Assembly: GCA_022841665.1 (NCBI GenBank)
Contig: JALHRB010000005.1
Coordinates: 1-64,000 of the forward strand
Direction: 5' to 3'
DNA length: 64,000 bases
Origin: Pseudolabrys sp.
GTDB lineage: Bacteria; Pseudomonadota; Alphaproteobacteria; Rhizobiales; Xanthobacteraceae
Under the pieces are notes generated by a model. The model was not told the origin of the DNA. It did not search any database and worked only from the letters and a program-made list of their open reading frames with translations. Numbering within the stretch: position 1 is the first letter of the stretch; every line of letters starts with the position of its first letter. A program made the position numbers and the translations under genes. Below are positions 1 to 64,000 of this stretch, piece after piece.

Positions 1-98
1 GGCGCCGGGGTCGCGGCGGGCGGGGTCTGCGCCAGGGCCGGGACAGCGCAAAGCACCAAAGCCAGTGCGACCGGTGCCGCAAGGCGGCTGCGAGACAT
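1..98 (-). CDS. Partial secreted protein (N-terminal signal peptide only, runs off window)
   Basis: Reverse strand reads MSRSRLAAPVALALVLCAVPALAQTPPAATPAP...; typical signal peptide. Confidence 0.6.
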   Translation of the reverse strand, partial: MSRSRLAAPVALALVLCAVPALAQTPPAATPA

Positions 99-221
99 CA
101 CGGCTCTCCATTTTGCTTTTGCACGCGGCGACCCGACTCGCCCACAAAAGCCATTTTAGCACGCCACTTGGACAAACAGCGGCTATTCGCCATATAAACC
201 GGGCGGAAACCGGGCAAGATC

Positions 222-1097
222 ATGGGCGCGCTCGCCAACCAGTCCTTCGTCAAGATGAACGGCATCGGCAACGAGATCGTCGTCGTCGATCTGCGCACGC
301 GCGCCGAAAAGATCACGCCGGAAGAAGCGCGCGCCGCCGCCTCGCCCAAGGGCGCGCCCTACGATCAACTGATGGCGATCTATCCGCCGCGCACGCACGG
401 CACCGACGGCTTCATCCGCATCTTCAACAACGACGGCTCCGAAGCCGGCGCCTGCGGCAACGGCATGCGCTGCGTCGCCGACATCGTGGCGCGCGAGACC
501 GGCAAGGACGCGCTCACCTTCGAGACCACGGCCGGCATCCTCAATTGCTGGAAGGGCGCCGACGGCATGTTCACCGTCGACATGGGCGCGCCGCGCTTCA
601 AGTGGAACGAGATTCCGCTGGCGGAAGAATTCCGCGACACGCGCGCCATCGAATTGCAGATTGGCCCGATCGACAATCCCGTGCTGCATTCGCCCGCGGT
701 GGTGAGCATGGGCAATCCGCACGCGGTCTTCTGGGTCGACGACGTCAACGCCTACGACCTCGCCAAGTTCGGCCCGCTGCTCGAGAACCATCCGATCTTC
801 CCCGAGCGCGCCAACATCACGCTCGCGCACATCGTGACGCGCGAGCACATCGTCATCCGCACCTGGGAGCGCGGCGCCGGCCTCACCAAGGCCTGCGGTT
901 CGGCCGCCTGCGCGGCCGCGGTGGCGGCGGCGCGGCTCAAGCGCACCGAGCGCAAGGTGCGCGTGACGCTGCCGGGCGGCGAGTTGACCATCGAATGGCG
1001 CGCAAGCGACGACCACGTGCTGATGACCGGCCCGGTCGCGTTCGAGTTCGCCGGAAAGTTCGATCCGGCGCTGTTCGACAAGGCGGTGACGCCGTGA
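222..1097 (+). CDS. dapF: Diaminopimelate epimerase
   Basis: 291 aa; DapF motifs [17 protein letters not shown] and [16 protein letters not shown]. Confidence 0.97.
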
Positions 1098-2320
1098 CCG
1101 TCGATGTCGTCACCTTCGGCTGCCGGCTCAACATCGCCGAGCAGGAATCCATCCGCCGCGCGGCGCAGGCCGCCGGCGCCGACGCCGTGGTGGTGAACAC
1201 CTGCGCGGTGACGGCGGAAGCCGTGCGCCAGGCGCGCCAGTCCATCCGCCGCTTGAAGCGCGAAAACCCTGAAAAGTGCATCGTCGTCACCGGCTGCGCC
1301 GCGCAGGCCGAGCCCGCGTCATTCGCCGCCATGCCGGAGGTCGACCGCGTGCTCGGCAACGAGGAGAAGTTCGAAGCGGCGGCCTGGGCGTCGCGCGACA
1401 AGGTCGCCGTCGGTGACATCATGGCGGCGAAGACGCTGCCGCCGCGCCCGGTCGAGCGCATCGCCGGCCACACGCGCGCCTTCGTGCAAATCCAGAACGG
1501 CTGCGACCACCGCTGCACCTTCTGCATCATCCCGTTCGGGCGCGGCAATTCGCGCTCGCTGCCGGCGCATGACGTGGTCGCGCAGGCGCGCAGGCTGATC
1601 GCCAACGGCTACCGCGAAATCGTGCTCACCGGCGTCGACATCACCAGCTACGGCAACGACCTGGCTGGCGCGCCCAGGCTAGGCGCACTGGTGAAGCGGC
1701 TGCTGCGCGAGGTGCCGGAGATCGAGCGCCTGCGGCTGTCGTCGCTCGACTCGGTCGAGGTCGATGCCGACCTGATCGATGCGCTCGCCAGCGAGCCGCG
1801 GCTGATGCCGCATCTGCATTTGTCGCTGCAGCACGGCGACGACCTCATCCTCAAGCGCATGAAGCGCCGCCACACGCGTGCCGACGCGGTTGCCTTTTGT
1901 GATCAGATCCGCCGCCTGCGTCCGGATATTGCTATCGCCGCCGACATCATCGCCGGCTTCCCGACCGAGACCGAAGACATGTTTGAGCGCTCGCTCGATC
2001 TCGTGGATGCCTGCGGGCTCGCCTCGCTGCACGTCTTTCCGTTTTCGCCGCGGCCCGGCACGCCGGCCGCGCGCATGCCGCAGCTCGACCGCGCGCTGGT
2101 GAAGGAGCGCGCCGGCCGCCTGCGCGAGAAGGGCGATGCCGCGCTGCGCCGTCATCTCGACGCCCAGGTCGGCGCGCGCCGCCGCGTGCTGGCCGAGATC
2201 GGCGGCGTCGGTCACACCGAGCAGTTTACGCCGGTGCGTCTTGCGACTCCGATTGCGCCCGGTACACTTCTCGACCTTGCGATTGCGGGACACGACGGGC
2301 GGCGGCTGCTGGCCGCCTAG
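1094..2320 (+). CDS. mtaB: tRNA (N6-threonylcarbamoyladenosine(37)-C2)-methylthiotransferase MtaB
   Basis: GTG start overlapping the dapF stop; [12 protein letters not shown], radical [24 protein letters not shown]. Confidence 0.93.
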
Positions 2321-2330
2321 GGAGAGCCAC

Positions 2331-2954
2331 ATGGGCACGAACGGGCACACGATCACCAGCATCGAGCAGCTCGAAGCGCTCTACGGCCAGCCTTCCGGCC
2401 CCGCCGTCGCCAAGGAAATCGACTACATCAGCGACGGATACCGCAAGCTGATCGAAGCGGCGCCCTTCGTCGCGATCGCGACCGGCGGCCCGGAAGGGCT
2501 CGACTGCTCGCCCAAGGGCGACGCCGCCGGCTTCGTGCGCATTCTCGACGAGCGCACGCTGGCGCTGCCGGACCGGCCCGGCAACAACCGCATCGACGGC
2601 TTCCGCAACATCCTGCGCAACCCGCACATCGCGCTTCTGTTTCTCATTCCCGGCGTCGGCGAGACGCTGCGCGTCAACGGTCGTGCCGAGATTTCCATCG
2701 AGCCCGCGCTGATGCAGAGCTTTGCGGTCAACGGCAAGCTGCCGCGCTCGGTGCTGGTCGTGCACGTCGAGACCATCTTCTTCCACTGCTCGAAGGCGAT
2801 CGTGCGTTCGAAGCTGTGGGACGAGGCGACCAAGATCGAGCGCAAGAGCCTGCCCTCGACCGGCACCATCATCGCCGAAGTGAGCAAGGGCAAGCTCGGC
2901 GGCGAGGACTACGACCGCGCCGCCCCCGAACGCATCCAGAAGATGCTGTACTAA
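2331..2954 (+). CDS. Pyridoxamine 5'-phosphate oxidase family (FMN-binding split barrel) protein
   Basis: ATG at 2331; VAIATGGPEGLDCSPKGDAAGFVRILDERTLALPDRPGNNRIDGFRNIL. Confidence 0.85.
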   Translation: MGTNGHTITSIEQLEALYGQPSGPAVAKEIDYISDGYRKLIEAAPFVAIATGGPEGLDCSPKGDAAGFVRILDERTLALPDRPGNNRIDGFRNILRNPHIALLFLIPGVGETLRVNGRAEISIEPALMQSFAVNGKLPRSVLVVHVETIFFHCSKAIVRSKLWDEATKIERKSLPSTGTIIAEVSKGKLGGEDYDRAAPERIQKMLY

Positions 2955-2959
2955 AGCCG

Positions 2960-3020
2960 CTCGTCCCCGCGAAAGCGGGGACCCAGCGCTGGATTCCCGC
3001 TTGCGCGGGAATGAACGGAG
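2960..3020. repeat. Palindromic intergenic repeat, family 1 (TCCCCGCGAAAGCGGGGA ... TCCCGCTTGCGCGGGAATGA)
   Basis: Two inverted-repeat modules; near-identical copy at 6013. Confidence 0.85.
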
Positions 3021-3038
3021 TATGTGGCTGCGCTTGCG

Positions 3039-3734
3039 CTATTCACTCCCCTTCCACCCGCACTTTGCCAGCAACTCCCCCATATGCGCCGGCACCGGCG
3101 CGGCGATCGTCACCGGCGGCTTGTTCTTGGAGATCGGCACGATCACCTCGCGCGCGTGCAGGTGCAGCGTCGGCCCGCCGGTGCGCGGCGCGCTGCCGTA
3201 GATATTGTCGCCGACAATCGGGAAGCCCATCTCGGCGCAGTGCACCCGCAGCTGATGCGTGCGCCCGGTGATCGGCTCGAGCGCCAGCCACGCGTGGCCG
3301 CCGTCGCGTCCCATCACTTTCCACGTGGTCGCCGACGGCATGCCATGCGGGTCGGCCTTCATCCACCAGCCGCGCGTCTCGTCGCGTTTCGATAGCGCGA
3401 TGTCGATGCGGCCTTGCGCCTCGGCCGGCCCGCCTTCCACCACCGCCCAATAGGTCTTGCCGACCTTGCCCTGCTTGAACAGCTTTCCGAGCAGCGCCAG
3501 CGCCTTGCGGTGGCGCCCGAGCACCAGGCAGCCGGTGGTGTCGCGGTCGAGCCGGTGCGCCAGCGCAGGCGCCCGCGGCAGGCCGAAGCGCAGCGCGTCG
3601 AAATAGTCCTCGAACGCCTCCACGCCCTTCGGCCCGCGGTGCACGGGCAGGCCGGCCGGTTTGTCGATCACCAGCATCAGCCCGTCGCGGTAGAGCAGGC
3701 GCGCCTGCACCTCTTCCGGAGTCATCATCTTCAT
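3039..3734 (-). CDS. RluA family pseudouridine synthase
   Basis: HRLDRDTTGCLVLGRHRKAL and GRTHQLRVHCAEMGFPIVGDNIYG motifs. Confidence 0.93.
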   Translation of the reverse strand: MKMMTPEEVQARLLYRDGLMLVIDKPAGLPVHRGPKGVEAFEDYFDALRFGLPRAPALAHRLDRDTTGCLVLGRHRKALALLGKLFKQGKVGKTYWAVVEGGPAEAQGRIDIALSKRDETRGWWMKADPHGMPSATTWKVMGRDGGHAWLALEPITGRTHQLRVHCAEMGFPIVGDNIYGSAPRTGGPTLHLHAREVIVPISKNKPPVTIAAPVPAHMGELLAKCGWKGSE

Positions 3735-3737
3735 TTT

Positions 3738-3842
3738 GTCATCCCGGGGCGGGCCGAAGGCCCGGACCCGGAATCCAGAGCAAAGCGCCGTGTCGCCCCT
3801 GGATTCCGGGTTCGCGAGCTTTCGCTCGCGCCCCGGAATGAC
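3738..3842. repeat. Palindromic intergenic repeat (GTCATCCCGGGGCG ... CGCCCCGGAATGAC)
   Basis: Inverted arms with internal hairpins GGGCCGAAGGCCC and GCGAGCTTTCGCTCGC. Confidence 0.75.
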
Positions 3843-3889
3843 CAGATGGGGTTCCTACACAGTCGGGGAACGGGTATCACGGGCGCCGC

Positions 3890-4819
3890 ATGAACGACAG
3901 CACACAAGGCCGGAGCTGGTGGCAGCGCCTGAGCGGGGGCCTGAAGCGCACCTCCTCACAGCTCGGCACCGCCATTTCCGACCTGGTCAGCAAGCGCAAG
4001 CTCGACGACGCCACGCTCGAGGACCTGGAACACGAGCTGATCCGCGCCGACCTCGGTCCGGCTTTCGCGGTCCGCATCGCTTCGGTGCTTGGCGAGGGCC
4101 GCTACGAGAAGGGCATCGCGCCCGACGAAGTAAAGCAAGTGCTAGCCGGCGAGATCGAGAGGGTGCTGGCGCCGGTGGCGAAACCGATGGAAATCACCAC
4201 GCGGCCCTTCGTCGTTCTGGTCTGCGGCGTCAACGGCTCCGGCAAGACCACTACCATCGGCAAGCTCGCCGCGCGCTTCCGCGCCGAAGGCAAAAGCGTG
4301 TTGCTGGTCGCCGGCGACACCTTCCGCGCCGCCGCCATCGAGCAATTGAAAATCTGGGCGCAGCGCACCGGCGCGTCCATCATGGCGCGCGCACCGAATT
4401 CCGATGCGGCGAGCCTCGCCTTCGAGGCCGTCACCGCCGCCAAGGCGCAAGGCGTGGAGGTGGTGCTGGTCGATACCGCGGGCCGCCTGCAAAATCGCGC
4501 CGAGTTGATGGGCGAACTGGAGAAAATCGTGCGCGTCATGCGCAAGGTCGAGCCGGCGGCGCCGCATGCGGTGCTGCTGGTGCTCGACGCCACCGTCGGG
4601 CAGAACGCGCTCAGCCAGGTCGAGATCTTCGGCAAGACCGCCGGCGTCACCGGGCTGGTGATGACCAAGCTCGACGGCACCGCGCGCGGCGGCATCCTTG
4701 TCGCCATCGCCGACAAGTTCAAACTACCGGTGCATTTCATCGGCATCGGCGAGGGCGTCGACGATCTCGCGCCGTTCACCGCGCGCGACTTCGCCCGCGC
4801 GGTGGTGGGATTGGAGTAG
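3890..4819 (+). CDS. ftsY: Signal recognition particle receptor FtsY
   Basis: SRP GTPase G motifs [38 protein letters not shown]. Confidence 0.97.
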
Positions 4820-4826
4820 GACGCAC

Positions 4827-5393
4827 ATGGCCGACAAGAAGCAGATCAACCCCACCCTCAAACTGGTCCTCGATATCGGGCCGCTGGTGCTGTTCTTCGC
4901 CGCCAATGCGAAGTTCGGCATCTATGCCGCCACCGGTGCCTTCATGGCCGCGGTGCTGATCGCGCTTGCCGTCTCCTACACAATGACGAAGCACATCGCG
5001 GTGATGCCGCTGGTCACCGCCGTGGTCGTGCTGGTGTTCGGCGGTCTCACGCTGGTGCTGCACGACGAGCTGTTCATCAAGCTCAAGCCGACCATCATCT
5101 ACACCCTTTTCGGCGCCGTGCTGCTCGGCGGGATCGTCTTCCGCAAGCCGCTGCTCGGCATGGTGTTCGATTCAGTCTTCCATCTGACGGACGAAGGCTG
5201 GCGCAAGCTCACCTGGCGCTGGATCTGGTTCTTCTTCTTTCTCGCCGTCGTGAACGAGGTGGTCTGGCGCACGCAGTCGACCGATTTCTGGGTGAACTTC
5301 AAGCTGTTCGGCGTGGTGCCGCTCACCTTCGCCTTCGGCGCGCTGCAATATCCGCTGCTGATGCGCTATGCGCGCAGCGAGGACGACAAGTAG
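4827..5393 (+). CDS. ispZ: Septation protein A / inner membrane-spanning protein YciB
   Basis: 188 aa; LVLDIGPLVLFFAANAKFGIYAATGAFM, multi-TM. Confidence 0.9.
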   Translation: MADKKQINPTLKLVLDIGPLVLFFAANAKFGIYAATGAFMAAVLIALAVSYTMTKHIAVMPLVTAVVVLVFGGLTLVLHDELFIKLKPTIIYTLFGAVLLGGIVFRKPLLGMVFDSVFHLTDEGWRKLTWRWIWFFFFLAVVNEVVWRTQSTDFWVNFKLFGVVPLTFAFGALQYPLLMRYARSEDDK

Positions 5394-5405
5394 TCGGCCC
5401 GCGGG

Positions 5406-5993
5406 CTATTTGCCCAGCGCCTTCTCGATTTCGGGCAGCAAAACGCGCTTGAGGTTGTCCGCCGTGATCGGCCCGACCAGCTTGTAGGCGATGCGGCCGT
5501 CGCGCCCGACCAGGAAGGTCTCCGGCACGCCGTAGACGCCCCAGTCGATCGACGCGCGGCCGCTCGCGTCCTGCCCGGTGGCCACGAACGGATTGCCGTA
5601 GCGGTTGAGGAAGCGCCGCGCGTTCTCGGCCGAGTCCTTGTAGTTGATGCCGACGAGTTGGATGCGCTTGTCCTTCGCCAGTTCGTCGATGAACGGCGCT
5701 TCGTCGTGGCATGGCACGCACCACGACGCCCACACGTTCACCAGGCTCACCGCGCCGTCGAACGTGGCGTTGGTGACGCCCGGCACCGGCTTGCCGTCGC
5801 GCGTCAGCCCCGGCAGCGGCGCCAGGTCGGTCGGCGGCACCGGCCGGCCGATCAGCGCGGAAGGAAGGCGCGAAGGATCGCCCGAGCCGAGCCGGAAGAA
5901 GAACAGCGCGGCAAGTGCCAGGAAGGCGGCGAGCGGCAGCAGCACGAGGATGGTGCGCCTATTTTTGCCCGACGTTCCGTCCGTCGAGGTCAT
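5406..5993 (-). CDS. ccmG: DsbE family thiol:disulfide interchange protein (cytochrome c biogenesis)
   Basis: NVWASWCVPCHDEAPFIDELA thioredoxin-like CxxC; located after ccmD. Confidence 0.93.
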   Translation of the reverse strand: MTSTDGTSGKNRRTILVLLPLAAFLALAALFFFRLGSGDPSRLPSALIGRPVPPTDLAPLPGLTRDGKPVPGVTNATFDGAVSLVNVWASWCVPCHDEAPFIDELAKDKRIQLVGINYKDSAENARRFLNRYGNPFVATGQDASGRASIDWGVYGVPETFLVGRDGRIAYKLVGPITADNLKRVLLPEIEKALGK

Positions 5994-6012
5994 GGCGCGG
6001 CCCCATCAACCG

Positions 6013-6072
6013 CTCGTCCCCGCGAAAGCGGGGACCCAGCGCTGGATTCCCGCTTGCGCGGGAATGAGCGGA
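6013..6072. repeat. Palindromic intergenic repeat, family 1
   Basis: About one mismatch over ~70 nt to the copy at 2960. Confidence 0.85.
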
Positions 6073-6096
6073 GTATGTGGTGAACGCAGCGCATTG

Positions 6097-6258
6097 TTAG
6101 TCTTTGCGGGAGCGCCGCGTGACGCCGCGCTCCTCGAGATCGCCGAGGACACGCCGCTGCGATGCATAGTCGAGCACCACCCAGGCGATCAGCGCTGCCA
6201 CCACGAAGGCGGTCAGCGCGTAGGAAGCGATGATGAAATCGGCGTGCGGCCCGATCAT
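6097..6258 (-). CDS. ccmD: Heme exporter protein CcmD
   Basis: 53 aa MIGPHADFIIASYALTAFVVAALIAWVVLDYASQRRVLGDLEERG; overlaps ccmC stop. Confidence 0.9.
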   Translation of the reverse strand: MIGPHADFIIASYALTAFVVAALIAWVVLDYASQRRVLGDLEERGVTRRSRKD

Positions 6259-6995
6259 GTGCCGGCCTCCGCCAATTGCTGCGCCTGCATCAATTGCATG
6301 GTGCGCACCCGCCGCCGCAATATCTCGTTGCGCATGGCGGCGAGATGCAGCGTCACGAACAGCAGCGAGAAGGCGAGCGCCATGATCAAGAGCGGCGTGA
6401 GGATCGAGGAATCGATGGTTGCGCCGCCCATGCGGAACACCGAAGCCGGCTGGTGCAGCGTGTTCCACCAGTCGACCGAGAACTTGATGATCGGCAGGTT
6501 GACCGCGCCGACCAGCGCCAGGATCGCCGCTGCGCGCGCGCCGCGGCCGGCATCTTCCGCGGTCCAGTACAGCGCCAGCACGGCGAGATAGAGCAGCAGC
6601 AGCACCAGCATCGAGGTCAGCCGCGCGTCCCACACCCAATAGGTGCCCCAGGTCGGGCGGCCCCAGAGCGCGCCGGTGACGAGGCAGATGAAGGTGAAGG
6701 CGGCGCCGATCGGCGCCGCCGCCTTGCCCGCGACGTCGGCGAGCGGATGCCGCCATACCAGGGTGCCGAGCGCGGCGACGCTCATCAGGCTCCAGCCGAA
6801 CATGCCGAGCCAGGCCGCCGGCACGTGCAGGAACATGATCTTCACCGTGGCGCCCTGCTGGTAGTCGTCCGGCGCGCCCATCGCGCGGTACAGCCCGACC
6901 GCGAACAGCAGCGCGGTGGCGGCCGCCAGCCACGGCAGCACGCGGTTCGCGAGCGTGAGGAATCGCGTTGGGTTGGCGAGGTCGATGATGGCCAT
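6255..6995 (-). CDS. ccmC: Heme ABC transporter permease CcmC
   Basis: FLHVPAAWLGMFGWSLM; WGTYWVWDARLTSMLVLLLLYLA tryptophan-rich heme-handling motif. Confidence 0.96.
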   Translation of the reverse strand: MAIIDLANPTRFLTLANRVLPWLAAATALLFAVGLYRAMGAPDDYQQGATVKIMFLHVPAAWLGMFGWSLMSVAALGTLVWRHPLADVAGKAAAPIGAAFTFICLVTGALWGRPTWGTYWVWDARLTSMLVLLLLYLAVLALYWTAEDAGRGARAAAILALVGAVNLPIIKFSVDWWNTLHQPASVFRMGGATIDSSILTPLLIMALAFSLLFVTLHLAAMRNEILRRRVRTMQLMQAQQLAEAGT

Positions 6996-7032
6996 GGCGT
7001 TGAATTAACCGTCCTGCCCGCCTCAGCGCAAT

Positions 7033-7076
7033 CCCGCCGCGGGCTGGCTTTGGCCCCGCCGCGGGCTGGCTTTGGC
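7033..7076. repeat. Perfect 22-bp tandem duplication (CCCGCCGCGGGCTGGCTTTGGC x2)
   Basis: Direct reading of two adjacent identical copies. Confidence 0.9.
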
Positions 7077-7127
7077 AAAACGAGGATAGCCGGGGAATAG
7101 GGCCGTTTTTCGGCGCTCCGGGCGGCT

Positions 7128-7703
7128 TCAATTGCCGTTGGCCGGCTTCTTCAGCTTGACCAGCGTTTCGAGCCCGGCGCCGAAGTCGTTGCCGGCAAAG
7201 GAGCCGCGTTGCGCCTTGATGTACTGGTAGAACGTGACATAGAGCTCGCGGCCGCGCGCGTAGAACAAGTCGTAGGAGATCTGCGGGTCGCAGATGTTCT
7301 TGGCGGCGCAATAGACGACGCCGTCGAAGAAATCCATCACCAGGCCGATGTCGGTCTCGATCTTGTTGTTGCGCACGACCATCTGCATCGTCGCCGCCAG
7401 TTTTTCCTCGTCGCTGGCGGCATCGAAGATGTCCTGCGTATGATCGATGATGACCACGTTGATCTTCTTGCGATAGTCCGTGTACGGCGTGGTGTTGAAC
7501 TGGCGGAACAGCGCCAGCGACTGCTCGATCCGTTTTTCCTGTTTGGATTCGACGTATTGCAGGGTGGCGAAGACGATACCGGACACGACGGAAATAAAGC
7601 CGACGGCCTTGGCGGCCATCACCACAATCGGCGAATCCCACCATTTGTCCCCGGCGCTGCTCTGTGACGCTGTTTTCATATTTCTGGTGGGCTGCCTCGC
7701 CAT
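7128..7703 (-). CDS. Hypothetical membrane-anchored protein inside the ccm operon
   Basis: 191 aa; one N-terminal TM (VVMAAKAVGFISVVSGIVFATLQYV) followed by a soluble domain. Confidence 0.7.
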   Translation of the reverse strand: MARQPTRNMKTASQSSAGDKWWDSPIVVMAAKAVGFISVVSGIVFATLQYVESKQEKRIEQSLALFRQFNTTPYTDYRKKINVVIIDHTQDIFDAASDEEKLAATMQMVVRNNKIETDIGLVMDFFDGVVYCAAKNICDPQISYDLFYARGRELYVTFYQYIKAQRGSFAGNDFGAGLETLVKLKKPANGN

Positions 7704-7706
7704 CGC

Positions 7707-7985
7707 TTACTGAAGCGCGCACTGGGGAAGTTTTGGATTTTTTCTGCAGATGTCGATGACGTTCTGCAACGGCACGAGGGTCTTCGCGCCGGCGCTTTCC
7801 GTAGCCCGCTCCTTCTCGATGACGTCACGCGTGGTCTGCAGCTTCTGCTCGTACCGTTCCCGATCGAGCTTCTCGTTGCCCATCTGCGCCTGTGCAGGCG
7901 CGGCGATGGCAGCGATTGCGAACAGGGCAAGAGCGCCCCGGGCGAGGAATGCGCTTGTGACACGGCTCATCGCGCGTGCTCCCAT
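7707..7985 (-). CDS. Small hypothetical secreted protein
   Basis: 92 aa with signal peptide (FLARGALALFAIAAIAAPAQAQ); 2 Cys near C-terminus. Confidence 0.65.
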   Translation of the reverse strand: MGARAMSRVTSAFLARGALALFAIAAIAAPAQAQMGNEKLDRERYEQKLQTTRDVIEKERATESAGAKTLVPLQNVIDICRKNPKLPQCALQ

Positions 7986-8039
7986 GCGGCAGCGATGACA
8001 ATCCTATCAAGAGCTTATAGACGCTGCAACCGCAGGTCG

Positions 8040-8708
8040 TCACTCCAGCCCGTGCCGCAGCGCGGCGGCGGCGGCGACCGGGCCGAGCACTAGGCTCGCC
8101 AGCGACAGCGCGCATAGGATGGTGAAAGGCGGCCCGAAAGGCGCGGGCCCGACGATGGCGGCGTTGGCTGCCGCCACGCCGAAGATCAGCACGGGAATTG
8201 TCAGCGGCAGAACCAGCACCGCGAGCAGCAGCCCGCCGCGCCGCAGCGCCACCGACAGTGCGGCGCCGATCAGCCCGATAAACGTCAAGGCCGGCGTGCC
8301 GGCGAGCAGCGTCAACGCCACGATGCCCATCGCGCGCAATTCGACATTGAGCATCAGTCCGAGCACGGGCGAGATAATCACCAGCGGCAGGCAGGTGGTA
8401 AGCCAGTGCGCGATGGCCTTGGCCGCCACCGCCGCTTCCAGCGGTAGCGGGCCCATCATCAGCAGGTCGAGCGAGCCGTCCTCGTAGTCGGTGGCGAACA
8501 GCCGGTCGAGCGCGAGCAGGCTGGCGAGCAGCGCGCCCAGCCACAGGATTGCCGGGCCGATGCGCGCGAGCAGATTGAGGTCGGGGCCGATGGCGAACGG
8601 CATCATCACGACCACGATCAGGAAAAACAGCGCGCCCATCAGCGCGCCGCCGCCGACGCGCACGGCGAGCCGCATGTCGCGCGCGACGAGAGCTGTAAAG
8701 GCGCTCAT
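8040..8708 (-). CDS. ccmB: Heme exporter protein CcmB
   Basis: MSAFTALVARDMRLAVRVGG; ATDYEDGSLDLLMMGPLPLEAAVAAKAIAHWL. Confidence 0.94.
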   Translation of the reverse strand: MSAFTALVARDMRLAVRVGGGALMGALFFLIVVVMMPFAIGPDLNLLARIGPAILWLGALLASLLALDRLFATDYEDGSLDLLMMGPLPLEAAVAAKAIAHWLTTCLPLVIISPVLGLMLNVELRAMGIVALTLLAGTPALTFIGLIGAALSVALRRGGLLLAVLVLPLTIPVLIFGVAAANAAIVGPAPFGPPFTILCALSLASLVLGPVAAAAALRHGLE

Positions 8709-8726
8709 GGGTGGCGCCTCCCTATT

Positions 8727-8817
8727 CCGCTCATCCCCGCGCAAGCGGCGACCCGGCGCGGCTGAGCCGCTTGGATCGAACGTGCTGGATTTCCGCTTGC
8801 GCGGGAATGAGCGGAGC
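8727..8817. repeat. Diverged family 1 palindromic repeat between ccmA and ccmB
   Basis: CCGCTCATCCCCGCGCAAGCGGCGACCCGG ... TTTCCGCTTGCGCGGGAATGAGCGGAG. Confidence 0.75.
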
Positions 8818-8832
8818 AAGCGGCTGGCGCGT

Positions 8833-9432
8833 TCATGGCCCGAGCCTCAGTTCGCGCGGCGCGTCGAGGCCGATCGGCCCATGCGCCGCCGTCACGATCA
8901 TGCCGCCGCCGGCGAGGTGCCCGCGCATCAGCGCGGCCAGCCGGGCCTGCGAGGGCGTGTCCAGCGCGGAGGTCGGCTCATCCAGCAGCCACACTGGCCG
9001 CTTCACCGCCACCAGCCGGGCGATTGACAGCCGCCGCCGCTGGCCGGCCGAGAGGTATCCGGCTGGGAGGCCGGCCAGGGGGGCAAGGCCGACGGCGTCG
9101 AGCGCGCTCTCGGCGTTCTGCCCTGTTCCGCCCAGAAAGGCGGTCCAGAAATCCAGATTTTCACGGACTGAAAGCGATGGCTTCAGCGCATCGTGGTGGC
9201 CGAGATAGTGGGCCTGCTCGGTCAGCGTGGCCTCGGCCTCGCCGCCTTCGAGCGCGATCCGCCCGCCGGCGATCCGCACCAGCCCGGCCAGCATGCGCAG
9301 CAGCGAGGATTTGCCGGCCCCATTGCGGCCGGTCACCACCAGGGCTTCCCCGCCCGTGAGGGCGAAGCCGAGCCCGGCGAATACCGTGCGGCCGCCGCGG
9401 ACGCAGGTCAGGTTGTCGGCGGAGAGCTGCAT
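8833..9432 (-). CDS. ccmA: Heme ABC exporter ATP-binding protein CcmA
   Basis: Walker [15 protein letters not shown]; signature [24 protein letters not shown]. Confidence 0.95.
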
Positions 9433-9632
9433 CAGGCGAAAAGTCTGAGCATGTTTTATATCTGTTCCAGTCAATCTGGCGTCCGCCGCGAAAAGACCTT
9501 ATAAGCCCGCACTTGCGCCGACACGAAATTCGACCCGGCGCCAAGTCTCGCGCGGCGGGAAAAACCCTGTCTGCCGAGTGACTTAGACCGAGCCACCGCC
9601 GTCCTCCCCGTCCGGGAATGGAAACAGCCGAC

Positions 9633-12338
<2,706 letters not shown>

Positions 12339-12452
12339 CCCGCATTTCAGTTTGACCGTGGCGCCCTGCCCCTCACCGCGAAGTGAGTGGCAAGTGATTG
12401 ACGAAGCACCCTATAAAGCGCGTCGTCAGCCGGGGGGCATTGTGGGATCGAC

Positions 12453-13205
12453 ATGACTAAGCGCCACATCGCCTTCGCCGCCGCCCTTATGACCCTCTTC
12501 GCCGCCGGCGAGCGCGCATCGGCCGAGCCGCGCGCGGTCATCGAGCTCTTCACCAGCCAGGGCTGCTCGTCCTGTCCGGCCGCCGACAAGCTTATCGGCG
12601 AGCTGGCGCGTGACTCGTCGGTGATCGCGCTGACCCTGTCGGTCGATTACTGGGATTATCTCGGCTGGAAGGACACGCTGGCGCTGCACGGCCATAGCAA
12701 CCGCCAGCGCGCCTATGCCGAGGCGCGCGGCGACCGCGAGATCTATACGCCGCAAGTCGTGGTCAATGGCGTCAAGCATGTGCTCGGCAGCGACCGCGGC
12801 GCCATCGACAGGGCGATCGCGCAGACGCGCAGCAGCGCCAGTCCGCTGACAGTGCCGGTTACCGTGAGCGTCGCCGACGGCAAGGTCAGCGTGAACGTGC
12901 CGGCCGCGCAAGGCGAGCAGAAGGGTGGCGAGGTCTGGCTGTGCCCGGTCAGCGGGAAGGTCGCGGTGACCATCGTGCGCGGCGAAAACCGCGGGCGCAC
13001 CATCACCTACAGCAATGTGGTGCGGCGCTGGGTCAAGCTTGGCGACTGGAACGGCCAGGCGCAGAGCTTCGCGATGCCGGTGGCCAATCTCGGCGGCGGC
13101 GACTACGCGCTCGCCGACATCGACCGGGTGGCCGTTGTCGTGCAGAGCGGCGGCGCCGCCAAGCCAGGCCTCATGCTCGGCGCGGCTACAGCCAATCTGC
13201 GCTGA
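12453..13205 (+). CDS. DUF1223 domain-containing secreted protein
   Basis: Signal peptide; AVIELFTSQGCSSCPAADKLIGELA thioredoxin-like CxxC. Confidence 0.88.
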   Translation: MTKRHIAFAAALMTLFAAGERASAEPRAVIELFTSQGCSSCPAADKLIGELARDSSVIALTLSVDYWDYLGWKDTLALHGHSNRQRAYAEARGDREIYTPQVVVNGVKHVLGSDRGAIDRAIAQTRSSASPLTVPVTVSVADGKVSVNVPAAQGEQKGGEVWLCPVSGKVAVTIVRGENRGRTITYSNVVRRWVKLGDWNGQAQSFAMPVANLGGGDYALADIDRVAVVVQSGGAAKPGLMLGAATANLR

Positions 13206-13215
13206 TTTTCCTGAA

Positions 13216-13791
13216 TTATGCGGTCCTGAACAGCCGCGCCTGCGCGTCGAGCAGCGCCCCGGCGACGCCATGCGCGTCGGCGACCGCCTCGCGCATCAGC
13301 GAGAGCGCGGTATAGCGCGGCGGATCGACCTCGCCGACCACGCTGCCGAAGTCGAACTTGAGATCGGCCTCGAACTTGCGGGCGAGCTGCTGCATGCGCC
13401 GGTTGTCGGCGAGGCAGTGCATGGCAAGCGACTTGACGCCGCGGTTGCGCGCCGAAAGCAGCGTGCGCTCCAACAGCGCGCTGCCGACGCCATGGCTCTG
13501 CCAGGGCGCTTCGATCGAGAAGGCGACCTCCGCCTCGCGCGAGAACATGCCGCCGATGTGGCGCAGCTCGGCCGCTCCGCGCAGCACCCCGTCGACGAAG
13601 AAGCCATGCACGACCACGCCGAGCTCGTCAGCGGTTTCGGCATGGCGGGCGATCGTCTCGTCGGCGAGGGTGCCGGAAAAGCGCCGGTGCCGGCTGTCGG
13701 GGTCGAGCCGCAACAGGTGGTCGCGGTAGGCGCCCGTCTCGCCAATCCAGAGTTTGCGGACGGTGCCGCCGTCGGGCAGTGGCTCGTGCAT
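13216..13791 (-). CDS. GNAT family N-acetyltransferase
   Basis: FSIEAPWQSHGVGSALLERTLLSARNRGVKSLAMHCLADNRRMQQLARKF. Confidence 0.85.
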   Translation of the reverse strand: MHEPLPDGGTVRKLWIGETGAYRDHLLRLDPDSRHRRFSGTLADETIARHAETADELGVVVHGFFVDGVLRGAAELRHIGGMFSREAEVAFSIEAPWQSHGVGSALLERTLLSARNRGVKSLAMHCLADNRRMQQLARKFEADLKFDFGSVVGEVDPPRYTALSLMREAVADAHGVAGALLDAQARLFRTA

Positions 13792-13973
13792 ATCGGGTCT
13801 CCTGAACGTCATGCCCTGCCTGGTCGCGCTTTGCCTAACCGCGGGGCCCGAATCGGCCTGCCGCCGCGTTCGGAATGTATATGGTGCATTGCAGCAGGAT
13901 TGCGATGGCGGGGGCGACCTGCGGGAACCCTGTTGCGACGAAACTGCATGGCTTCCAGAGGGTTAATCCGAAT

Positions 13974-14061
13974 TGCTGCACCCCATGCTGCACAATGTTG
14001 CAGCAATTTTTGCAGCAATGCTGCATTTGCGCTGCAGCATTTGTGCAGGCCAAGTGCAGCA
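13974..14061. promoter_or_regulatory. Array of seven TGCWGCA sites, candidate operator cluster
   Basis: TGCTGCA/TGCAGCA at 13974, 13986, 13999, 14011, 14019, 14033, 14055 (an eighth at 13890). Confidence 0.7.
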
Positions 14062-14183
14062 AAATGTGGCTGAACTAGCGGAAATGGACCTTTTGCCGCC
14101 CGATGGGTGGCTTTGATCGATTTACAGACGGCCCGCTTCCTCCTAGGTCTCGCAAGCCGACCCCGCCGATTCCGTAAGCCCCC

Positions 14184-15356
14184 ATGTCAGAGACCTTCAG
14201 CGCGCGCTACGCGGCGCTCGTCGCCGCCGGGAAGATCGAGGCCGATCCTGGCCAGGCGGATCTCGTGCGCCAGCTGGACCGGCTGGAGCAGCGCCTCCAG
14301 GAGCACCGGCTGGCGCAGAAATCGTCGTCGCTTGGCTGGCTGTTCGGCAAGCGCGAGAAGAGCGCGCCTCCGCTCAAGGGCCTCTACGTCTACGGCGAGG
14401 TCGGCCGCGGCAAGACCATGCTGATGGACCTGTTCTTCGAAGCCACGGCCGTGCGGCGCAAGCGCCGGGTGCACTTCCACGAGTTCATGTCCGACGTTCA
14501 TGAACGCGTGCACACCTACCGCCAGGAAATGAAAAACGGCGAGGCCAACCACGACCCCGTCCAGCGCGCCGCAGCGGCCATCGCGGAGGAAAGCTGGCTG
14601 CTTTGCTTCGACGAATTCCACGTCACCGACATCGCCGACGCGATGATCCTCGCCCGCCTGTTCACCCGCCTGTTCGAGCTCGGCGTGGTGATGGTGGCGA
14701 CCTCCAATCTGGCGCCGTCCGACCTCTACAAAGACGGCTTAAATCGCGCACTTTTCCTGCCGTTCCTGGCGCTTCTGGAAAAGCATTGCGCCGTGGTGCG
14801 GCTGGAAGCGCGCGCCGATTTCCGGCTGGAGAAGCTCACCGGCGTGCCGACCTGGTACGTGCCGCCGGACGCCAAGGCCGAGGCGGCGCTCGACGACGCC
14901 TGGCGGCGGCTCGCCGACGACCACGGCGCGCCGCACGAGCTGGTGGTGAAAGGCCACATCGTGCGCGTGCCCAAGGCGGCCATGGGCGTGGCGCGCTTCT
15001 CGTTCGAGGATCTGTGCGCGCAGCCTTTGGCGGCGGCCGACTTTCTCAAGATCGCGCACGAATTCCACACGATCCTGATCGACCGAATTCCGGTGATGGA
15101 TTTCGCGCGCCGCAACGAGGCCAAGCGCTTCATCATCCTGGTCGACACGCTCTACGATCACTCGGTGAAGCTGCTCGCTTCGGCGCAGGCGGAGCCCGAC
15201 GAGCTGTACGGCGGTACCGAAGGCTACGAAGCCAACGAGTTCAAGCGCACCGCCTCGCGCCTGATCGAGATGCGCTCGCAGGCCTATCTCGGCCTGCCGC
15301 ATGGCCCGCGCCAGGCCCAGGATATCGGCTGGTCGGACAAGATCGTCGAGACTTGA
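14184..15356 (+). CDS. zapE: Cell division protein ZapE (AFG1-like ATPase)
   Basis: GLYVYGEVGRGKTMLMDLFFE; LLCFDEFHVTDIADAMIL. Confidence 0.95.
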   Translation: MSETFSARYAALVAAGKIEADPGQADLVRQLDRLEQRLQEHRLAQKSSSLGWLFGKREKSAPPLKGLYVYGEVGRGKTMLMDLFFEATAVRRKRRVHFHEFMSDVHERVHTYRQEMKNGEANHDPVQRAAAAIAEESWLLCFDEFHVTDIADAMILARLFTRLFELGVVMVATSNLAPSDLYKDGLNRALFLPFLALLEKHCAVVRLEARADFRLEKLTGVPTWYVPPDAKAEAALDDAWRRLADDHGAPHELVVKGHIVRVPKAAMGVARFSFEDLCAQPLAAADFLKIAHEFHTILIDRIPVMDFARRNEAKRFIILVDTLYDHSVKLLASAQAEPDELYGGTEGYEANEFKRTASRLIEMRSQAYLGLPHGPRQAQDIGWSDKIVET

Positions 15357-15480
15357 GTCCCGCGCCCGAAAATTTCCGTCGCACCGCCGCGCCATATCCA
15401 TTGCGCACTGCACAATCGAATCCCGCCGCCAAGCCGCTGTGCAGCAACGGAAAACGCTGGACAGGGCCGGTTCGATGCGC

Positions 15481-15504
15481 TGGTATTATGTATACATGAT
15501 ACCA
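15481..15504. promoter_or_regulatory. 24-bp near-perfect palindrome TGGTATTATGTATACATGATACCA upstream of mdh
   Basis: 22 of 24 positions symmetric; 100 bp before the mdh ATG. Confidence 0.6.
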
Positions 15505-15543
15505 GACCCGGTGAGACGTCGCGCCTTGTCCGCTCCGGTCTAA

Positions 15544-16566
<1,023 letters not shown>

Positions 16567-16574
16567 GTGAATGC

Positions 16575-16677
16575 CTGTCCCGGACGCGGTGCAGCGCGAA
16601 GCGGTGCACCGCTGATCCGGGACCGTAACGATCCCGGGTCTGCAGCGCATCACTTCGTGCTGCGCTGCGCCCGGGAA
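16575..16677. repeat. Palindromic intergenic repeat, family 3 (GTCCCGGACGCGGTGCAGCGCGAAGCGGTGCACCGC...)
   Basis: Second copy at 46155. Confidence 0.8.
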
Positions 16678-16697
16678 AAGCCTAGGGGAAACGCCGC

Positions 16698-17863
<1,166 letters not shown>

Positions 17864-17867
<4 letters not shown>

Positions 17868-18391
17868 TGATAGCCCGTCGCTCCAGCGGCAGTGAGTCCT
17901 CACCTCCCCCTGAAAGGGGGAGGTCGGCTCGCGTGGCGAGACGGGTGGGGGTCAAACAGCCAAGCCGATTTGATCGAACTGGCGTGAAGACATTGCTGGC
18001 GCGAAAGCTGCGACGCAATTTTACGGACGCCGAAATGCGAGTTTGGCAGAAACTGCGCAACAAGCAGCTTGGCGTCGACTTCCGCCGGCAGCATCCGGCC
18101 GATTCTTTCGTTCTCGATTTTTACGCGCCATCGCTTCGTTTGGCTGTCGAATTGGATGGCGGCCAACACGCATCGTCCACCACAAGTGTTTTAGACGCAG
18201 AACGCACGCGATGGCTTGCGGAACGCGGCGTAACGATGCTGCGCTTTTGGAATTCCGATGTGATGCAAAATCTGCCGGGCACGCTGGAAGTGATTGCGGC
18301 CAAGGTCGCAGAGCTTCAATCGTCCGGAATGACCCCCACCCGGCGCTGGCGCGCCGACCTCCCCCTTTCAGGGGGAGGTGACCGGAGCTAG
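17864..18391 (+). CDS. DUF559 (Vsr/PD-(D/E)XK-like) endonuclease-domain protein
   Basis: Core [34 protein letters not shown]...[22 protein letters not shown]- and C-termini are translated repeat arms. Confidence 0.85.
17899..18382. mobile_element. Candidate DUF559 cassette bounded by ~52-bp inverted arms
   Basis: Left CACCTCCCCCTGAAAGGGGGAGGTCGGC..GGGTGGGGGTCA; right arm is its reverse complement except in the inner ~12 nt. Confidence 0.65.
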
Positions 18392-18395
18392 TTGC

Positions 18396-19280
18396 ATGTC
18401 CGTCCTCATCGACAAGAACACCAAGGTCATCTGCCAGGGCTTCACCGGCAAGAACGGCACCTTCCATTCCGAGCAGGCCATCAAGTACGGCACCAAGATG
18501 GTCGGCGGCACCTCGCCGGGCAAAGGCGGCGCGACCCATCTCAATCTGCCGGTGTTCGACACCGTGGCGGAGGCGCGCGCGAAGACCGGCTGCGACGCCA
18601 GCGTGATCTACGTGCCGCCGCCGGGCGCCGGCGACGCCATCTGCGAGGCGATCCAGGCCGAGATCCCGCTCATCGTCTGCATCACCGAAGGCATCCCGGT
18701 GATGGACATGGTCAAGGTGAAGCGCGCGCTGTCGGGCTCCAAGTCGCGGCTGATCGGGCCGAACTGTCCGGGCGTGATGACGGCGGGCGAATGCAAGATC
18801 GGTATCATGCCGGGCAACATCTTCAAGGCCGGCTCGGTCGGCATCGTGTCGCGCTCGGGCACGCTCACCTATGAAGCCGTCTTCCAGACCAGCCGCGAAG
18901 GCCTCGGCCAGACCACGGCGGTCGGGATCGGCGGCGATCCGGTCAAGGGCACCGAGTTCATCGACGTGCTGGAGATGTTTCTGGCCGACCCGAAGACCAC
19001 CTCCATCGTCATGATCGGCGAGATCGGCGGCTCGGCCGAAGAAGACGCCGCGCAGTTTTTGAAGGACGAAGCCAAGCGCGGCCGCAAGAAGCCGATGGTC
19101 GGTTTTATCGCCGGCCGTACCGCGCCCCCGGGCCGCCGCATGGGCCATGCCGGGGCGATCATTTCCGGCGGCAAAGGCGACGCCGAGTCCAAAATTGCGG
19201 CAATGGAATCGGCCGGAATCAGGGTATCACCCTCGCCGGCCCGGATCGGGAAGACGCTGGTTGAAGTACTGAAATCCTGA
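18396..19280 (+). CDS. sucD: Succinate-CoA ligase subunit alpha
   Basis: [54 protein letters not shown]. Confidence 0.97.
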
Positions 19281-19340
19281 TTCAGTCCTTAGGCTTTTGT
19301 AGACTTACAGACGCCATAAATAGCGATAAAAGTACCCAAT

Positions 19341-19375
19341 CCGCCGGTTAGCCCCTCGTAGGGCCCGACCGGCGG
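19341..19375. terminator. Strong hairpin between sucD and sucA (possible attenuator)
   Basis: CCGCCGGT...ACCGGCGG with inner GCCC/GGGC; no clear U-tract. Confidence 0.4.
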
Positions 19376-19416
19376 TCAAAACGCGCCATTTTAGCCGCGC
19401 CAAGGACCTTTCCGCC

Positions 19417-22374
19417 ATGTCCCGCCAGGACGCCAACGCTGCCTTCGCCCGCACCTCCTTCCTCTACGGCGCCAACGCCGCCTACATCGAAGACCTCTAC
19501 GCCCGCTACGAAGCCGATCCGGCCGCGGTCGACGCCGAGTGGCGCGATTTCTTCCAAAGCCTGAAGGACGACAAAGCCGCCGTCGTCAAAAGCGCGCAGG
19601 GCGCCTCCTGGCGCACGCCGCACTGGCCGGTGCGCCCGAGCGACGACCTGGTCGCCGCGCTCGATGCCAACTGGGCCGAGACCGAGAAGAAACTCGGCGA
19701 CAAGATTTCCGCCAAGGCCCAAGCCAAGGGCGTCGAGCTTACCTCCGCCGACGTCATGCAGGCGACGCGCGATTCCATTCACGCGCTGATGCTCATTCGC
19801 GCCTACCGCATCCGCGGTCATTTCCACGCCAAGCTCGACCCGCTCGCGCTCGAGCCGGAGAAGAACGAGGAGGAGCTCGATCCCGCCTCCTACGGCTTCA
19901 CCGAAGCCGACATGGACCGCAGGATATTCCTCGACAAGGTGCTCGGCCTCGAGTTCGCGTCCATGCGCGAGATCGTCGCCATCCTGCGCCGCACCTATTG
20001 TCAGACGATCGGCGTCGAGTTCATGCACATCTCCAATCCCGCGCAGAAAGCGTGGATTCAGGAGCGCATCGAGGGCCGCGACAAGGAGATCACCTTCACC
20101 CGCGAGGGCAAGCGCGCGATCCTCAACAAGCTGATCGAGGCGGAGGGCTTCGAGAAGTTCTGCGACGTGAAGTTCACGGGCACCAAGCGCTTCGGCCTCG
20201 ACGGCGGCGAGGCGTTGATCCCCGCGCTCGAACAGATCATCAAGCGCGGCGGCAATCTCGGCGTGAAGGAAATCTGCCTCGGCATGTCCCACCGCGGCCG
20301 CCTCAACGTACTCACCCAGGTGATGGGCAAGTCGCACCGCGCGCTGTTCCATGAGTTCAAGGGCGGCTCGGCGACGCCGGACGAGATCGAAGGCTCCGGC
20401 GACGTGAAATACCACCTCGGCGCCTCGTCGGACCGCGAGTTCGACAACAACAAGGTTCACCTGTCGCTCACCGCCAACCCCTCGCATCTCGAAATCGTCG
20501 ATCCGGTGACGCTCGGCAAGGTGCGCGCCAAGCAGGACCAGCACGGCTGCCCGCCCGACGACCGCCGCGCGGTGATGCCGCTTTTGATCCACGGCGACGC
20601 GGCCTTTGCCGGCCAGGGCGTGGTGGCGGAATGCTTCGGTCTGTCGGACCTGAAGGGCTACCGCACCGGCGGCTCGCTGCACTTCATCGTCAACAACCAG
20701 ATCGGCTTCACGACCTACCCGCGCTATTCGCGCTCGTCGCCCTATCCGTCCGACGTCGCCAAGATGATCGAGGCGCTGATCTTCCACGTGAACGGCGACG
20801 ACCCGGAAGCGGTGGTGTTCGCCGCCAAGGTGGCGACCGAGTACCGCATGCAATTCCAGCGGCCGGTCGTCATCGACATGTTCTGCTACCGGCGCTTCGG
20901 CCACAACGAAGGCGACGAGCCGTCGTTCACCCAGCCGCTGATGTACAAGAAGATCCGGTCGCATCCGAGCATCACCGACATCTACGGCAAGAAGCTGGTC
21001 GCCGAGGGCGTCGTCACCGAAGGCGAAGTCGAGAAGATGCGCGCCGACTGGCGCTCGCGCCTCGAAGCCGAATATGAGGCGGGCGTCGGCTACAAGCCGA
21101 ACAAGGCGGACTGGCTCGACGGCCGCTGGGCCGGCATGAAAGCCGCGCGCGACGCCGACGACCCGCGCCGCGGCAATACCGGCGTCGATATCGGCCTGCT
21201 GAAAGAGATCGGCGGCAAGATCACCAAGGTGCCGGAGGACTTCCACGTCCACCGCACCGTGCAGCGCTTCCTCGACGCGCGCGCCAAGGCGATCGAGACC
21301 GGCGAGGGCATCGACTGGGCCACCGCCGAGGCGCTCGCTTTCTGCACCCTGCTGAAGGAAGGCCAACCCGTGCGCCTGTCCGGCCAGGACAGCGAGCGCG
21401 GCACCTTCTCGCAGCGCCATTCGGTGTTGTTCGATCAGGAAACCGAAGAGCGGCACACGCCGTTCAATCATCTCGGCGAGCCGCAGGCGCGCTTCGAGGT
21501 GCTCAATTCGAGCTTGTCGGAAGAAGCCGTGCTCGGCTTCGAATACGGCTACTCGACCGCCGAGCCGACCACGCTGACGTTGTGGGAAGCGCAGTTCGGC
21601 GACTTCGCCAACGGCGCGCAGGTGCTGTTCGACCAGTTCATCTCGTCGGGCGAGCGCAAATGGCTGCGCATGTCCGGCCTGGTCTGCCTGCTGCCGCACG
21701 GCTACGAGGGGCAGGGGCCGGAGCATTCCTCCGCCCGCCTCGAGCGCTTCCTGCAGATGTGCGCCGAAGACAACATGCAGGTGGCGAACTGCACGACGCC
21801 GGCGAACTACTTCCACATCCTGCGCCGCCAGCTCAAGCGCGAGATCCGCAAGCCGCTGATCCTGATGACGCCGAAGTCGCTGCTGCGCCACAAGCGTGCG
21901 GTCTCGCGGCTCGACGAAATGGCCGCCGGCACCTCGTTCCACCGTTTGCTGTGGGACGACGCGCAGCTTTTGCCGAACGAGAAGATCAAGCTCGTTTCCG
22001 ACGACAAGATCCGCCGCGTCATCATGTGCTCCGGCAAGGTCTACTACGACCTCTACGAGGAGCGCGAGAAGCGCGGCATCGACGATGTCTACCTGCTGCG
22101 CGTCGAGCAGCTCTATCCGTTCCCGACCAAGGCGCTGGTGGCGGAGTTGTCGCGCTTCAAGCAGGCCGAAATGGTCTGGTGCCAGGAAGAGCCGCGCAAC
22201 ATGGGCGCCTGGTTCTTCGTCGACGTGTTTTTGCAGTGGATCCTGAACCAGATCGGCGCCAAGCATCGCACCATGCGCTATGCCGGCCGTCCGGCCTCAG
22301 CCTCCACCGCCGTCGGCCAGATGTCGAAGCACTTGGCGCAGTTGAAGCAGTTGCTCGACGAGGCGCTGGGGTAA
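19417..22374 (+). CDS. sucA: 2-oxoglutarate dehydrogenase E1 component
   Basis: 985 aa; [48 protein letters not shown]. Confidence 0.97.
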
Positions 22375-22383
22375 TTACGAGCT

Positions 22384-22483
22384 GTCGTCCCCGCGAAAGC
22401 GGGGACCCAGTCATCACCGGCAGAGCGATCGTGCACCGTCGGTGGTTACTGGATCACCCGCCTTTGCGGGTGATGACGGCGGA
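22384..22483. repeat. Palindromic intergenic repeat (family 1-like left half, family 4-like right half)
   Basis: TCGTCCCCGCGAAAGCGGGGACCCAG then ATCACCCGCCTTTGCGGGTGATGA. Confidence 0.7.
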
Positions 22484-22510
22484 GCAAGTTCAAGTGAACG
22501 GACAATCATC

Positions 22511-23770
22511 ATGACAGACATACGCGTGCCCACCCTCGGCGAATCGGTGACCGAAGCCACCGTCGGCAAATGGTTCAAGCAGCCCGGGGATCCCGTCGCC
22601 GTCGACGAGCCTCTGGTCGAGCTGGAGACCGACAAGGTCACGCTGGAAGTGCCGGCGCCCGCCGCCGGCGTGCTGGGCGATATCGCCGCGCAGAACGGCG
22701 TCACCGTCGCGGTCGGCGCGCTGCTCGGCTCGATCAAGGAAGGTGCGGCGGCGGCAAAGCCTGCGGCCATGAAGCCCGCGCCGACCGGTACACCGGACGA
22801 GAAGACCAGCACGACCAGGCCGATCGGCGCCGGTCCAGAGGTGCCGCAGCCACGCGCGGCCGCCTCCGGCGGCTCGCAAATGCCGCCGCCGCCGTCGGTG
22901 CGCAAGCTGGCTGCCGAAAGCGGCGTCGATCCGTCGAAGGTCGAAGGTACGGGCGTGCGCGGCCAGGTGCTCAAGGGCGACATGCTCAACGCCATCGAGC
23001 GCGCCGCCGCGGCGCCGACGCCGGTCTCCACGCCGGTGCAGATGCGCGCGCCGTCGCCCGCCGACGATGCCGCGCGCGAGGAGCGCGTGCGCATGACGCG
23101 CCTGCGCCAGACCATCGCGCGCCGCCTCAAGGACGCGCAGAACACCGCCGCCATGCTCACGACCTTCAATGAGGTCGACATGAGCGCGGTGATGAAACTG
23201 CGCGCCGAGTACAAGGACCTGTTTGAGAAGAAGCACGGCGTGAAGCTCGGCTTTATGGGCTTCTTCGTACGCGCCTGCATCCAGGCGCTGAAAGACATCC
23301 CGGCTGTCAACGCCGAGATCGACGGCGCCGACCTCGTCTACAAGAACTACTATCACATCGGCGTCGCCGTCGGCACCGAGAAGGGGCTGGTGGTGCCGGT
23401 GGTGCGCGACGCCGACCGGCTCTCGCTCGCCGGCATCGAGAAGAAGATCAACGATTTCGGCAAGCGCGCGCGCGACGGCCAGCTCAAGATCGACGAGATG
23501 CAGGGCGGCACCTTCACCATCTCCAACGGCGGAGTCTACGGCTCGCTGATGTCGACGCCGATCCTGAACGCGCCGCAGTCCGGCATTCTCGGCATGCACA
23601 AGATCCAGGAGCGGCCGGTGGTCGTCGCCGGCAAGATCGAAGCGCGCCCGATGATGTATCTGGCGCTATCCTACGATCACCGCATCGTCGACGGCCGCGA
23701 GGCGGTCACCTTCTTGGTGCGCGTGAAGGACGTACTTGAAGACCCGGCGCGGCTGATGCTGGATCTTTGA
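22511..23770 (+). CDS. sucB: 2-oxoglutarate dehydrogenase E2 (dihydrolipoyl succinyltransferase)
   Basis: Lipoyl [15 protein letters not shown]; catalytic [17 protein letters not shown]. Confidence 0.97.
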
Positions 23771-23779
23771 CTTCTTAAT

Positions 23780-23904
23780 CCCTCCCCTGAAAGGGGAGGG
23801 TCGCCTCGCGAAGCGAGGCGGGGTGGGGTCATCGCGCAAAACTTTCGACCCCCACCCGCTCGCCGCTTCCGCGGCTCGCCGCCCTCCCCCTTGCAGGGGG
23901 AGGG
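23780..23904. repeat. Gene-less paired-arm repeat, family 2, between sucB and lpd
   Basis: CCTCCCCTGAAAGGGGAGGGTCGC..GGGGTGGGGTC - 16 nt - GACCCCCACCC..CCCTCCCCCTTGCAGGGGGAGGG. Confidence 0.8.
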
Positions 23905-23928
23905 ATAAGAAAGCGGAGCATTTTTCTC

Positions 23929-25329
23929 ATGTCCTACGATCTCATCGTCATCGGCACCGGCCCCGGCGGCTATGTCTGCGCCATTCGCGCGGCGCAGCTC
24001 GGCCTCAAGACCGCGGTGGTCGAGAAGCGCGCCACCTTCGGCGGCACCTGCCTCAATGTCGGCTGCATCCCGTCGAAGGCGCTGCTGCACGCCTCCGAGC
24101 TGTTCGAGGAAGCCGGTCACAGCTTCGCCAAGATGGGCATCGGCGTCGGCACCCCCAAGCTCGATCTCAAGGCCATGCTCGCCTTCAAGGACCAGGGCGT
24201 CGACGGCAACGTGAAGGGCGTCGAGTTTCTGCTCAAGAAGAACAAGGTCGATGCTTTCCACGGCGCCGGGCGCGTCGCCGCGCCGGGCAAGGTCGAGGTG
24301 AAGGGCGCCGACGGCAAGACGCAGACGCTCGAGACAAAGTCCATCGTCATCGCCACCGGCTCCGACGTTGCGCGCCTAAAGGGCATCGAGATCGACGAGA
24401 AGCGCATCGTGTCCTCCACCGGCGCGCTGGCGCTCGCCGACGTGCCGGGGCATCTGCTGGTGGTCGGCGCCGGCGTCATCGGACTCGAACTCGGCTCGGT
24501 CTGGCGCCGCCTGGGCGCCAAGGTCACCGTGGTCGAGTTCATGGACGGCGTGCTGCCGGGCATGGACGGGGAAGTGCGCAAGCAGGCCCAGCGCCTGTTC
24601 GAGAAGCAGGGCATGGCCTTCAAGCTGTCGTCCAAGGTGACGGCGGTGGACACTGCCGGCAAAAAGCTGAAAGCCAGCGTCGAGCCGGCCAAAGGCGGCG
24701 CGGCGGAATCAATCGAGGCCGACGTGGTGCTGGTCGCCATCGGCCGCGTGCCCTACACCGAGGGCCTCGGCCTGAAGGAAGCCGGCGTGAAGATGGACGA
24801 GCGCGGCCGCATCGCCGTCGATCACTATTATGCGACCAGCGTGCCCGGCATCTGGGCCATCGGCGACGTCATCGCCGGGCCGATGCTCGCCCACAAGGCG
24901 GAAGACGAAGGCGTTGCGGTTGCCGAGATTCTCGTCGGCCAGGCCGGCCACGTGAATTACGACGCCATCCCGAACGTGGTCTACACCTATCCGGAGATCG
25001 CCACCGTCGGCAAAAGCGAGGAAGAGCTGAAGGCCGAAGGCCGCGCCTACAATGTCGGCAAGTTTCCGATGACGGCCAACGGCCGCGCCAAGGTGAACAT
25101 GACGTCCGACGGCTTCGTGAAGATACTTGCCGATGCCAAGACCGACCGCGTGCTCGGCGTGCATCTCATCTGCGCCGACGCCGGCAACATGATCGCGGAG
25201 GCGGCGATCGCGATGGAGTTCGGCGCTTCTGCCGAAGACATCGCGCGCACCTGCCACGCGCATCCCACCTTGCCCGAGGCGGTGAAGGAAGCCGCCATGG
25301 CGGTGGCCAAGCGCGCGATTCATATGTGA
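23929..25329 (+). CDS. lpd: Dihydrolipoyl dehydrogenase
   Basis: GGTCLNVGCIPSKALLHASE redox site; VVGAGVIGLELGSVWRRLGAKVTVVE. Confidence 0.96.
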   Translation: MSYDLIVIGTGPGGYVCAIRAAQLGLKTAVVEKRATFGGTCLNVGCIPSKALLHASELFEEAGHSFAKMGIGVGTPKLDLKAMLAFKDQGVDGNVKGVEFLLKKNKVDAFHGAGRVAAPGKVEVKGADGKTQTLETKSIVIATGSDVARLKGIEIDEKRIVSSTGALALADVPGHLLVVGAGVIGLELGSVWRRLGAKVTVVEFMDGVLPGMDGEVRKQAQRLFEKQGMAFKLSSKVTAVDTAGKKLKASVEPAKGGAAESIEADVVLVAIGRVPYTEGLGLKEAGVKMDERGRIAVDHYYATSVPGIWAIGDVIAGPMLAHKAEDEGVAVAEILVGQAGHVNYDAIPNVVYTYPEIATVGKSEEELKAEGRAYNVGKFPMTANGRAKVNMTSDGFVKILADAKTDRVLGVHLICADAGNMIAEAAIAMEFGASAEDIARTCHAHPTLPEAVKEAAMAVAKRAIHM

Positions 25330-25351
25330 ACTTGCCCAAAGCACAGCGCGC

Positions 25352-25466
25352 TCCCTCCCCTTGAAAAGGGGAGGGTCGGGGTGGGGATCGAGGAGCGGGT
25401 TTCCGGCAAAGATTGATCCCCACCCGCCGCGCCGCGCGCGGCGACCTCCCCTTTTCAAGGGGAGGT
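25352..25466. repeat. Gene-less paired-arm repeat, family 2, after lpd
   Basis: CCTCCCCTTGAAAAGGGGAGGGTCGGGGTGGGGATC ... GATCCCCACCC..CGACCTCCCCTTTTCAAGGGGAGG. Confidence 0.8.
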
Positions 25467-25509
25467 TGCCTGCGGCACGATACGAAATACAAATTCGGGG
25501 AGAAACGTC

Positions 25510-26280
25510 ATGGCCAAAGGCCACAAGGACAAAGTCGCCGTCATCACCGGGGCGGCCAGCGGGCTGGGTCAGGCCTTTGCCAAGCGCCTTGCTGAAGACG
25601 GCGTCGACATCGCCGCCGTCGATCTCGGCGACGCCGCGGCTACCGTGAAGGCGGTGGAGGCGGCGGGCCGCAAGGCGGCAGCGTTCAAGTGTGACGTGTC
25701 GTCGCCCGATGCCGTCACGGCGATGGCGGCGGACGTCCGCAAAATCTTTCCGCGCGTCGACATCGTCGTCAATTGCGCCGGCATCTTTCCGCAGATTCCG
25801 CTGGAGAAAGTCACTTACGCCGAGTGGCGCCGCATCATCGGCACCAATCTCGACGGCACGTTCCTGGTCAGCATGGCCTTCGTCCCGGACATGAAGGCGC
25901 GCGGCTGGGGCCGCATCGTCAATCTGTCATCGAGCACGGTCGGCGCGGTGGTGACGGGCTTCGTGCCCTATGTCACCAGCAAGCTCGGCATCGTCGGCTT
26001 TACGCGCGCGCTGGCGTCCGAACTCGGGCCCTTCGGCATCACCGTGAACGCCATCCAGCCCGGTCTCACCATGACGCCCGGCGCCACCTCGCGGCCGCCG
26101 CGCGCGGGCTTCGCCACCATGGACGAGGAATTTGCCGACGTCGCCAACCGCTTCCAGGCGATCAAGCGGGTCGAGACGCCGGACGACCTCACCGGCGCGG
26201 TCTCTTTCCTCACCAGCGACGATTCGGCCTTCATCACCGGCCAGACGCTCAACGTCGACGGCGGCCGCGTGCGGTCCTAG
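25510..26280 (+). CDS. SDR family NAD(P)-dependent oxidoreductase
   Basis: VITGAASGLGQAFAKRLAEDG; VNCAGIFP; YVTSKLGIVGFTRAL. Confidence 0.92.
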   Translation: MAKGHKDKVAVITGAASGLGQAFAKRLAEDGVDIAAVDLGDAAATVKAVEAAGRKAAAFKCDVSSPDAVTAMAADVRKIFPRVDIVVNCAGIFPQIPLEKVTYAEWRRIIGTNLDGTFLVSMAFVPDMKARGWGRIVNLSSSTVGAVVTGFVPYVTSKLGIVGFTRALASELGPFGITVNAIQPGLTMTPGATSRPPRAGFATMDEEFADVANRFQAIKRVETPDDLTGAVSFLTSDDSAFITGQTLNVDGGRVRS

Positions 26281-26368
26281 CCTATTGACTTAAATCCCAG
26301 AACGTGCTGACCTTGCCGAGTCGGCCCTTCGGCGTGCGCGTCATGAGGTGCGCGGCGCGGGTCAGACG

Positions 26369-26537
26369 GCGGCGCCCGACAATAGCGCCGCAGGTGGAGC
26401 GTCGGGAGGCGCAGGGCCCTTCGCCAAAGGGCCCGCGCGTCTCGCCAGACGCGCGGGCGGGGCTCGCACCCCCGCCCAAAGGGCGCCGTAGCGCAGCGCC
26501 CTGGCGCCTCCCGGCGCTCCATTTCTCTTCGGAGAAA
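26369..26537. other. Multi-hairpin element: 17-bp outer stem enclosing four hairpins, plus flanking hairpins
   Basis: Outer stem 26396-26412/26504-26520; hairpins 26414-26434, 26435-26454, 26455-26477, 26481-26501; flanking 26369-26391 and 26522-26537 (TTTCTC-TTCG-GAGAAA). Confidence 0.8.
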
Positions 26538-26607
26538 GGAAAAAGGGAACGGCCTTCCCCGGGCCTTCGCAAAGAACAGGGGCGATGGCGCTTGCCCGCC
26601 GAACCGC

Positions 26608-27774
26608 TCAGGCCGCGCTCTTCCTGCCCCACAGCCGCGCCGTGGCGATGTCGGCGCCTTCGCGCAGCGACTTGAGTTTGAGCCACACCGCCGGCTCGAT
26701 CACCCATTCCCGGTTCGTGAAGGTGCCGAAGCCGCAATCGGTCGAGGCGATCACGCGCTCGCGCTCGCCGACCGCGGCGACCGCTTCCTCGATGCGCCGC
26801 GCCACCACTTCCGGATGCTCGACGAAATTGCTGGTCGTCTCGATCACCCCGGGAATGAGCAGCATGTCCTTCGGCAGTGGGTGCTTCTTGAAGGCCGCGT
26901 ATTCATGCGCGTGGCGCGGGTTGGAGAACTCGATCGACAGTGCGCCGACCTGGGCCTGGTAGAGCGCCGGCAGGATCTTCTCCAGCGGCACGTCGTGGAT
27001 GTGCGGGCCTTCCCAGTTGCCGTAACAGACGTGCAGCCGCACGCGCTCGCGTGGAATGCCGGCGATGCCTTCGTTGATCGCCTGCACGTGCCGTTCCACC
27101 GCCTTGACGAAACCGGCGTCGTCGAGGTCGCGGTACATCATGGTGCGGTCCATGGCGAGGTCGGGCGCGTCGATCTGCAAAATCAGCCCGGCCATATGGA
27201 TGGTCTGGTACTCGTTCCGCATCTCGCGCGCGATCGCGCTCAGGTACTTGTCCTGCGAGCCGTAGAAGGCGTCGAGCATGGTCGACGAAATAATGCCGGG
27301 CGAGGGCGCCGTCATGAACATCTCCGAGAACTTGCCCTCGGCGATCGTCTTGAAGCGCGCGATCTCGCTCTCCAGCGGCTTCACGTCGATGTACTTCAAT
27401 TCACTCTGGCACTCGGGCGCGTTCTGCTGCTTGCTGACCTGCGGGAAGCGCCGAATCAGGCTCGCCACCAACTCGGGGAATTCCTCGAATTCGCGCCCGC
27501 GCCGCCGCTTCGACACGCCGGCGAAGCCGCGCATGCGCTGCGGCACATAGGTCTGGAAGCCGACGCGCTGCTGCTCGCCGTCATTGCCGATGTCGATGCC
27601 GGCCGCCGCCTGCTTGCCGACCACATGGCGCACGGCGTTGTCGAGCTCGGCCGCCATCTCCTTGGCGTCGAACGGCTGGCCGGCTTCCTGCCGCACCAGC
27701 AGGTCGGACAGTTTGTCGTTGCGCGGCAGGCTGCCGACATGGGTGGTCAGAATGCGCTCCCGGCTCGGAATCAT
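26608..27774 (-). CDS. Cobalamin-independent methionine synthase II family (MetE C-terminal-like) protein
   Basis: MIPSRERILTTHVGSLPRNDKLSDLL; HVCYGNWEGPHIHDVPLEKILPAL. Confidence 0.85.
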   Translation of the reverse strand: MIPSRERILTTHVGSLPRNDKLSDLLVRQEAGQPFDAKEMAAELDNAVRHVVGKQAAAGIDIGNDGEQQRVGFQTYVPQRMRGFAGVSKRRRGREFEEFPELVASLIRRFPQVSKQQNAPECQSELKYIDVKPLESEIARFKTIAEGKFSEMFMTAPSPGIISSTMLDAFYGSQDKYLSAIAREMRNEYQTIHMAGLILQIDAPDLAMDRTMMYRDLDDAGFVKAVERHVQAINEGIAGIPRERVRLHVCYGNWEGPHIHDVPLEKILPALYQAQVGALSIEFSNPRHAHEYAAFKKHPLPKDMLLIPGVIETTSNFVEHPEVVARRIEEAVAAVGERERVIASTDCGFGTFTNREWVIEPAVWLKLKSLREGADIATARLWGRKSAA

Positions 27775-27856
27775 AATTCGCGGCTCCACTTGCTGCCCGA
27801 CATTGCGGCGTTTCCTGTCCCTCTGCATAATAAGCGCCGCCTCGGGAGGAAACACA

Positions 27857-29455
27857 ATGACAATGGCCGACACGCAAACGGCCCAGCCAGACGCGCCTGC
27901 CGCAATGGGCGCGGTCCCACGCGATTACAACTTCGCCGCCGACGTGCTGGCGATGAATCTCGCGGCCGGCCGCGCCAACAAGCCGGCTTATATCGACGCG
28001 CGCGGCACGCATACCTACGGCGCGCTTGCCGACCGGGTTGCGCGTTTCGGCGCCGCGCTGCGCGGCCTCGGCATAAGGCGCGAGGAGCGCGTGCTGCTCG
28101 CGCTCACCGACACCATCGATTGGCCGACCGCGTTCCTCGGCTGTCTGAAGGCCGGCATCGTCGCCGTGCCGGTCAACACGCTGCTTACCGAGGACGATTA
28201 CCGCTTCATGCTGGCCGACAGCCGGGCGAAATGCCTGGTGGTCTCGGAAGTGCTGTTTCCGAAATTCGAGAAGATCATCGCGCAGAGCCCGGACCTCGAG
28301 CACGTCATCGTCTCGGGCGAAACGCCGCACGGCTACCGCCTGTTCGAGGACGTCATCGGCGCCGACGAGCCGGAGGACTACACCGCGCCGACCACGTGCG
28401 ACGACATGGCGTTCTGGCTCTACACCTCGGGCTCGACCGGCAAGCCGAAAGGCGCGGTGCATTGCCACGCCAGCCTCAAGCTCACCGCCGACCTCTACGG
28501 CACGCCGGTGATGGGCCTGAAGGAAAGCGACGTCGTACATTCCGTCGCCAAGCTGTTCTTCGCCTACGGGCTCGGCAACGCGCTTACCTTCCCGCTCTCG
28601 GTCGGCGCCACGACCGTCCTGAACGCAGAGCGGCCGACCCCCGATGGCGTCGCGGCGCTGCTGCGCAAATATCCGATCACCGCCTTCTTCGGCGTGCCGA
28701 CCTTCTACGCGGCCTTCCTCAACAGTCCCAACGCGCCGTCGAAGGCGGAAGTGAAACTGCGCCGCTGTCAGTCGGCCGGCGAGGCGCTGCCCGAGGAAGT
28801 GGCGAAGAGGTTCTTCGAGCGCTATGGCGTCGAGGTTTCCGACGGCCTCGGCACCACCGAGATGCTGCACATCTTTCTCACCAACCGGCCGGGCCAGAAC
28901 AAGTACGGCACCACCGGGAAGGGGGTTCCCGGCTACGAGATCAAGCTCATGGGCGAAGACGGCCAGCCGGTTCCGCAAGGTGAAATGGGCGAACTCTACG
29001 TGCGCGGACCGACGGCGGCGGTGATGTACTGGAACAACCGCGAGAAATCGCGCGACACGTTCCGCGGCGAATGGACCCGCTGCGGCGACAAATACATCGA
29101 GGACGCCGACGGCTACTACGTCTGCTGCGGCCGCGCCGACGACATGCTCAAGGTGTCGGGCATGTATGTCTCGCCTTTCGAGGTTGAGGCGGCGCTCTCC
29201 TCGCACCCGGAGGTGCTGGAGGCGGCGGTGGTCGGCTGGTTCGACGACCAGCGGCTGGTGAAGCCGAAGGCCTTCGTGGTGCTGAAGGTGCCGGACAAGG
29301 CCACCGAGGAGCTGGTTCAGGCGTTGCAGGAGCACGTCAAGCAGAAGCTCGCGCCGTTCAAGTATCCGCGCTGGATCGAGTTCCGTGTCGACCTGCCCAA
29401 GACCGCGACCGGCAAGATACAGCGTTTCAAGTTGCGGGCGGAAGGGCAGCTGTGA
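27857..29455 (+). CDS. Benzoate-CoA ligase family / AMP-dependent acyl-CoA synthetase
   Basis: YTSGSTGKPKGAVH; DGLGTTEMLHIFLTNRPG; LPKTATGKIQRFKLR. Confidence 0.9.
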   Translation: MTMADTQTAQPDAPAAMGAVPRDYNFAADVLAMNLAAGRANKPAYIDARGTHTYGALADRVARFGAALRGLGIRREERVLLALTDTIDWPTAFLGCLKAGIVAVPVNTLLTEDDYRFMLADSRAKCLVVSEVLFPKFEKIIAQSPDLEHVIVSGETPHGYRLFEDVIGADEPEDYTAPTTCDDMAFWLYTSGSTGKPKGAVHCHASLKLTADLYGTPVMGLKESDVVHSVAKLFFAYGLGNALTFPLSVGATTVLNAERPTPDGVAALLRKYPITAFFGVPTFYAAFLNSPNAPSKAEVKLRRCQSAGEALPEEVAKRFFERYGVEVSDGLGTTEMLHIFLTNRPGQNKYGTTGKGVPGYEIKLMGEDGQPVPQGEMGELYVRGPTAAVMYWNNREKSRDTFRGEWTRCGDKYIEDADGYYVCCGRADDMLKVSGMYVSPFEVEAALSSHPEVLEAAVVGWFDDQRLVKPKAFVVLKVPDKATEELVQALQEHVKQKLAPFKYPRWIEFRVDLPKTATGKIQRFKLRAEGQL

Positions 29456-29462
29456 TTTTCCT

Positions 29463-29566
29463 TGTCATCACCGGGCCGCCGCGAAGCGGCGTGACCCGGT
29501 GATCCCGCTTAGGCGGGCACAGTGCCTTCCTAAGCGGGATGGCCGGGACAAGCCCGGCCATGACAA
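29463..29566. repeat. Palindromic intergenic repeat, family 4
   Basis: TGTCATCACCGGGCCGCCGCGAAGCGGCGTGACCCGGTGATC; GGCCGGGACAAGCCCGGCCATGACA. Confidence 0.8.
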
Positions 29567-29578
29567 TCGAGAGTACGA

Positions 29579-30388
29579 ATGCCTCTTTCCGACTCCGGCT
29601 TCCTCACCATCGGCTCGCAGCGGCTCGAATACCGCATGATCGGCCCACGGCCGGACCAAGCGCCCACCATCGTCATGCTGCACGAAGGCCTCGGCTGCGT
29701 CGGCCTGTGGGGCGACTTTCCCGACAAGGTGCAGCAGGCGACCGGCCTCGGCGTCTTCGTCTATTCGCGCGCCGGTTACGGGCAATCGAGCCCGGTCACG
29801 CTGCCGCGGCCGCTGACCTATATGGAGGACGAGGCGCGCGACTCCGTGCCGGCGCTGCTCGACGCCATCGGCTTTAAGCGCGGCCTTTTGTTCGGGCACA
29901 GCGACGGCGCCTCCATCGCGGCGATCTATGCCGGCACGCATGAGGATCACCGCATCGGCGGGCTGATCCTGATGGCGCCGCACTTCTTCACCGAGGATAT
30001 AAGCATCGCTTCCATCGAGGAAGCGCGCATCGCCTACGAGACCACCGACCTGAAAGCGAAGCTCGCGCGCTGGCACAAGGACCCCGACAATGCCTTCAAG
30101 GGCTGGAACGGCGCCTGGCTCGATCCCGACTTTCGCAAGTGGGACATCACGGAACAGCTCGCCTATATCCGCGTGCCGATCCTGATCGTGCAGGGCGAGG
30201 ACGACCAGTACGGCACGGTGAAGCAGATCGAGGCGGCGCAACAGGAGTGCTACTGCCCGGTCGAGGTGGCGTTATTGCCGGGCGCCAAACACTCGCCGCA
30301 GCGCGAGGCGCCGGAGGCGACGCTGAAAGCGGTCGCGGACTTCACCACGCACGTGGCTAAGATCAACGGCTGGACTGTCACGGCGTAG
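29579..30388 (+). CDS. Alpha/beta hydrolase
   Basis: IVMLHEGLGCVGLWGDFP; LLFGHSDGASIAAIYAG nucleophile elbow. Confidence 0.9.
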   Translation: MPLSDSGFLTIGSQRLEYRMIGPRPDQAPTIVMLHEGLGCVGLWGDFPDKVQQATGLGVFVYSRAGYGQSSPVTLPRPLTYMEDEARDSVPALLDAIGFKRGLLFGHSDGASIAAIYAGTHEDHRIGGLILMAPHFFTEDISIASIEEARIAYETTDLKAKLARWHKDPDNAFKGWNGAWLDPDFRKWDITEQLAYIRVPILIVQGEDDQYGTVKQIEAAQQECYCPVEVALLPGAKHSPQREAPEATLKAVADFTTHVAKINGWTVTA

Positions 30389-30399
30389 TTCTTCCTTCA

Positions 30400-30423
30400 C
30401 CTCTCCCCGTAAACGGGGAGAGG
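30400..30423. terminator. Hairpin downstream of the hydrolase (CCTCTCCCCGT-AA-ACGGGGAGAGG)
   Basis: 11-bp perfect stem. Confidence 0.5.
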
Positions 30424-30443
30424 GAAGAAAGGCTGCGGCATAA

Positions 30444-30474
30444 AAAATGGCCGGGGACTTGCCCCGGCCATTTT
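30444..30474. terminator. Bidirectional intrinsic terminator between convergent genes
   Basis: AAAATGGCCGGGG-ACTTG-CCCCGGCCATTTT. Confidence 0.88.
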
Positions 30475-30495
30475 AATCTCGTCGGTGCGAAGCGC

Positions 30496-31704
30496 TTACT
30501 CCGCGGCCTTGCGCGCCCCGGCGCCGTGGGCCGAGACGATGTAGTCCATCGCCGCCTGCACGCCGCCCTTCTTGATCGGGATGCCGGCGAGCGACAGCGC
30601 CATCTCGGTGATGCCGAGCGCGCCGATCAGCATGCCGTCGTTGATGTCGCCGAGGTGGCCGATGCGGAAATACTTGCCCGCATATTGGCCGAAGCTGGCG
30701 CCGTAGGAGATGTTGAAGTTCTCCAGCGCCAGCGCGCGGAACTTGTCGGCGTCGTGGCCTTCCGGCAGCAACACCGCGGTGATGGTCGGCGAAACCTGGC
30801 TGATGTTCTTGTTGAGGTTCTCCAGGCCCCAGGCCTTGACCGCGCGGCGGGTGGCTTCCGCCAGCCGCTCATGGCGGGCGAACACGTTGTCGAGCCCTTC
30901 CTCGTGCAGCATTTCGATGCCGGTCGCGAGGCCGTGCAGCATCTGCGTGCCGGGCGTGTAGGGGAAGAAGCCGACCTTGTTCATGTTCAGCATCTCGTCC
31001 CAGGCGAAGAACGACTTCGGCATCTTGGCGGTCTTGTTGGCGGCGATCGCCTTGTCGCTGATTGCGTTGAACGACATGCCGGGCGGCATCATCAGGCCCT
31101 TCTGCGCGCCGCCGACCGAGACGTCGACGCCCCATTCGTCGTGGCGGTAGTCGGCCGAGGCGAGCGAGGAAATGGTGTCGACCATCAGCAGCGCCGGATG
31201 GCCGGCGGCATCGATCGCCTTGCGCACCTCGGCGATCGGCGCCAGCGCGCCGGTCGAGGTTTCGTTGTGCAGGATGCAGACGGCCTTGATCTCTTTCGCC
31301 TTGTCCTCGCGCAGGCGCGCTTCGATCGCCTTCGGATCGGTGCCCTGGCGCCAGTCGGTCGTGATGAATTCCGGCTTGAGGCCGATGCGCTCCGCCATCT
31401 TCTTCCACAGCGTCGCGAACTGGCCGGTCTCGACCATCAGCACTTTGTCGCCGGGCGACATGGTGTTGACCAACGCGGCTTCCCAGGCGCCGGTGCCGGT
31501 GGCGGTGTAGATGATCACCGGGTTGGTGGTCTTGAAGATGGTCTTGATGCCGTCCAGGCAGCGCTTCGCCAGCTTGGCGAATTCCGGACCGCGGTGGTCG
31601 ATGATGGGGGTGTCCATCGCGCGCAAGACGCGGTCGGGCAGCGGCGAGGGCCCCGGGATGTGCAGGAAATGACGCCCCACCGGACGCGAGGAATTCTGAG
31701 CCAT
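30496..31704 (-). CDS. Alanine/serine--glyoxylate aminotransferase family (class V PLP)
   Basis: HFLHIPGPSPLPDRVLRAMDTPIIDHRGPEF; DVSVGGAQKGLMMPPGMSF (PLP Lys). Confidence 0.92.
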   Translation of the reverse strand: MAQNSSRPVGRHFLHIPGPSPLPDRVLRAMDTPIIDHRGPEFAKLAKRCLDGIKTIFKTTNPVIIYTATGTGAWEAALVNTMSPGDKVLMVETGQFATLWKKMAERIGLKPEFITTDWRQGTDPKAIEARLREDKAKEIKAVCILHNETSTGALAPIAEVRKAIDAAGHPALLMVDTISSLASADYRHDEWGVDVSVGGAQKGLMMPPGMSFNAISDKAIAANKTAKMPKSFFAWDEMLNMNKVGFFPYTPGTQMLHGLATGIEMLHEEGLDNVFARHERLAEATRRAVKAWGLENLNKNISQVSPTITAVLLPEGHDADKFRALALENFNISYGASFGQYAGKYFRIGHLGDINDGMLIGALGITEMALSLAGIPIKKGGVQAAMDYIVSAHGAGARKAAE

Positions 31705-31899
31705 AGGCAATCGCTCCTAATCGCGGCAGCTGAAGGGATTTTCGTGGGTCTGGCCACGGGCCCGTCCCGGCCTTGGGGAGCGGTGCTTGTGGCGTTGAAC
31801 TATGAATGCAACATTGCGGTCAAGCGGTTTTCCGCACAGCAAACAAACCCCTATGCATAGGCCGGAAAAGCCCGAAAAGCCCCGAAATGGACGGAAGCC

Positions 31900-34857
31900 G
31901 TGGCGGTAGTGCGGCCCGGGCTTGAAAGGCGGCTGAAGGCCGAGCTGACGGGGGATGTGCGCTTCGACCGCTTCAGCCGCGGGCGCTACGCGACCGACGC
32001 ATCCCATTACCAGATCATGCCGTTGGGCACGGTCACCCCCCGCACCATCGAAGAAGCCGATCGGGCGATAGCGATTGCCAAGGCGGAAGGCGTGACCGTG
32101 CTGGCGCGCGGCGGCGGCACCTCGCAGAGCGGCCAGACCGTCGGCGAGTCGCTGGTGGTCGACTGCTCGAAATTCCTCACCCGTATTCTCGATCTCGACG
32201 TGAAGGGGAAGCGCTGCACGGTCGAGCCCGGAATCGTGCTCGACGATCTCAACCGCCAGCTCAAAGCGCACGGGCTGTGGTTTCCGGTCGACATCTCGAC
32301 CTCCTCGCGCGCCACGCTCGGCGGCATGGCCGGCAACAATTCGTGCGGCGGCCGCTCGCTGCGCTACGGCACCATGCGCGACAACGTGATCTCGGTCGAA
32401 GCGATCCTGGCGGACGGCACGCTCGGCCATTTCGGCCGCATCGGCGGCAGCCTCAACGACGTGCCGCCGCCGCTGCGGCCGCTGGTCAAGGACCTGCTCG
32501 CGATCGGCGCGCGCGAGGCGTCCGAGATCGAGGCGCGTTTTCCCAAGGTGCAGCGCCGCGTCGGCGGCTACAATCTCGACGCGCTGGTGCAAGGCGCGTA
32601 TCTTGGCAAGAACGACGTCAACCTCGCGCATGTGCTGGTCGGCTCGGAAGGCACGCTCGGTTTCTCGACCCGCATCGAATTGAAGTTGGCGCCGCTGCTC
32701 GGGCGCCGCGCCGTGGGCGCCGTCCACTTCGGCAGCTTCTACGAGGCGATGAATGCCGCGCAGCATCTGGTGCGGCTGAAGCCGATCGCGGTCGAATTGA
32801 TCGACCGCACCATGATCGAGCTGGCGCGCAAGATTCCGATCTTCCAGCCGACGCTGGAGCGATTCGTGCGCGAGACGCCGGAGGCGGTCCTGCTGGTCGA
32901 GTTCGGCGAGGACGACCACGAGGTGAACCTGCGCCTGCTGCGCCAGCTCAAGGAGCTGGTTGGCGACCTTGGCTTCGGGTGGGACAAGCCGGGCGCCAAA
33001 TGGGGCGGCGTGGTCGAGGTGCTCAATCCGGAACTGCAAGCCGCCATCACCGAGGTGCGCACGTCAGGCCTCAACATCATGATGTCGATGAAGGAGGAGG
33101 GGAAGCCCGTCTCCTTCGTCGAGGACTGCGCCGTGCCGCTCGAGCACCTCGCCGACTACACCAGCCGCCTCACCGCGATCTTCGAGAAGCACGGCACGCG
33201 CGGCACCTGGTACGCGCATGCGGGCTCCGGCTGTCTGCACGTGCGGCCGATCCTCAACCTGCGCCAGGAAAAAGACGTCCACGCCATGCGCGCGATCGCG
33301 GAGGAAGCCTTCGCGATGGTGCGCGAGTACAAGGGCTCGCATTCCGGCGAGCACGGCGACGGCCTGGTGCGCTCGGAATTCAACGAGCCCATGTTCGGTG
33401 CGAGACTGGCGCGGGCGTTCGAGGACGTAAAGGATCGTTTCGATCCGGACGGCCTCTACAACCCCGGCAAGGTGGTGCGGCCGCCCAAGTTCGATGACCG
33501 CAGCCTGTTCCGCTACAAGCCGGACTACCGCGGCGAGAACATCAAGACGGAGCTCGACTGGTCGGCGTTCCCGGGCGCCGGCGGCGGTTTCCAGGGCGCG
33601 GTCGAGATGTGCAACAACAACGGCGCCTGCCGCAAGTTGGCCGGCGGCGCCATGTGCCCGAGCTATCGCGTCACGCGCGACGAGCGCGACGTCACGCGCG
33701 GTCGCGCCAACACCTTGCGGCTCGCCGTCACCGGCCAGCTCGGCCCGGACGCGCTCGCTTCCAAGGAAATGGCCGAGACGCTTGCACTGTGCGTCTCCTG
33801 CAAAGCCTGCCGGCGCGAATGCCCGACCGGCGTCGACATGGCGCGCATGAAGATCGAGGTGCAGGCGGCGCGCGTGAAGAAACGCGGCCTGTCGCTGCAT
33901 GACCGGCTGATCGGCTATCTGCCGCGTTATGCGCCCATGGCCGCGAAGCATCCTTATTGGTTCAACCTGCGCAACGACAGTCCGGTGCTGCGCCGCGCCG
34001 CGGAAACTTTCGCCGGATTTTCAAGCCGCCGCAGCCTCCCGAAATGGCGCAAGGACATCTATCGCGACCGCTCGGACTGGCGCTATCCGCCTGCCGGCAG
34101 CAAGGCGCCAGTGCGCGAGGTCGTCTTGTTTGCCGATACCTTCAACCGCTACTTCGAGCGCGAAAACCTCGACGCCGCGCTGAACGTGCTGCTGGCCGGC
34201 GGCTATCATGTGCACGCCGCGCTGCCCAAGGACGGCCATGACCGCCCGCTCTGTTGCGGCCGCACCTTTTTGTCCGCCGGCCTCGTGGACGAAGCGCGCA
34301 AGGAAATGCAGCGCACGCTCGATGCACTCGCGCCCTTCGTGGCGCGCGGCGTGCCGGTGATCGGGCTGGAGCCGAGCTGCCTGTTCTCGTTCCGCGACGA
34401 GGTGCCGGCCTTGCTCAAGGGCGAGGCGGTCGACGCGTTGGCGGCGAACGCGCTGCTGCTGGAGGAGTTCCTCGCGCGCGAGCAGAAAGCTGGCACGCTT
34501 AACCTGCCGCTCACGCCCTTGCCGAGGAAGGCGCTGCTGCACGGCCACTGCCACCAGAAGGCCTTCGACGCCATGGGAGCGGTGGAAAGCGTGCTGCGGC
34601 TGGTGCCCGAGCTTTCGGTCGAGACGGTGGAGTCGAGCTGCTGCGGCATGGCCGGTTCGTTCGGCTACGACGCCGCCACCATCGACGTCTCGCTCAAGAT
34701 GGGCGAGCTGTCTTTGCTGCCGGCCGTGCGCAAGGCGCCTGCCGATGCGCTGGTGGTGGCCGACGGCACCTCCTGCCGGCATCAGATTCATGACGGCGCG
34801 CACCGCGAAGCACTTCACATCGCGCGTGTGCTGGAGATGAGCCTGGCGGCGGGCTGA
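31900..34857 (+). CDS. FAD-linked oxidase + Fe-S (GlcD/GlcF-type) fusion protein
   Basis: 985 aa; VLARGGGTSQSGQTVGESLVVD FAD domain; CVSCKACRRECPTGVDMARMK Fe-S; CCGMAGSFGY CCG motif. Confidence 0.92.
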   Translation: MAVVRPGLERRLKAELTGDVRFDRFSRGRYATDASHYQIMPLGTVTPRTIEEADRAIAIAKAEGVTVLARGGGTSQSGQTVGESLVVDCSKFLTRILDLDVKGKRCTVEPGIVLDDLNRQLKAHGLWFPVDISTSSRATLGGMAGNNSCGGRSLRYGTMRDNVISVEAILADGTLGHFGRIGGSLNDVPPPLRPLVKDLLAIGAREASEIEARFPKVQRRVGGYNLDALVQGAYLGKNDVNLAHVLVGSEGTLGFSTRIELKLAPLLGRRAVGAVHFGSFYEAMNAAQHLVRLKPIAVELIDRTMIELARKIPIFQPTLERFVRETPEAVLLVEFGEDDHEVNLRLLRQLKELVGDLGFGWDKPGAKWGGVVEVLNPELQAAITEVRTSGLNIMMSMKEEGKPVSFVEDCAVPLEHLADYTSRLTAIFEKHGTRGTWYAHAGSGCLHVRPILNLRQEKDVHAMRAIAEEAFAMVREYKGSHSGEHGDGLVRSEFNEPMFGARLARAFEDVKDRFDPDGLYNPGKVVRPPKFDDRSLFRYKPDYRGENIKTELDWSAFPGAGGGFQGAVEMCNNNGACRKLAGGAMCPSYRVTRDERDVTRGRANTLRLAVTGQLGPDALASKEMAETLALCVSCKACRRECPTGVDMARMKIEVQAARVKKRGLSLHDRLIGYLPRYAPMAAKHPYWFNLRNDSPVLRRAAETFAGFSSRRSLPKWRKDIYRDRSDWRYPPAGSKAPVREVVLFADTFNRYFERENLDAALNVLLAGGYHVHAALPKDGHDRPLCCGRTFLSAGLVDEARKEMQRTLDALAPFVARGVPVIGLEPSCLFSFRDEVPALLKGEAVDALAANALLLEEFLAREQKAGTLNLPLTPLPRKALLHGHCHQKAFDAMGAVESVLRLVPELSVETVESSCCGMAGSFGYDAATIDVSLKMGELSLLPAVRKAPADALVVADGTSCRHQIHDGAHREALHIARVLEMSLAAG

Positions 34858-34866
34858 CTCTCGATT

Positions 34867-34954
34867 GTCATGCGCGGGCTTGACCCGCGCATCCCGCTTA
34901 GTTGGGCAACGTGCCTTCCTAAGCGAGATGGCCGGGACAAGCCCGGCCATGACA
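34867..34954. repeat. Palindromic intergenic repeat, family 4
   Basis: TGTCATGCGCGGGCTTGACCCGCGCATCCCGCTTAG...GGCCGGGACAAGCCCGGCCATGACA. Confidence 0.8.
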
Positions 34955-34977
34955 GAGCTACCGCATTTTAGCCGCGT

Positions 34978-35745
34978 TCAGAACCGCAGGTTCAGCCCGA
35001 GCGTCACCCACTGGGCGTTTTCGCCCGTGATGTTGTGACCCCAGATCACGTCGACGTCGATGTTGTCCATGGGCGTGACGCGTAGGCCGACCTGCGCCTT
35101 CGGCTGGCGGATGGAGTTCGGCGCCGGCGGCGCGTCTTCCTCGACGGCCGGCAGGCGGCCGTATTGCCCATAGACCTCGCCGATCAGCGTGAAGGGCTTC
35201 ATGAAGCTCCACTCGAAGCCGGCGCCCCAGGTCGCGTAGTGGATCTTGGCGACGTTGTCGTACAGCCAGCCACCGTTGACATTGATGCGCAGCGTCTCGG
35301 TCGCCTGAAAGGTGACCGGCACGTTGATAAAGCCGCCGGTGTTGGCGCCGTTGAGCAGATCCCAGGTGCTGCCGCCGGCGATGCCCAGGCCGAAGGGATG
35401 GCCCTCGATCGGGATGATGTTGGCCTTGCCCTTCAGCGTGCCGCTGGTGCCCCAGACGCCGTCGGCGCGCGAGCGCTGCACCTGCGTGCCCAACTCCACC
35501 GGGATGCCAAGGTTGGCCACGCAGGCCGCAAAGGCGACGGCGATCAGGTCATGGTTGGTGGCGAAGGAGGCCCAGGATTCGACCTTGCAGTCGCCCGGCT
35601 TGCCGATCTCGACGTCGTCCACCGCGAAGGCGCCGTTGGCTGCCTGCCCGGTCCGTGGCGCCAAGACGAGCGCGAGCAGGACCAGCCAAACCGACGCCTG
35701 TCGGCCCTGCTTTGACGCCAGCCCCTCACTAAAACCGATTTGCAT
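34978..35745 (-). CDS. Putative outer membrane beta-barrel protein
   Basis: Signal peptide-like N-term; alternating strands; C-terminal VTLGLNLRF aromatic end. Confidence 0.6.
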   Translation of the reverse strand: MQIGFSEGLASKQGRQASVWLVLLALVLAPRTGQAANGAFAVDDVEIGKPGDCKVESWASFATNHDLIAVAFAACVANLGIPVELGTQVQRSRADGVWGTSGTLKGKANIIPIEGHPFGLGIAGGSTWDLLNGANTGGFINVPVTFQATETLRINVNGGWLYDNVAKIHYATWGAGFEWSFMKPFTLIGEVYGQYGRLPAVEEDAPPAPNSIRQPKAQVGLRVTPMDNIDVDVIWGHNITGENAQWVTLGLNLRF

Positions 35746-35778
35746 TCCGCCCCACTCGCCCCGCAGGCATCCAGAATC

Positions 35779-35798
35779 GCAAAGTGATCACACTTTGC
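35779..35798. promoter_or_regulatory. Inverted repeat GCAAAGTG-ATCA-CACTTTGC upstream of the OMP gene
   Basis: Perfect 8-bp arms; ~35 bp from the OMP start. Confidence 0.45.
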
Positions 35799-35934
35799 CC
35801 GAATGCTAATCGCAAATTGGAATGAATAAAAATAGTTTGTGCAAGCAGAATGACCCGCCCGGAGGGGACAGCCGGGCGGGTCGCGATCGGCGCGGGGATG
35901 GACGGGGGCTGACGCCGATCGATGGGGGATTGGG

Positions 35935-36201
35935 TCAATACGGGACCGCGTCGCAGACCTTGACCACGCGCAGGTTGCCCCAGCGGTCGTAGCGCTCAAC
36001 GTAGCGGCAATCCCGGTAATAGGCCGGCGCGGCATAGGCGCTGGAGGCGGCGGCCGCGCCGATCAGGGCGCCGGCGGCCAGACCGATGCCGAGGCCGACG
36101 CCAAAGCGCGGGCGGGCCTGGGCTTCGCCGCCCGCGGCGGCAAGCGCGGTGGCAAGCGTAAGGGCGACGAGGGCGGCGGCGAAGGTTTTGGACTTGGTCA
36201 T
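35935..36201 (-). CDS. Small exported glycine-zipper-like protein
   Basis: MTKSKTFAAALVALTLATALAAAGGEAQA signal; GVGLGIGLAAGALIGAAAASSAYAAP. Confidence 0.7.
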   Translation of the reverse strand: MTKSKTFAAALVALTLATALAAAGGEAQARPRFGVGLGIGLAAGALIGAAAASSAYAAPAYYRDCRYVERYDRWGNLRVVKVCDAVPY

Positions 36202-36337
36202 GGCTGGCTCCATCCGGTTGAATGCGAGGCGGCCGGTCCGGCCGCTATAGCCATGGGTCGCAGCGGGCGCGCAAAAGGTTCAAAGGCCCCGCCGGGGCCG
36301 GTTGTCGGGCCGGGGCAGGGGATGACAAAGTGAGGCC

Positions 36338-37333
36338 ATGAAGAAACAGGCATCGGTTCTCTTGGCATTCGCCGCCGCGCTGGGCGCCGCGCAGGCGCAG
36401 CCGCTCGACAAGGTCCGCTTCGGCACCAACTGGGTCGCCCAGGGCGAGCACGGCGGCTACTACCAGGCGGTCGCCGACGGCACCTACCGCAAATACGGGC
36501 TGGACGTGGAGATCGTCCCGGGCGGGCCGAACGTGAACAACCGAATCCTGCTGCCGGTCGGCAAGCTCGACTTCTTCATGAGCGCCAACACGCTGCAATC
36601 CTTCGACGCAGTCGAGCAGGGCATCCCCACCATCGCGGTGGCGGCGAGCTTCCAGAAGGACCCGCAGGTGTTGATCGCCCATCCGGGCAAGGCGGAGAAA
36701 TTCGAAGATCTCAAGAAGCTCACGCTCTTCGTATCGAAGGAAGGCATGGCCAGCTACTTCCAGTGGCTGAAGGCCGACTTCGGCTTCGACGAGTCGAAGG
36801 TGAAGCCCTACACCTTCAACCCGCAGCCCTTCCTTGCCGACAAGAATTCGGCCATGCAGGGCTACGTCACCTCCGAGCCCTTCGCGGTCGAACAGGCGGG
36901 CGGCTTCACGCCGAAGGTGTTCCTGCTCGCCGATCACGGCTTCAATACGTACTCGACGCTGATCGAGACGCGCCGCGACCTGGTCGAGAAGCGGCCCGAC
37001 CTGGTGCAGCGCTTCGTCGATGCTTCGGCCATCGGCTGGTACAACTACCTCTATGGCGACGCGCGGCCGGCAAATGCGCTGATCAAGAAGCACAATCCGG
37101 AGATGAGCGACGCGCTGCTCGCCAACTCGATCGTCAAAATGCGCGAGTACGGCATCGTCGATTCCGGCGACTCGGAAAAGCTCGGCATCGGCGCCATGAC
37201 CGACGCGCACTGGAAGAGCTTCTTCGACAAGATGGTGCGCGCGGGCGCGCTGAAGGCGTCGCTCGACTACAAGCGCGCCTACACGCTGCAATTCGTCAAC
37301 AAGGGCGTCGGCGTGGAGCTGCGGCCGAAATGA
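36338..37333 (+). CDS. ABC transporter substrate-binding protein (NMT1/SsuA-like)
   Basis: DKVRFGTNWVAQGEHGGYYQAVADGTYRKYGLDVEIVPGG. Confidence 0.92.
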   Translation: MKKQASVLLAFAAALGAAQAQPLDKVRFGTNWVAQGEHGGYYQAVADGTYRKYGLDVEIVPGGPNVNNRILLPVGKLDFFMSANTLQSFDAVEQGIPTIAVAASFQKDPQVLIAHPGKAEKFEDLKKLTLFVSKEGMASYFQWLKADFGFDESKVKPYTFNPQPFLADKNSAMQGYVTSEPFAVEQAGGFTPKVFLLADHGFNTYSTLIETRRDLVEKRPDLVQRFVDASAIGWYNYLYGDARPANALIKKHNPEMSDALLANSIVKMREYGIVDSGDSEKLGIGAMTDAHWKSFFDKMVRAGALKASLDYKRAYTLQFVNKGVGVELRPK

Positions 37334-38091
37334 ATTCGCCGGCGCCGGCCGTCGTCTCGCTGCGCGGCGTCGGCAAGGCGTTCGAGAGCGGCACGGTCGC
37401 GCTCGATCGTTTCGATCTCGATGTCGGCGCGGGCGAGTTCGTCGCGCTGCTGGGACCGTCCGGCTGCGGAAAGTCCACCGCGCTGCGCATCGTCGCTGGG
37501 CTAAGCGTGGCGTCGAAAGGCACGGTGGCCTGGCCGGGCGGCGCCGGACGCATCGGCTTCGTGTTCCAAGAGCCGACACTGATGCCCTGGGCCGACGTCG
37601 CCGCCAATGTGCGGCTGCCGCTCAAGCTCGCGCATATGGACGACGCGGCCGCGGATGCCGCGGTGGCGCGGGCGCTGGCGCGCGTGGGACTCGTGGACTT
37701 CGCGCGCGCTTATCCGCGCGAATTGTCCGGCGGCATGAAGATGCGCGCCTCGATCGCCCGCGCGCTGGTCACCGAGCCCGATTTGCTGCTGATGGACGAG
37801 CCTTTTGCCGCGCTCGACGAGATCACGCGCTTCAAGCTCAACAACGATTTGCTGGCGCTGTGGCAGGAGCTTCGGCGCACGGTCGTTTTCGTGACGCATT
37901 CGGTGTTCGAGTCGGTCTATCTCGCGCAGCGCATCGTGGTGATGACGCCGCGTCCCGGCCGCGTCTTCACCGAGATCGCCATCCCGGCGTCCTATCCGCG
38001 CGACGAACGTTTCCGCACCTCGGCGGAATATGCCGCGCTATGCCGGCGGGTGGCGGAAGCCTTGCAGGGCGCGATGGAGGCCGCCGCATGA
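37330..38091 (+). CDS. ABC transporter ATP-binding protein
   Basis: LLGPSGCGKSTALRIVAGL; LSGGMKMRASIARAL; LLMDEPFAALDE. Confidence 0.95.
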   Translation: MNSPAPAVVSLRGVGKAFESGTVALDRFDLDVGAGEFVALLGPSGCGKSTALRIVAGLSVASKGTVAWPGGAGRIGFVFQEPTLMPWADVAANVRLPLKLAHMDDAAADAAVARALARVGLVDFARAYPRELSGGMKMRASIARALVTEPDLLLMDEPFAALDEITRFKLNNDLLALWQELRRTVVFVTHSVFESVYLAQRIVVMTPRPGRVFTEIAIPASYPRDERFRTSAEYAALCRRVAEALQGAMEAAA

Positions 38092-38870
38092 AGGCGCGCG
38101 CGCTCCGTATTGCTTTGCCGCTGCTGGTGCTGGCCTTCGTGCTGCTGGCCTGGGACCTGGCCGTGCGCGCCTTCGCCATCCCGCCTTATGTGCTGCCCGG
38201 CCCGGGCCTCGTGCTCGCGACCTTGATCGCCGACGCCGGGCTGCTCGGGCAGTCGCTGTGGGTGACGCTGGCGATCACCTTCGAAGGCTTCCTGCTGGCG
38301 GCCGTCGGCGGCATCGCGCTGGCGGTCGCCTTCAACCAGTGGCGCGCAGTCGAATATTCGCTCTATCCCTACGCCGTCATCTTGCAAGTCACGCCGGTGG
38401 TCGCCGTCGCGCCGCTGCTGCTGATCTACCTGCCGCAGCCGCTGGCGGTGCTGGCCTGCGCCTGGATCGTCGCCTTCTTTCCTGTGCTCGCCAACACCAC
38501 GCTCGGCTTGAATTCGGTCGATCATAATCTGCTGGCGTTGTTCGACCTGTACAAAGCCTCGCGCTGGCAGGTGCTGTGGAACCTGAAGCTGCCGGCGGCG
38601 CTGCCGCAGATGCTGGCCGGCCTGCGCATTGCCGGCGGCCTGTCGCTGATCGGCGCGGTGGTGGCGGAGATCGCGGCCGGCTCGGCCGGCGCCGGCTCGG
38701 GGCTGGCCTACCGCATCGCCGAGTCCGGTTACCGGCTCAACATCCCGCGCATGTTCGCGGCGCTGCTGCTCTTGTCGCTCGCCGGCGTCGCGATCTTCTT
38801 TGCGCTGTCGTTGCTCTCGCATTTGGCGCTGCGCCGCTGGCACGAAAGCGCGCTCAGGCGCGAGCTCTAG
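38088..38870 (+). CDS. ABC transporter permease
   Basis: 260 aa; multi-TM; EAA-like loop NLKLPAALPQMLAGLRIAGGLSLIGAVVAEI. Confidence 0.94.
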   Translation: MKARALRIALPLLVLAFVLLAWDLAVRAFAIPPYVLPGPGLVLATLIADAGLLGQSLWVTLAITFEGFLLAAVGGIALAVAFNQWRAVEYSLYPYAVILQVTPVVAVAPLLLIYLPQPLAVLACAWIVAFFPVLANTTLGLNSVDHNLLALFDLYKASRWQVLWNLKLPAALPQMLAGLRIAGGLSLIGAVVAEIAAGSAGAGSGLAYRIAESGYRLNIPRMFAALLLLSLAGVAIFFALSLLSHLALRRWHESALRREL

Positions 38871-38942
38871 TGGTCCGATTCTAACATTCGCATCCCGTCT
38901 GTGGAGGCACTTTTGCGAATGTTAGAATCAAAGGACCACTAG
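38867..38942. mobile_element. MITE-like hairpin element 1, CTAG-bounded
   Basis: CTAGTGGTCCGATTCTAACATTCGCA ... TGCGAATGTTAGAATCAAAGGACCACTAG. Confidence 0.75.
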
Positions 38943-38954
38943 CAAGTTATTGTG

Positions 38955-39032
38955 CTAGTGGAGCTTTGGATTTGACGTTCGCTTAAGATATTCGCGGCTA
39001 GCGGGTAGCGAACGTCAAATCCGCTCCACTAG
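38955..39032. mobile_element. MITE-like hairpin element 2, CTAG-bounded
   Basis: CTAGTGGAGCTTTGGATTTGACGTTCGCT ... AGCGAACGTCAAATCCGCTCCACTAG. Confidence 0.75.
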
Positions 39033-40351
39033 CCGTAGACGCGCGTCATCATCCCGAGCAGCGCCATCACCACGACCACCTCGATCAGGCTGCGGTGGAA
39101 GCGGAAGGCGAGCACGGCGGCCACCGCGGCCAGCAGCGCGGCTTGCTTGTCGAGCGCCAGCGGATCGAAGGCGAACCAGCGCAGCGGCCCCCAGCGCACT
39201 TCGGTGACGTGGCCAAACAGCACGTGCAGCGCGAACCAGACCGACAGATTGAGGATGACGCCGACCACGGCCGCGGTGATCGCCGCCAGCGCGCCGGAGA
39301 GCCGGTGGTTGGCGCGCAGCCCTTCGACGAAAGGCGCGCCGGCGAAGATCCACAGCATCGACGGCACGAAGGTCACCCAGGTCGTCATCGCCGCGCCGAG
39401 CACGCCGGCGGCGACCGGCGAGAACGGCGCCGCGTCGCGAAAGGCCGCGAGAAAACCGACGAATTGCGTCACCAGAATGAGCGGCCCCGGCGTGGTCTCG
39501 GCCAGGCCCAGGCCGTCCACCATCTCCGGCGCGGTCATCCAGCCGTAGGTCTCGACCGCCTGCTGCGCCATGTAGGCGAGCAGCGCATAGGCGCCGCCGA
39601 ACGACACCACCGCGAGCTTGGAGAAGAACACGCCGATGGCGACCAGCACATGCTGCGGGCCGAAAATAATGGCCGCGAGCGCGACCGGCGCCCACCACGC
39701 CAGCAGGCCGAGCACGGCGGCGAGCGTGAACTGCCGCCAGCGGTCTTTGGCCGGCGGCGGCACGCTTTCGGCCTTGGCGGAAAGGCCGAGCCGGCCCGGC
39801 GCCTTGCGCGCCACCACGTATCCAATCGCGGCCGCCGCCGCCACGATCAGCGGGAAGCCCAGGTCCAGAAAGAAGATGCCGACGAAGGCGGCCGCCGCCA
39901 GCCCGAGCAGCAGCGGGGTCTTGAGCGCGCGCCGGCCGATGCGGATGAGCGCCTCGATCACGATCACCAGCACCGCGGCCTTGATGCCGAACAGCGCGCC
40001 CTCGATCAGCGGCACGCCGCGCCCGAGCGCGTAAAGCAGGCTCAGGCCCAGCATCACGAAGGCGCCCGGCAGCACGAACAGGATGCCGGCCGCCAGCCCG
40101 CCGCGCACGCCATGCATCAGCCAGCCGAGATACGTGGCGAGCTTCTGCGCCTCCGGGCCCGGCAGCAGCATGCAGAAATTGAGCGCATGCAGGAAGCGCG
40201 CCTCGTCGACCCACTTTTTCTCGTCGACCGTGACGCGATGCATCATCGCGATTTGCGCGGCCGGCCCGCCGAAATTGATGCACCCGATCTTCAGCCAGGT
40301 CTTGAAGGCCTCGCCGAAGGTCGGGCGGGCGGTCGCGTCAGGCGTGGTCAT
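39029..40351 (-). CDS. chrA: Chromate efflux transporter ChrA
   Basis: FKTWLKIGCINFGGPAAQIAMMH; LPGPEAQKLATYLGWL; second half SFGGAYALLAYM. Confidence 0.95.
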   Translation of the reverse strand: MTTPDATARPTFGEAFKTWLKIGCINFGGPAAQIAMMHRVTVDEKKWVDEARFLHALNFCMLLPGPEAQKLATYLGWLMHGVRGGLAAGILFVLPGAFVMLGLSLLYALGRGVPLIEGALFGIKAAVLVIVIEALIRIGRRALKTPLLLGLAAAAFVGIFFLDLGFPLIVAAAAAIGYVVARKAPGRLGLSAKAESVPPPAKDRWRQFTLAAVLGLLAWWAPVALAAIIFGPQHVLVAIGVFFSKLAVVSFGGAYALLAYMAQQAVETYGWMTAPEMVDGLGLAETTPGPLILVTQFVGFLAAFRDAAPFSPVAAGVLGAAMTTWVTFVPSMLWIFAGAPFVEGLRANHRLSGALAAITAAVVGVILNLSVWFALHVLFGHVTEVRWGPLRWFAFDPLALDKQAALLAAVAAVLAFRFHRSLIEVVVVMALLGMMTRVYG

Positions 40352-40357
40352 GTTTCC

Positions 40358-41176
40358 TCACGCGGCCTTGGCCGGCCAGTTGTGGCGTTCCTCGGCGGCG
40401 AAGCGCAGCCAAGCGAACAAAGCATCGTAGACCATGAAGCCGCGGTCGAGGAGGCCATGATCGTCGTCCCCGGCCAAGGCCGACAGGCCGAGCGAGACGG
40501 CGTGCAGTCCGGCGGCCTCCGGCGCGAAGTCCGGCCGCGCGGTGTCGGCGCCGCGCACGATCAGCGCCAGCCGCGCCAGCGACGGCTCGCCTTCGAGGCC
40601 GAACAGCTTGAGCATCGTATCGAACGAGCAGCGCTCGCCCTCGTGGCTCAATTCGACGTTCTTGATGTCGAAGGGAACGGCGCCGGTCTCGCGCGCGACA
40701 TTCTGCACCTGGTCCGGATCGACGAACAGGATGCGCGCCTGGCTGTCGAGGAAGCGCTTGATCAGCCACGGGCAGGCGATGCGGTCGATCTTGGGCCGCC
40801 GCCGCGTCACCCAGACGCTCGGGCGCTTCGGCGCCAGCCGGTCGAGCTCCGCTTTGGCGACGAAGGGCAGGCCCGCCTTGGCCCAGGCTTCGTAGCCGCC
40901 TTCCAGCACGCGCGCATCGACGCCGTCGGCGCGCAGCTGCGCCACGGCGCTCTGGCTCATTTCATGGCCGGCCTTGCAGGCGAGGACGAGCGGGCGGTCG
41001 AACGCGTCCGCCCATGCGCGCGCCTTGGCGGCCTCGCGCCAGACGGCGCCAGGCAATAGATGCGGCGATGGTGCGTAGGCGTCGGGCCGCCGCACGTCGA
41101 TGAGTTGCGGCGCGTCGCGCGTCGCCAGCGCGTTCCAGAGATCTTTTGCTGAGATGGAATAGCTCGGAGACAGCAT
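40358..41176 (-). CDS. Rhodanese + ChrB-type chromate resistance fusion protein
   Basis: Rhodanese LACKAGHEMSQSAVAQL; ChrB domain WVTRRRPKIDRIACPWLIKRFLD. Confidence 0.9.
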   Translation of the reverse strand: MLSPSYSISAKDLWNALATRDAPQLIDVRRPDAYAPSPHLLPGAVWREAAKARAWADAFDRPLVLACKAGHEMSQSAVAQLRADGVDARVLEGGYEAWAKAGLPFVAKAELDRLAPKRPSVWVTRRRPKIDRIACPWLIKRFLDSQARILFVDPDQVQNVARETGAVPFDIKNVELSHEGERCSFDTMLKLFGLEGEPSLARLALIVRGADTARPDFAPEAAGLHAVSLGLSALAGDDDHGLLDRGFMVYDALFAWLRFAAEERHNWPAKAA

Positions 41177-41177
41177 G

Positions 41178-41253
41178 GGTCCCCTCCGTGAACGAAGGAG
41201 ACGGTGCTTGGGCCCGCGAGCCTGGAAGCGCGGGGCGACCGCCGTTGGCCCCA
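41178..41253 (-). promoter_or_regulatory. Candidate cis-regulatory RNA leader, type 1 copy A
   Basis: TGGGGCCAACGGCGGTCGCCCCGC...GGCCCAAGCACCGTCTCCTTCGTTCACGGAGGGGACCCATG; near-identical to 42136-42211. Confidence 0.75.
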
Positions 41254-41268
41254 CTTGGAAAAGCTAGC

Positions 41269-42021
41269 TCAGCCGCTCATCGCGGACAAGCCTGCGGGCA
41301 CGACCAGCGACGTCCCGGCGATCAGCAGCATGACGAGAACGGCTTTCCGAAAGGCCGCATCGTCGAGCTTTCCATAGAGCGCGACGCCGGCCCACAGGCC
41401 GAGCAGCAGCGCCGGCAGGCCCAGCAGAAAAAGCTTGAGGATGTCGGCGTTGAACAGGTGGCCCGACGCCGCAAAGGTCAGTGTCGTCATCGTCATGGTG
41501 ATGAACAGCACCGGCTGAAATATCGCGCGCTGCGCATCTTTCGGACCGCCGCCGAGCTGGACCCAGATCGTGCTGATGACTCCGCCGAGACCGGTGAGGC
41601 CGCCGAGCAGTCCGTTCAAGACGCCGATGCCGGTGTCGACGGCGGCATTGGACTTTATCGGCGCGACGCTCGGCCGAGCGAGATTGTAGGTGCTGTAGGC
41701 GACCAGCAGGACGCCGACGCCCGTGCGCACGTGCGCGGGATTGAGATAGGTCACCAGATAGGCGCCGGCCGGGACGCCGACGGCGCCGCCGACGACGTAA
41801 GGCAGGATCCGCCGCCATTGCAGCGCATGGCGGACCTTCCATATCCCGTAGCTCTGGTTGACCACGCCGCAGGCGGCGATCAGCACCGCCGCTTGCAGCG
41901 GCGTCATGATGTGCAGCCAGACGCCCGACACCACGAGGCCGGCCGCAAAGCCGGTCAGGCCGCTGGTGAAGCCGCCGCAGAAAGTCGCGGCGAGAAAAAG
42001 AGTCATACTCAGTCCATCCAT
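41269..42021 (-). CDS. TauE/SafE family sulfite/sulfur-compound exporter (paralog 1)
   Basis: FTSGLTGFAAGLVVSGVWLHIMTPLQAAVLIAACGVVNQSYGIWKVRHAL. Confidence 0.9.
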   Translation of the reverse strand: MDGLSMTLFLAATFCGGFTSGLTGFAAGLVVSGVWLHIMTPLQAAVLIAACGVVNQSYGIWKVRHALQWRRILPYVVGGAVGVPAGAYLVTYLNPAHVRTGVGVLLVAYSTYNLARPSVAPIKSNAAVDTGIGVLNGLLGGLTGLGGVISTIWVQLGGGPKDAQRAIFQPVLFITMTMTTLTFAASGHLFNADILKLFLLGLPALLLGLWAGVALYGKLDDAAFRKAVLVMLLIAGTSLVVPAGLSAMSG

Positions 42022-42099
42022 AGCGATCGCTCCCAAGGAGAGAGGGCGCAGCGCTTGGATGAGTGTCATCTGACGGGGAGGCGGCTTGGTCCCCGAGCT
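42022..42099 (-). promoter_or_regulatory. Candidate cis-regulatory RNA leader, type 2 copy D
   Basis: CGGGGACCAAGCCGCCTCCCCG; GATGACACTCATC; ends at the TauE-1 ATG. Confidence 0.65.
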
Positions 42100-42135
42100 T
42101 TGATTGTTTTCGAATGTTAGTTCGTAAGCAACAAA

Positions 42136-42211
42136 GGTCCCCTCCGCGAACGAAGGAGACGGTGCTTGGGCCGGAGCCTTGGGAAATGCGGGGCGACCGC
42201 CGTTGGCCCCA
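42136..42211 (-). promoter_or_regulatory. Candidate cis-regulatory RNA leader, type 1 copy B
   Basis: TGGGGCCAACGGCGGTCGCCCCGC...GGCCCAAGCACCGTCTCCTTCGTTCGCGGAGGGGACC. Confidence 0.75.
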
Positions 42212-42255
42212 CAACTGAAACATATCGCGGTTGGCCCGCCGCCACAAGCGCCCGC

Positions 42256-42996
42256 TCAGCGGAAGGGCGAGAACGGCACCACCAAGGTCACACCAGACAC
42301 CAGCAGCAGCACGAGGATCGCCTTGCGGAAGGCGGCTTCATCCACGTGGCCATAGAGCTTCATGCCGCTCCACGCGCCCAACAGCAGCAGCGGCAGTCCG
42401 ATCAGGAATGTCTTGACCGTCGGCACGGTGACCGCGCCGGCGATGCCGAGCGAGGTGATGCTCATCAACAGCGTGGCGAGGATGACCGGCTGGAACACGG
42501 CGCGCTGCACGTCCTTCGGCCAGCCGCGCATCTGGCACCAGATGGTGACGATGACGCCGGGCAGGCCGGTCAGGCCGCTCAGCAGACCGTTGAGCACGCC
42601 GGCCGTCAGGTCGGCCGGCACGCCGACGTGCAACGGGTGCACCCTCGGCCGCAACAGGCCGTAGGTGCTGTAGACGATCAGCAGCACGCCGATGCCGGTG
42701 CGCATGTAGGCCGGGTCGATGCGCGCGAGCAGCATGGCGCCGATCGGCACGCCCACCGCGCCGCCGACGACGAACGGCCACATGTGCTGCCAGCGCAGCG
42801 CATGCCGCAGCTTCCAGGTTCCATAGCTTTGCAGGAACAGGCCGCAGCCGACGATGATGGTCGCGGTCTGCAGCGGCGTGAACAAATGCAGCCAGACCGG
42901 CGATACCACCAGGCCCAGCGCGAAGCCGGCGAAACCGCTGACCAGGCCGCCGACGAAGATCGTGACAAGGAACAGTGCGAGCTCAAATCCATCCAT
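42256..42996 (-). CDS. TauE/SafE family sulfite/sulfur-compound exporter (paralog 2)
   Basis: LVSGFAGFALGLVVSPVWLHLFTPLQTATIIVGCGLFLQSYGTWKLRHALRW. Confidence 0.9.
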   Translation of the reverse strand: MDGFELALFLVTIFVGGLVSGFAGFALGLVVSPVWLHLFTPLQTATIIVGCGLFLQSYGTWKLRHALRWQHMWPFVVGGAVGVPIGAMLLARIDPAYMRTGIGVLLIVYSTYGLLRPRVHPLHVGVPADLTAGVLNGLLSGLTGLPGVIVTIWCQMRGWPKDVQRAVFQPVILATLLMSITSLGIAGAVTVPTVKTFLIGLPLLLLGAWSGMKLYGHVDEAAFRKAILVLLLVSGVTLVVPFSPFR

Positions 42997-43072
42997 CGGT
43001 CGCCCCGGCAGAAGTGACCAGCACCTGGATGGATGGCTGCCATCTCAAGGGAAGGCTGTTTTTCCCCGCTGG
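42997..43072 (-). promoter_or_regulatory. Candidate cis-regulatory RNA leader, type 2 copy C
   Basis: GGGGAAAAACAGCCTTCCC; GATGGCAGCCATC; ends at the TauE-2 ATG. Confidence 0.65.
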
Positions 43073-43112
43073 CGGGAGTATAGCAACCGAACGCACGAAC
43101 TCAATTCATCCG

Positions 43113-44054
43113 ATGGGCGGCACCACCTTCTCAGCAAACGAGATTGCGCAACAGCGCCGGAACCGCCTCATTGGCATCGGCCTGATGTGCTGCGCGGTCG
43201 GCCTGTTCGCCGTGCTCGACACGACGGCGAAATATCTCAGCGTCGAAATGGCCATTCTGCAGATCGCGTGGGCGCGCTACACGGGCGCTTTCGTGCTGAC
43301 GCTGTTCGTGTCGAACCCGATTACCCAGCCGAACCTGCTGCGTACCGGCAATCTCAAGCTGCAGATCCTGCGCGCGGTGTTGCTGGTGGCCTCGACCGTG
43401 CTGAACTTCATGGCGCTGCGCTACATGCAGCTCGACGAAGTGCTTTCGATCATCTTCACGTTCCCCTTCATCGTCGCCATCGCCGCGGGCCCGCTGCTCG
43501 GCGAATGGATCGGCTGGCGGCGCTGGAGCGCAATCTGCTTCGGTTTTGCCGGCGTGCTGGTGATCACCCGGCCGGGCTTCGGCGCGGTGCACCCGGCCGC
43601 CCTGTTCTCGCTGGCCGCGACCATCTGCTACGGCATCTATGCCGTGCTGACCCGCATCGTGTCGCGGGTCGATTCCAACCAGACCTCGCTGTTCTACAAC
43701 AATTTCATCGGCGCACTGCTGGTGCTGCCGGTGATCCCCTTCGTCTGGCAGGCGCCGGCGGACTGGACGGTCGCGCTGCTCCTGGTCGCCACAGGCATCC
43801 TGGGCAGCCTCGGGCATTTCTGCCTGATCGCCGGCCACCGGCTGGCGCCGGCCTCGGTGCTTTCGCCCTTCATCTACACCCAGCTCATCTGGGTGGTGAT
43901 TTTGGGCTATGTGGTGTTCGACCACGTGCCCAATGGCTGGACGATCGCCGGCGCAACCATGGTGATCGGTTCCGGCCTCTATCTGCTCTACCGCGAGCGG
44001 CAGGTGGGCAAGAGCACGACCAGCGAAAGCGTGGTAGAGGGCCCGCTGGAATAG
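43113..44054 (+). CDS. DMT (EamA) family transporter
   Basis: 10-TM-like; GIGLMCCAVGLFAVLDTTAKYLS; second EamA repeat. Confidence 0.92.
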   Translation: MGGTTFSANEIAQQRRNRLIGIGLMCCAVGLFAVLDTTAKYLSVEMAILQIAWARYTGAFVLTLFVSNPITQPNLLRTGNLKLQILRAVLLVASTVLNFMALRYMQLDEVLSIIFTFPFIVAIAAGPLLGEWIGWRRWSAICFGFAGVLVITRPGFGAVHPAALFSLAATICYGIYAVLTRIVSRVDSNQTSLFYNNFIGALLVLPVIPFVWQAPADWTVALLLVATGILGSLGHFCLIAGHRLAPASVLSPFIYTQLIWVVILGYVVFDHVPNGWTIAGATMVIGSGLYLLYRERQVGKSTTSESVVEGPLE

Positions 44055-44124
44055 AGAGTTGCGGGGCCTCGTTCATCGGGGCTAAGTTCCCGCCCTCAAT
44101 ACGGATTTCGGCCCCCATCGAGGA

Positions 44125-45165
44125 ATGACTATGGCAACAGCGAAGGACCGGGCGCCGGCCCCGGCCGCCTTGGGCTTGAACGACGATATCGGCGAGGAAA
44201 AGCGTTTGGCCCTGTACCGCTCGCAAATACGCCTGCGCGAGGCCGAGCAGCGCGCCTACGACCTGTTCCTGCAGAATCTGGTGAAGGGCACCAGCCACCT
44301 GTCGCTCGGGCAGGAGGCGATTGCTGCCGGCTTTGCCGAAGCCATGCAGAAGGGCGACCTCAGTTTCTGCACCTATCGCGGCCACGCCCATACGTTGGCG
44401 CGCGGCGTGCCGGTCGAAAAAGTCTTGGGCGAGCTGATGCAGCGCGACAACGGCCTGATGCGCGGCAAGGGCGGCTCGATGCACCTCACCTCCGAAGAGC
44501 ATGGTGTCATGGGCTCCTACGCCATCATCGGCGCGCATCTTCCCATAGCGTGTGGCGCCGCCTGGCGCGCGCAGTACAAGGGGCACAAGGACGTGTCGGT
44601 CTGTTTCTTCGGCGACGGCACCACCAATATCGGCGCCTTCCATGAGGCGCTCAATTTCGCCGCGGTGTGGAAGCTGCCGGTGGTCTTCGTCTGCGAGAAC
44701 AATCTCTACATGGAATACACGCCGATCGCCGACGTGACGGCAGTGCCGCAGCCGGCGGCCGACCGCGCTTCCGCCTATGGGCTCGAGCGCATCCTGATCG
44801 ACGGCAACGACGCCGACGTGGTCTATCGCACTGCGCAGAAGGCCTTCGCCAAGGCGCGCGCCGGCGAGGGTCCGTCGCTCATCGAATGCATAACCTACCG
44901 TCACAGCGGCCATTCGCGCGCCGACCCGGGCAAGTATCGCCCCGAGGGCGAGCTGGAGAAATGGAAAGAGCGCGATCCGATCAAGATCTACCGCGAGCGG
45001 CTGAAGCAATTCGGCATCAGCGAGGACCAGATGTCCGACATCGACACCGAGGTGCGCAAGGAAGTGGATGACGCGACCGAGGCCTGCAAGGCCGCGCCAA
45101 TTCCGCCGGTCGACATCCTCACCACCGACGTCTACGCCGACGGCGGCTGGGCCTGGAGAAACTGA
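44125..45165 (+). CDS. TPP-dependent 2-oxoacid dehydrogenase E1 alpha (pyruvate/acetoin type)
   Basis: GDGTTNIGAFHEALNFAAVWKLPVVFVCENN; TYRHSGHSRADPGKYR. Confidence 0.93.
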   Translation: MTMATAKDRAPAPAALGLNDDIGEEKRLALYRSQIRLREAEQRAYDLFLQNLVKGTSHLSLGQEAIAAGFAEAMQKGDLSFCTYRGHAHTLARGVPVEKVLGELMQRDNGLMRGKGGSMHLTSEEHGVMGSYAIIGAHLPIACGAAWRAQYKGHKDVSVCFFGDGTTNIGAFHEALNFAAVWKLPVVFVCENNLYMEYTPIADVTAVPQPAADRASAYGLERILIDGNDADVVYRTAQKAFAKARAGEGPSLIECITYRHSGHSRADPGKYRPEGELEKWKERDPIKIYRERLKQFGISEDQMSDIDTEVRKEVDDATEACKAAPIPPVDILTTDVYADGGWAWRN

Positions 45166-45166
45166 T

Positions 45167-46147
45167 ATGCCGGAAATCACCTATCGCGACGCGGTGATCC
45201 GCGGCATCGCGCAAGAAATGGCGCGCGATCCCGACGTCGTGTTCCTCGGCGAGGACGTGGCGAAAGCCGGCGGCGTGTTCAAGGCGACCGTCGGCCTGTA
45301 CGAGCAGTTCGGCCCCTTGCGCGTGCGCGACACCCCGATCTCCGAGCAAGCAATCCTGGGCGCCGCCATGGGCGCGGCCATGACGGGCTTGAAGCCGATC
45401 GCCGAGATCATGTTCTCGGACTTCATTGCGGTGTGCTTCGACTACATCGCCAATGAATTCCCCAAGAGCCGCTACATGTCGAACGGCCAGACCAAATGTC
45501 CGTTGGTCGTTCGCACCGGCAACGGCGCCGGCTCGCGCTTCGGCGCGCAGCATTCCCAGAGCGTCGAGAACTGGTGCATGATGATCCCGGGGCTCAAGGT
45601 CGTCGCGCCGTCGTCGCCGCGCGACGTCATCGGGCTGCTGGCCGCCGCCGTGCGCGATCCCGATCCCGTGATCTTCTTCGAGCACAAGTCGCTCTACGCC
45701 ACCAAGGGCGAGGTGCCGGACGGCGAGATCGTCGACACGCTCGGTACCGCCAAGGTTCTGCGTCCGGGCAAGGACGCCACCATCCTGGCGTTGGCGCTGA
45801 TGGTGCCGCGCGCGCTGGAGGCGGCCGAGAGGCTGAAAGCCGAGCACGGCATCGACGCCGAAGTGGTCGACGTGCGCTCGCTGGTGCCGCTCGACATGCA
45901 GACGATCCTGGGCTCGGTGGCCAAGACTCACCGGCTGTTCACCGTGGAAGAGAACCCGCGGCTGTGCGGCTGGGGTGCCGAGATCGTGTCGATCGTGGCG
46001 GACGAGGCCTTCTACGAGCTCGACGGCCCGCCGGTGCGCATCACGACGCCGCACATTCCGCTGCCGGCAGCCGACAACCTGGAAGACATCGTGTTGCCGA
46101 CGCCGGATCGCATCGTCGAGACGGTGAGGCGGAGTTTGGAGAGCTGA
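45167..46147 (+). CDS. 2-oxoacid dehydrogenase E1 beta
   Basis: VVFLGEDVAKAGGVFKATVGL; DTPISEQAILGAAMGAAMTGLKPIAEIMFSDF. Confidence 0.94.
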   Translation: MPEITYRDAVIRGIAQEMARDPDVVFLGEDVAKAGGVFKATVGLYEQFGPLRVRDTPISEQAILGAAMGAAMTGLKPIAEIMFSDFIAVCFDYIANEFPKSRYMSNGQTKCPLVVRTGNGAGSRFGAQHSQSVENWCMMIPGLKVVAPSSPRDVIGLLAAAVRDPDPVIFFEHKSLYATKGEVPDGEIVDTLGTAKVLRPGKDATILALALMVPRALEAAERLKAEHGIDAEVVDVRSLVPLDMQTILGSVAKTHRLFTVEENPRLCGWGAEIVSIVADEAFYELDGPPVRITTPHIPLPAADNLEDIVLPTPDRIVETVRRSLES

Positions 46148-46154
46148 GTTTGCG

Positions 46155-46267
46155 TGTCCCGGATGCGATGCAGCGCGAAGCGGTGCATCGCTGATCCGGG
46201 ACCGTCACGGGTTGTTATGGTCCCGGTTCTGCAGCGCACCGCTTCGCGCTGCGCTGCGCCCGGGACA
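46155..46267. repeat. Palindromic intergenic repeat, family 3
   Basis: GTCCCGGATGCGATGCAGCGCGAAGCGGTGCATCGCTGATCCGGGACCGT...; homolog of 16575. Confidence 0.8.
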
Positions 46268-46285
46268 CGAAGAAGGAAACGCACA

Positions 46286-47737
46286 ATGTACGAGAACCTC
46301 CTCGCCAACGTCCCGACCGACCTCTGGATCGGCGGCAAGTGGCGCAAATCCTCCGACGGCGGCCGCTTCGACGTCGTCGATCCGGCGACCGAGCGCAAGA
46401 TTGCCAGTGTGGCGAGCGCGACGGTGGATGACGCCATCGCGGCGGTGGACGCCGCGCAGGGCGCTTTCGAAGCATGGGCGGGCCGCAAGCCGCGCGAGCG
46501 CGGCGAGATCCTGCGCAAGGCCTACGAACTGATCATGCGCGACGCCGAGCGCTTCGCCAAGCTGATCACGCTGGAGAACGGCAAGGCGCTGCCGGACTCG
46601 CGCGGCGAGGTCGCCTATTCGGCCGAGTTCTTCCGCTGGTACGCGGAGGAGGCCGTGCGCAATATCGGCCAGATCTCGATGGCGCCCGCTTCCGGCGCGC
46701 GCATCGTCGCGCAGCACAAGCCGGCGGGCGTCGCCGTGCTGGTGACGCCGTGGAATTTCCCGGCCGCGATGGCCACCCGCAAGATCGGCCCGGCGCTCGC
46801 CGCCGGCTGCCCGGTGGTGCTGAAGCCCGCCTCCGACACCCCGCTCACCATGCTGGCGCTGATGCCGGCGCTGGAGGAGGCCGGCGTGCCGGCCGGCGTG
46901 GTCAACGTCATTCCGTCGCGCTCCTCCGGCAAGGTGGTCAGCGCCATGCTGCACGATCCCCGCGTGCGCGTCGTCTCCTTCACCGGCTCGACCGAAGTCG
47001 GCCGCAAGCTGCTGCATGAGGCGGCAGACCAGATCCTGAAGCCGGCGATGGAATTGGGCGGCAACGCGCCCTTCATCGTATTCGAGGATGCCGACATCGA
47101 CGCCGCCATCGACGGCGCCATGATTGCGAAAATGAGGAACATGGGCGAAGCCTGCACGGCTGCGAACCGCTTCTACGTGCACGAGAAGGTGCACGACGAG
47201 TTTGCGAAGAAGCTCACCGCCAAGATGGCGGGCCTGAAGATGGGCAACGGCCTCGACGAAGGCGTCGCGCTCGGGCCGCTGGTCAACAAGGAAGGCCGCG
47301 ACAAGGTCATCGAGCTGGTCGACGACGCCGTGTCCAAGGGCGCCAAGGTCCTGACCGGCGGCAAATCGCCGGACGGACCGGGCTTCTTCTATCCGGCGAC
47401 CGTGCTCACCAATGTGCCGGACGGCGCCAAGATGCTGAGAGAGGAAATTTTCGGCCCGGTCGCCTCGATCCAGACCTTCAAGGACGAGTCCGAGGCGATC
47501 AAGCGCGCCAACGACACCGAATACGGGCTGGTGGCCTATCTCTACACCAAGGATCTCTCGCGCGGCATGCGCGTCTCCGAGAAGCTCGACTTCGGCATGG
47601 TCGGCCTCAACCGCGGCCTCGTCTCCGACCCAGCGGCGCCGTTCGGCGGCACCAAGCAGTCCGGCCTCGGCCGCGAAGGCGCGCAGGAAGGCATGAAGGA
47701 GTTTCTGGAGACGCAATACGTGTCGGTGAGCTGGTAG
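46286..47737 (+). CDS. NAD(P)-dependent succinate-semialdehyde dehydrogenase family protein
   Basis: VTPWNFPAAMATRKIGPALAAGCPVVLKPAS; FTGSTEVGRKLL; NMGEACTAANRFYV. Confidence 0.92.
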   Translation: MYENLLANVPTDLWIGGKWRKSSDGGRFDVVDPATERKIASVASATVDDAIAAVDAAQGAFEAWAGRKPRERGEILRKAYELIMRDAERFAKLITLENGKALPDSRGEVAYSAEFFRWYAEEAVRNIGQISMAPASGARIVAQHKPAGVAVLVTPWNFPAAMATRKIGPALAAGCPVVLKPASDTPLTMLALMPALEEAGVPAGVVNVIPSRSSGKVVSAMLHDPRVRVVSFTGSTEVGRKLLHEAADQILKPAMELGGNAPFIVFEDADIDAAIDGAMIAKMRNMGEACTAANRFYVHEKVHDEFAKKLTAKMAGLKMGNGLDEGVALGPLVNKEGRDKVIELVDDAVSKGAKVLTGGKSPDGPGFFYPATVLTNVPDGAKMLREEIFGPVASIQTFKDESEAIKRANDTEYGLVAYLYTKDLSRGMRVSEKLDFGMVGLNRGLVSDPAAPFGGTKQSGLGREGAQEGMKEFLETQYVSVSW

Positions 47738-47750
47738 GTTTCGCAGTCTT

Positions 47751-47856
47751 GTCATGGCCGGGCTTGTCCCGGCCATCCCGCTCAGGGAGGCAAGGCTATG
47801 ACACGATAATCGGGATCACCGGGTCACGGCGCTGCGCGCCGGCCCGGTGATGACAA
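47751..47856. repeat. Palindromic intergenic repeat, family 4
   Basis: TGTCATGGCCGGGCTTGTCCCGGCCATCCCGCTC...ATCACCGGGTCACGGCGCTGCGCGCCGGCCCGGTGATGACA. Confidence 0.8.
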
Positions 47857-47872
47857 GGAAGGGATTGATCGC

Positions 47873-49291
47873 GTGGACGTCCTGATGCCGCAGCTCGGCG
47901 AGACGGTCGCCGAGGGCAAGATCGTGAGGTGGTTCAAGTCGGCCGGCGACGCCGTGAAGCCGGGCGACAACCTGTTCGAGATCGAGACCGACAAGACCTC
48001 GATGGAAGTGCCGGCGACCTTTGCGGGCACGCTGTCGGCGATCAATTTCCAGGTCGGCGAGGTGGCCAAGGTCGGCGCCGTGGTGGCGGTGATCGCAGGT
48101 GCGGGCGGCGCGGTGGCTACGCCCGTCGCGGCAGCTCCTGCTCCGAGCGCATCCCAACCTGCGTTCGTTCCCACGAAAGCGGGAACCCAAGGTGGCAGGG
48201 CACAGAGTCAGGAAGAACCGGGTCCCCGCTTGCGCGGGGACGAACGGGGTGCAGCTTCGTTCGCGTACCCCAACATGGACCCGCTTCGCGAGGTCCGTAC
48301 ACCCGAGCGCAATTTCGGACCCGCCCGCATCGGCGGTGCCACGGTGACGCCGCTGGCCCGCCGCCTCGCCGGCGAGCGCGGCATCGGCCTTGCTCAGATC
48401 AAGGGCTCCGGACCGCATGGCAGAATAGTCGCGGCCGATGTGGAGAAGGCGTTGCCATCGCGCGGCGCCACCATGGCGACCGGCGCCAGCGCCGCGCAGG
48501 TGAAGGCGCTGTTCGAGGGCGTCGCCTACGAGGAAGTGCCGCTCGACTCCATGCGCGCAACCATCGCGCGGCGCCTGGTCGAGGCCAAGCAGACCATTCC
48601 GCATTTCTATCTCACCGCCGATATCGAGATCGGCCGCCTGCTGGCGATGCGCGAAGAGGCCAACGCCGCCGCGCCACCCCTCCCTAACCCTCCCCCGCAT
48701 AGCTCGCCGAACGGCGAGCGTTCGCTCGCCTATGCGGGGGAGGGAAGGGTGGGGGCGCCCGCCTTCAAGCTCTCGCTCAACGACTTCATCATCAAGGCCT
48801 GGGCGGCGGCGCTTATGCGCGTGCCGGCCGCCAACGCCGTGTGGGCGGAAGACCGGACCTTGCGCTTCGCGCATGCCGACATCGGCGTGGCGGTGGCGCT
48901 CGACGGCGGCCTGATCACGCCGGTCGTGCGCAACGCCGACGTGAAGTCGCTCACCGCGATCTCCGCCGAGATGCGCGACCTGGCCGAGCGCGCGCGCGTC
49001 AAGAAGCTCAAGCCCAACGAATACCAGGGTGGATCGACCGCGATCTCCAATCTCGGCATGTACGGCGTGCGCGAGTTTGCCGCCATCATCAATCCCCCGC
49101 ACGCCACCATCCTGGCGGTCGGCGCGTCGCGCCGCGCCCCGGTCGAGACCGAAGACGGCGGCGTGAAATTCGTCAGCCAGATGACGGTCACACTGTCCTG
49201 CGACCATCGCGTGGTCGACGGCGCGCTCGGCGCCGAACTGCTGGCGGCGTTCAAGTCTCTGGTCGAAAAACCCGTCACCTTTCTGGTCTAA
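47873..49291 (+). CDS. 2-oxoacid dehydrogenase E2 (dihydrolipoamide acyltransferase) with two in-frame repeat insertions
   Basis: DVLMPQLGETVAEGKI; IETDKTSMEVPA lipoyl; SCDHRVVDGALGAELLAAF catalytic; GTG start. Confidence 0.93.
   Translation: MDVLMPQLGETVAEGKIVRWFKSAGDAVKPGDNLFEIETDKTSMEVPATFAGTLSAINFQVGEVAKVGAVVAVIAGAGGAVATPVAAAPAPSASQPAFVPTKAGTQGGRAQSQEEPGPRLRGDERGAASFAYPNMDPLREVRTPERNFGPARIGGATVTPLARRLAGERGIGLAQIKGSGPHGRIVAADVEKALPSRGATMATGASAAQVKALFEGVAYEEVPLDSMRATIARRLVEAKQTIPHFYLTADIEIGRLLAMREEANAAAPPLPNPPPHSSPNGERSLAYAGEGRVGAPAFKLSLNDFIIKAWAAALMRVPAANAVWAEDRTLRFAHADIGVAVALDGGLITPVVRNADVKSLTAISAEMRDLAERARVKKLKPNEYQGGSTAISNLGMYGVREFAAIINPPHATILAVGASRRAPVETEDGGVKFVSQMTVTLSCDHRVVDGALGAELLAAFKSLVEKPVTFLV
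48162..48246. repeat. Family 1 palindromic repeat inside the E2 ORF (linker)
   Basis: CGTTCGTTCCCACGAAAGCGGGAACCC...GGGTCCCCGCTTGCGCGGGGACGAACG. Confidence 0.85.
48675..48755. repeat. Second palindromic repeat inside the E2 ORF (catalytic domain loop)
   Basis: ACCCCTCCCTAACCCTCCCCCGCATAG...CTATGCGGGGGAGGGAAGGGTGGGGG. Confidence 0.85.
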
Positions 49292-49303
49292 AGGAGTTTG
49301 CTC

Positions 49304-50275
49304 ATGGCTGCCGAAAAGCCGGACGTTCTGCTGGTCGGACACAAGAAGCCGGTGATCGTCGGCGGGCTCGAAGGCAATGTCACGCTGCACAAGCTGATCG
49401 ACGCGGCCGACAAGGACGCCTTCCTGAAGCCGATTGCCGACAAAGTACGCGCCATCGCCGTGTCCTACACCAGTGAGCGCATCGGCCCGGAATTCATGCA
49501 GCGCTTCCCCAAGCTCGAGCAGATCTCGAGCTTCGGCGTCGGCTACGACCACATCGACGCCAAATGGGCGGGCGCGCACGGCATCGTCGTCACCAACACG
49601 CCCGACGTGCTGAACGAGGAAGTGGCCGACACCGCGCTCGGGCTCTTGCTCTGCACGGTGCGCGAATTTCCGCAGGCCGACCGCTATCTGCGCGCCGGCA
49701 AGTGGCTGGAGAAGGGCTATCCGCTGACCAAGGCGACCTTGCGCGACCGCACCGTCGGCATGGTCGGCATGGGCCGCATCGGCAGGGCCATCGCGCGCCG
49801 GCTGGAAGCCTTCGGCGTGCCGGTCGTCTATCACAGCCGCAAGCCGCAGGACGGCGTGAGCTACAAATACTATCCCAAGCTCGTCGACATGGCGCGCGAC
49901 GTCGATACGCTGATGGTCATCGTGCCGGGCGGCGCCTCGACGCAGAACATGATCAATGCCGAGGTGCTCAAGGCGCTCGGGCCGCGCGGCATCCTCATCA
50001 ACATGGCGCGCGGCTCGGTGGTGGACGAGCCGGCGCTGATCCAGGCGCTGAAGGACCGCACCATCTATTCCGCCGGCCTCGACGTGTTCGCCAAGGAGCC
50101 GCAGGTGCCGAAGGAGCTGATCGAGATGGACCACGTCGTGCTGTTCCCGCATCTCGGTTCAGCCAGCGAGGCGACGCGCGCGGCGATGGACCGGCTCGTG
50201 GTCGACAACATCCTGGCATGGGCGGCAGGCAAGGCGCCGCTGACACCGGTGCCGGAAACGCCGCCCAAGCGCTGA
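49304..50275 (+). CDS. 2-hydroxyacid dehydrogenase (D-isomer-specific)
   Basis: GVGYDHIDAKWAGAHGIVVTNTPDVLNEEVADTALGLLL; VGMVGMGRIGRAIARRLEAFG. Confidence 0.94.
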   Translation: MAAEKPDVLLVGHKKPVIVGGLEGNVTLHKLIDAADKDAFLKPIADKVRAIAVSYTSERIGPEFMQRFPKLEQISSFGVGYDHIDAKWAGAHGIVVTNTPDVLNEEVADTALGLLLCTVREFPQADRYLRAGKWLEKGYPLTKATLRDRTVGMVGMGRIGRAIARRLEAFGVPVVYHSRKPQDGVSYKYYPKLVDMARDVDTLMVIVPGGASTQNMINAEVLKALGPRGILINMARGSVVDEPALIQALKDRTIYSAGLDVFAKEPQVPKELIEMDHVVLFPHLGSASEATRAAMDRLVVDNILAWAAGKAPLTPVPETPPKR

Positions 50276-50301
50276 GGGGGCGGTCAATCGCGGGGTCAGA
50301 C

Positions 50302-50988
50302 ATGGTTCGCCTCGTTACCATCGCCTTTGCCGCGGTCCTGCTTGCCGCGCCGCCGGCGCGCGCGCAGGCGCCCACGCTGGGCGATGCCGCGCAAGGTATC
50401 CTTGGAAGCTGGGAATTCTCCAACGCCGACCGCGACAAGCGCTGCACCGCGACGTTCAAGACCGACCGCACGGCCGTGGGCTACAAGGTCGAGTTCGACG
50501 CCGGTTGCGGCGCGTTGTTTCCGCTGGTGAACGAGGTCGCCGGCTGGGTCTTTCCGGACAACGACCTGTTGCGCCTGCTCGATGCGCAGGGCCGCGCCCT
50601 GGTCGAGTTCAGCGAGGTGGAGACCGGCATCTACGAGGCGCCGACGCCGGGCGTCGGCGTGCTGTTCCTGCAAAACGCCGCCGCCGCCGGGCCGACGCCG
50701 AAGCCGCCCGCCGAGCTTGCCGGCGACTGGACGATGCGCCGGGGCAACGCGATCCTGTGCGCGCTCACATTGTCGGCAAATCCCTCCGGCGACGCGCTGG
50801 CGCTCGCCGTGAAGCCCGGCTGCGCCGCCTCGGTTGCGCAGCTCAACTTTGCGCAGTGGCGTCTCGACCGCGACGAGCTGATGCTGGTGCCGGCGCGCGG
50901 CAATCCCTGGCGCTTCGAGGAGATCGACGGCACCACCTGGCGCCGCCTGCCGGAGACGGCCGATCCGATCACGCTGGTAAGGCAGTAG
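50302..50988 (+). CDS. Exported protein with two AprI/Inh-like domains
   Basis: Signal peptide; repeats GSWEFSNADRDKRCTATF... and GDWTMRRGNAILCALTL... Confidence 0.75.
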   Translation: MVRLVTIAFAAVLLAAPPARAQAPTLGDAAQGILGSWEFSNADRDKRCTATFKTDRTAVGYKVEFDAGCGALFPLVNEVAGWVFPDNDLLRLLDAQGRALVEFSEVETGIYEAPTPGVGVLFLQNAAAAGPTPKPPAELAGDWTMRRGNAILCALTLSANPSGDALALAVKPGCAASVAQLNFAQWRLDRDELMLVPARGNPWRFEEIDGTTWRRLPETADPITLVRQ

Positions 50989-50995
50989 ATGCTGC

Positions 50996-51022
50996 TTACC
51001 CTCCCCACAAGGAGGAGGGTAA
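50996..51022. terminator. Hairpin between convergent genes (TTACCCTCC...GGAGGGTAA)
   Basis: Inverted repeat in a short convergent gap. Confidence 0.5.
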
Positions 51023-51027
51023 AGAGC

Positions 51028-51753
51028 TCAGATCAGCTTCAGCCCCTTGAAGCTCGCGTGCCCTTCCTTGCCGACGATGATGTGGTCGTGCACGGCGATG
51101 CCGAGAGGCTTGGCCACCTCGATGATCGACTGCGTCATCTGGATGTCCGCGCGTGAGGGCGTCGGGTCGCCGGACGGATGGTTGTGGACCAGGATGATCG
51201 CGGTCGCCGACAATTCGAGCGCGCGCTTGACCACCTCGCGCGGATAGACCGGCGTGTGATCGACCGTGCCGATCTGTTGCACTTCGTCGGCGATGAGCTG
51301 GTTGCGCTTGTCGAGGAACAGCAGGCGGAACTGCTCTTTGTCGGCATAGGCCATGGCCATACGGCAGTAGTCGAGCACGCTCGACCAGGATGACAGCACC
51401 GGCCGCTTCTGCACCTGGCCTTTCGCCAGCCGGCTCGCCGCCGCCTGCACGATCTTGAGCTCATCGACGACGGAATCGCCGACACCCTTGATCTCCTTCA
51501 GCCGCGCGCGCGGCGCCGCGATGACTTCGGCGAAGGAGCCGAATTTCTGGATCAGCTCCTTGGCCAGCGGTTTGACGTCGCGCTGCGGGATGGCGCGGAA
51601 CAGCAGCAGTTCGAGCAGTTCGTAGTCGCTGACGGAATCCGGCCCGGCCTCGCGGAAGCGGCCGCGCAGGCGCTCGCGGTGGCCGTGGTAATGCGGCGCG
51701 GATTCGGCGAGCCCGTCGCTTTCCTCAGCTTCAGCCTGATATTTGTCCGCCAT
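51028..51753 (-). CDS. radC: DNA repair protein RadC
   Basis: [44 protein letters not shown] motif. Confidence 0.96.
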
Positions 51754-51819
51754 GCCGCGCCGCCCGCGTTACGCACGGCATGATTGTAGTCGAGTTGTAT
51801 CGTTTGGACGAGGGTGGAA

Positions 51820-52647
51820 TCAGCCGCGCTTGTAGGGCGGCTTGTCGAGCCCGGCCGGCGAGAAGGTGAACACCTCGACGCCGATTTCGGTCACCGCCAC
51901 GGTGTGCTCGAACTGGGCCGACAGCGAACGGTCGCGGGTGACGGCGGTCCAGCCGTCGGACAGTACCTTCACGTGCGGGCGGCCGAGATTGATCATCGGC
52001 TCGACCGTGAAGAACATGCCGGGCTTGAGCACGATGCCTTCGCCGGGCCGGCCCACGTGCACGATGTTGGGCTCGTCGTGGAACAGCCGGCCGAGGCCGT
52101 GGCCGCAGAAATCGCGCACCACGCTCATGTGCTGGGCTTCCACATAGGTCTGGATGGCGTGGCCGATGTCGCCGGTGGTGGCGCCCGGCTTGATCACGTT
52201 GATGCCGCGCATCATGGCTTCGTGCGTCACCTCGACCAGCCGCTCGGCCCGGCGCGGGACCTCGCCGATCTGATACATGCGGCTGGAATCGCCGTGCCAG
52301 CCGTTGAGGATCAGCGTCACGTCGATATTGACGATGTCGCCGTCCTTGAGCGGCTTGTCGCCGGGAATGCCGTGGCAAACCACATGGTTGAGCGAGGTGC
52401 AGGTCGACTTCTTGTAGCCGCGGTACATCATGGTCGCCGGCAGGGCGCCGTGATCCATGGCGTAGTCGTAGACGAGCTTGTCGATGCGCTCGGTCGGCAC
52501 GCCCGGGCCGACGTGCTCGGTCAGCATGTCGAGGCAGCGCGCGGTCAGCTGCCCGGCCTTGCGCATGCCCTCGAAGGCGGCGGAGCCGTGAATCTTGATC
52601 TGGCCGGTTTTCCGGAGGGGGGCGACTGCGGCGTCGACGTAGGTCAT
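51820..52647 (-). CDS. map: Type I methionyl aminopeptidase
   Basis: NHVVCHGIPGDKPLKDGDIVNIDVTLILNGWHGDSSRM; CGHGLGRLFHDEP. Confidence 0.97.
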   Translation of the reverse strand: MTYVDAAVAPLRKTGQIKIHGSAAFEGMRKAGQLTARCLDMLTEHVGPGVPTERIDKLVYDYAMDHGALPATMMYRGYKKSTCTSLNHVVCHGIPGDKPLKDGDIVNIDVTLILNGWHGDSSRMYQIGEVPRRAERLVEVTHEAMMRGINVIKPGATTGDIGHAIQTYVEAQHMSVVRDFCGHGLGRLFHDEPNIVHVGRPGEGIVLKPGMFFTVEPMINLGRPHVKVLSDGWTAVTRDRSLSAQFEHTVAVTEIGVEVFTFSPAGLDKPPYKRG

Positions 52648-52689
52648 GGCCCCAATTTAGGGATTGGGGGAGGCAGCGGCAAGTTAACT

Positions 52690-52827
52690 GTCATCACCGG
52701 GCCGGCGCGCAGCGCCGTGACCCGGTGATCTCGCTCAGGAAGGCACTGCGTCCCTAAGCGAGATGGTCGGGTCAAGTGTCACAGCCGGGCCGGCCGAAGG
52801 CCGGACCCGGTTGCCCGGCCATGACAA
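52690..52827. repeat. Palindromic intergenic repeat, family 4 (compound)
   Basis: TGTCATCACCGGGCCGGCGCGCAGCGCCGTGACCCGGTGATC...GCCGGGCCGGCCGAAGGCCGGACCCGG..CCCGGCCATGACA. Confidence 0.8.
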
Positions 52828-52836
52828 TGTTTGGAA

Positions 52837-53814
52837 CTACCCGACCTTCCCGCCCAGCTCGTCCTCGATATGGGCGCGGATGATCTCGTCGAAGGTCTTT
52901 TCCACCCGGAAGCCCAGCGAAAGCGCGCGCTTCGGGTCGAAGCGGCGCGGCCAGCCGGCGACGATGCGCTCGACCAGCGCGTCAGGCGCCTTCCGGATCC
53001 GGGCGGCGACACGATCGCCGGCGACGCGCCGCAGCGCCTCGATCTGCTCCCCGACGGTGCAGCACACGCCCGGCATGGTCAGGTTGATGCGGTCCCCAAG
53101 TTGCTCGCGCGTGAGCCCGGCCGCATAGATGAGAAAGCCGACCGCGGAGCGCGGGCTGGCGTGCCAGTGCAGCACGCTCTCGGCCACCGGCAGCAGCGCC
53201 TCCTGGCCCGCGAGCGGCTCGCGAATGATGCCGGAGAAGAAGCCGGAAGCCGCCTTGTTCGGCTTGCCCGGCCGCACGACGATCGAGGGCAGGCGGATGC
53301 CGACGCCTTCCAGGAAGCCGCGCCGCGTGTAGTCGGCGAGCAGCAGCTCGACCATGGCCTTCTGCGTGCCATAGGAGGTGAGCGGCGTGAGATGGAAGTC
53401 GTCCGGAATGGCCTCGGGGAAGGGCGCGCCGAACACCGCCAGCGACGACGTGAAGATGACCTTCGGCGTGTAGCCTTCGGTCTTGCGGATCGCTTCCAGC
53501 AGCGCGCGGCTGCCGTCGAGATTGACGCGGTAGCCTTTTTCGAAGTCGGTTTCCGCTTCGCCCGAGACGACGCCGGCGAGGTGATAGATCACCTCCGGCC
53601 GCTCCGAGATGGCCTTTTCCGCGACGCCCAGGTCGGCGAGGTCAGCCGCGCGCGTCTTCACGTGGTCGGAAAAGCCGGCCGGCCGCACCGGCGCGACGAT
53701 GTCGATCAGCGTCAATTTCTCGACCGGCTGGCCGGCGAGCGCGCGGTCGATGACCAGCCGCTCGGTCAGCTTGCGGCCGATCATGCCCGCCGCGCCGGTG
53801 ATCAGGATGTGCAT
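52837..53814 (-). CDS. denD: NAD-dependent epimerase/dehydratase (D-erythronate dehydrogenase-like)
   Basis: MHILITGAAGMIGRKLTERL; YHLAGVVSGEAE; SYGTQKAMVELLLADY. Confidence 0.8.
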   Translation of the reverse strand: MHILITGAAGMIGRKLTERLVIDRALAGQPVEKLTLIDIVAPVRPAGFSDHVKTRAADLADLGVAEKAISERPEVIYHLAGVVSGEAETDFEKGYRVNLDGSRALLEAIRKTEGYTPKVIFTSSLAVFGAPFPEAIPDDFHLTPLTSYGTQKAMVELLLADYTRRGFLEGVGIRLPSIVVRPGKPNKAASGFFSGIIREPLAGQEALLPVAESVLHWHASPRSAVGFLIYAAGLTREQLGDRINLTMPGVCCTVGEQIEALRRVAGDRVAARIRKAPDALVERIVAGWPRRFDPKRALSLGFRVEKTFDEIIRAHIEDELGGKVG

Positions 53815-53832
53815 GCTGCGTCCTTACGTTTG

Positions 53833-53878
53833 CGCGTGATCTTATCCGAAAACCGGTGTCCACTTTTCGGGATCACGC
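53833..53878. repeat. Imperfect palindromic repeat GCGTGATCTTATCCGAAAACCGGTGTCCACTTTTCGGGATCACGC
   Basis: Inverted GCGTGATC...GATCACGC and CCGAAAA...TTTTCGG; I recall this as a common Rhizobiales intergenic repeat. Confidence 0.75.
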
Positions 53879-55117
53879 GCCCTTCTTTTCGTCCGCCGGC
53901 TCGAAGCGGTCGATCTTACGCAGATCGGGGAACATGGCCATCCAGGCGGCCGCGACCGCGAGCGAGCCGATGCCGCCGATCAGGACCGAAGCCACGGCGC
54001 CGAACCATTCGGCATTGGCGCCGGCGCGGAACTCGCCCAGCGTATTGGACGAGCTCACGAACAGCGAATTGATGGCGCCGACGCGGCCGCGCATGCCGTC
54101 CGGCGTCTCGATCTGCACCAGCGAGTAGCGGATGACGACGCTGACCGCGTCCGAGCCGCCGAGCACGGCCAGCGCGACGAGCGAGAGCGGGAACCAGGTC
54201 GATACCGCAAACACCGTCGTCGCCACGCCGAAAATGGCGACCACCAGGAACATCCAGGCGCCGACATAGCGCTCGATCGGGTGGTTCGACAGCAGCACCG
54301 ACATCGCCAGCGCACCCACCGCGGGCGCGGCGCGCAACAGGCCGAGCCCGGTTGGGCCGACGTCGAGGATGTCCTTGGCGTAGATCGGCAGCAGCGCGGT
54401 GGCGCCGCCGAGCAGCACGACAAACAGGTCGAGCGTGACGACGCCGAGCAGCCGCCGCCGCGTGCGGATGTATTCGAAGCCGGCCATGACGGACGCCAGC
54501 GTCGTCGGCTCGCGCAAGGCGGGCAGGCGCGTCACCCGCAACAGGCTCACGCAGACGATGGCGAGCGCGAATAGCGCCAGGCAGACGACGCTCACCGTCA
54601 CCGGGCTTACCGCATAGATCAGCCCGCCAAGCGCCGGTCCGGCGATGACGGCGGTCTGATTGGCGGAGGCCCAGGCCGCGATGGCGCGCGCGATCAGCGG
54701 CGCCGGCACGAGCGAGGGCACCAGCGCATGCGCGGTCGGCAGCTCGAAGGCGCGCGCGCAACCGATCAGGAAGACCGCGATAAACAGCAGGTTCCGGTCG
54801 AGCGTGCCGGTCGCCGTCGCAACGAGGAGCACCAGCGCGGCGACGGCGTAGATGCCTTGCGCGAAACGCACGATCAGCCGCCGGTCGTAGCGGTCCGCGG
54901 CGTGCCCGATCAGCAGGGTGAACACGACCGCCGGCACGAACTGGATGAGGCCGACGAGCCCCAGATCGAAGGCGCTGTTGGTCAGCTCGTAGAGCTGCCA
55001 GCCGATGGCGAGCCCAAGCATGTGAAAGCCCATGGTCGAGGCCACCCTGGACAGCCAGAAGAAGACGAAATCCCGTTGCCGCATGAGCCCGGCGGTCGCC
55101 GCGGACGCTTCGCTCAT
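53873..55117 (-). CDS. MFS transporter (EntS-like)
   Basis: FFWLSRVASTMGFHMLGLAIGWQLYELT; 12-TM-like. Confidence 0.92.
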   Translation of the reverse strand: MSEASAATAGLMRQRDFVFFWLSRVASTMGFHMLGLAIGWQLYELTNSAFDLGLVGLIQFVPAVVFTLLIGHAADRYDRRLIVRFAQGIYAVAALVLLVATATGTLDRNLLFIAVFLIGCARAFELPTAHALVPSLVPAPLIARAIAAWASANQTAVIAGPALGGLIYAVSPVTVSVVCLALFALAIVCVSLLRVTRLPALREPTTLASVMAGFEYIRTRRRLLGVVTLDLFVVLLGGATALLPIYAKDILDVGPTGLGLLRAAPAVGALAMSVLLSNHPIERYVGAWMFLVVAIFGVATTVFAVSTWFPLSLVALAVLGGSDAVSVVIRYSLVQIETPDGMRGRVGAINSLFVSSSNTLGEFRAGANAEWFGAVASVLIGGIGSLAVAAAWMAMFPDLRKIDRFEPADEKKGA

Positions 55118-55818
55118 GCGCCGGCACCGTTCATCGTGCTCAGGCTTGCAATCTGCCGCCCATCGGAAAAATTCTCCGGCGCCAGCCAGCGTTCGAAGTT
55201 CGCCTTGCGCAGGGGCCATTCGCCATCGAGCATGGAGAAGATCGCGGTGTCGCGGTTGCGGCCTTTGGCGACCATCTGCTGGCGCAGGATGCCTTCGTAG
55301 ACGAAGCCGTAGCGCAGCGCGGCGCGCCGCGACGCCGCGTTGAGCCAGTGGCATTTCCACTCGTAGCGCCGGTAGCTGAGTGTCTCGAAGGCATAGCGTG
55401 CCAGGAGATACTGCGCCTCGGTGCCGAGCGGCGTGCGCTGCAGCGCCGGCGCATAGACGATGTGGCCGACCTCGACGACGCGCATCGCCGGACGGATCTC
55501 CATCAGCGTTGCGATGCCGAGGCAGCGCTCGTCGGGCGCGACGATAGCGTAGGAGTAAGGGTCTTCGAGCGGCACCCGCGTCTTCACCCAAGCGGCAAAC
55601 TCCGCCGCGCCGGCGAAGGGCCCGTATTGCGACATGTAGGTCCACATCGCGTCGTGGCCTTGCACCGCCTCCCACAGCGAGGCGGCGTGCCGGGCGTCGA
55701 GCTTCTCGACGCGCCCATAGCGGCCTTGCAGCACGACCGGCTCCGGGCGTCTGGCTGGCGTGGCGTCGACCGGCGCGCCGATCGGCTGGCCGGTCTGCGG
55801 ATGGCGGTGCTCGCTCAC
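55114..55818 (-). CDS. GNAT family N-acetyltransferase (RimJ/RimL-like)
   Basis: GTG start; GRYGRVEKLDARHAASLW; TEAQYLLARYAFETLSYRRYEWKCHWLNAASRRAALRYGF. Confidence 0.9.
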   Translation of the reverse strand: MSEHRHPQTGQPIGAPVDATPARRPEPVVLQGRYGRVEKLDARHAASLWEAVQGHDAMWTYMSQYGPFAGAAEFAAWVKTRVPLEDPYSYAIVAPDERCLGIATLMEIRPAMRVVEVGHIVYAPALQRTPLGTEAQYLLARYAFETLSYRRYEWKCHWLNAASRRAALRYGFVYEGILRQQMVAKGRNRDTAIFSMLDGEWPLRKANFERWLAPENFSDGRQIASLSTMNGAGA

Positions 55819-56663
55819 GGCTTCGACCGCTTGGCGCGGTCGTCGTGGAAAAAGGCGTTGAGCTCGGCGTTCGAAATGACGCCGGCGAAACTGTCGAACG
55901 TGCCGCGTTCCGCGATATCGCGCGCCGACCGGATGAAGGCGTGCATGGCGGCGCGCGCGAGCGTACCGCCGACACTGATGCGGCGCACGCCCATGGCCTC
56001 GATGTCCTTCACCGTGAAGCCGAGCGCGGCCGACATCAGCAGGTTCACCGGCTTGGGTGCCACCGCCTTCACCACGGCCTCGATCTGCTCGCGCGTCTTG
56101 ATGCCGGGGGCGTACAGGCAGTCGGCGCCGGCGTCTGCAAAGGCCTTGAGCCGCCGGATCGTCTCGTCGAGGTCCGGGCGGTTTCTGATGAAGCCTTCGC
56201 TGCGGGCGGTGAAGACCACGCCGCTGCCGGTCTTGTCGATGGCCGCGCGCGCCGCGCGCACGCGCGCCAGCGCCGTGTCGAAATCGTAGAGCGGGTTGGC
56301 GTCGTCGCCGGTGGCGTCTTCGATCGACAATCCGGCGACGCCGGTTTCCACGCACAGACGCACGTTCTCGGCCACGCCGTCCGCGTCGGCGGCATAGCCG
56401 GCCTCGAAGTCGGCGTTCAGCGGCACGTCGGTCGCCGCGGCGAGCTCGCGGCAGTGCGCCAGCACCATGTCCCGGCTCACGTCGCCGTCGGAATAGCCCT
56501 GGGCATGGGCGTAACCGGACGAGGTCGTCGCCAGCGCCTTGAAGCCGAGGCCCTGGAGATAGCGCGCGCTTCCGACATTCCACGGATTGGGAATGACGAA
56601 GCAGCCGCGCTCGTGCAGGGCGCGAAAGGCACTTCGCTTTTCAGCGGGCGAAATGGAAGCCAT
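55815..56663 (-). CDS. Isocitrate lyase/phosphoenolpyruvate mutase family protein
   Basis: VIPNPWNVGSARYLQGLGFKALATTSSGYAHAQG; PLNADFEAGYA. Confidence 0.93.
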   Translation of the reverse strand: MASISPAEKRSAFRALHERGCFVIPNPWNVGSARYLQGLGFKALATTSSGYAHAQGYSDGDVSRDMVLAHCRELAAATDVPLNADFEAGYAADADGVAENVRLCVETGVAGLSIEDATGDDANPLYDFDTALARVRAARAAIDKTGSGVVFTARSEGFIRNRPDLDETIRRLKAFADAGADCLYAPGIKTREQIEAVVKAVAPKPVNLLMSAALGFTVKDIEAMGVRRISVGGTLARAAMHAFIRSARDIAERGTFDSFAGVISNAELNAFFHDDRAKRSKP

Positions 56664-56723
56664 GGTCAATGATCCCGGCAAAGGAGAGGGCGCAAGCGTG
56701 CCACGATTGCGCTCGGCAGGACA

Positions 56724-57887
56724 ATGCCATTAGGTGATGCAATCATCAGTGCGGTTCATGCGTTTGTGCATCGGTGCCCTGCGCTTGAGTTCGCGGGCCG
56801 CACATTGAGGGAGGATGCCTTGGACTGTGTCGATTTCGATGCGCTCGAGGAAGCGGCGCGTGCGAAGATGCCGCCGGCGTCGTTCGCGTTCTGTGCCGCC
56901 GGCGCCGACGACGAGATCAGCGTGGCCGAGAGCATCGCGGCCTGGCGCGCGCTGCGGCTGCGCCCGCGCGTGCTGCGCGACGTCACCGCGATCGACACCA
57001 GCGTCACGTTGTTGGGAGACGCCAATCCCTCGCCGATCCTGGTCGCGCCAACCGGGCGCCACAAGTTGTTCCATCCGGAAGGCGAGGCGGCGACCGCGCG
57101 CGGCGCCGCGGCCGCCGGTGTGCCTTACGTGATGGCGAGCTATTCTAACGTGCCGATCGAGAACGTGGCGGCCGAGCGCAAAAAGGCGCCGCAATGGTTT
57201 CAGCTCTACTACTGGCCGGAGCACAAGGAGGTTGAAGCGTTGATCGACCGGCTGGCCGCCGCCGGCTTCAGCGCGCTGGTGCTAACCGTCGATGCGCCGG
57301 TGTCGGGCTGGAGCCCGCGCGCTGCGCGCGAGCAGCACGAACCGTCACCCGAAATCCGCAACATCAACATGCCCGGTCAGCCGATGGCGCGCACGGCCTA
57401 TCATCCGGATTTCGCCGGCAGAGTGGTGCATCCGGCGACCTGGCGCGAGCTGGAGTGGCTGGTCAAGCGCTCGCCGATGCCGGTGCTGGTCAAGGGCGTG
57501 CTGCGTGCGGACGACGCTGCGCAGTGCGCCGAATGCGGCGCCCGCGCCGTCATCGTCTCCAACCACGGCGGCCGCCATCTCGACACGACGGTCACCACCG
57601 CCGCGGCGCTTCCCGAGATCGCCGCCGCGCTCGCGGGCAAGGCCGAGGTCTATGTCGACGGCGGCATTCGCCGCGGCACCGATATCCTCAAGGCGCTGGC
57701 GCTTGGCGCGCGTGCAGTCCTGATCGGCCGCCCGGTGATCTGGGGTCTCACCGTGGATGGCGCCGCCGGCGTCACCGCCGTGCTCGAACATCTGCGCATC
57801 GAGCTCGTCCGCGCCATGCAGCTTACCGGCACCGCCAGCCTGGCGGAGGCGACCTTTGACCTGCTGGCGCCGCAACAGCGCGTGTAA
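56724..57887 (+). CDS. FMN-dependent alpha-hydroxy-acid oxidizing protein (start uncertain)
   Basis: VIVSNHGGRHLDTTVTTAAALPEIA; YVDGGIRRGTDILKALALGARAVLIGRP. Confidence 0.9.
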   Translation: MPLGDAIISAVHAFVHRCPALEFAGRTLREDALDCVDFDALEEAARAKMPPASFAFCAAGADDEISVAESIAAWRALRLRPRVLRDVTAIDTSVTLLGDANPSPILVAPTGRHKLFHPEGEAATARGAAAAGVPYVMASYSNVPIENVAAERKKAPQWFQLYYWPEHKEVEALIDRLAAAGFSALVLTVDAPVSGWSPRAAREQHEPSPEIRNINMPGQPMARTAYHPDFAGRVVHPATWRELEWLVKRSPMPVLVKGVLRADDAAQCAECGARAVIVSNHGGRHLDTTVTTAAALPEIAAALAGKAEVYVDGGIRRGTDILKALALGARAVLIGRPVIWGLTVDGAAGVTAVLEHLRIELVRAMQLTGTASLAEATFDLLAPQQRV

Positions 57888-58005
57888 CCCGGTGCGCGTT
57901 CGATTATTCCGACACTGCAAATGTGATCGTGCGCCGCGCCGCCGCCCTTGCGCCGCCGTCGTGGTGCGCTACAGCAAGCGCCTTCGCCTCCCGAAAGGTG
58001 CCGCC

Positions 58006-58278
58006 ATGCCGTCCCTTCCGCTCAAGCTCCTCGCAGCCGCCGTCGGTATCGTCGTAGCCACCGCCGCGCAGGCCGACGCCGCGCCGCGCAAGGCGAAAAA
58101 GAAAGGCGTGGCCACCGCGACGGCCTCGACCGTCACCTCGCCGTCGCGCTACCGCAACGGGTCGCTCTACCGGGCGGGCCCGGTCTATAACGGCAACGAC
58201 TATATCGGCGACGACCCCGATCCCTTCATCCGCTATCAGCTCTTTCGCGACATGTCCCGTTACGGCGGCGACCCCTGA
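58006..58278 (+). CDS. Small exported hypothetical protein
   Basis: 90 aa; signal peptide LLAAAVGIVVATAAQADA. Confidence 0.65.
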   Translation: MPSLPLKLLAAAVGIVVATAAQADAAPRKAKKKGVATATASTVTSPSRYRNGSLYRAGPVYNGNDYIGDDPDPFIRYQLFRDMSRYGGDP

Positions 58279-58352
58279 CGGCGGGCCATCGCGGCCGATT
58301 TGATTTTCAGCATCCGATCGGGTGAACTGCGCCGCGAATAGGGGCGCGGATC

Positions 58353-58790
58353 GTGGTGTGGAATCTCCTCGTCGGCGGCGCGGCCGTCAGCCTCGTGAAT
58401 TTCGCCATTCACGGCGTGATGACCGCCGTGATCGTCGTCGCAACGCGCCACACCGCCCGCGTGACGAGCGAAAGCCGCATGTTCGTGCGGCTGGCAGCGC
58501 TGCTGACCATCACGATGGTAACCCTGATGTGCACCCACGTGATCGAAATAGCGGTGTGGGCATCCTACTACGCCGTATCGGGGTTAGTCGTGAAAGGTGC
58601 AGGATTGTTCGAGTTTGCTTTTGAAAACTACACCGCGCTCGGCTACGGCGACGCGCTACCGCCCGAAGAGGCCCGCCTGATCGGCCCGATCACCTCGCTC
58701 AACGGCGTGCTGCTGATCGGTTGGTCGGTGGCGATCATTTTCGAGGTCATGCGCATGGCCGAGCTTCAGTTCGGCCACCGGCGCTCCTAG
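58353..58790 (+). CDS. Small ion-channel (two-TM potassium channel-like) protein
   Basis: ENYTALGYGD selectivity-filter-like sequence between hydrophobic segments. Confidence 0.8.
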   Translation: MVWNLLVGGAAVSLVNFAIHGVMTAVIVVATRHTARVTSESRMFVRLAALLTITMVTLMCTHVIEIAVWASYYAVSGLVVKGAGLFEFAFENYTALGYGDALPPEEARLIGPITSLNGVLLIGWSVAIIFEVMRMAELQFGHRRS

Positions 58791-58855
58791 GGATCGCCCG
58801 ATTGACGCGGGCCGCCGCCGCCCGGCAAGATCGCCCAAAACCAGCGAGGAAACGC

Positions 58856-60037
58856 ATGCTCAAGACCATCGCGGCCTTCGACCGCATCGGCGAGGAAAAC
58901 GCTTTTGCCGTGCTCGCCCGCGCCAACGCGCTTATCGCGCAGGGCCGCGACGTCATCAACCTCGGCATCGGCCAGCCCGACTTCCGCACGCCCGAGTTCA
59001 TCGTCGAGGCCGCAATCAAGGCGCTGCGCGACGGCCACCACGGCTACACGCCGGCGAACGGCATCCCGCCGCTGCGCGAGGCCGTGGCCGCCGACCTGCA
59101 CAAGCGCTTCAAGGTCGAGGTTTCGCCCGACAGCGTGATGATCATGCCCGGCGGCAAGCCGACCATGTTCATGTCGATCCTGATGTTCGGCGAGCCGGGG
59201 GTCGAGATCATGTATCCGGATCCGGGCTTTCCCATCTATCGCTCGATGATCGAGTTCACCGGCGCGACGCCGGTGCCGGTGCCGATCCGCGAGGAGAACG
59301 GCTTCGCCTTCTCAGCCGAAGAGACGCTCGGCCTGATCACGCCGAAGACGCGGCTGTTGATTCTCAACTCGCCGGCCAATCCGACCGGTGGCGTCACCGG
59401 AAAGGCTGAAGTCGACAAGCTCGTCGCCGGCCTCGAGAAGTGGCCCAACGTCGCCCTCATGTCGGACGAGATCTACGACCACATGGTCTACGACGGCGAG
59501 ACGCATGTGTGCCTGCTGTCGTACCCGTCGATCCGCGACCGGCTGATCCTGCTCAACGGCTGGTCGAAGACCTATGCCATGACCGGCTGGCGGCTCGGCT
59601 ACGCGGTTTGGCCGGGCAAGCTCTACGACTACGCGCGCAAGCTCGCGGTCAATCTGCACTCCTGCGTGAACGCCTCCGCGCAATATGCCGGCTTGGCGGC
59701 ACTGAAAGGTCCGCAGGACGAGGTGCATAAGATGATCGCCGAGTTCGACAAGCGGCGCAAAGTCGTGGTCGAGGGCCTGAACAAATTGCCCGGCGTGTCC
59801 TGTGCCACGCCCAAAGGCGCCTTCTACGCCTTTCCCAACGTCAAGCGCACCGGCTGGAAGGCCAAGGCGCTCGCCTCCGCGCTGCTGGAAGATGCCGGCG
59901 TCGCCATTATCGGTGGGCCGGACTTCGGCATCCTCGGCGAAGGCTACGTGCGGCTGTCTTACGCCAACTCGACTGAGAACATCCTGAAGGCGCTCGGCCG
60001 TATGGGCGAGTTTTTGGCCTCAAGGAAAGCTGCGTAA
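58856..60037 (+). CDS. Class I/II pyridoxal phosphate-dependent aminotransferase
   Basis: VINLGIGQPDFRTPEFI; ILNSPANPTGGV; NGWSKTYAMTGWRLGY. Confidence 0.95.
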   Translation: MLKTIAAFDRIGEENAFAVLARANALIAQGRDVINLGIGQPDFRTPEFIVEAAIKALRDGHHGYTPANGIPPLREAVAADLHKRFKVEVSPDSVMIMPGGKPTMFMSILMFGEPGVEIMYPDPGFPIYRSMIEFTGATPVPVPIREENGFAFSAEETLGLITPKTRLLILNSPANPTGGVTGKAEVDKLVAGLEKWPNVALMSDEIYDHMVYDGETHVCLLSYPSIRDRLILLNGWSKTYAMTGWRLGYAVWPGKLYDYARKLAVNLHSCVNASAQYAGLAALKGPQDEVHKMIAEFDKRRKVVVEGLNKLPGVSCATPKGAFYAFPNVKRTGWKAKALASALLEDAGVAIIGGPDFGILGEGYVRLSYANSTENILKALGRMGEFLASRKAA

Positions 60038-60041
60038 GCTT

Positions 60042-61406
60042 CTAGGCCGGAAACGGCGAGCGTGGCGGCGGCGGCGCGTCATTGCCGCCGTCCTGGTCCT
60101 TTGGCGGTTCCGGCTCGTCCTCGCGCGCCATCTCGTAGATCACGCGCGCCGGTCCCGGCTTCGGGATTTTGACGCCTTGGTGCGCAAGCGTGTCCCACAG
60201 CGCCAGCAGCACATCGCTCTTGACATTGACGACGCCGGCGGCGGGGTCACGAATCCAGAACCATAGCTCGTATTCGATCGAGGTCGTGCCGAAGGCGGCG
60301 AGCATACACTGCGGCGCCGGCTTCTTCAGCACGCGCTCGATGCCGGTTGCCGCCTCCACCGCGGCATGGATCGCCTGGCGTGGGTCGCTGTCGTAGGTGG
60401 TGTTGAACTTGACGAACAGCCGCACCAGATCGCTCGAATAGGTCCAGTTCGCCACGCGCTGGGTGATGAAGTCTTCGTTCGGAATCAGGTATTCGCGGCC
60501 GTCGCGCGTGTCGACCGAGGTGTAGCGCGCGCCCATGTTGCCGACGCGGCCGAAATGGTCGCCGACCGAGATCACGTCGCCCGGCTTGATCGACTTGTCG
60601 GCGAGCAGGATGATGCCGCTCACCAGGTTGGACACGATCTTCTGCAGGCCGAGGCCGACGCCGACGCCGACCGCGCCTGTGAAGAAGGCCAGCGCCGACA
60701 GGTCGATGCCGACGGTCGACAGCACGATCACGATCGCGAAGGTGACGAGCACCAGCCGGACCAGCTTGCTCATCAGCACCTGAATCGACGGCGTCAAATC
60801 GGTCGAAGCCTGCAGCCGGCGGTCGAGGAAGTCGCCGGCCGCGCTGGCGAGCCACAAAGTCAGCATCAGCAGCACGCTGGTCTTGATCACCAAGAGGGGC
60901 GTGATGCGCAGGCCGCCGAACATGATGCCGACCGAGTTGAGCGCGGCCACCGTCGGCTCGAGCAGGTCGAGGATGCTGAGCGCCGCGATGCTCCAGGCCG
61001 AAATTGCCACCAACCGGTACACGAACTGATTGCGGATCAGCCCGGCCACCAGTGCGATCACGACCCAGGCTGTGGCGAGGCTGCCGGCGACGCCGAGCAG
61101 GTAGGAGGCGCTCGGCCAGGTGATCGACAGCATGATGCCGCGCAGAACGGCCAGTGCGAGCACGAATATGATAGTCGCCAGATTGGCAAGCAGCAGTCCG
61201 GCGAGCTTCTGCAGCAGCGGCGGCCAGCGCGTGCTCAGGGCGGCGACATCGACGCGACGGCGGAGCATGCGGGCGGCCGCCGTGCCGAGCACGGCGGCGA
61301 AGAAGATCATACCGAACTGCAACAGCAGACGGACCGAAGTCAGTTCCTGCCCGACCGCATGCAGGGCATCGGCGATCGTTGCGGTCAGTTGCTGGACGTC
61401 GTCCAT
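60042..61406 (-). CDS. Mechanosensitive ion channel (MscS family) protein
   Basis: GAVGVGVGLGLQKIVSNLVSGIILLADKSIKPGDVISVGDHFGRVGNMGARYTSV. Confidence 0.95.
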   Translation of the reverse strand: MDDVQQLTATIADALHAVGQELTSVRLLLQFGMIFFAAVLGTAAARMLRRRVDVAALSTRWPPLLQKLAGLLLANLATIIFVLALAVLRGIMLSITWPSASYLLGVAGSLATAWVVIALVAGLIRNQFVYRLVAISAWSIAALSILDLLEPTVAALNSVGIMFGGLRITPLLVIKTSVLLMLTLWLASAAGDFLDRRLQASTDLTPSIQVLMSKLVRLVLVTFAIVIVLSTVGIDLSALAFFTGAVGVGVGLGLQKIVSNLVSGIILLADKSIKPGDVISVGDHFGRVGNMGARYTSVDTRDGREYLIPNEDFITQRVANWTYSSDLVRLFVKFNTTYDSDPRQAIHAAVEAATGIERVLKKPAPQCMLAAFGTTSIEYELWFWIRDPAAGVVNVKSDVLLALWDTLAHQGVKIPKPGPARVIYEMAREDEPEPPKDQDGGNDAPPPPRSPFPA

Positions 61407-61508
61407 GCGCGCGCTCCGGCCGAGCCCCCGTAGAAATCGCCACCGAACCGGATCAATATCAAATTCAGGCCGCCGCCGGGCATTCGGCACAGGTGGCTGC
61501 AAGGGGTT

Positions 61509-62747
61509 ATGCACATGTACGACCGGGGTTTGTCGGAAGAGCAGCGGATGATGCGGCAGAGCTGCCGCGATTTCGTGGACGAAGTGGTATTGCCTTTCAT
61601 CCGCGAGAATTGGCAGCGTGAGTGGTCGATGACTCCGGAGGACCGGCTTCCCGCCAGCATCCTGGGAGAGGCCGAGAAGATCGGCATCCGCGCGCTTGGC
61701 GTGCCGGAGGAGTTCGGCGGCATCGAACTTGAGAAGGGCGCCGAGGTTTCCACCTTCGCCATGATCGCGGAAGAGATCGCGCGCGGCGATTCAGGTCTGG
61801 CCGACAAATTGGTTCAGAACTGGAAGGTGTCGGTGCTGCTGCGACAGTTGGCCCCGCGCCATCTGCAGGAGAAATGGTTCAAGCGCCTGGTCGAGGACCC
61901 GCAGTTCCTGATGGCGCATTGCCTGACCGAGCCGCGCGGCGCCTCCGACCGCTGGCTACCTTACAACGTGCCGGAAGCGGCGATGCAGACCAAGGCGGCA
62001 AAGGTCAACGGCGGCTGGGTGATCAACGGCCGCAAGCAGTTCATCTCCAACGGCTACGACGCCGGCCTATACGTCGTCTATGCCAACACCAATCCCAAGG
62101 TCGGGATGCTGCAGGGCACCTCCTCGTTCCTGGTGCCGCGCGACACCAAGGGCTTCACGGTGGCGCGCTGCAACGAGACGCTCGGTTGCCGCTTCATGAA
62201 CAACGGCGAGATGGTGTTCGAGGACATGTTCGTACCCGACGATCACCTGCTCGCGCAGGACGACGCGCTCGGCAAGGCCGGCATCTACTTCCGTCCCGGC
62301 AAGATCATCCAGGCTGCGAAGAATCTCGGCGTCGGCGTGCGCGCCTTCGAGGCGACCGCCGATTATGTGCAGAATTACGTGCAGGGCGGCCGCATCCTGA
62401 TCAAGCATCAGGCGGTGGCGCTGCGGCTCGGCGACATGGCGACGCGCATCGAGGCGGTGCGCGCGCTCACCGAGCGCGCGGCGCGCGCGGTGGACGACAA
62501 CGCTCCTGAGGCCGAGGTGCTGTGCAACATGGCCAAGTTGTTTGCCTCTGAGGAAATCATGAAAGTCGCGCAGCACGCGGTCGAACTGCACGGCGGCAAC
62601 GGCGTCATGCTCGACTTCGGCATCGAGAAGGTTCTGCGCGATGCCATCATCTTCCTGCATATGGATGCGACGGTCGACATCTCCAAGTTCAAGATCGTTA
62701 AGAACATGTTCCCGCAGACGGCGGGAAAGTATGCGGGACCGGAGTGA
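61509..62747 (+). CDS. Acyl-CoA dehydrogenase family protein
   Basis: MAHCLTEPRGASD; GWVINGRKQFISNG; AQHAVELHGGNGVMLDFGIEKVLRDA. Confidence 0.94.
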   Translation: MHMYDRGLSEEQRMMRQSCRDFVDEVVLPFIRENWQREWSMTPEDRLPASILGEAEKIGIRALGVPEEFGGIELEKGAEVSTFAMIAEEIARGDSGLADKLVQNWKVSVLLRQLAPRHLQEKWFKRLVEDPQFLMAHCLTEPRGASDRWLPYNVPEAAMQTKAAKVNGGWVINGRKQFISNGYDAGLYVVYANTNPKVGMLQGTSSFLVPRDTKGFTVARCNETLGCRFMNNGEMVFEDMFVPDDHLLAQDDALGKAGIYFRPGKIIQAAKNLGVGVRAFEATADYVQNYVQGGRILIKHQAVALRLGDMATRIEAVRALTERAARAVDDNAPEAEVLCNMAKLFASEEIMKVAQHAVELHGGNGVMLDFGIEKVLRDAIIFLHMDATVDISKFKIVKNMFPQTAGKYAGPE

Positions 62748-62748
62748 T

Positions 62749-63693
62749 TTACCGAACCACGAAGCGGAACCCCACCAGCACGATCGCCAGGCCGGCGAGC
62801 TGCGGCCAGCTCGGAACGGCCCCGAGCGCGAGATAGCCGACGATCAACGAGAAGCCGGGAACCAGCGCCGGGAAGGTGGCGGCGCGGCCGGCCCCGAGCA
62901 AGGTCACCGAGCGCGCGAACAGGTAGATCGGCAGCGCGCCGGCGAGCAGGCCCTGCACCACCGCCTGCAGCAGGTTCTCCATCACGCTCATCTTGAACAT
63001 GGTGTCGAACCCGATGAACAGAACATACATCGGCGCAAAGACCAGCACCGACAACGCGCCCACCACCGCGGCCGCGCGCGTGCCAGCAACGCGCCATTGC
63101 CGCAGCAGCGTGCCGAAGATCGCCCAGAACAGCCCGGCCATTGCAAACAACAGGTCGCCGCCGAGGCCATGGCTGCCGATGGTGCTGATCGATTCCGCGC
63201 CGAACACCACCAGGCCGGCGATGATGGTCGCGCCGCCGATCATTCGCGGCGTTGTCAGCTTCTCGTTTAACAACAGCGTGGCCAGCAACAGGCCGAACAG
63301 CGCCGCACAGGCCGGCTGGATGGTGGTGCCGTGGCCGAGCGGCACCAGCACGAAGCCGGTATAGGCGAGCATCGCCTGCACCGGTCCGGACAGTACGGTC
63401 AAGATCAAACCACGGCCCCAGCCGATGCCGCCGAGCTGGATTGCGCCGGCGCGCAGCGCCAGCGGGATCAACAGCAGCCCGGACCAATAGAAGCGGTGGA
63501 AAGCGAGATCGGCCGGCGCGAAACCCACCGACACCCCATGTTTTGCCGCGACGAATCCCGCGGCCCAGCCGAGCGCTGCGCCGGTGCCGCACAGGGCGCC
63601 GATCAACACGCCTGAGAACCTGGACGGCGCGGTTTGCGTCTTGTCGTTCACGGTTCTGCCTTGGGCGGCGTCCCGCATGTCGGGACGCTGCAA
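62749..63693 (-). CDS. DMT (EamA) family transporter
   Basis: LCGTGAALGWAAGFVAAKHGVSVGFAPADLAFHRF; two EamA repeats. Confidence 0.92.
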   Translation of the reverse strand: MQRPDMRDAAQGRTVNDKTQTAPSRFSGVLIGALCGTGAALGWAAGFVAAKHGVSVGFAPADLAFHRFYWSGLLLIPLALRAGAIQLGGIGWGRGLILTVLSGPVQAMLAYTGFVLVPLGHGTTIQPACAALFGLLLATLLLNEKLTTPRMIGGATIIAGLVVFGAESISTIGSHGLGGDLLFAMAGLFWAIFGTLLRQWRVAGTRAAAVVGALSVLVFAPMYVLFIGFDTMFKMSVMENLLQAVVQGLLAGALPIYLFARSVTLLGAGRAATFPALVPGFSLIVGYLALGAVPSWPQLAGLAIVLVGFRFVVR

Positions 63694-63804
63694 AGGCCGG
63701 ACGCAGCGGCCCGGCAGGTGACTAGCACAGGCCTGATACTCTAGGATCGCGCCCGAAGTCTATTTGCCAATCGAAAAGACAAACTACAACGGGATGGAAA
63801 GCTC

Positions 63805-64000
63805 ATGACGAAGTCGCGCAAAGTCATCATCACCTGCGCCGTAACAGGCTCGATTCACACGCCTTCGATGTCGCCGCACCTGCCGGTGACGGCGCAGGAG
63901 ATTGCAGACGCGGCAATCGGTGCAGCCGAAGCTGGCGCTGCGGTCGTCCACCTGCACGCCCGCAACCCGCAGGACGGCCGGCCCGACCAGTCGCCGGAGG
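63805..64000 (+). CDS. 3-keto-5-aminohexanoate cleavage (BKACE) family protein, partial
   Basis: [65 protein letters not shown]; runs off window. Confidence 0.9.

What the first reader, a model, noticed from the sequence alone, without database searches (positions are those of the whole stretch)
26396..26520. 125-nt element: 17-bp closing stem around four back-to-back hairpins
Seen directly. Outer stem GGAGCGTCGGGAGGCGC (26396-26412) pairs with GCGCCTCCCGGCGCTCC (26504-26520), with a single G.U. Inside, nearly contiguous, are GGGCCCTT-CGCCA-AAGGGCCC, GCGCGTCT-CGCC-AGACGCGC, GGGCGGGG-N7-CCCCGCCC and GGGCGC-N9-GCGCCC. This is a five-way junction with almost no unpaired nucleotides, in the convergent gap between an SDR gene and a MetE-like gene. 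No ordinary terminator looks like this. Inference: a structured ncRNA, a cruciform-forming mobile element, or a protein-bound architectural site.
Basis: partly seen in the sequence, partly recalled or inferred. Interest (0 to 1): 0.72.

Follow-up and report, generated by a model that had tools for sequence, protein, structure and literature searches.

The report
Dispersed, promoter-bearing structured-RNA gene family
The odd knot of hairpins is real: it is the core of a previously uncatalogued RNA gene, several hundred bases long, that one family of soil and water bacteria carries in one to a dozen scattered copies; its shape is conserved while its sequence changes, and its job is unknown.

Summary
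Window 26396-26520 folds as a 17-bp closing stem around exactly four hairpins (-107.8 kcal/mol with flanks, z -8.5). It is not chance and not an isolated site. It is the core of a roughly 310-520-nt unit found in 18 of 40 genomes (17 of 39 genera) sampled from its GTDB family, and in none of 39 genomes from other alphaproteobacterial families. Genomes carry 1-12 matches at unrelated intergenic sites.

56 of 62 relatives keep exactly four arms (22 of 150 with shuffled interiors). Outer-stem sequence is near-invariant; the arms covary. The same locus can carry a two-arm core instead.

Four signals place the RNA on the window + strand: upstream promoter motifs, G.U excess over A.C mismatches, a downstream H-type pseudoknot with an A-rich loop 3, and (in 17 of 70) a 3' motif equal to the rrn-leader boxA. 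One genome has three copies 93-96% identical over ~510 bp at unlinked loci, so whole units are copied as DNA. No Rfam match, no coding signature, no Y1/RAYT transposase in five congeners.

Best reading: a new family of standalone structured ncRNA genes spreading like a non-autonomous mobile element. Function and transcription are untested; the window copy has a weak promoter.

The parts
26285..26290 (+). TTGACT, possible -35 five nt after the SDR stop codon; no good -10 follows in this copy
   Evidence: Position resembles the TTGAC-type promoter of relatives, but one search found no promoter-like site here and one search lists this copy as 'none'
26307..26365 (+). 5' hairpin P1 (CTGACC 26307-26312 / GGTCAG 26360-26365) with an inner hairpin whose loop carries TCATGA
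   Evidence: Fold of the unit; relatives keep a hairpin here whose loop is often a short palindrome
26369..26391 (+). hairpin P2, GCGGCGC/GCGCCGC, loop CCGACAATA
   Evidence: fold; loop CCGACAAY conserved in many relatives
26396..26412 (+). 5' strand of the near-invariant 17-bp outer stem
   Evidence: 12 of 17 pairs never vary in 20 sequences
26414..26434 (+). arm H1
26435..26454 (+). arm H2 (about 21 nt, or 44-58 nt and more with nested hairpins in relatives)
26455..26477 (+). arm H3
26480..26502 (+). arm H4
26504..26520 (+). 3' strand of the outer stem
26522..26537 (+). short hairpin P4 TTTCTC-TTCG-GAGAAA
   Evidence: Sequence; hairpin kept with other sequences (CCCTCG..CGAGGG) in relatives
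26538..26549 (+). purine tract GGAAAAAGGGAA
   Evidence: Conserved at this place in most four-arm relatives
26551..26582 (+). H-type pseudoknot: S1 GGCC/GGCC (26551-26554 with 26562-26565), S2 CCCC/GGGG (26557-26560 with 26579-26582), A-rich loop 3 26566-26578 (TTCGCAAAGAACA)
   Evidence: in relatives loop and downstream strand covary, permutation p < 1/2000
26583..26596 (+). diverged 3' tail (family consensus GGCGGAGCGTTGGC)
   Evidence: 31 of 70 relatives have GCGGAGCGTTGGC with at most 1 mismatch; the rrn-type boxA found in 17 of 70 is absent here

Best explanation
The feature is the core of a dispersed structured-RNA gene. Supported by sequence evidence: the unit carries promoter motifs at its 5' end in about half of the copies; the RNA strand is the window + strand; the RNA would fold into 5' hairpins, a five-way junction (17-bp stem plus four arms), a small hairpin, a purine tract and an H-type pseudoknot, sometimes ending in an rrn-type boxA. 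Selection keeps the arms' pairing but not their sequence, whereas it keeps the outer-stem sequence itself. Inferred: the four arms act as a rigid scaffold; the constant outer stem is what a protein (or the copying machinery) recognises; the unit spreads between intergenic sites by DNA-level copying as a non-autonomous element, because the promoter block is copied with the rest; and cores of different type (four arms, two arms) are exchanged between units by recombination in the shared flanks. Whether the RNA serves the host (as a scaffold or regulator) or mainly its own spread is not decided; I lean slightly to the latter.
For: Family and distribution: 58 of 300 family genomes by BLAST of this core alone; 18 of 40 by covariance model against 0 of 39 genomes of other alphaproteobacterial families; order-wide hits only in the own family. 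Structure: 56 of 62 cores have exactly four arms versus 22 of 150 with shuffled interiors; native arm halves pair better than swapped halves; 18 pairs changed on both sides, covariation 0.244 versus 0.136 +/- 0.010 shuffled and at most 0.113 slid. Strand: mismatches inside Watson-Crick stems are G.T 67 versus A.C 30 in the + strand sense (34 versus 11 elements, p = 8e-4); pseudoknot with A-rich loop 3. Promoter motifs upstream in sense: TTGAC..-10 17 of 68 versus 1 antisense, TTATCCCCG-type 18 of 68 versus 2; downstream 3/0 and 0/0. boxA downstream in sense 17 of 70, none upstream or antisense; it matches GGCTGTTTGACAAGTGAATCGGAA in the 16S leader of G056; in the own genome this motif occurs only twice, both at elements. 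Mobility: three copies in G037 93-96% identical over ~510-520 bp with unrelated flanks; about a dozen two-arm copies in G017; two cores in one MAG 97.7% identical over 171 bp. Not coding: core length not locked to 3, frames alike. Gene context without orientation preference, neighbours are unrelated housekeeping and metabolic genes.
Against: No transcript data. The window copy has no good -10 and a diverged tail, so this copy may be silent or decayed. About half of the relatives show no promoter by these patterns. No target-site duplication or dedicated transposase was found, so the copying mechanism is unknown. The elements are patchy and often lost, which is not what an essential RNA would show. 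Sequences in the sets are related, so the p-values overstate independence; the covariance model was trained on the strand it prefers.
Confidence: 0.68

Rival explanations
1. A DNA-level element only: a cruciform- or hairpin-forming mobile repeat (REP/BIME- or MITE-like) for which single-stranded DNA folding matters and transcription does not.
For: Multi-copy, intergenic, near-identical units at unlinked sites; very long palindromic ends; outer-stem sequence invariant like a recognised terminal repeat.
Against: G.T over A.C asymmetry, sense-only promoter motifs, sense-only boxA and A-rich pseudoknot loop are strand-specific RNA features. No Y1/RAYT transposase in five congeners including the own genome. 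No duplication seen at the ends of the G037 units.
Confidence: 0.15
2. A host regulatory RNA: a trans-acting sRNA or RNA sponge kept for benefit, with dispersal a by-product of duplication.
For: Conserved fold and promoter block; copies at the same locus in different species (MetE-like site in two congeners as four-arm and several as two-arm; tatC-serS gap in several genera).
Against: Patchy (absent at the MetE-like site in about half of congeners; absent upstream of serS in 27 of 30), 0-12 matches per genome, no recurrent partner gene.
Confidence: 0.25
3. A cis-acting leader or 3' element (riboswitch, terminator or antiterminator) for the neighbouring gene.
For: boxA in 17 copies; a terminator-like hairpin plus T run on the minus strand (26560-26544) could end the MetE-like mRNA; in a few loci serS lies downstream in sense.
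Against: Upstream and downstream genes lie in all four orientations without clear preference, with no functional theme; serS without the element has only a short gap with a promoter-like sequence of its own.
Confidence: 0.08
4. Chance self-complementarity of GC-rich intergenic DNA, or a by-product of a coding sequence.
For: GC content about 0.8; long open frames cross the element.
Against: z -8.5, homologues with covariation, no frame lock.
Confidence: 0.01

Closest known systems
Br-REP1 / Br-REP2 of Bradyrhizobium and Rhodopseudomonas (PMC5082802)
   Same: Dispersed palindromic intergenic repeats in the same broad group, seen in transcripts near 3' ends; Br-REP1 lies in an element with three stem-loops
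   Different: Short palindromes (CCGGAATCTCGAGATTCCGG; CGAGATTCCGGGTTCGGCTCTT..) at 50-200 sites; no closing stem, five-way junction or pseudoknot described; those sequences are not in this unit
REP elements with GTAG/CGTC tags and RAYT transposases (PMC3733652)
   Same: Intergenic palindromes that spread within alphaproteobacterial genomes
   Different: 20-40 bp single hairpins in high copy; here a ~310-520-nt unit, 1-12 matches per genome, no Y1 transposase in five congeners
Large ornate orphan RNAs (GOLLD, ROOL, OLE; PMC12286853)
   Same: Large multi-branched structured ncRNA without known partner gene
   Different: No match in Rfam; multi-copy and chromosomal in one bacterial family
Guide RNAs of mobile elements (IS110 bridge RNA PMC11208160; OMEGA RNAs)
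   Same: A structured ncRNA travelling with a mobile unit
   Different: No recombinase gene within the unit; complementarity to target sites not tested
rrn leader boxA (Nus-factor antitermination)
   Same: 3' motif of 17 copies equals the boxA-like sequence upstream of 16S rRNA in the same bacterial family
   Different: Here it lies after the structured part, at the end of the unit, often facing an unrelated or convergent gene

Membership tests
Structured noncoding RNA (general) | Compensatory base-pair changes across divergent homologues | tested here: met
Structured noncoding RNA (general) | Own promoter in sense | tested here: inconclusive
   Motifs in 35 of 68 relatives, strongly strand-biased; weak in the window copy
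Structured noncoding RNA (general) | Transcript detected | not testable with these tools
   No expression data available
Any Rfam 15 family | Score above gathering threshold | tested here: not met
REP/RAYT elements | Single short palindrome, high copy | tested here: not met
   Unit of ~310-520 nt with five-way junction, 1-12 matches per genome
REP/RAYT elements | RAYT (Y1) transposase in the genome | tested here: not met
   0 of 5 genus genomes incl. own; Y1 present in 4 of 4 carriers of other genera
MITE | Target-site duplication at unit ends | tested here: not met
   Three recent copies in G037 show none by eye
MITE | Parent transposon with the same terminal repeats | not tested
   Not searched
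Intrinsic terminator | Stem followed by a U run on the transcribed strand | tested here: inconclusive
   Weak tail CCATTTCTCT after the core on the + strand; a better one on the minus strand at 26560-26544
Riboswitch or leader | Recurrent downstream gene class in sense | tested here: not met
Protein-coding element | Conserved reading frame | tested here: not met
   Core lengths mod 3 (0/1/2) = 33/19/21, all frames similarly open
Br-REP1/Br-REP2 | Published consensus present | tested here: not met
   Neither consensus occurs in 26285-26596 by direct reading

The most novel reading that the evidence does not exclude
The unit is a non-autonomous mobile element whose own folded transcript (five-way junction plus pseudoknot) is the scaffold or guide that a recombinase encoded elsewhere uses to copy it: an RNA-dependent mobility system not yet described. 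No recombinase or target pairing has been shown.
Probability: 0.1. Interest if true: 0.9.

Novelty: new variant of a known kind. Interest (0 to 1): 0.62.

Why it matters
Large structured bacterial RNAs of unknown function are few, and several became important once understood. This one is spread over many genera of one family, includes culturable hosts (titles of matching records name Afipia, Pseudolabrys, Pseudorhodoplanes, Rhodoplanes), and combines features not usually seen together: a promoter-bearing RNA gene that disperses like a mobile element, an invariant closing stem with interchangeable four-arm or two-arm cores, a pseudoknot, and an rRNA-type antitermination site. It also supplies a ready set of natural sequence variants for testing junction folding, and flags a possible source of spurious short ORFs in these genomes.

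Tried and rejected
Rfam at gathering and permissive thresholds on the window, on 16 relatives and on the long unit: nothing relevant. Plasmid collection: no match. Literature searches for a described five-way-junction repeat or multi-copy structured RNA in Bradyrhizobiaceae/Xanthobacteraceae: none found; PMC8632094 does not mention these taxa. Coding reading: tempting because conserved codon-like strings (VERREAQ, WRLPALH) appear, rejected by lack of frame lock. serS leader idea (tatC-element-serS in three genera): rejected because 27 of 30 serS gaps lack it and bare gaps are short with a promoter-like sequence of their own. Programmed frameshift idea (A-rich tract then pseudoknot): dropped, no conserved slippery heptamer and no coding frame. 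RAYT-driven spread: no Y1 transposase in five congeners. A first anchored swap test of pseudoknot stem 2 was uninformative because most anchored copies share CCCC/GGGG; a loop-based permutation test was then positive. A free search for pseudoknots also scores well in many shuffles, so only the permutation test is relied on. Automatic detection of palindromic loops in the 5' hairpin was not above control by my score, so that observation is left unproven.

Full report
OBSERVATION. The stems described are at the stated coordinates. 26386-26530 folds with -107.8 kcal/mol, z -8.45, no shuffle of 200 as good. The site lies between an SDR gene ending at 26280 and a Meth_synt_2 gene on the minus strand, 26608-27873. 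Rfam has no match.

A FAMILY, NOT A SINGLE SITE. BLAST with the 125 nt gave matches in 58 of 300 genomes of the GTDB family of the host, and a pattern scan of named genomes gave further copies in records titled Afipia, Pseudolabrys, Pseudorhodoplanes, Rhodoplanes and unnamed Xanthobacteraceae. I extracted about 60 relatives with a paired outer stem. A covariance model finds matches in 18 of 40 genomes of the family, 17 of 39 genera, up to 12 rows per genome (some rows are the two strands of one copy), none in 39 genomes from other alphaproteobacterial families and, with stricter filters, none outside the family in an order-wide sample of 398. The own genome holds the window copy, a second four-arm copy (C15:3430-3548) and several 76-88-nt relatives with two arms.

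ANATOMY. Call the window + strand the sense strand; this choice is justified below. In sense order the unit is: a promoter-like block; a 5' hairpin; a hairpin with loop CCGACAAY; the core; a small hairpin (CCCTCG..CGAGGG type); GGAAAAAGGGA; an H-type pseudoknot; GGCGGAGCGTTGGC; and in some copies CTGTTTGANAATTGAATC. Homology between copies at unlinked loci runs from about -125 to +80..+120 of the core. Longer versions with an additional 5' domain reach about 520 bp.

CORE. 56 of 62 relatives fold into a 17-18-bp outer stem with exactly four arms; with the interior shuffled 22 of 150 do. Arms are about 21 nt; the first and second may be 41-58 nt or more through nested hairpins; the fourth is nearly always about 21 nt. 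Halves of arms taken from the same element pair better than halves swapped between elements. On the sequence alignment A2, which was not fitted to the structure, 18 of 38 pairs have changes on both sides and the covariation score is 0.244 against 0.136 +/- 0.010 shuffled and at most 0.113 when slid. The outer stem is different: 12 of its 17 pairs never vary. Pairing is conserved in the arms, sequence in the outer stem.

WHICH STRAND. (i) Mismatches enclosed in Watson-Crick stems are G.T 67 and A.C 30 in the + sense, 34 elements against 11, p = 8e-4; this is the bias expected if the + strand RNA is what folds. (ii) TTGAC plus a -10 lies upstream in sense in 17 of 68 and antisense in 1; a TTATCCCCG block in 18 against 2; downstream 3/0 and 0/0. 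(iii) The pseudoknot has an A-rich loop 3, and its second stem covaries: CCCC/GGGG, CCGGC/GCCGG, GCCGG/CCGGC, TCCGC/GCGGA, CGCGG/CCGCG and others; permuting the downstream strands among 59 elements never reached the observed mean in 2000 trials. (iv) The terminal motif is found downstream in sense in 17 of 70, never upstream or antisense, and equals the boxA-like sequence of the 16S rRNA leader in G056, a genome of the same family. In the own genome the motif occurs twice in 3.85 Mb, both next to elements. All four agree; none proves transcription.

NOT CODING, NOT A LEADER. Core lengths are not locked to multiples of three and all frames are alike. Flanking genes stand in all four orientations, and encode pantoate ligase, UreF/UreG, an aminotransferase, TctC, peptidases, TatC, SerS, LepA and so on. 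Three loci share the tatC-serS gap, but only 3 of 30 sampled serS genes have an element upstream, and bare gaps are as short as 46-350 nt, some with a promoter-like sequence.

MOBILITY AND CORE EXCHANGE. In G037 three copies are 93-96% identical over 510-520 bp with unrelated flanks; no target-site duplication is evident. In G017 about a dozen two-arm copies are 86-91% identical. Two four-arm cores in one MAG are 97.7% identical over 171 bp starting 3 nt before the core. Downstream of the MetE-like gene in 30 congeners, two have a four-arm core, at least seven a two-arm core with the same flanking modules, some a remnant, two an apparently different outer stem, and about half nothing. So units are gained or copied, lost, and their cores apparently exchanged. 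Because the promoter block is copied too, spread is at DNA level rather than by reverse transcription of the RNA (inference). There is no Y1/RAYT transposase in five genomes of the genus.

INTERPRETATION. Shown by sequence: a conserved, covarying, strand-specific RNA-like fold with promoter motifs, in a dispersed and recently mobile unit. Inferred: that it is transcribed, that the four arms are a scaffold, that the constant stem is a recognition site, and that the unit is at least partly selfish. The window copy itself has a poor promoter and a diverged tail and may be decaying.

LIMITS.

Noticed in passing
L245-L274 (downstream of the MetE-like gene in congeners): The same intergenic site carries four-arm, two-arm, remnant or apparently different cores with shared flanking modules, suggesting exchange of cores by recombination.
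   Followed up: partly
L315, L316, L317 (G037): A ~510-bp version with an extra 5' structured domain and a four-arm core whose outer stem reads GGAGCGCCGTGAGGCGC, intermediate between the two core types.
   Followed up: partly
5' ends of many units, e.g. L043, L202, L226: A block AAAACTTATCCCCGC / AAAAGTTATCCCCGC about 120 nt before the core, followed by a TTATNTTC box; resembles neither a standard -35 nor an exact DnaA box. Unexplained.
   Followed up: partly
5' hairpin of many units (window 26330-26356): Loops are often short palindromes that differ between copies (TCATGA, CGATCG, CTCGAG, CTTAAG, TCTAGA, TGATCA), as in kissing loops; not significant by my automatic score.
   Followed up: partly
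window 41160-41254 and 42118-42212: Two 95-nt direct copies (82% identical) next to an Rfam chrB-b RNA (42048-42095, minus strand); possibly related cis-regulatory RNAs.
   Followed up: no
window 35852-35942 (minus strand): Rfam match to Rhizobiales-2 sRNA (48.3 bits, gathering 40).
   Followed up: no
window 29458-29574, 34857-34954, 47749-47860, 52689-52776: A different dispersed palindromic repeat (TCATCACCGGGCCG..CGTGACCCGGTGAT..) in several copies of both orientations; other repeats at 2957, 6010, 8727 and 16572, 46151, 46214.
   Followed up: no
window 26560-26544 (minus strand): A terminator-like hairpin and T run that could end the MetE-like mRNA; it overlaps the pseudoknot region of the opposite strand.
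   Followed up: no
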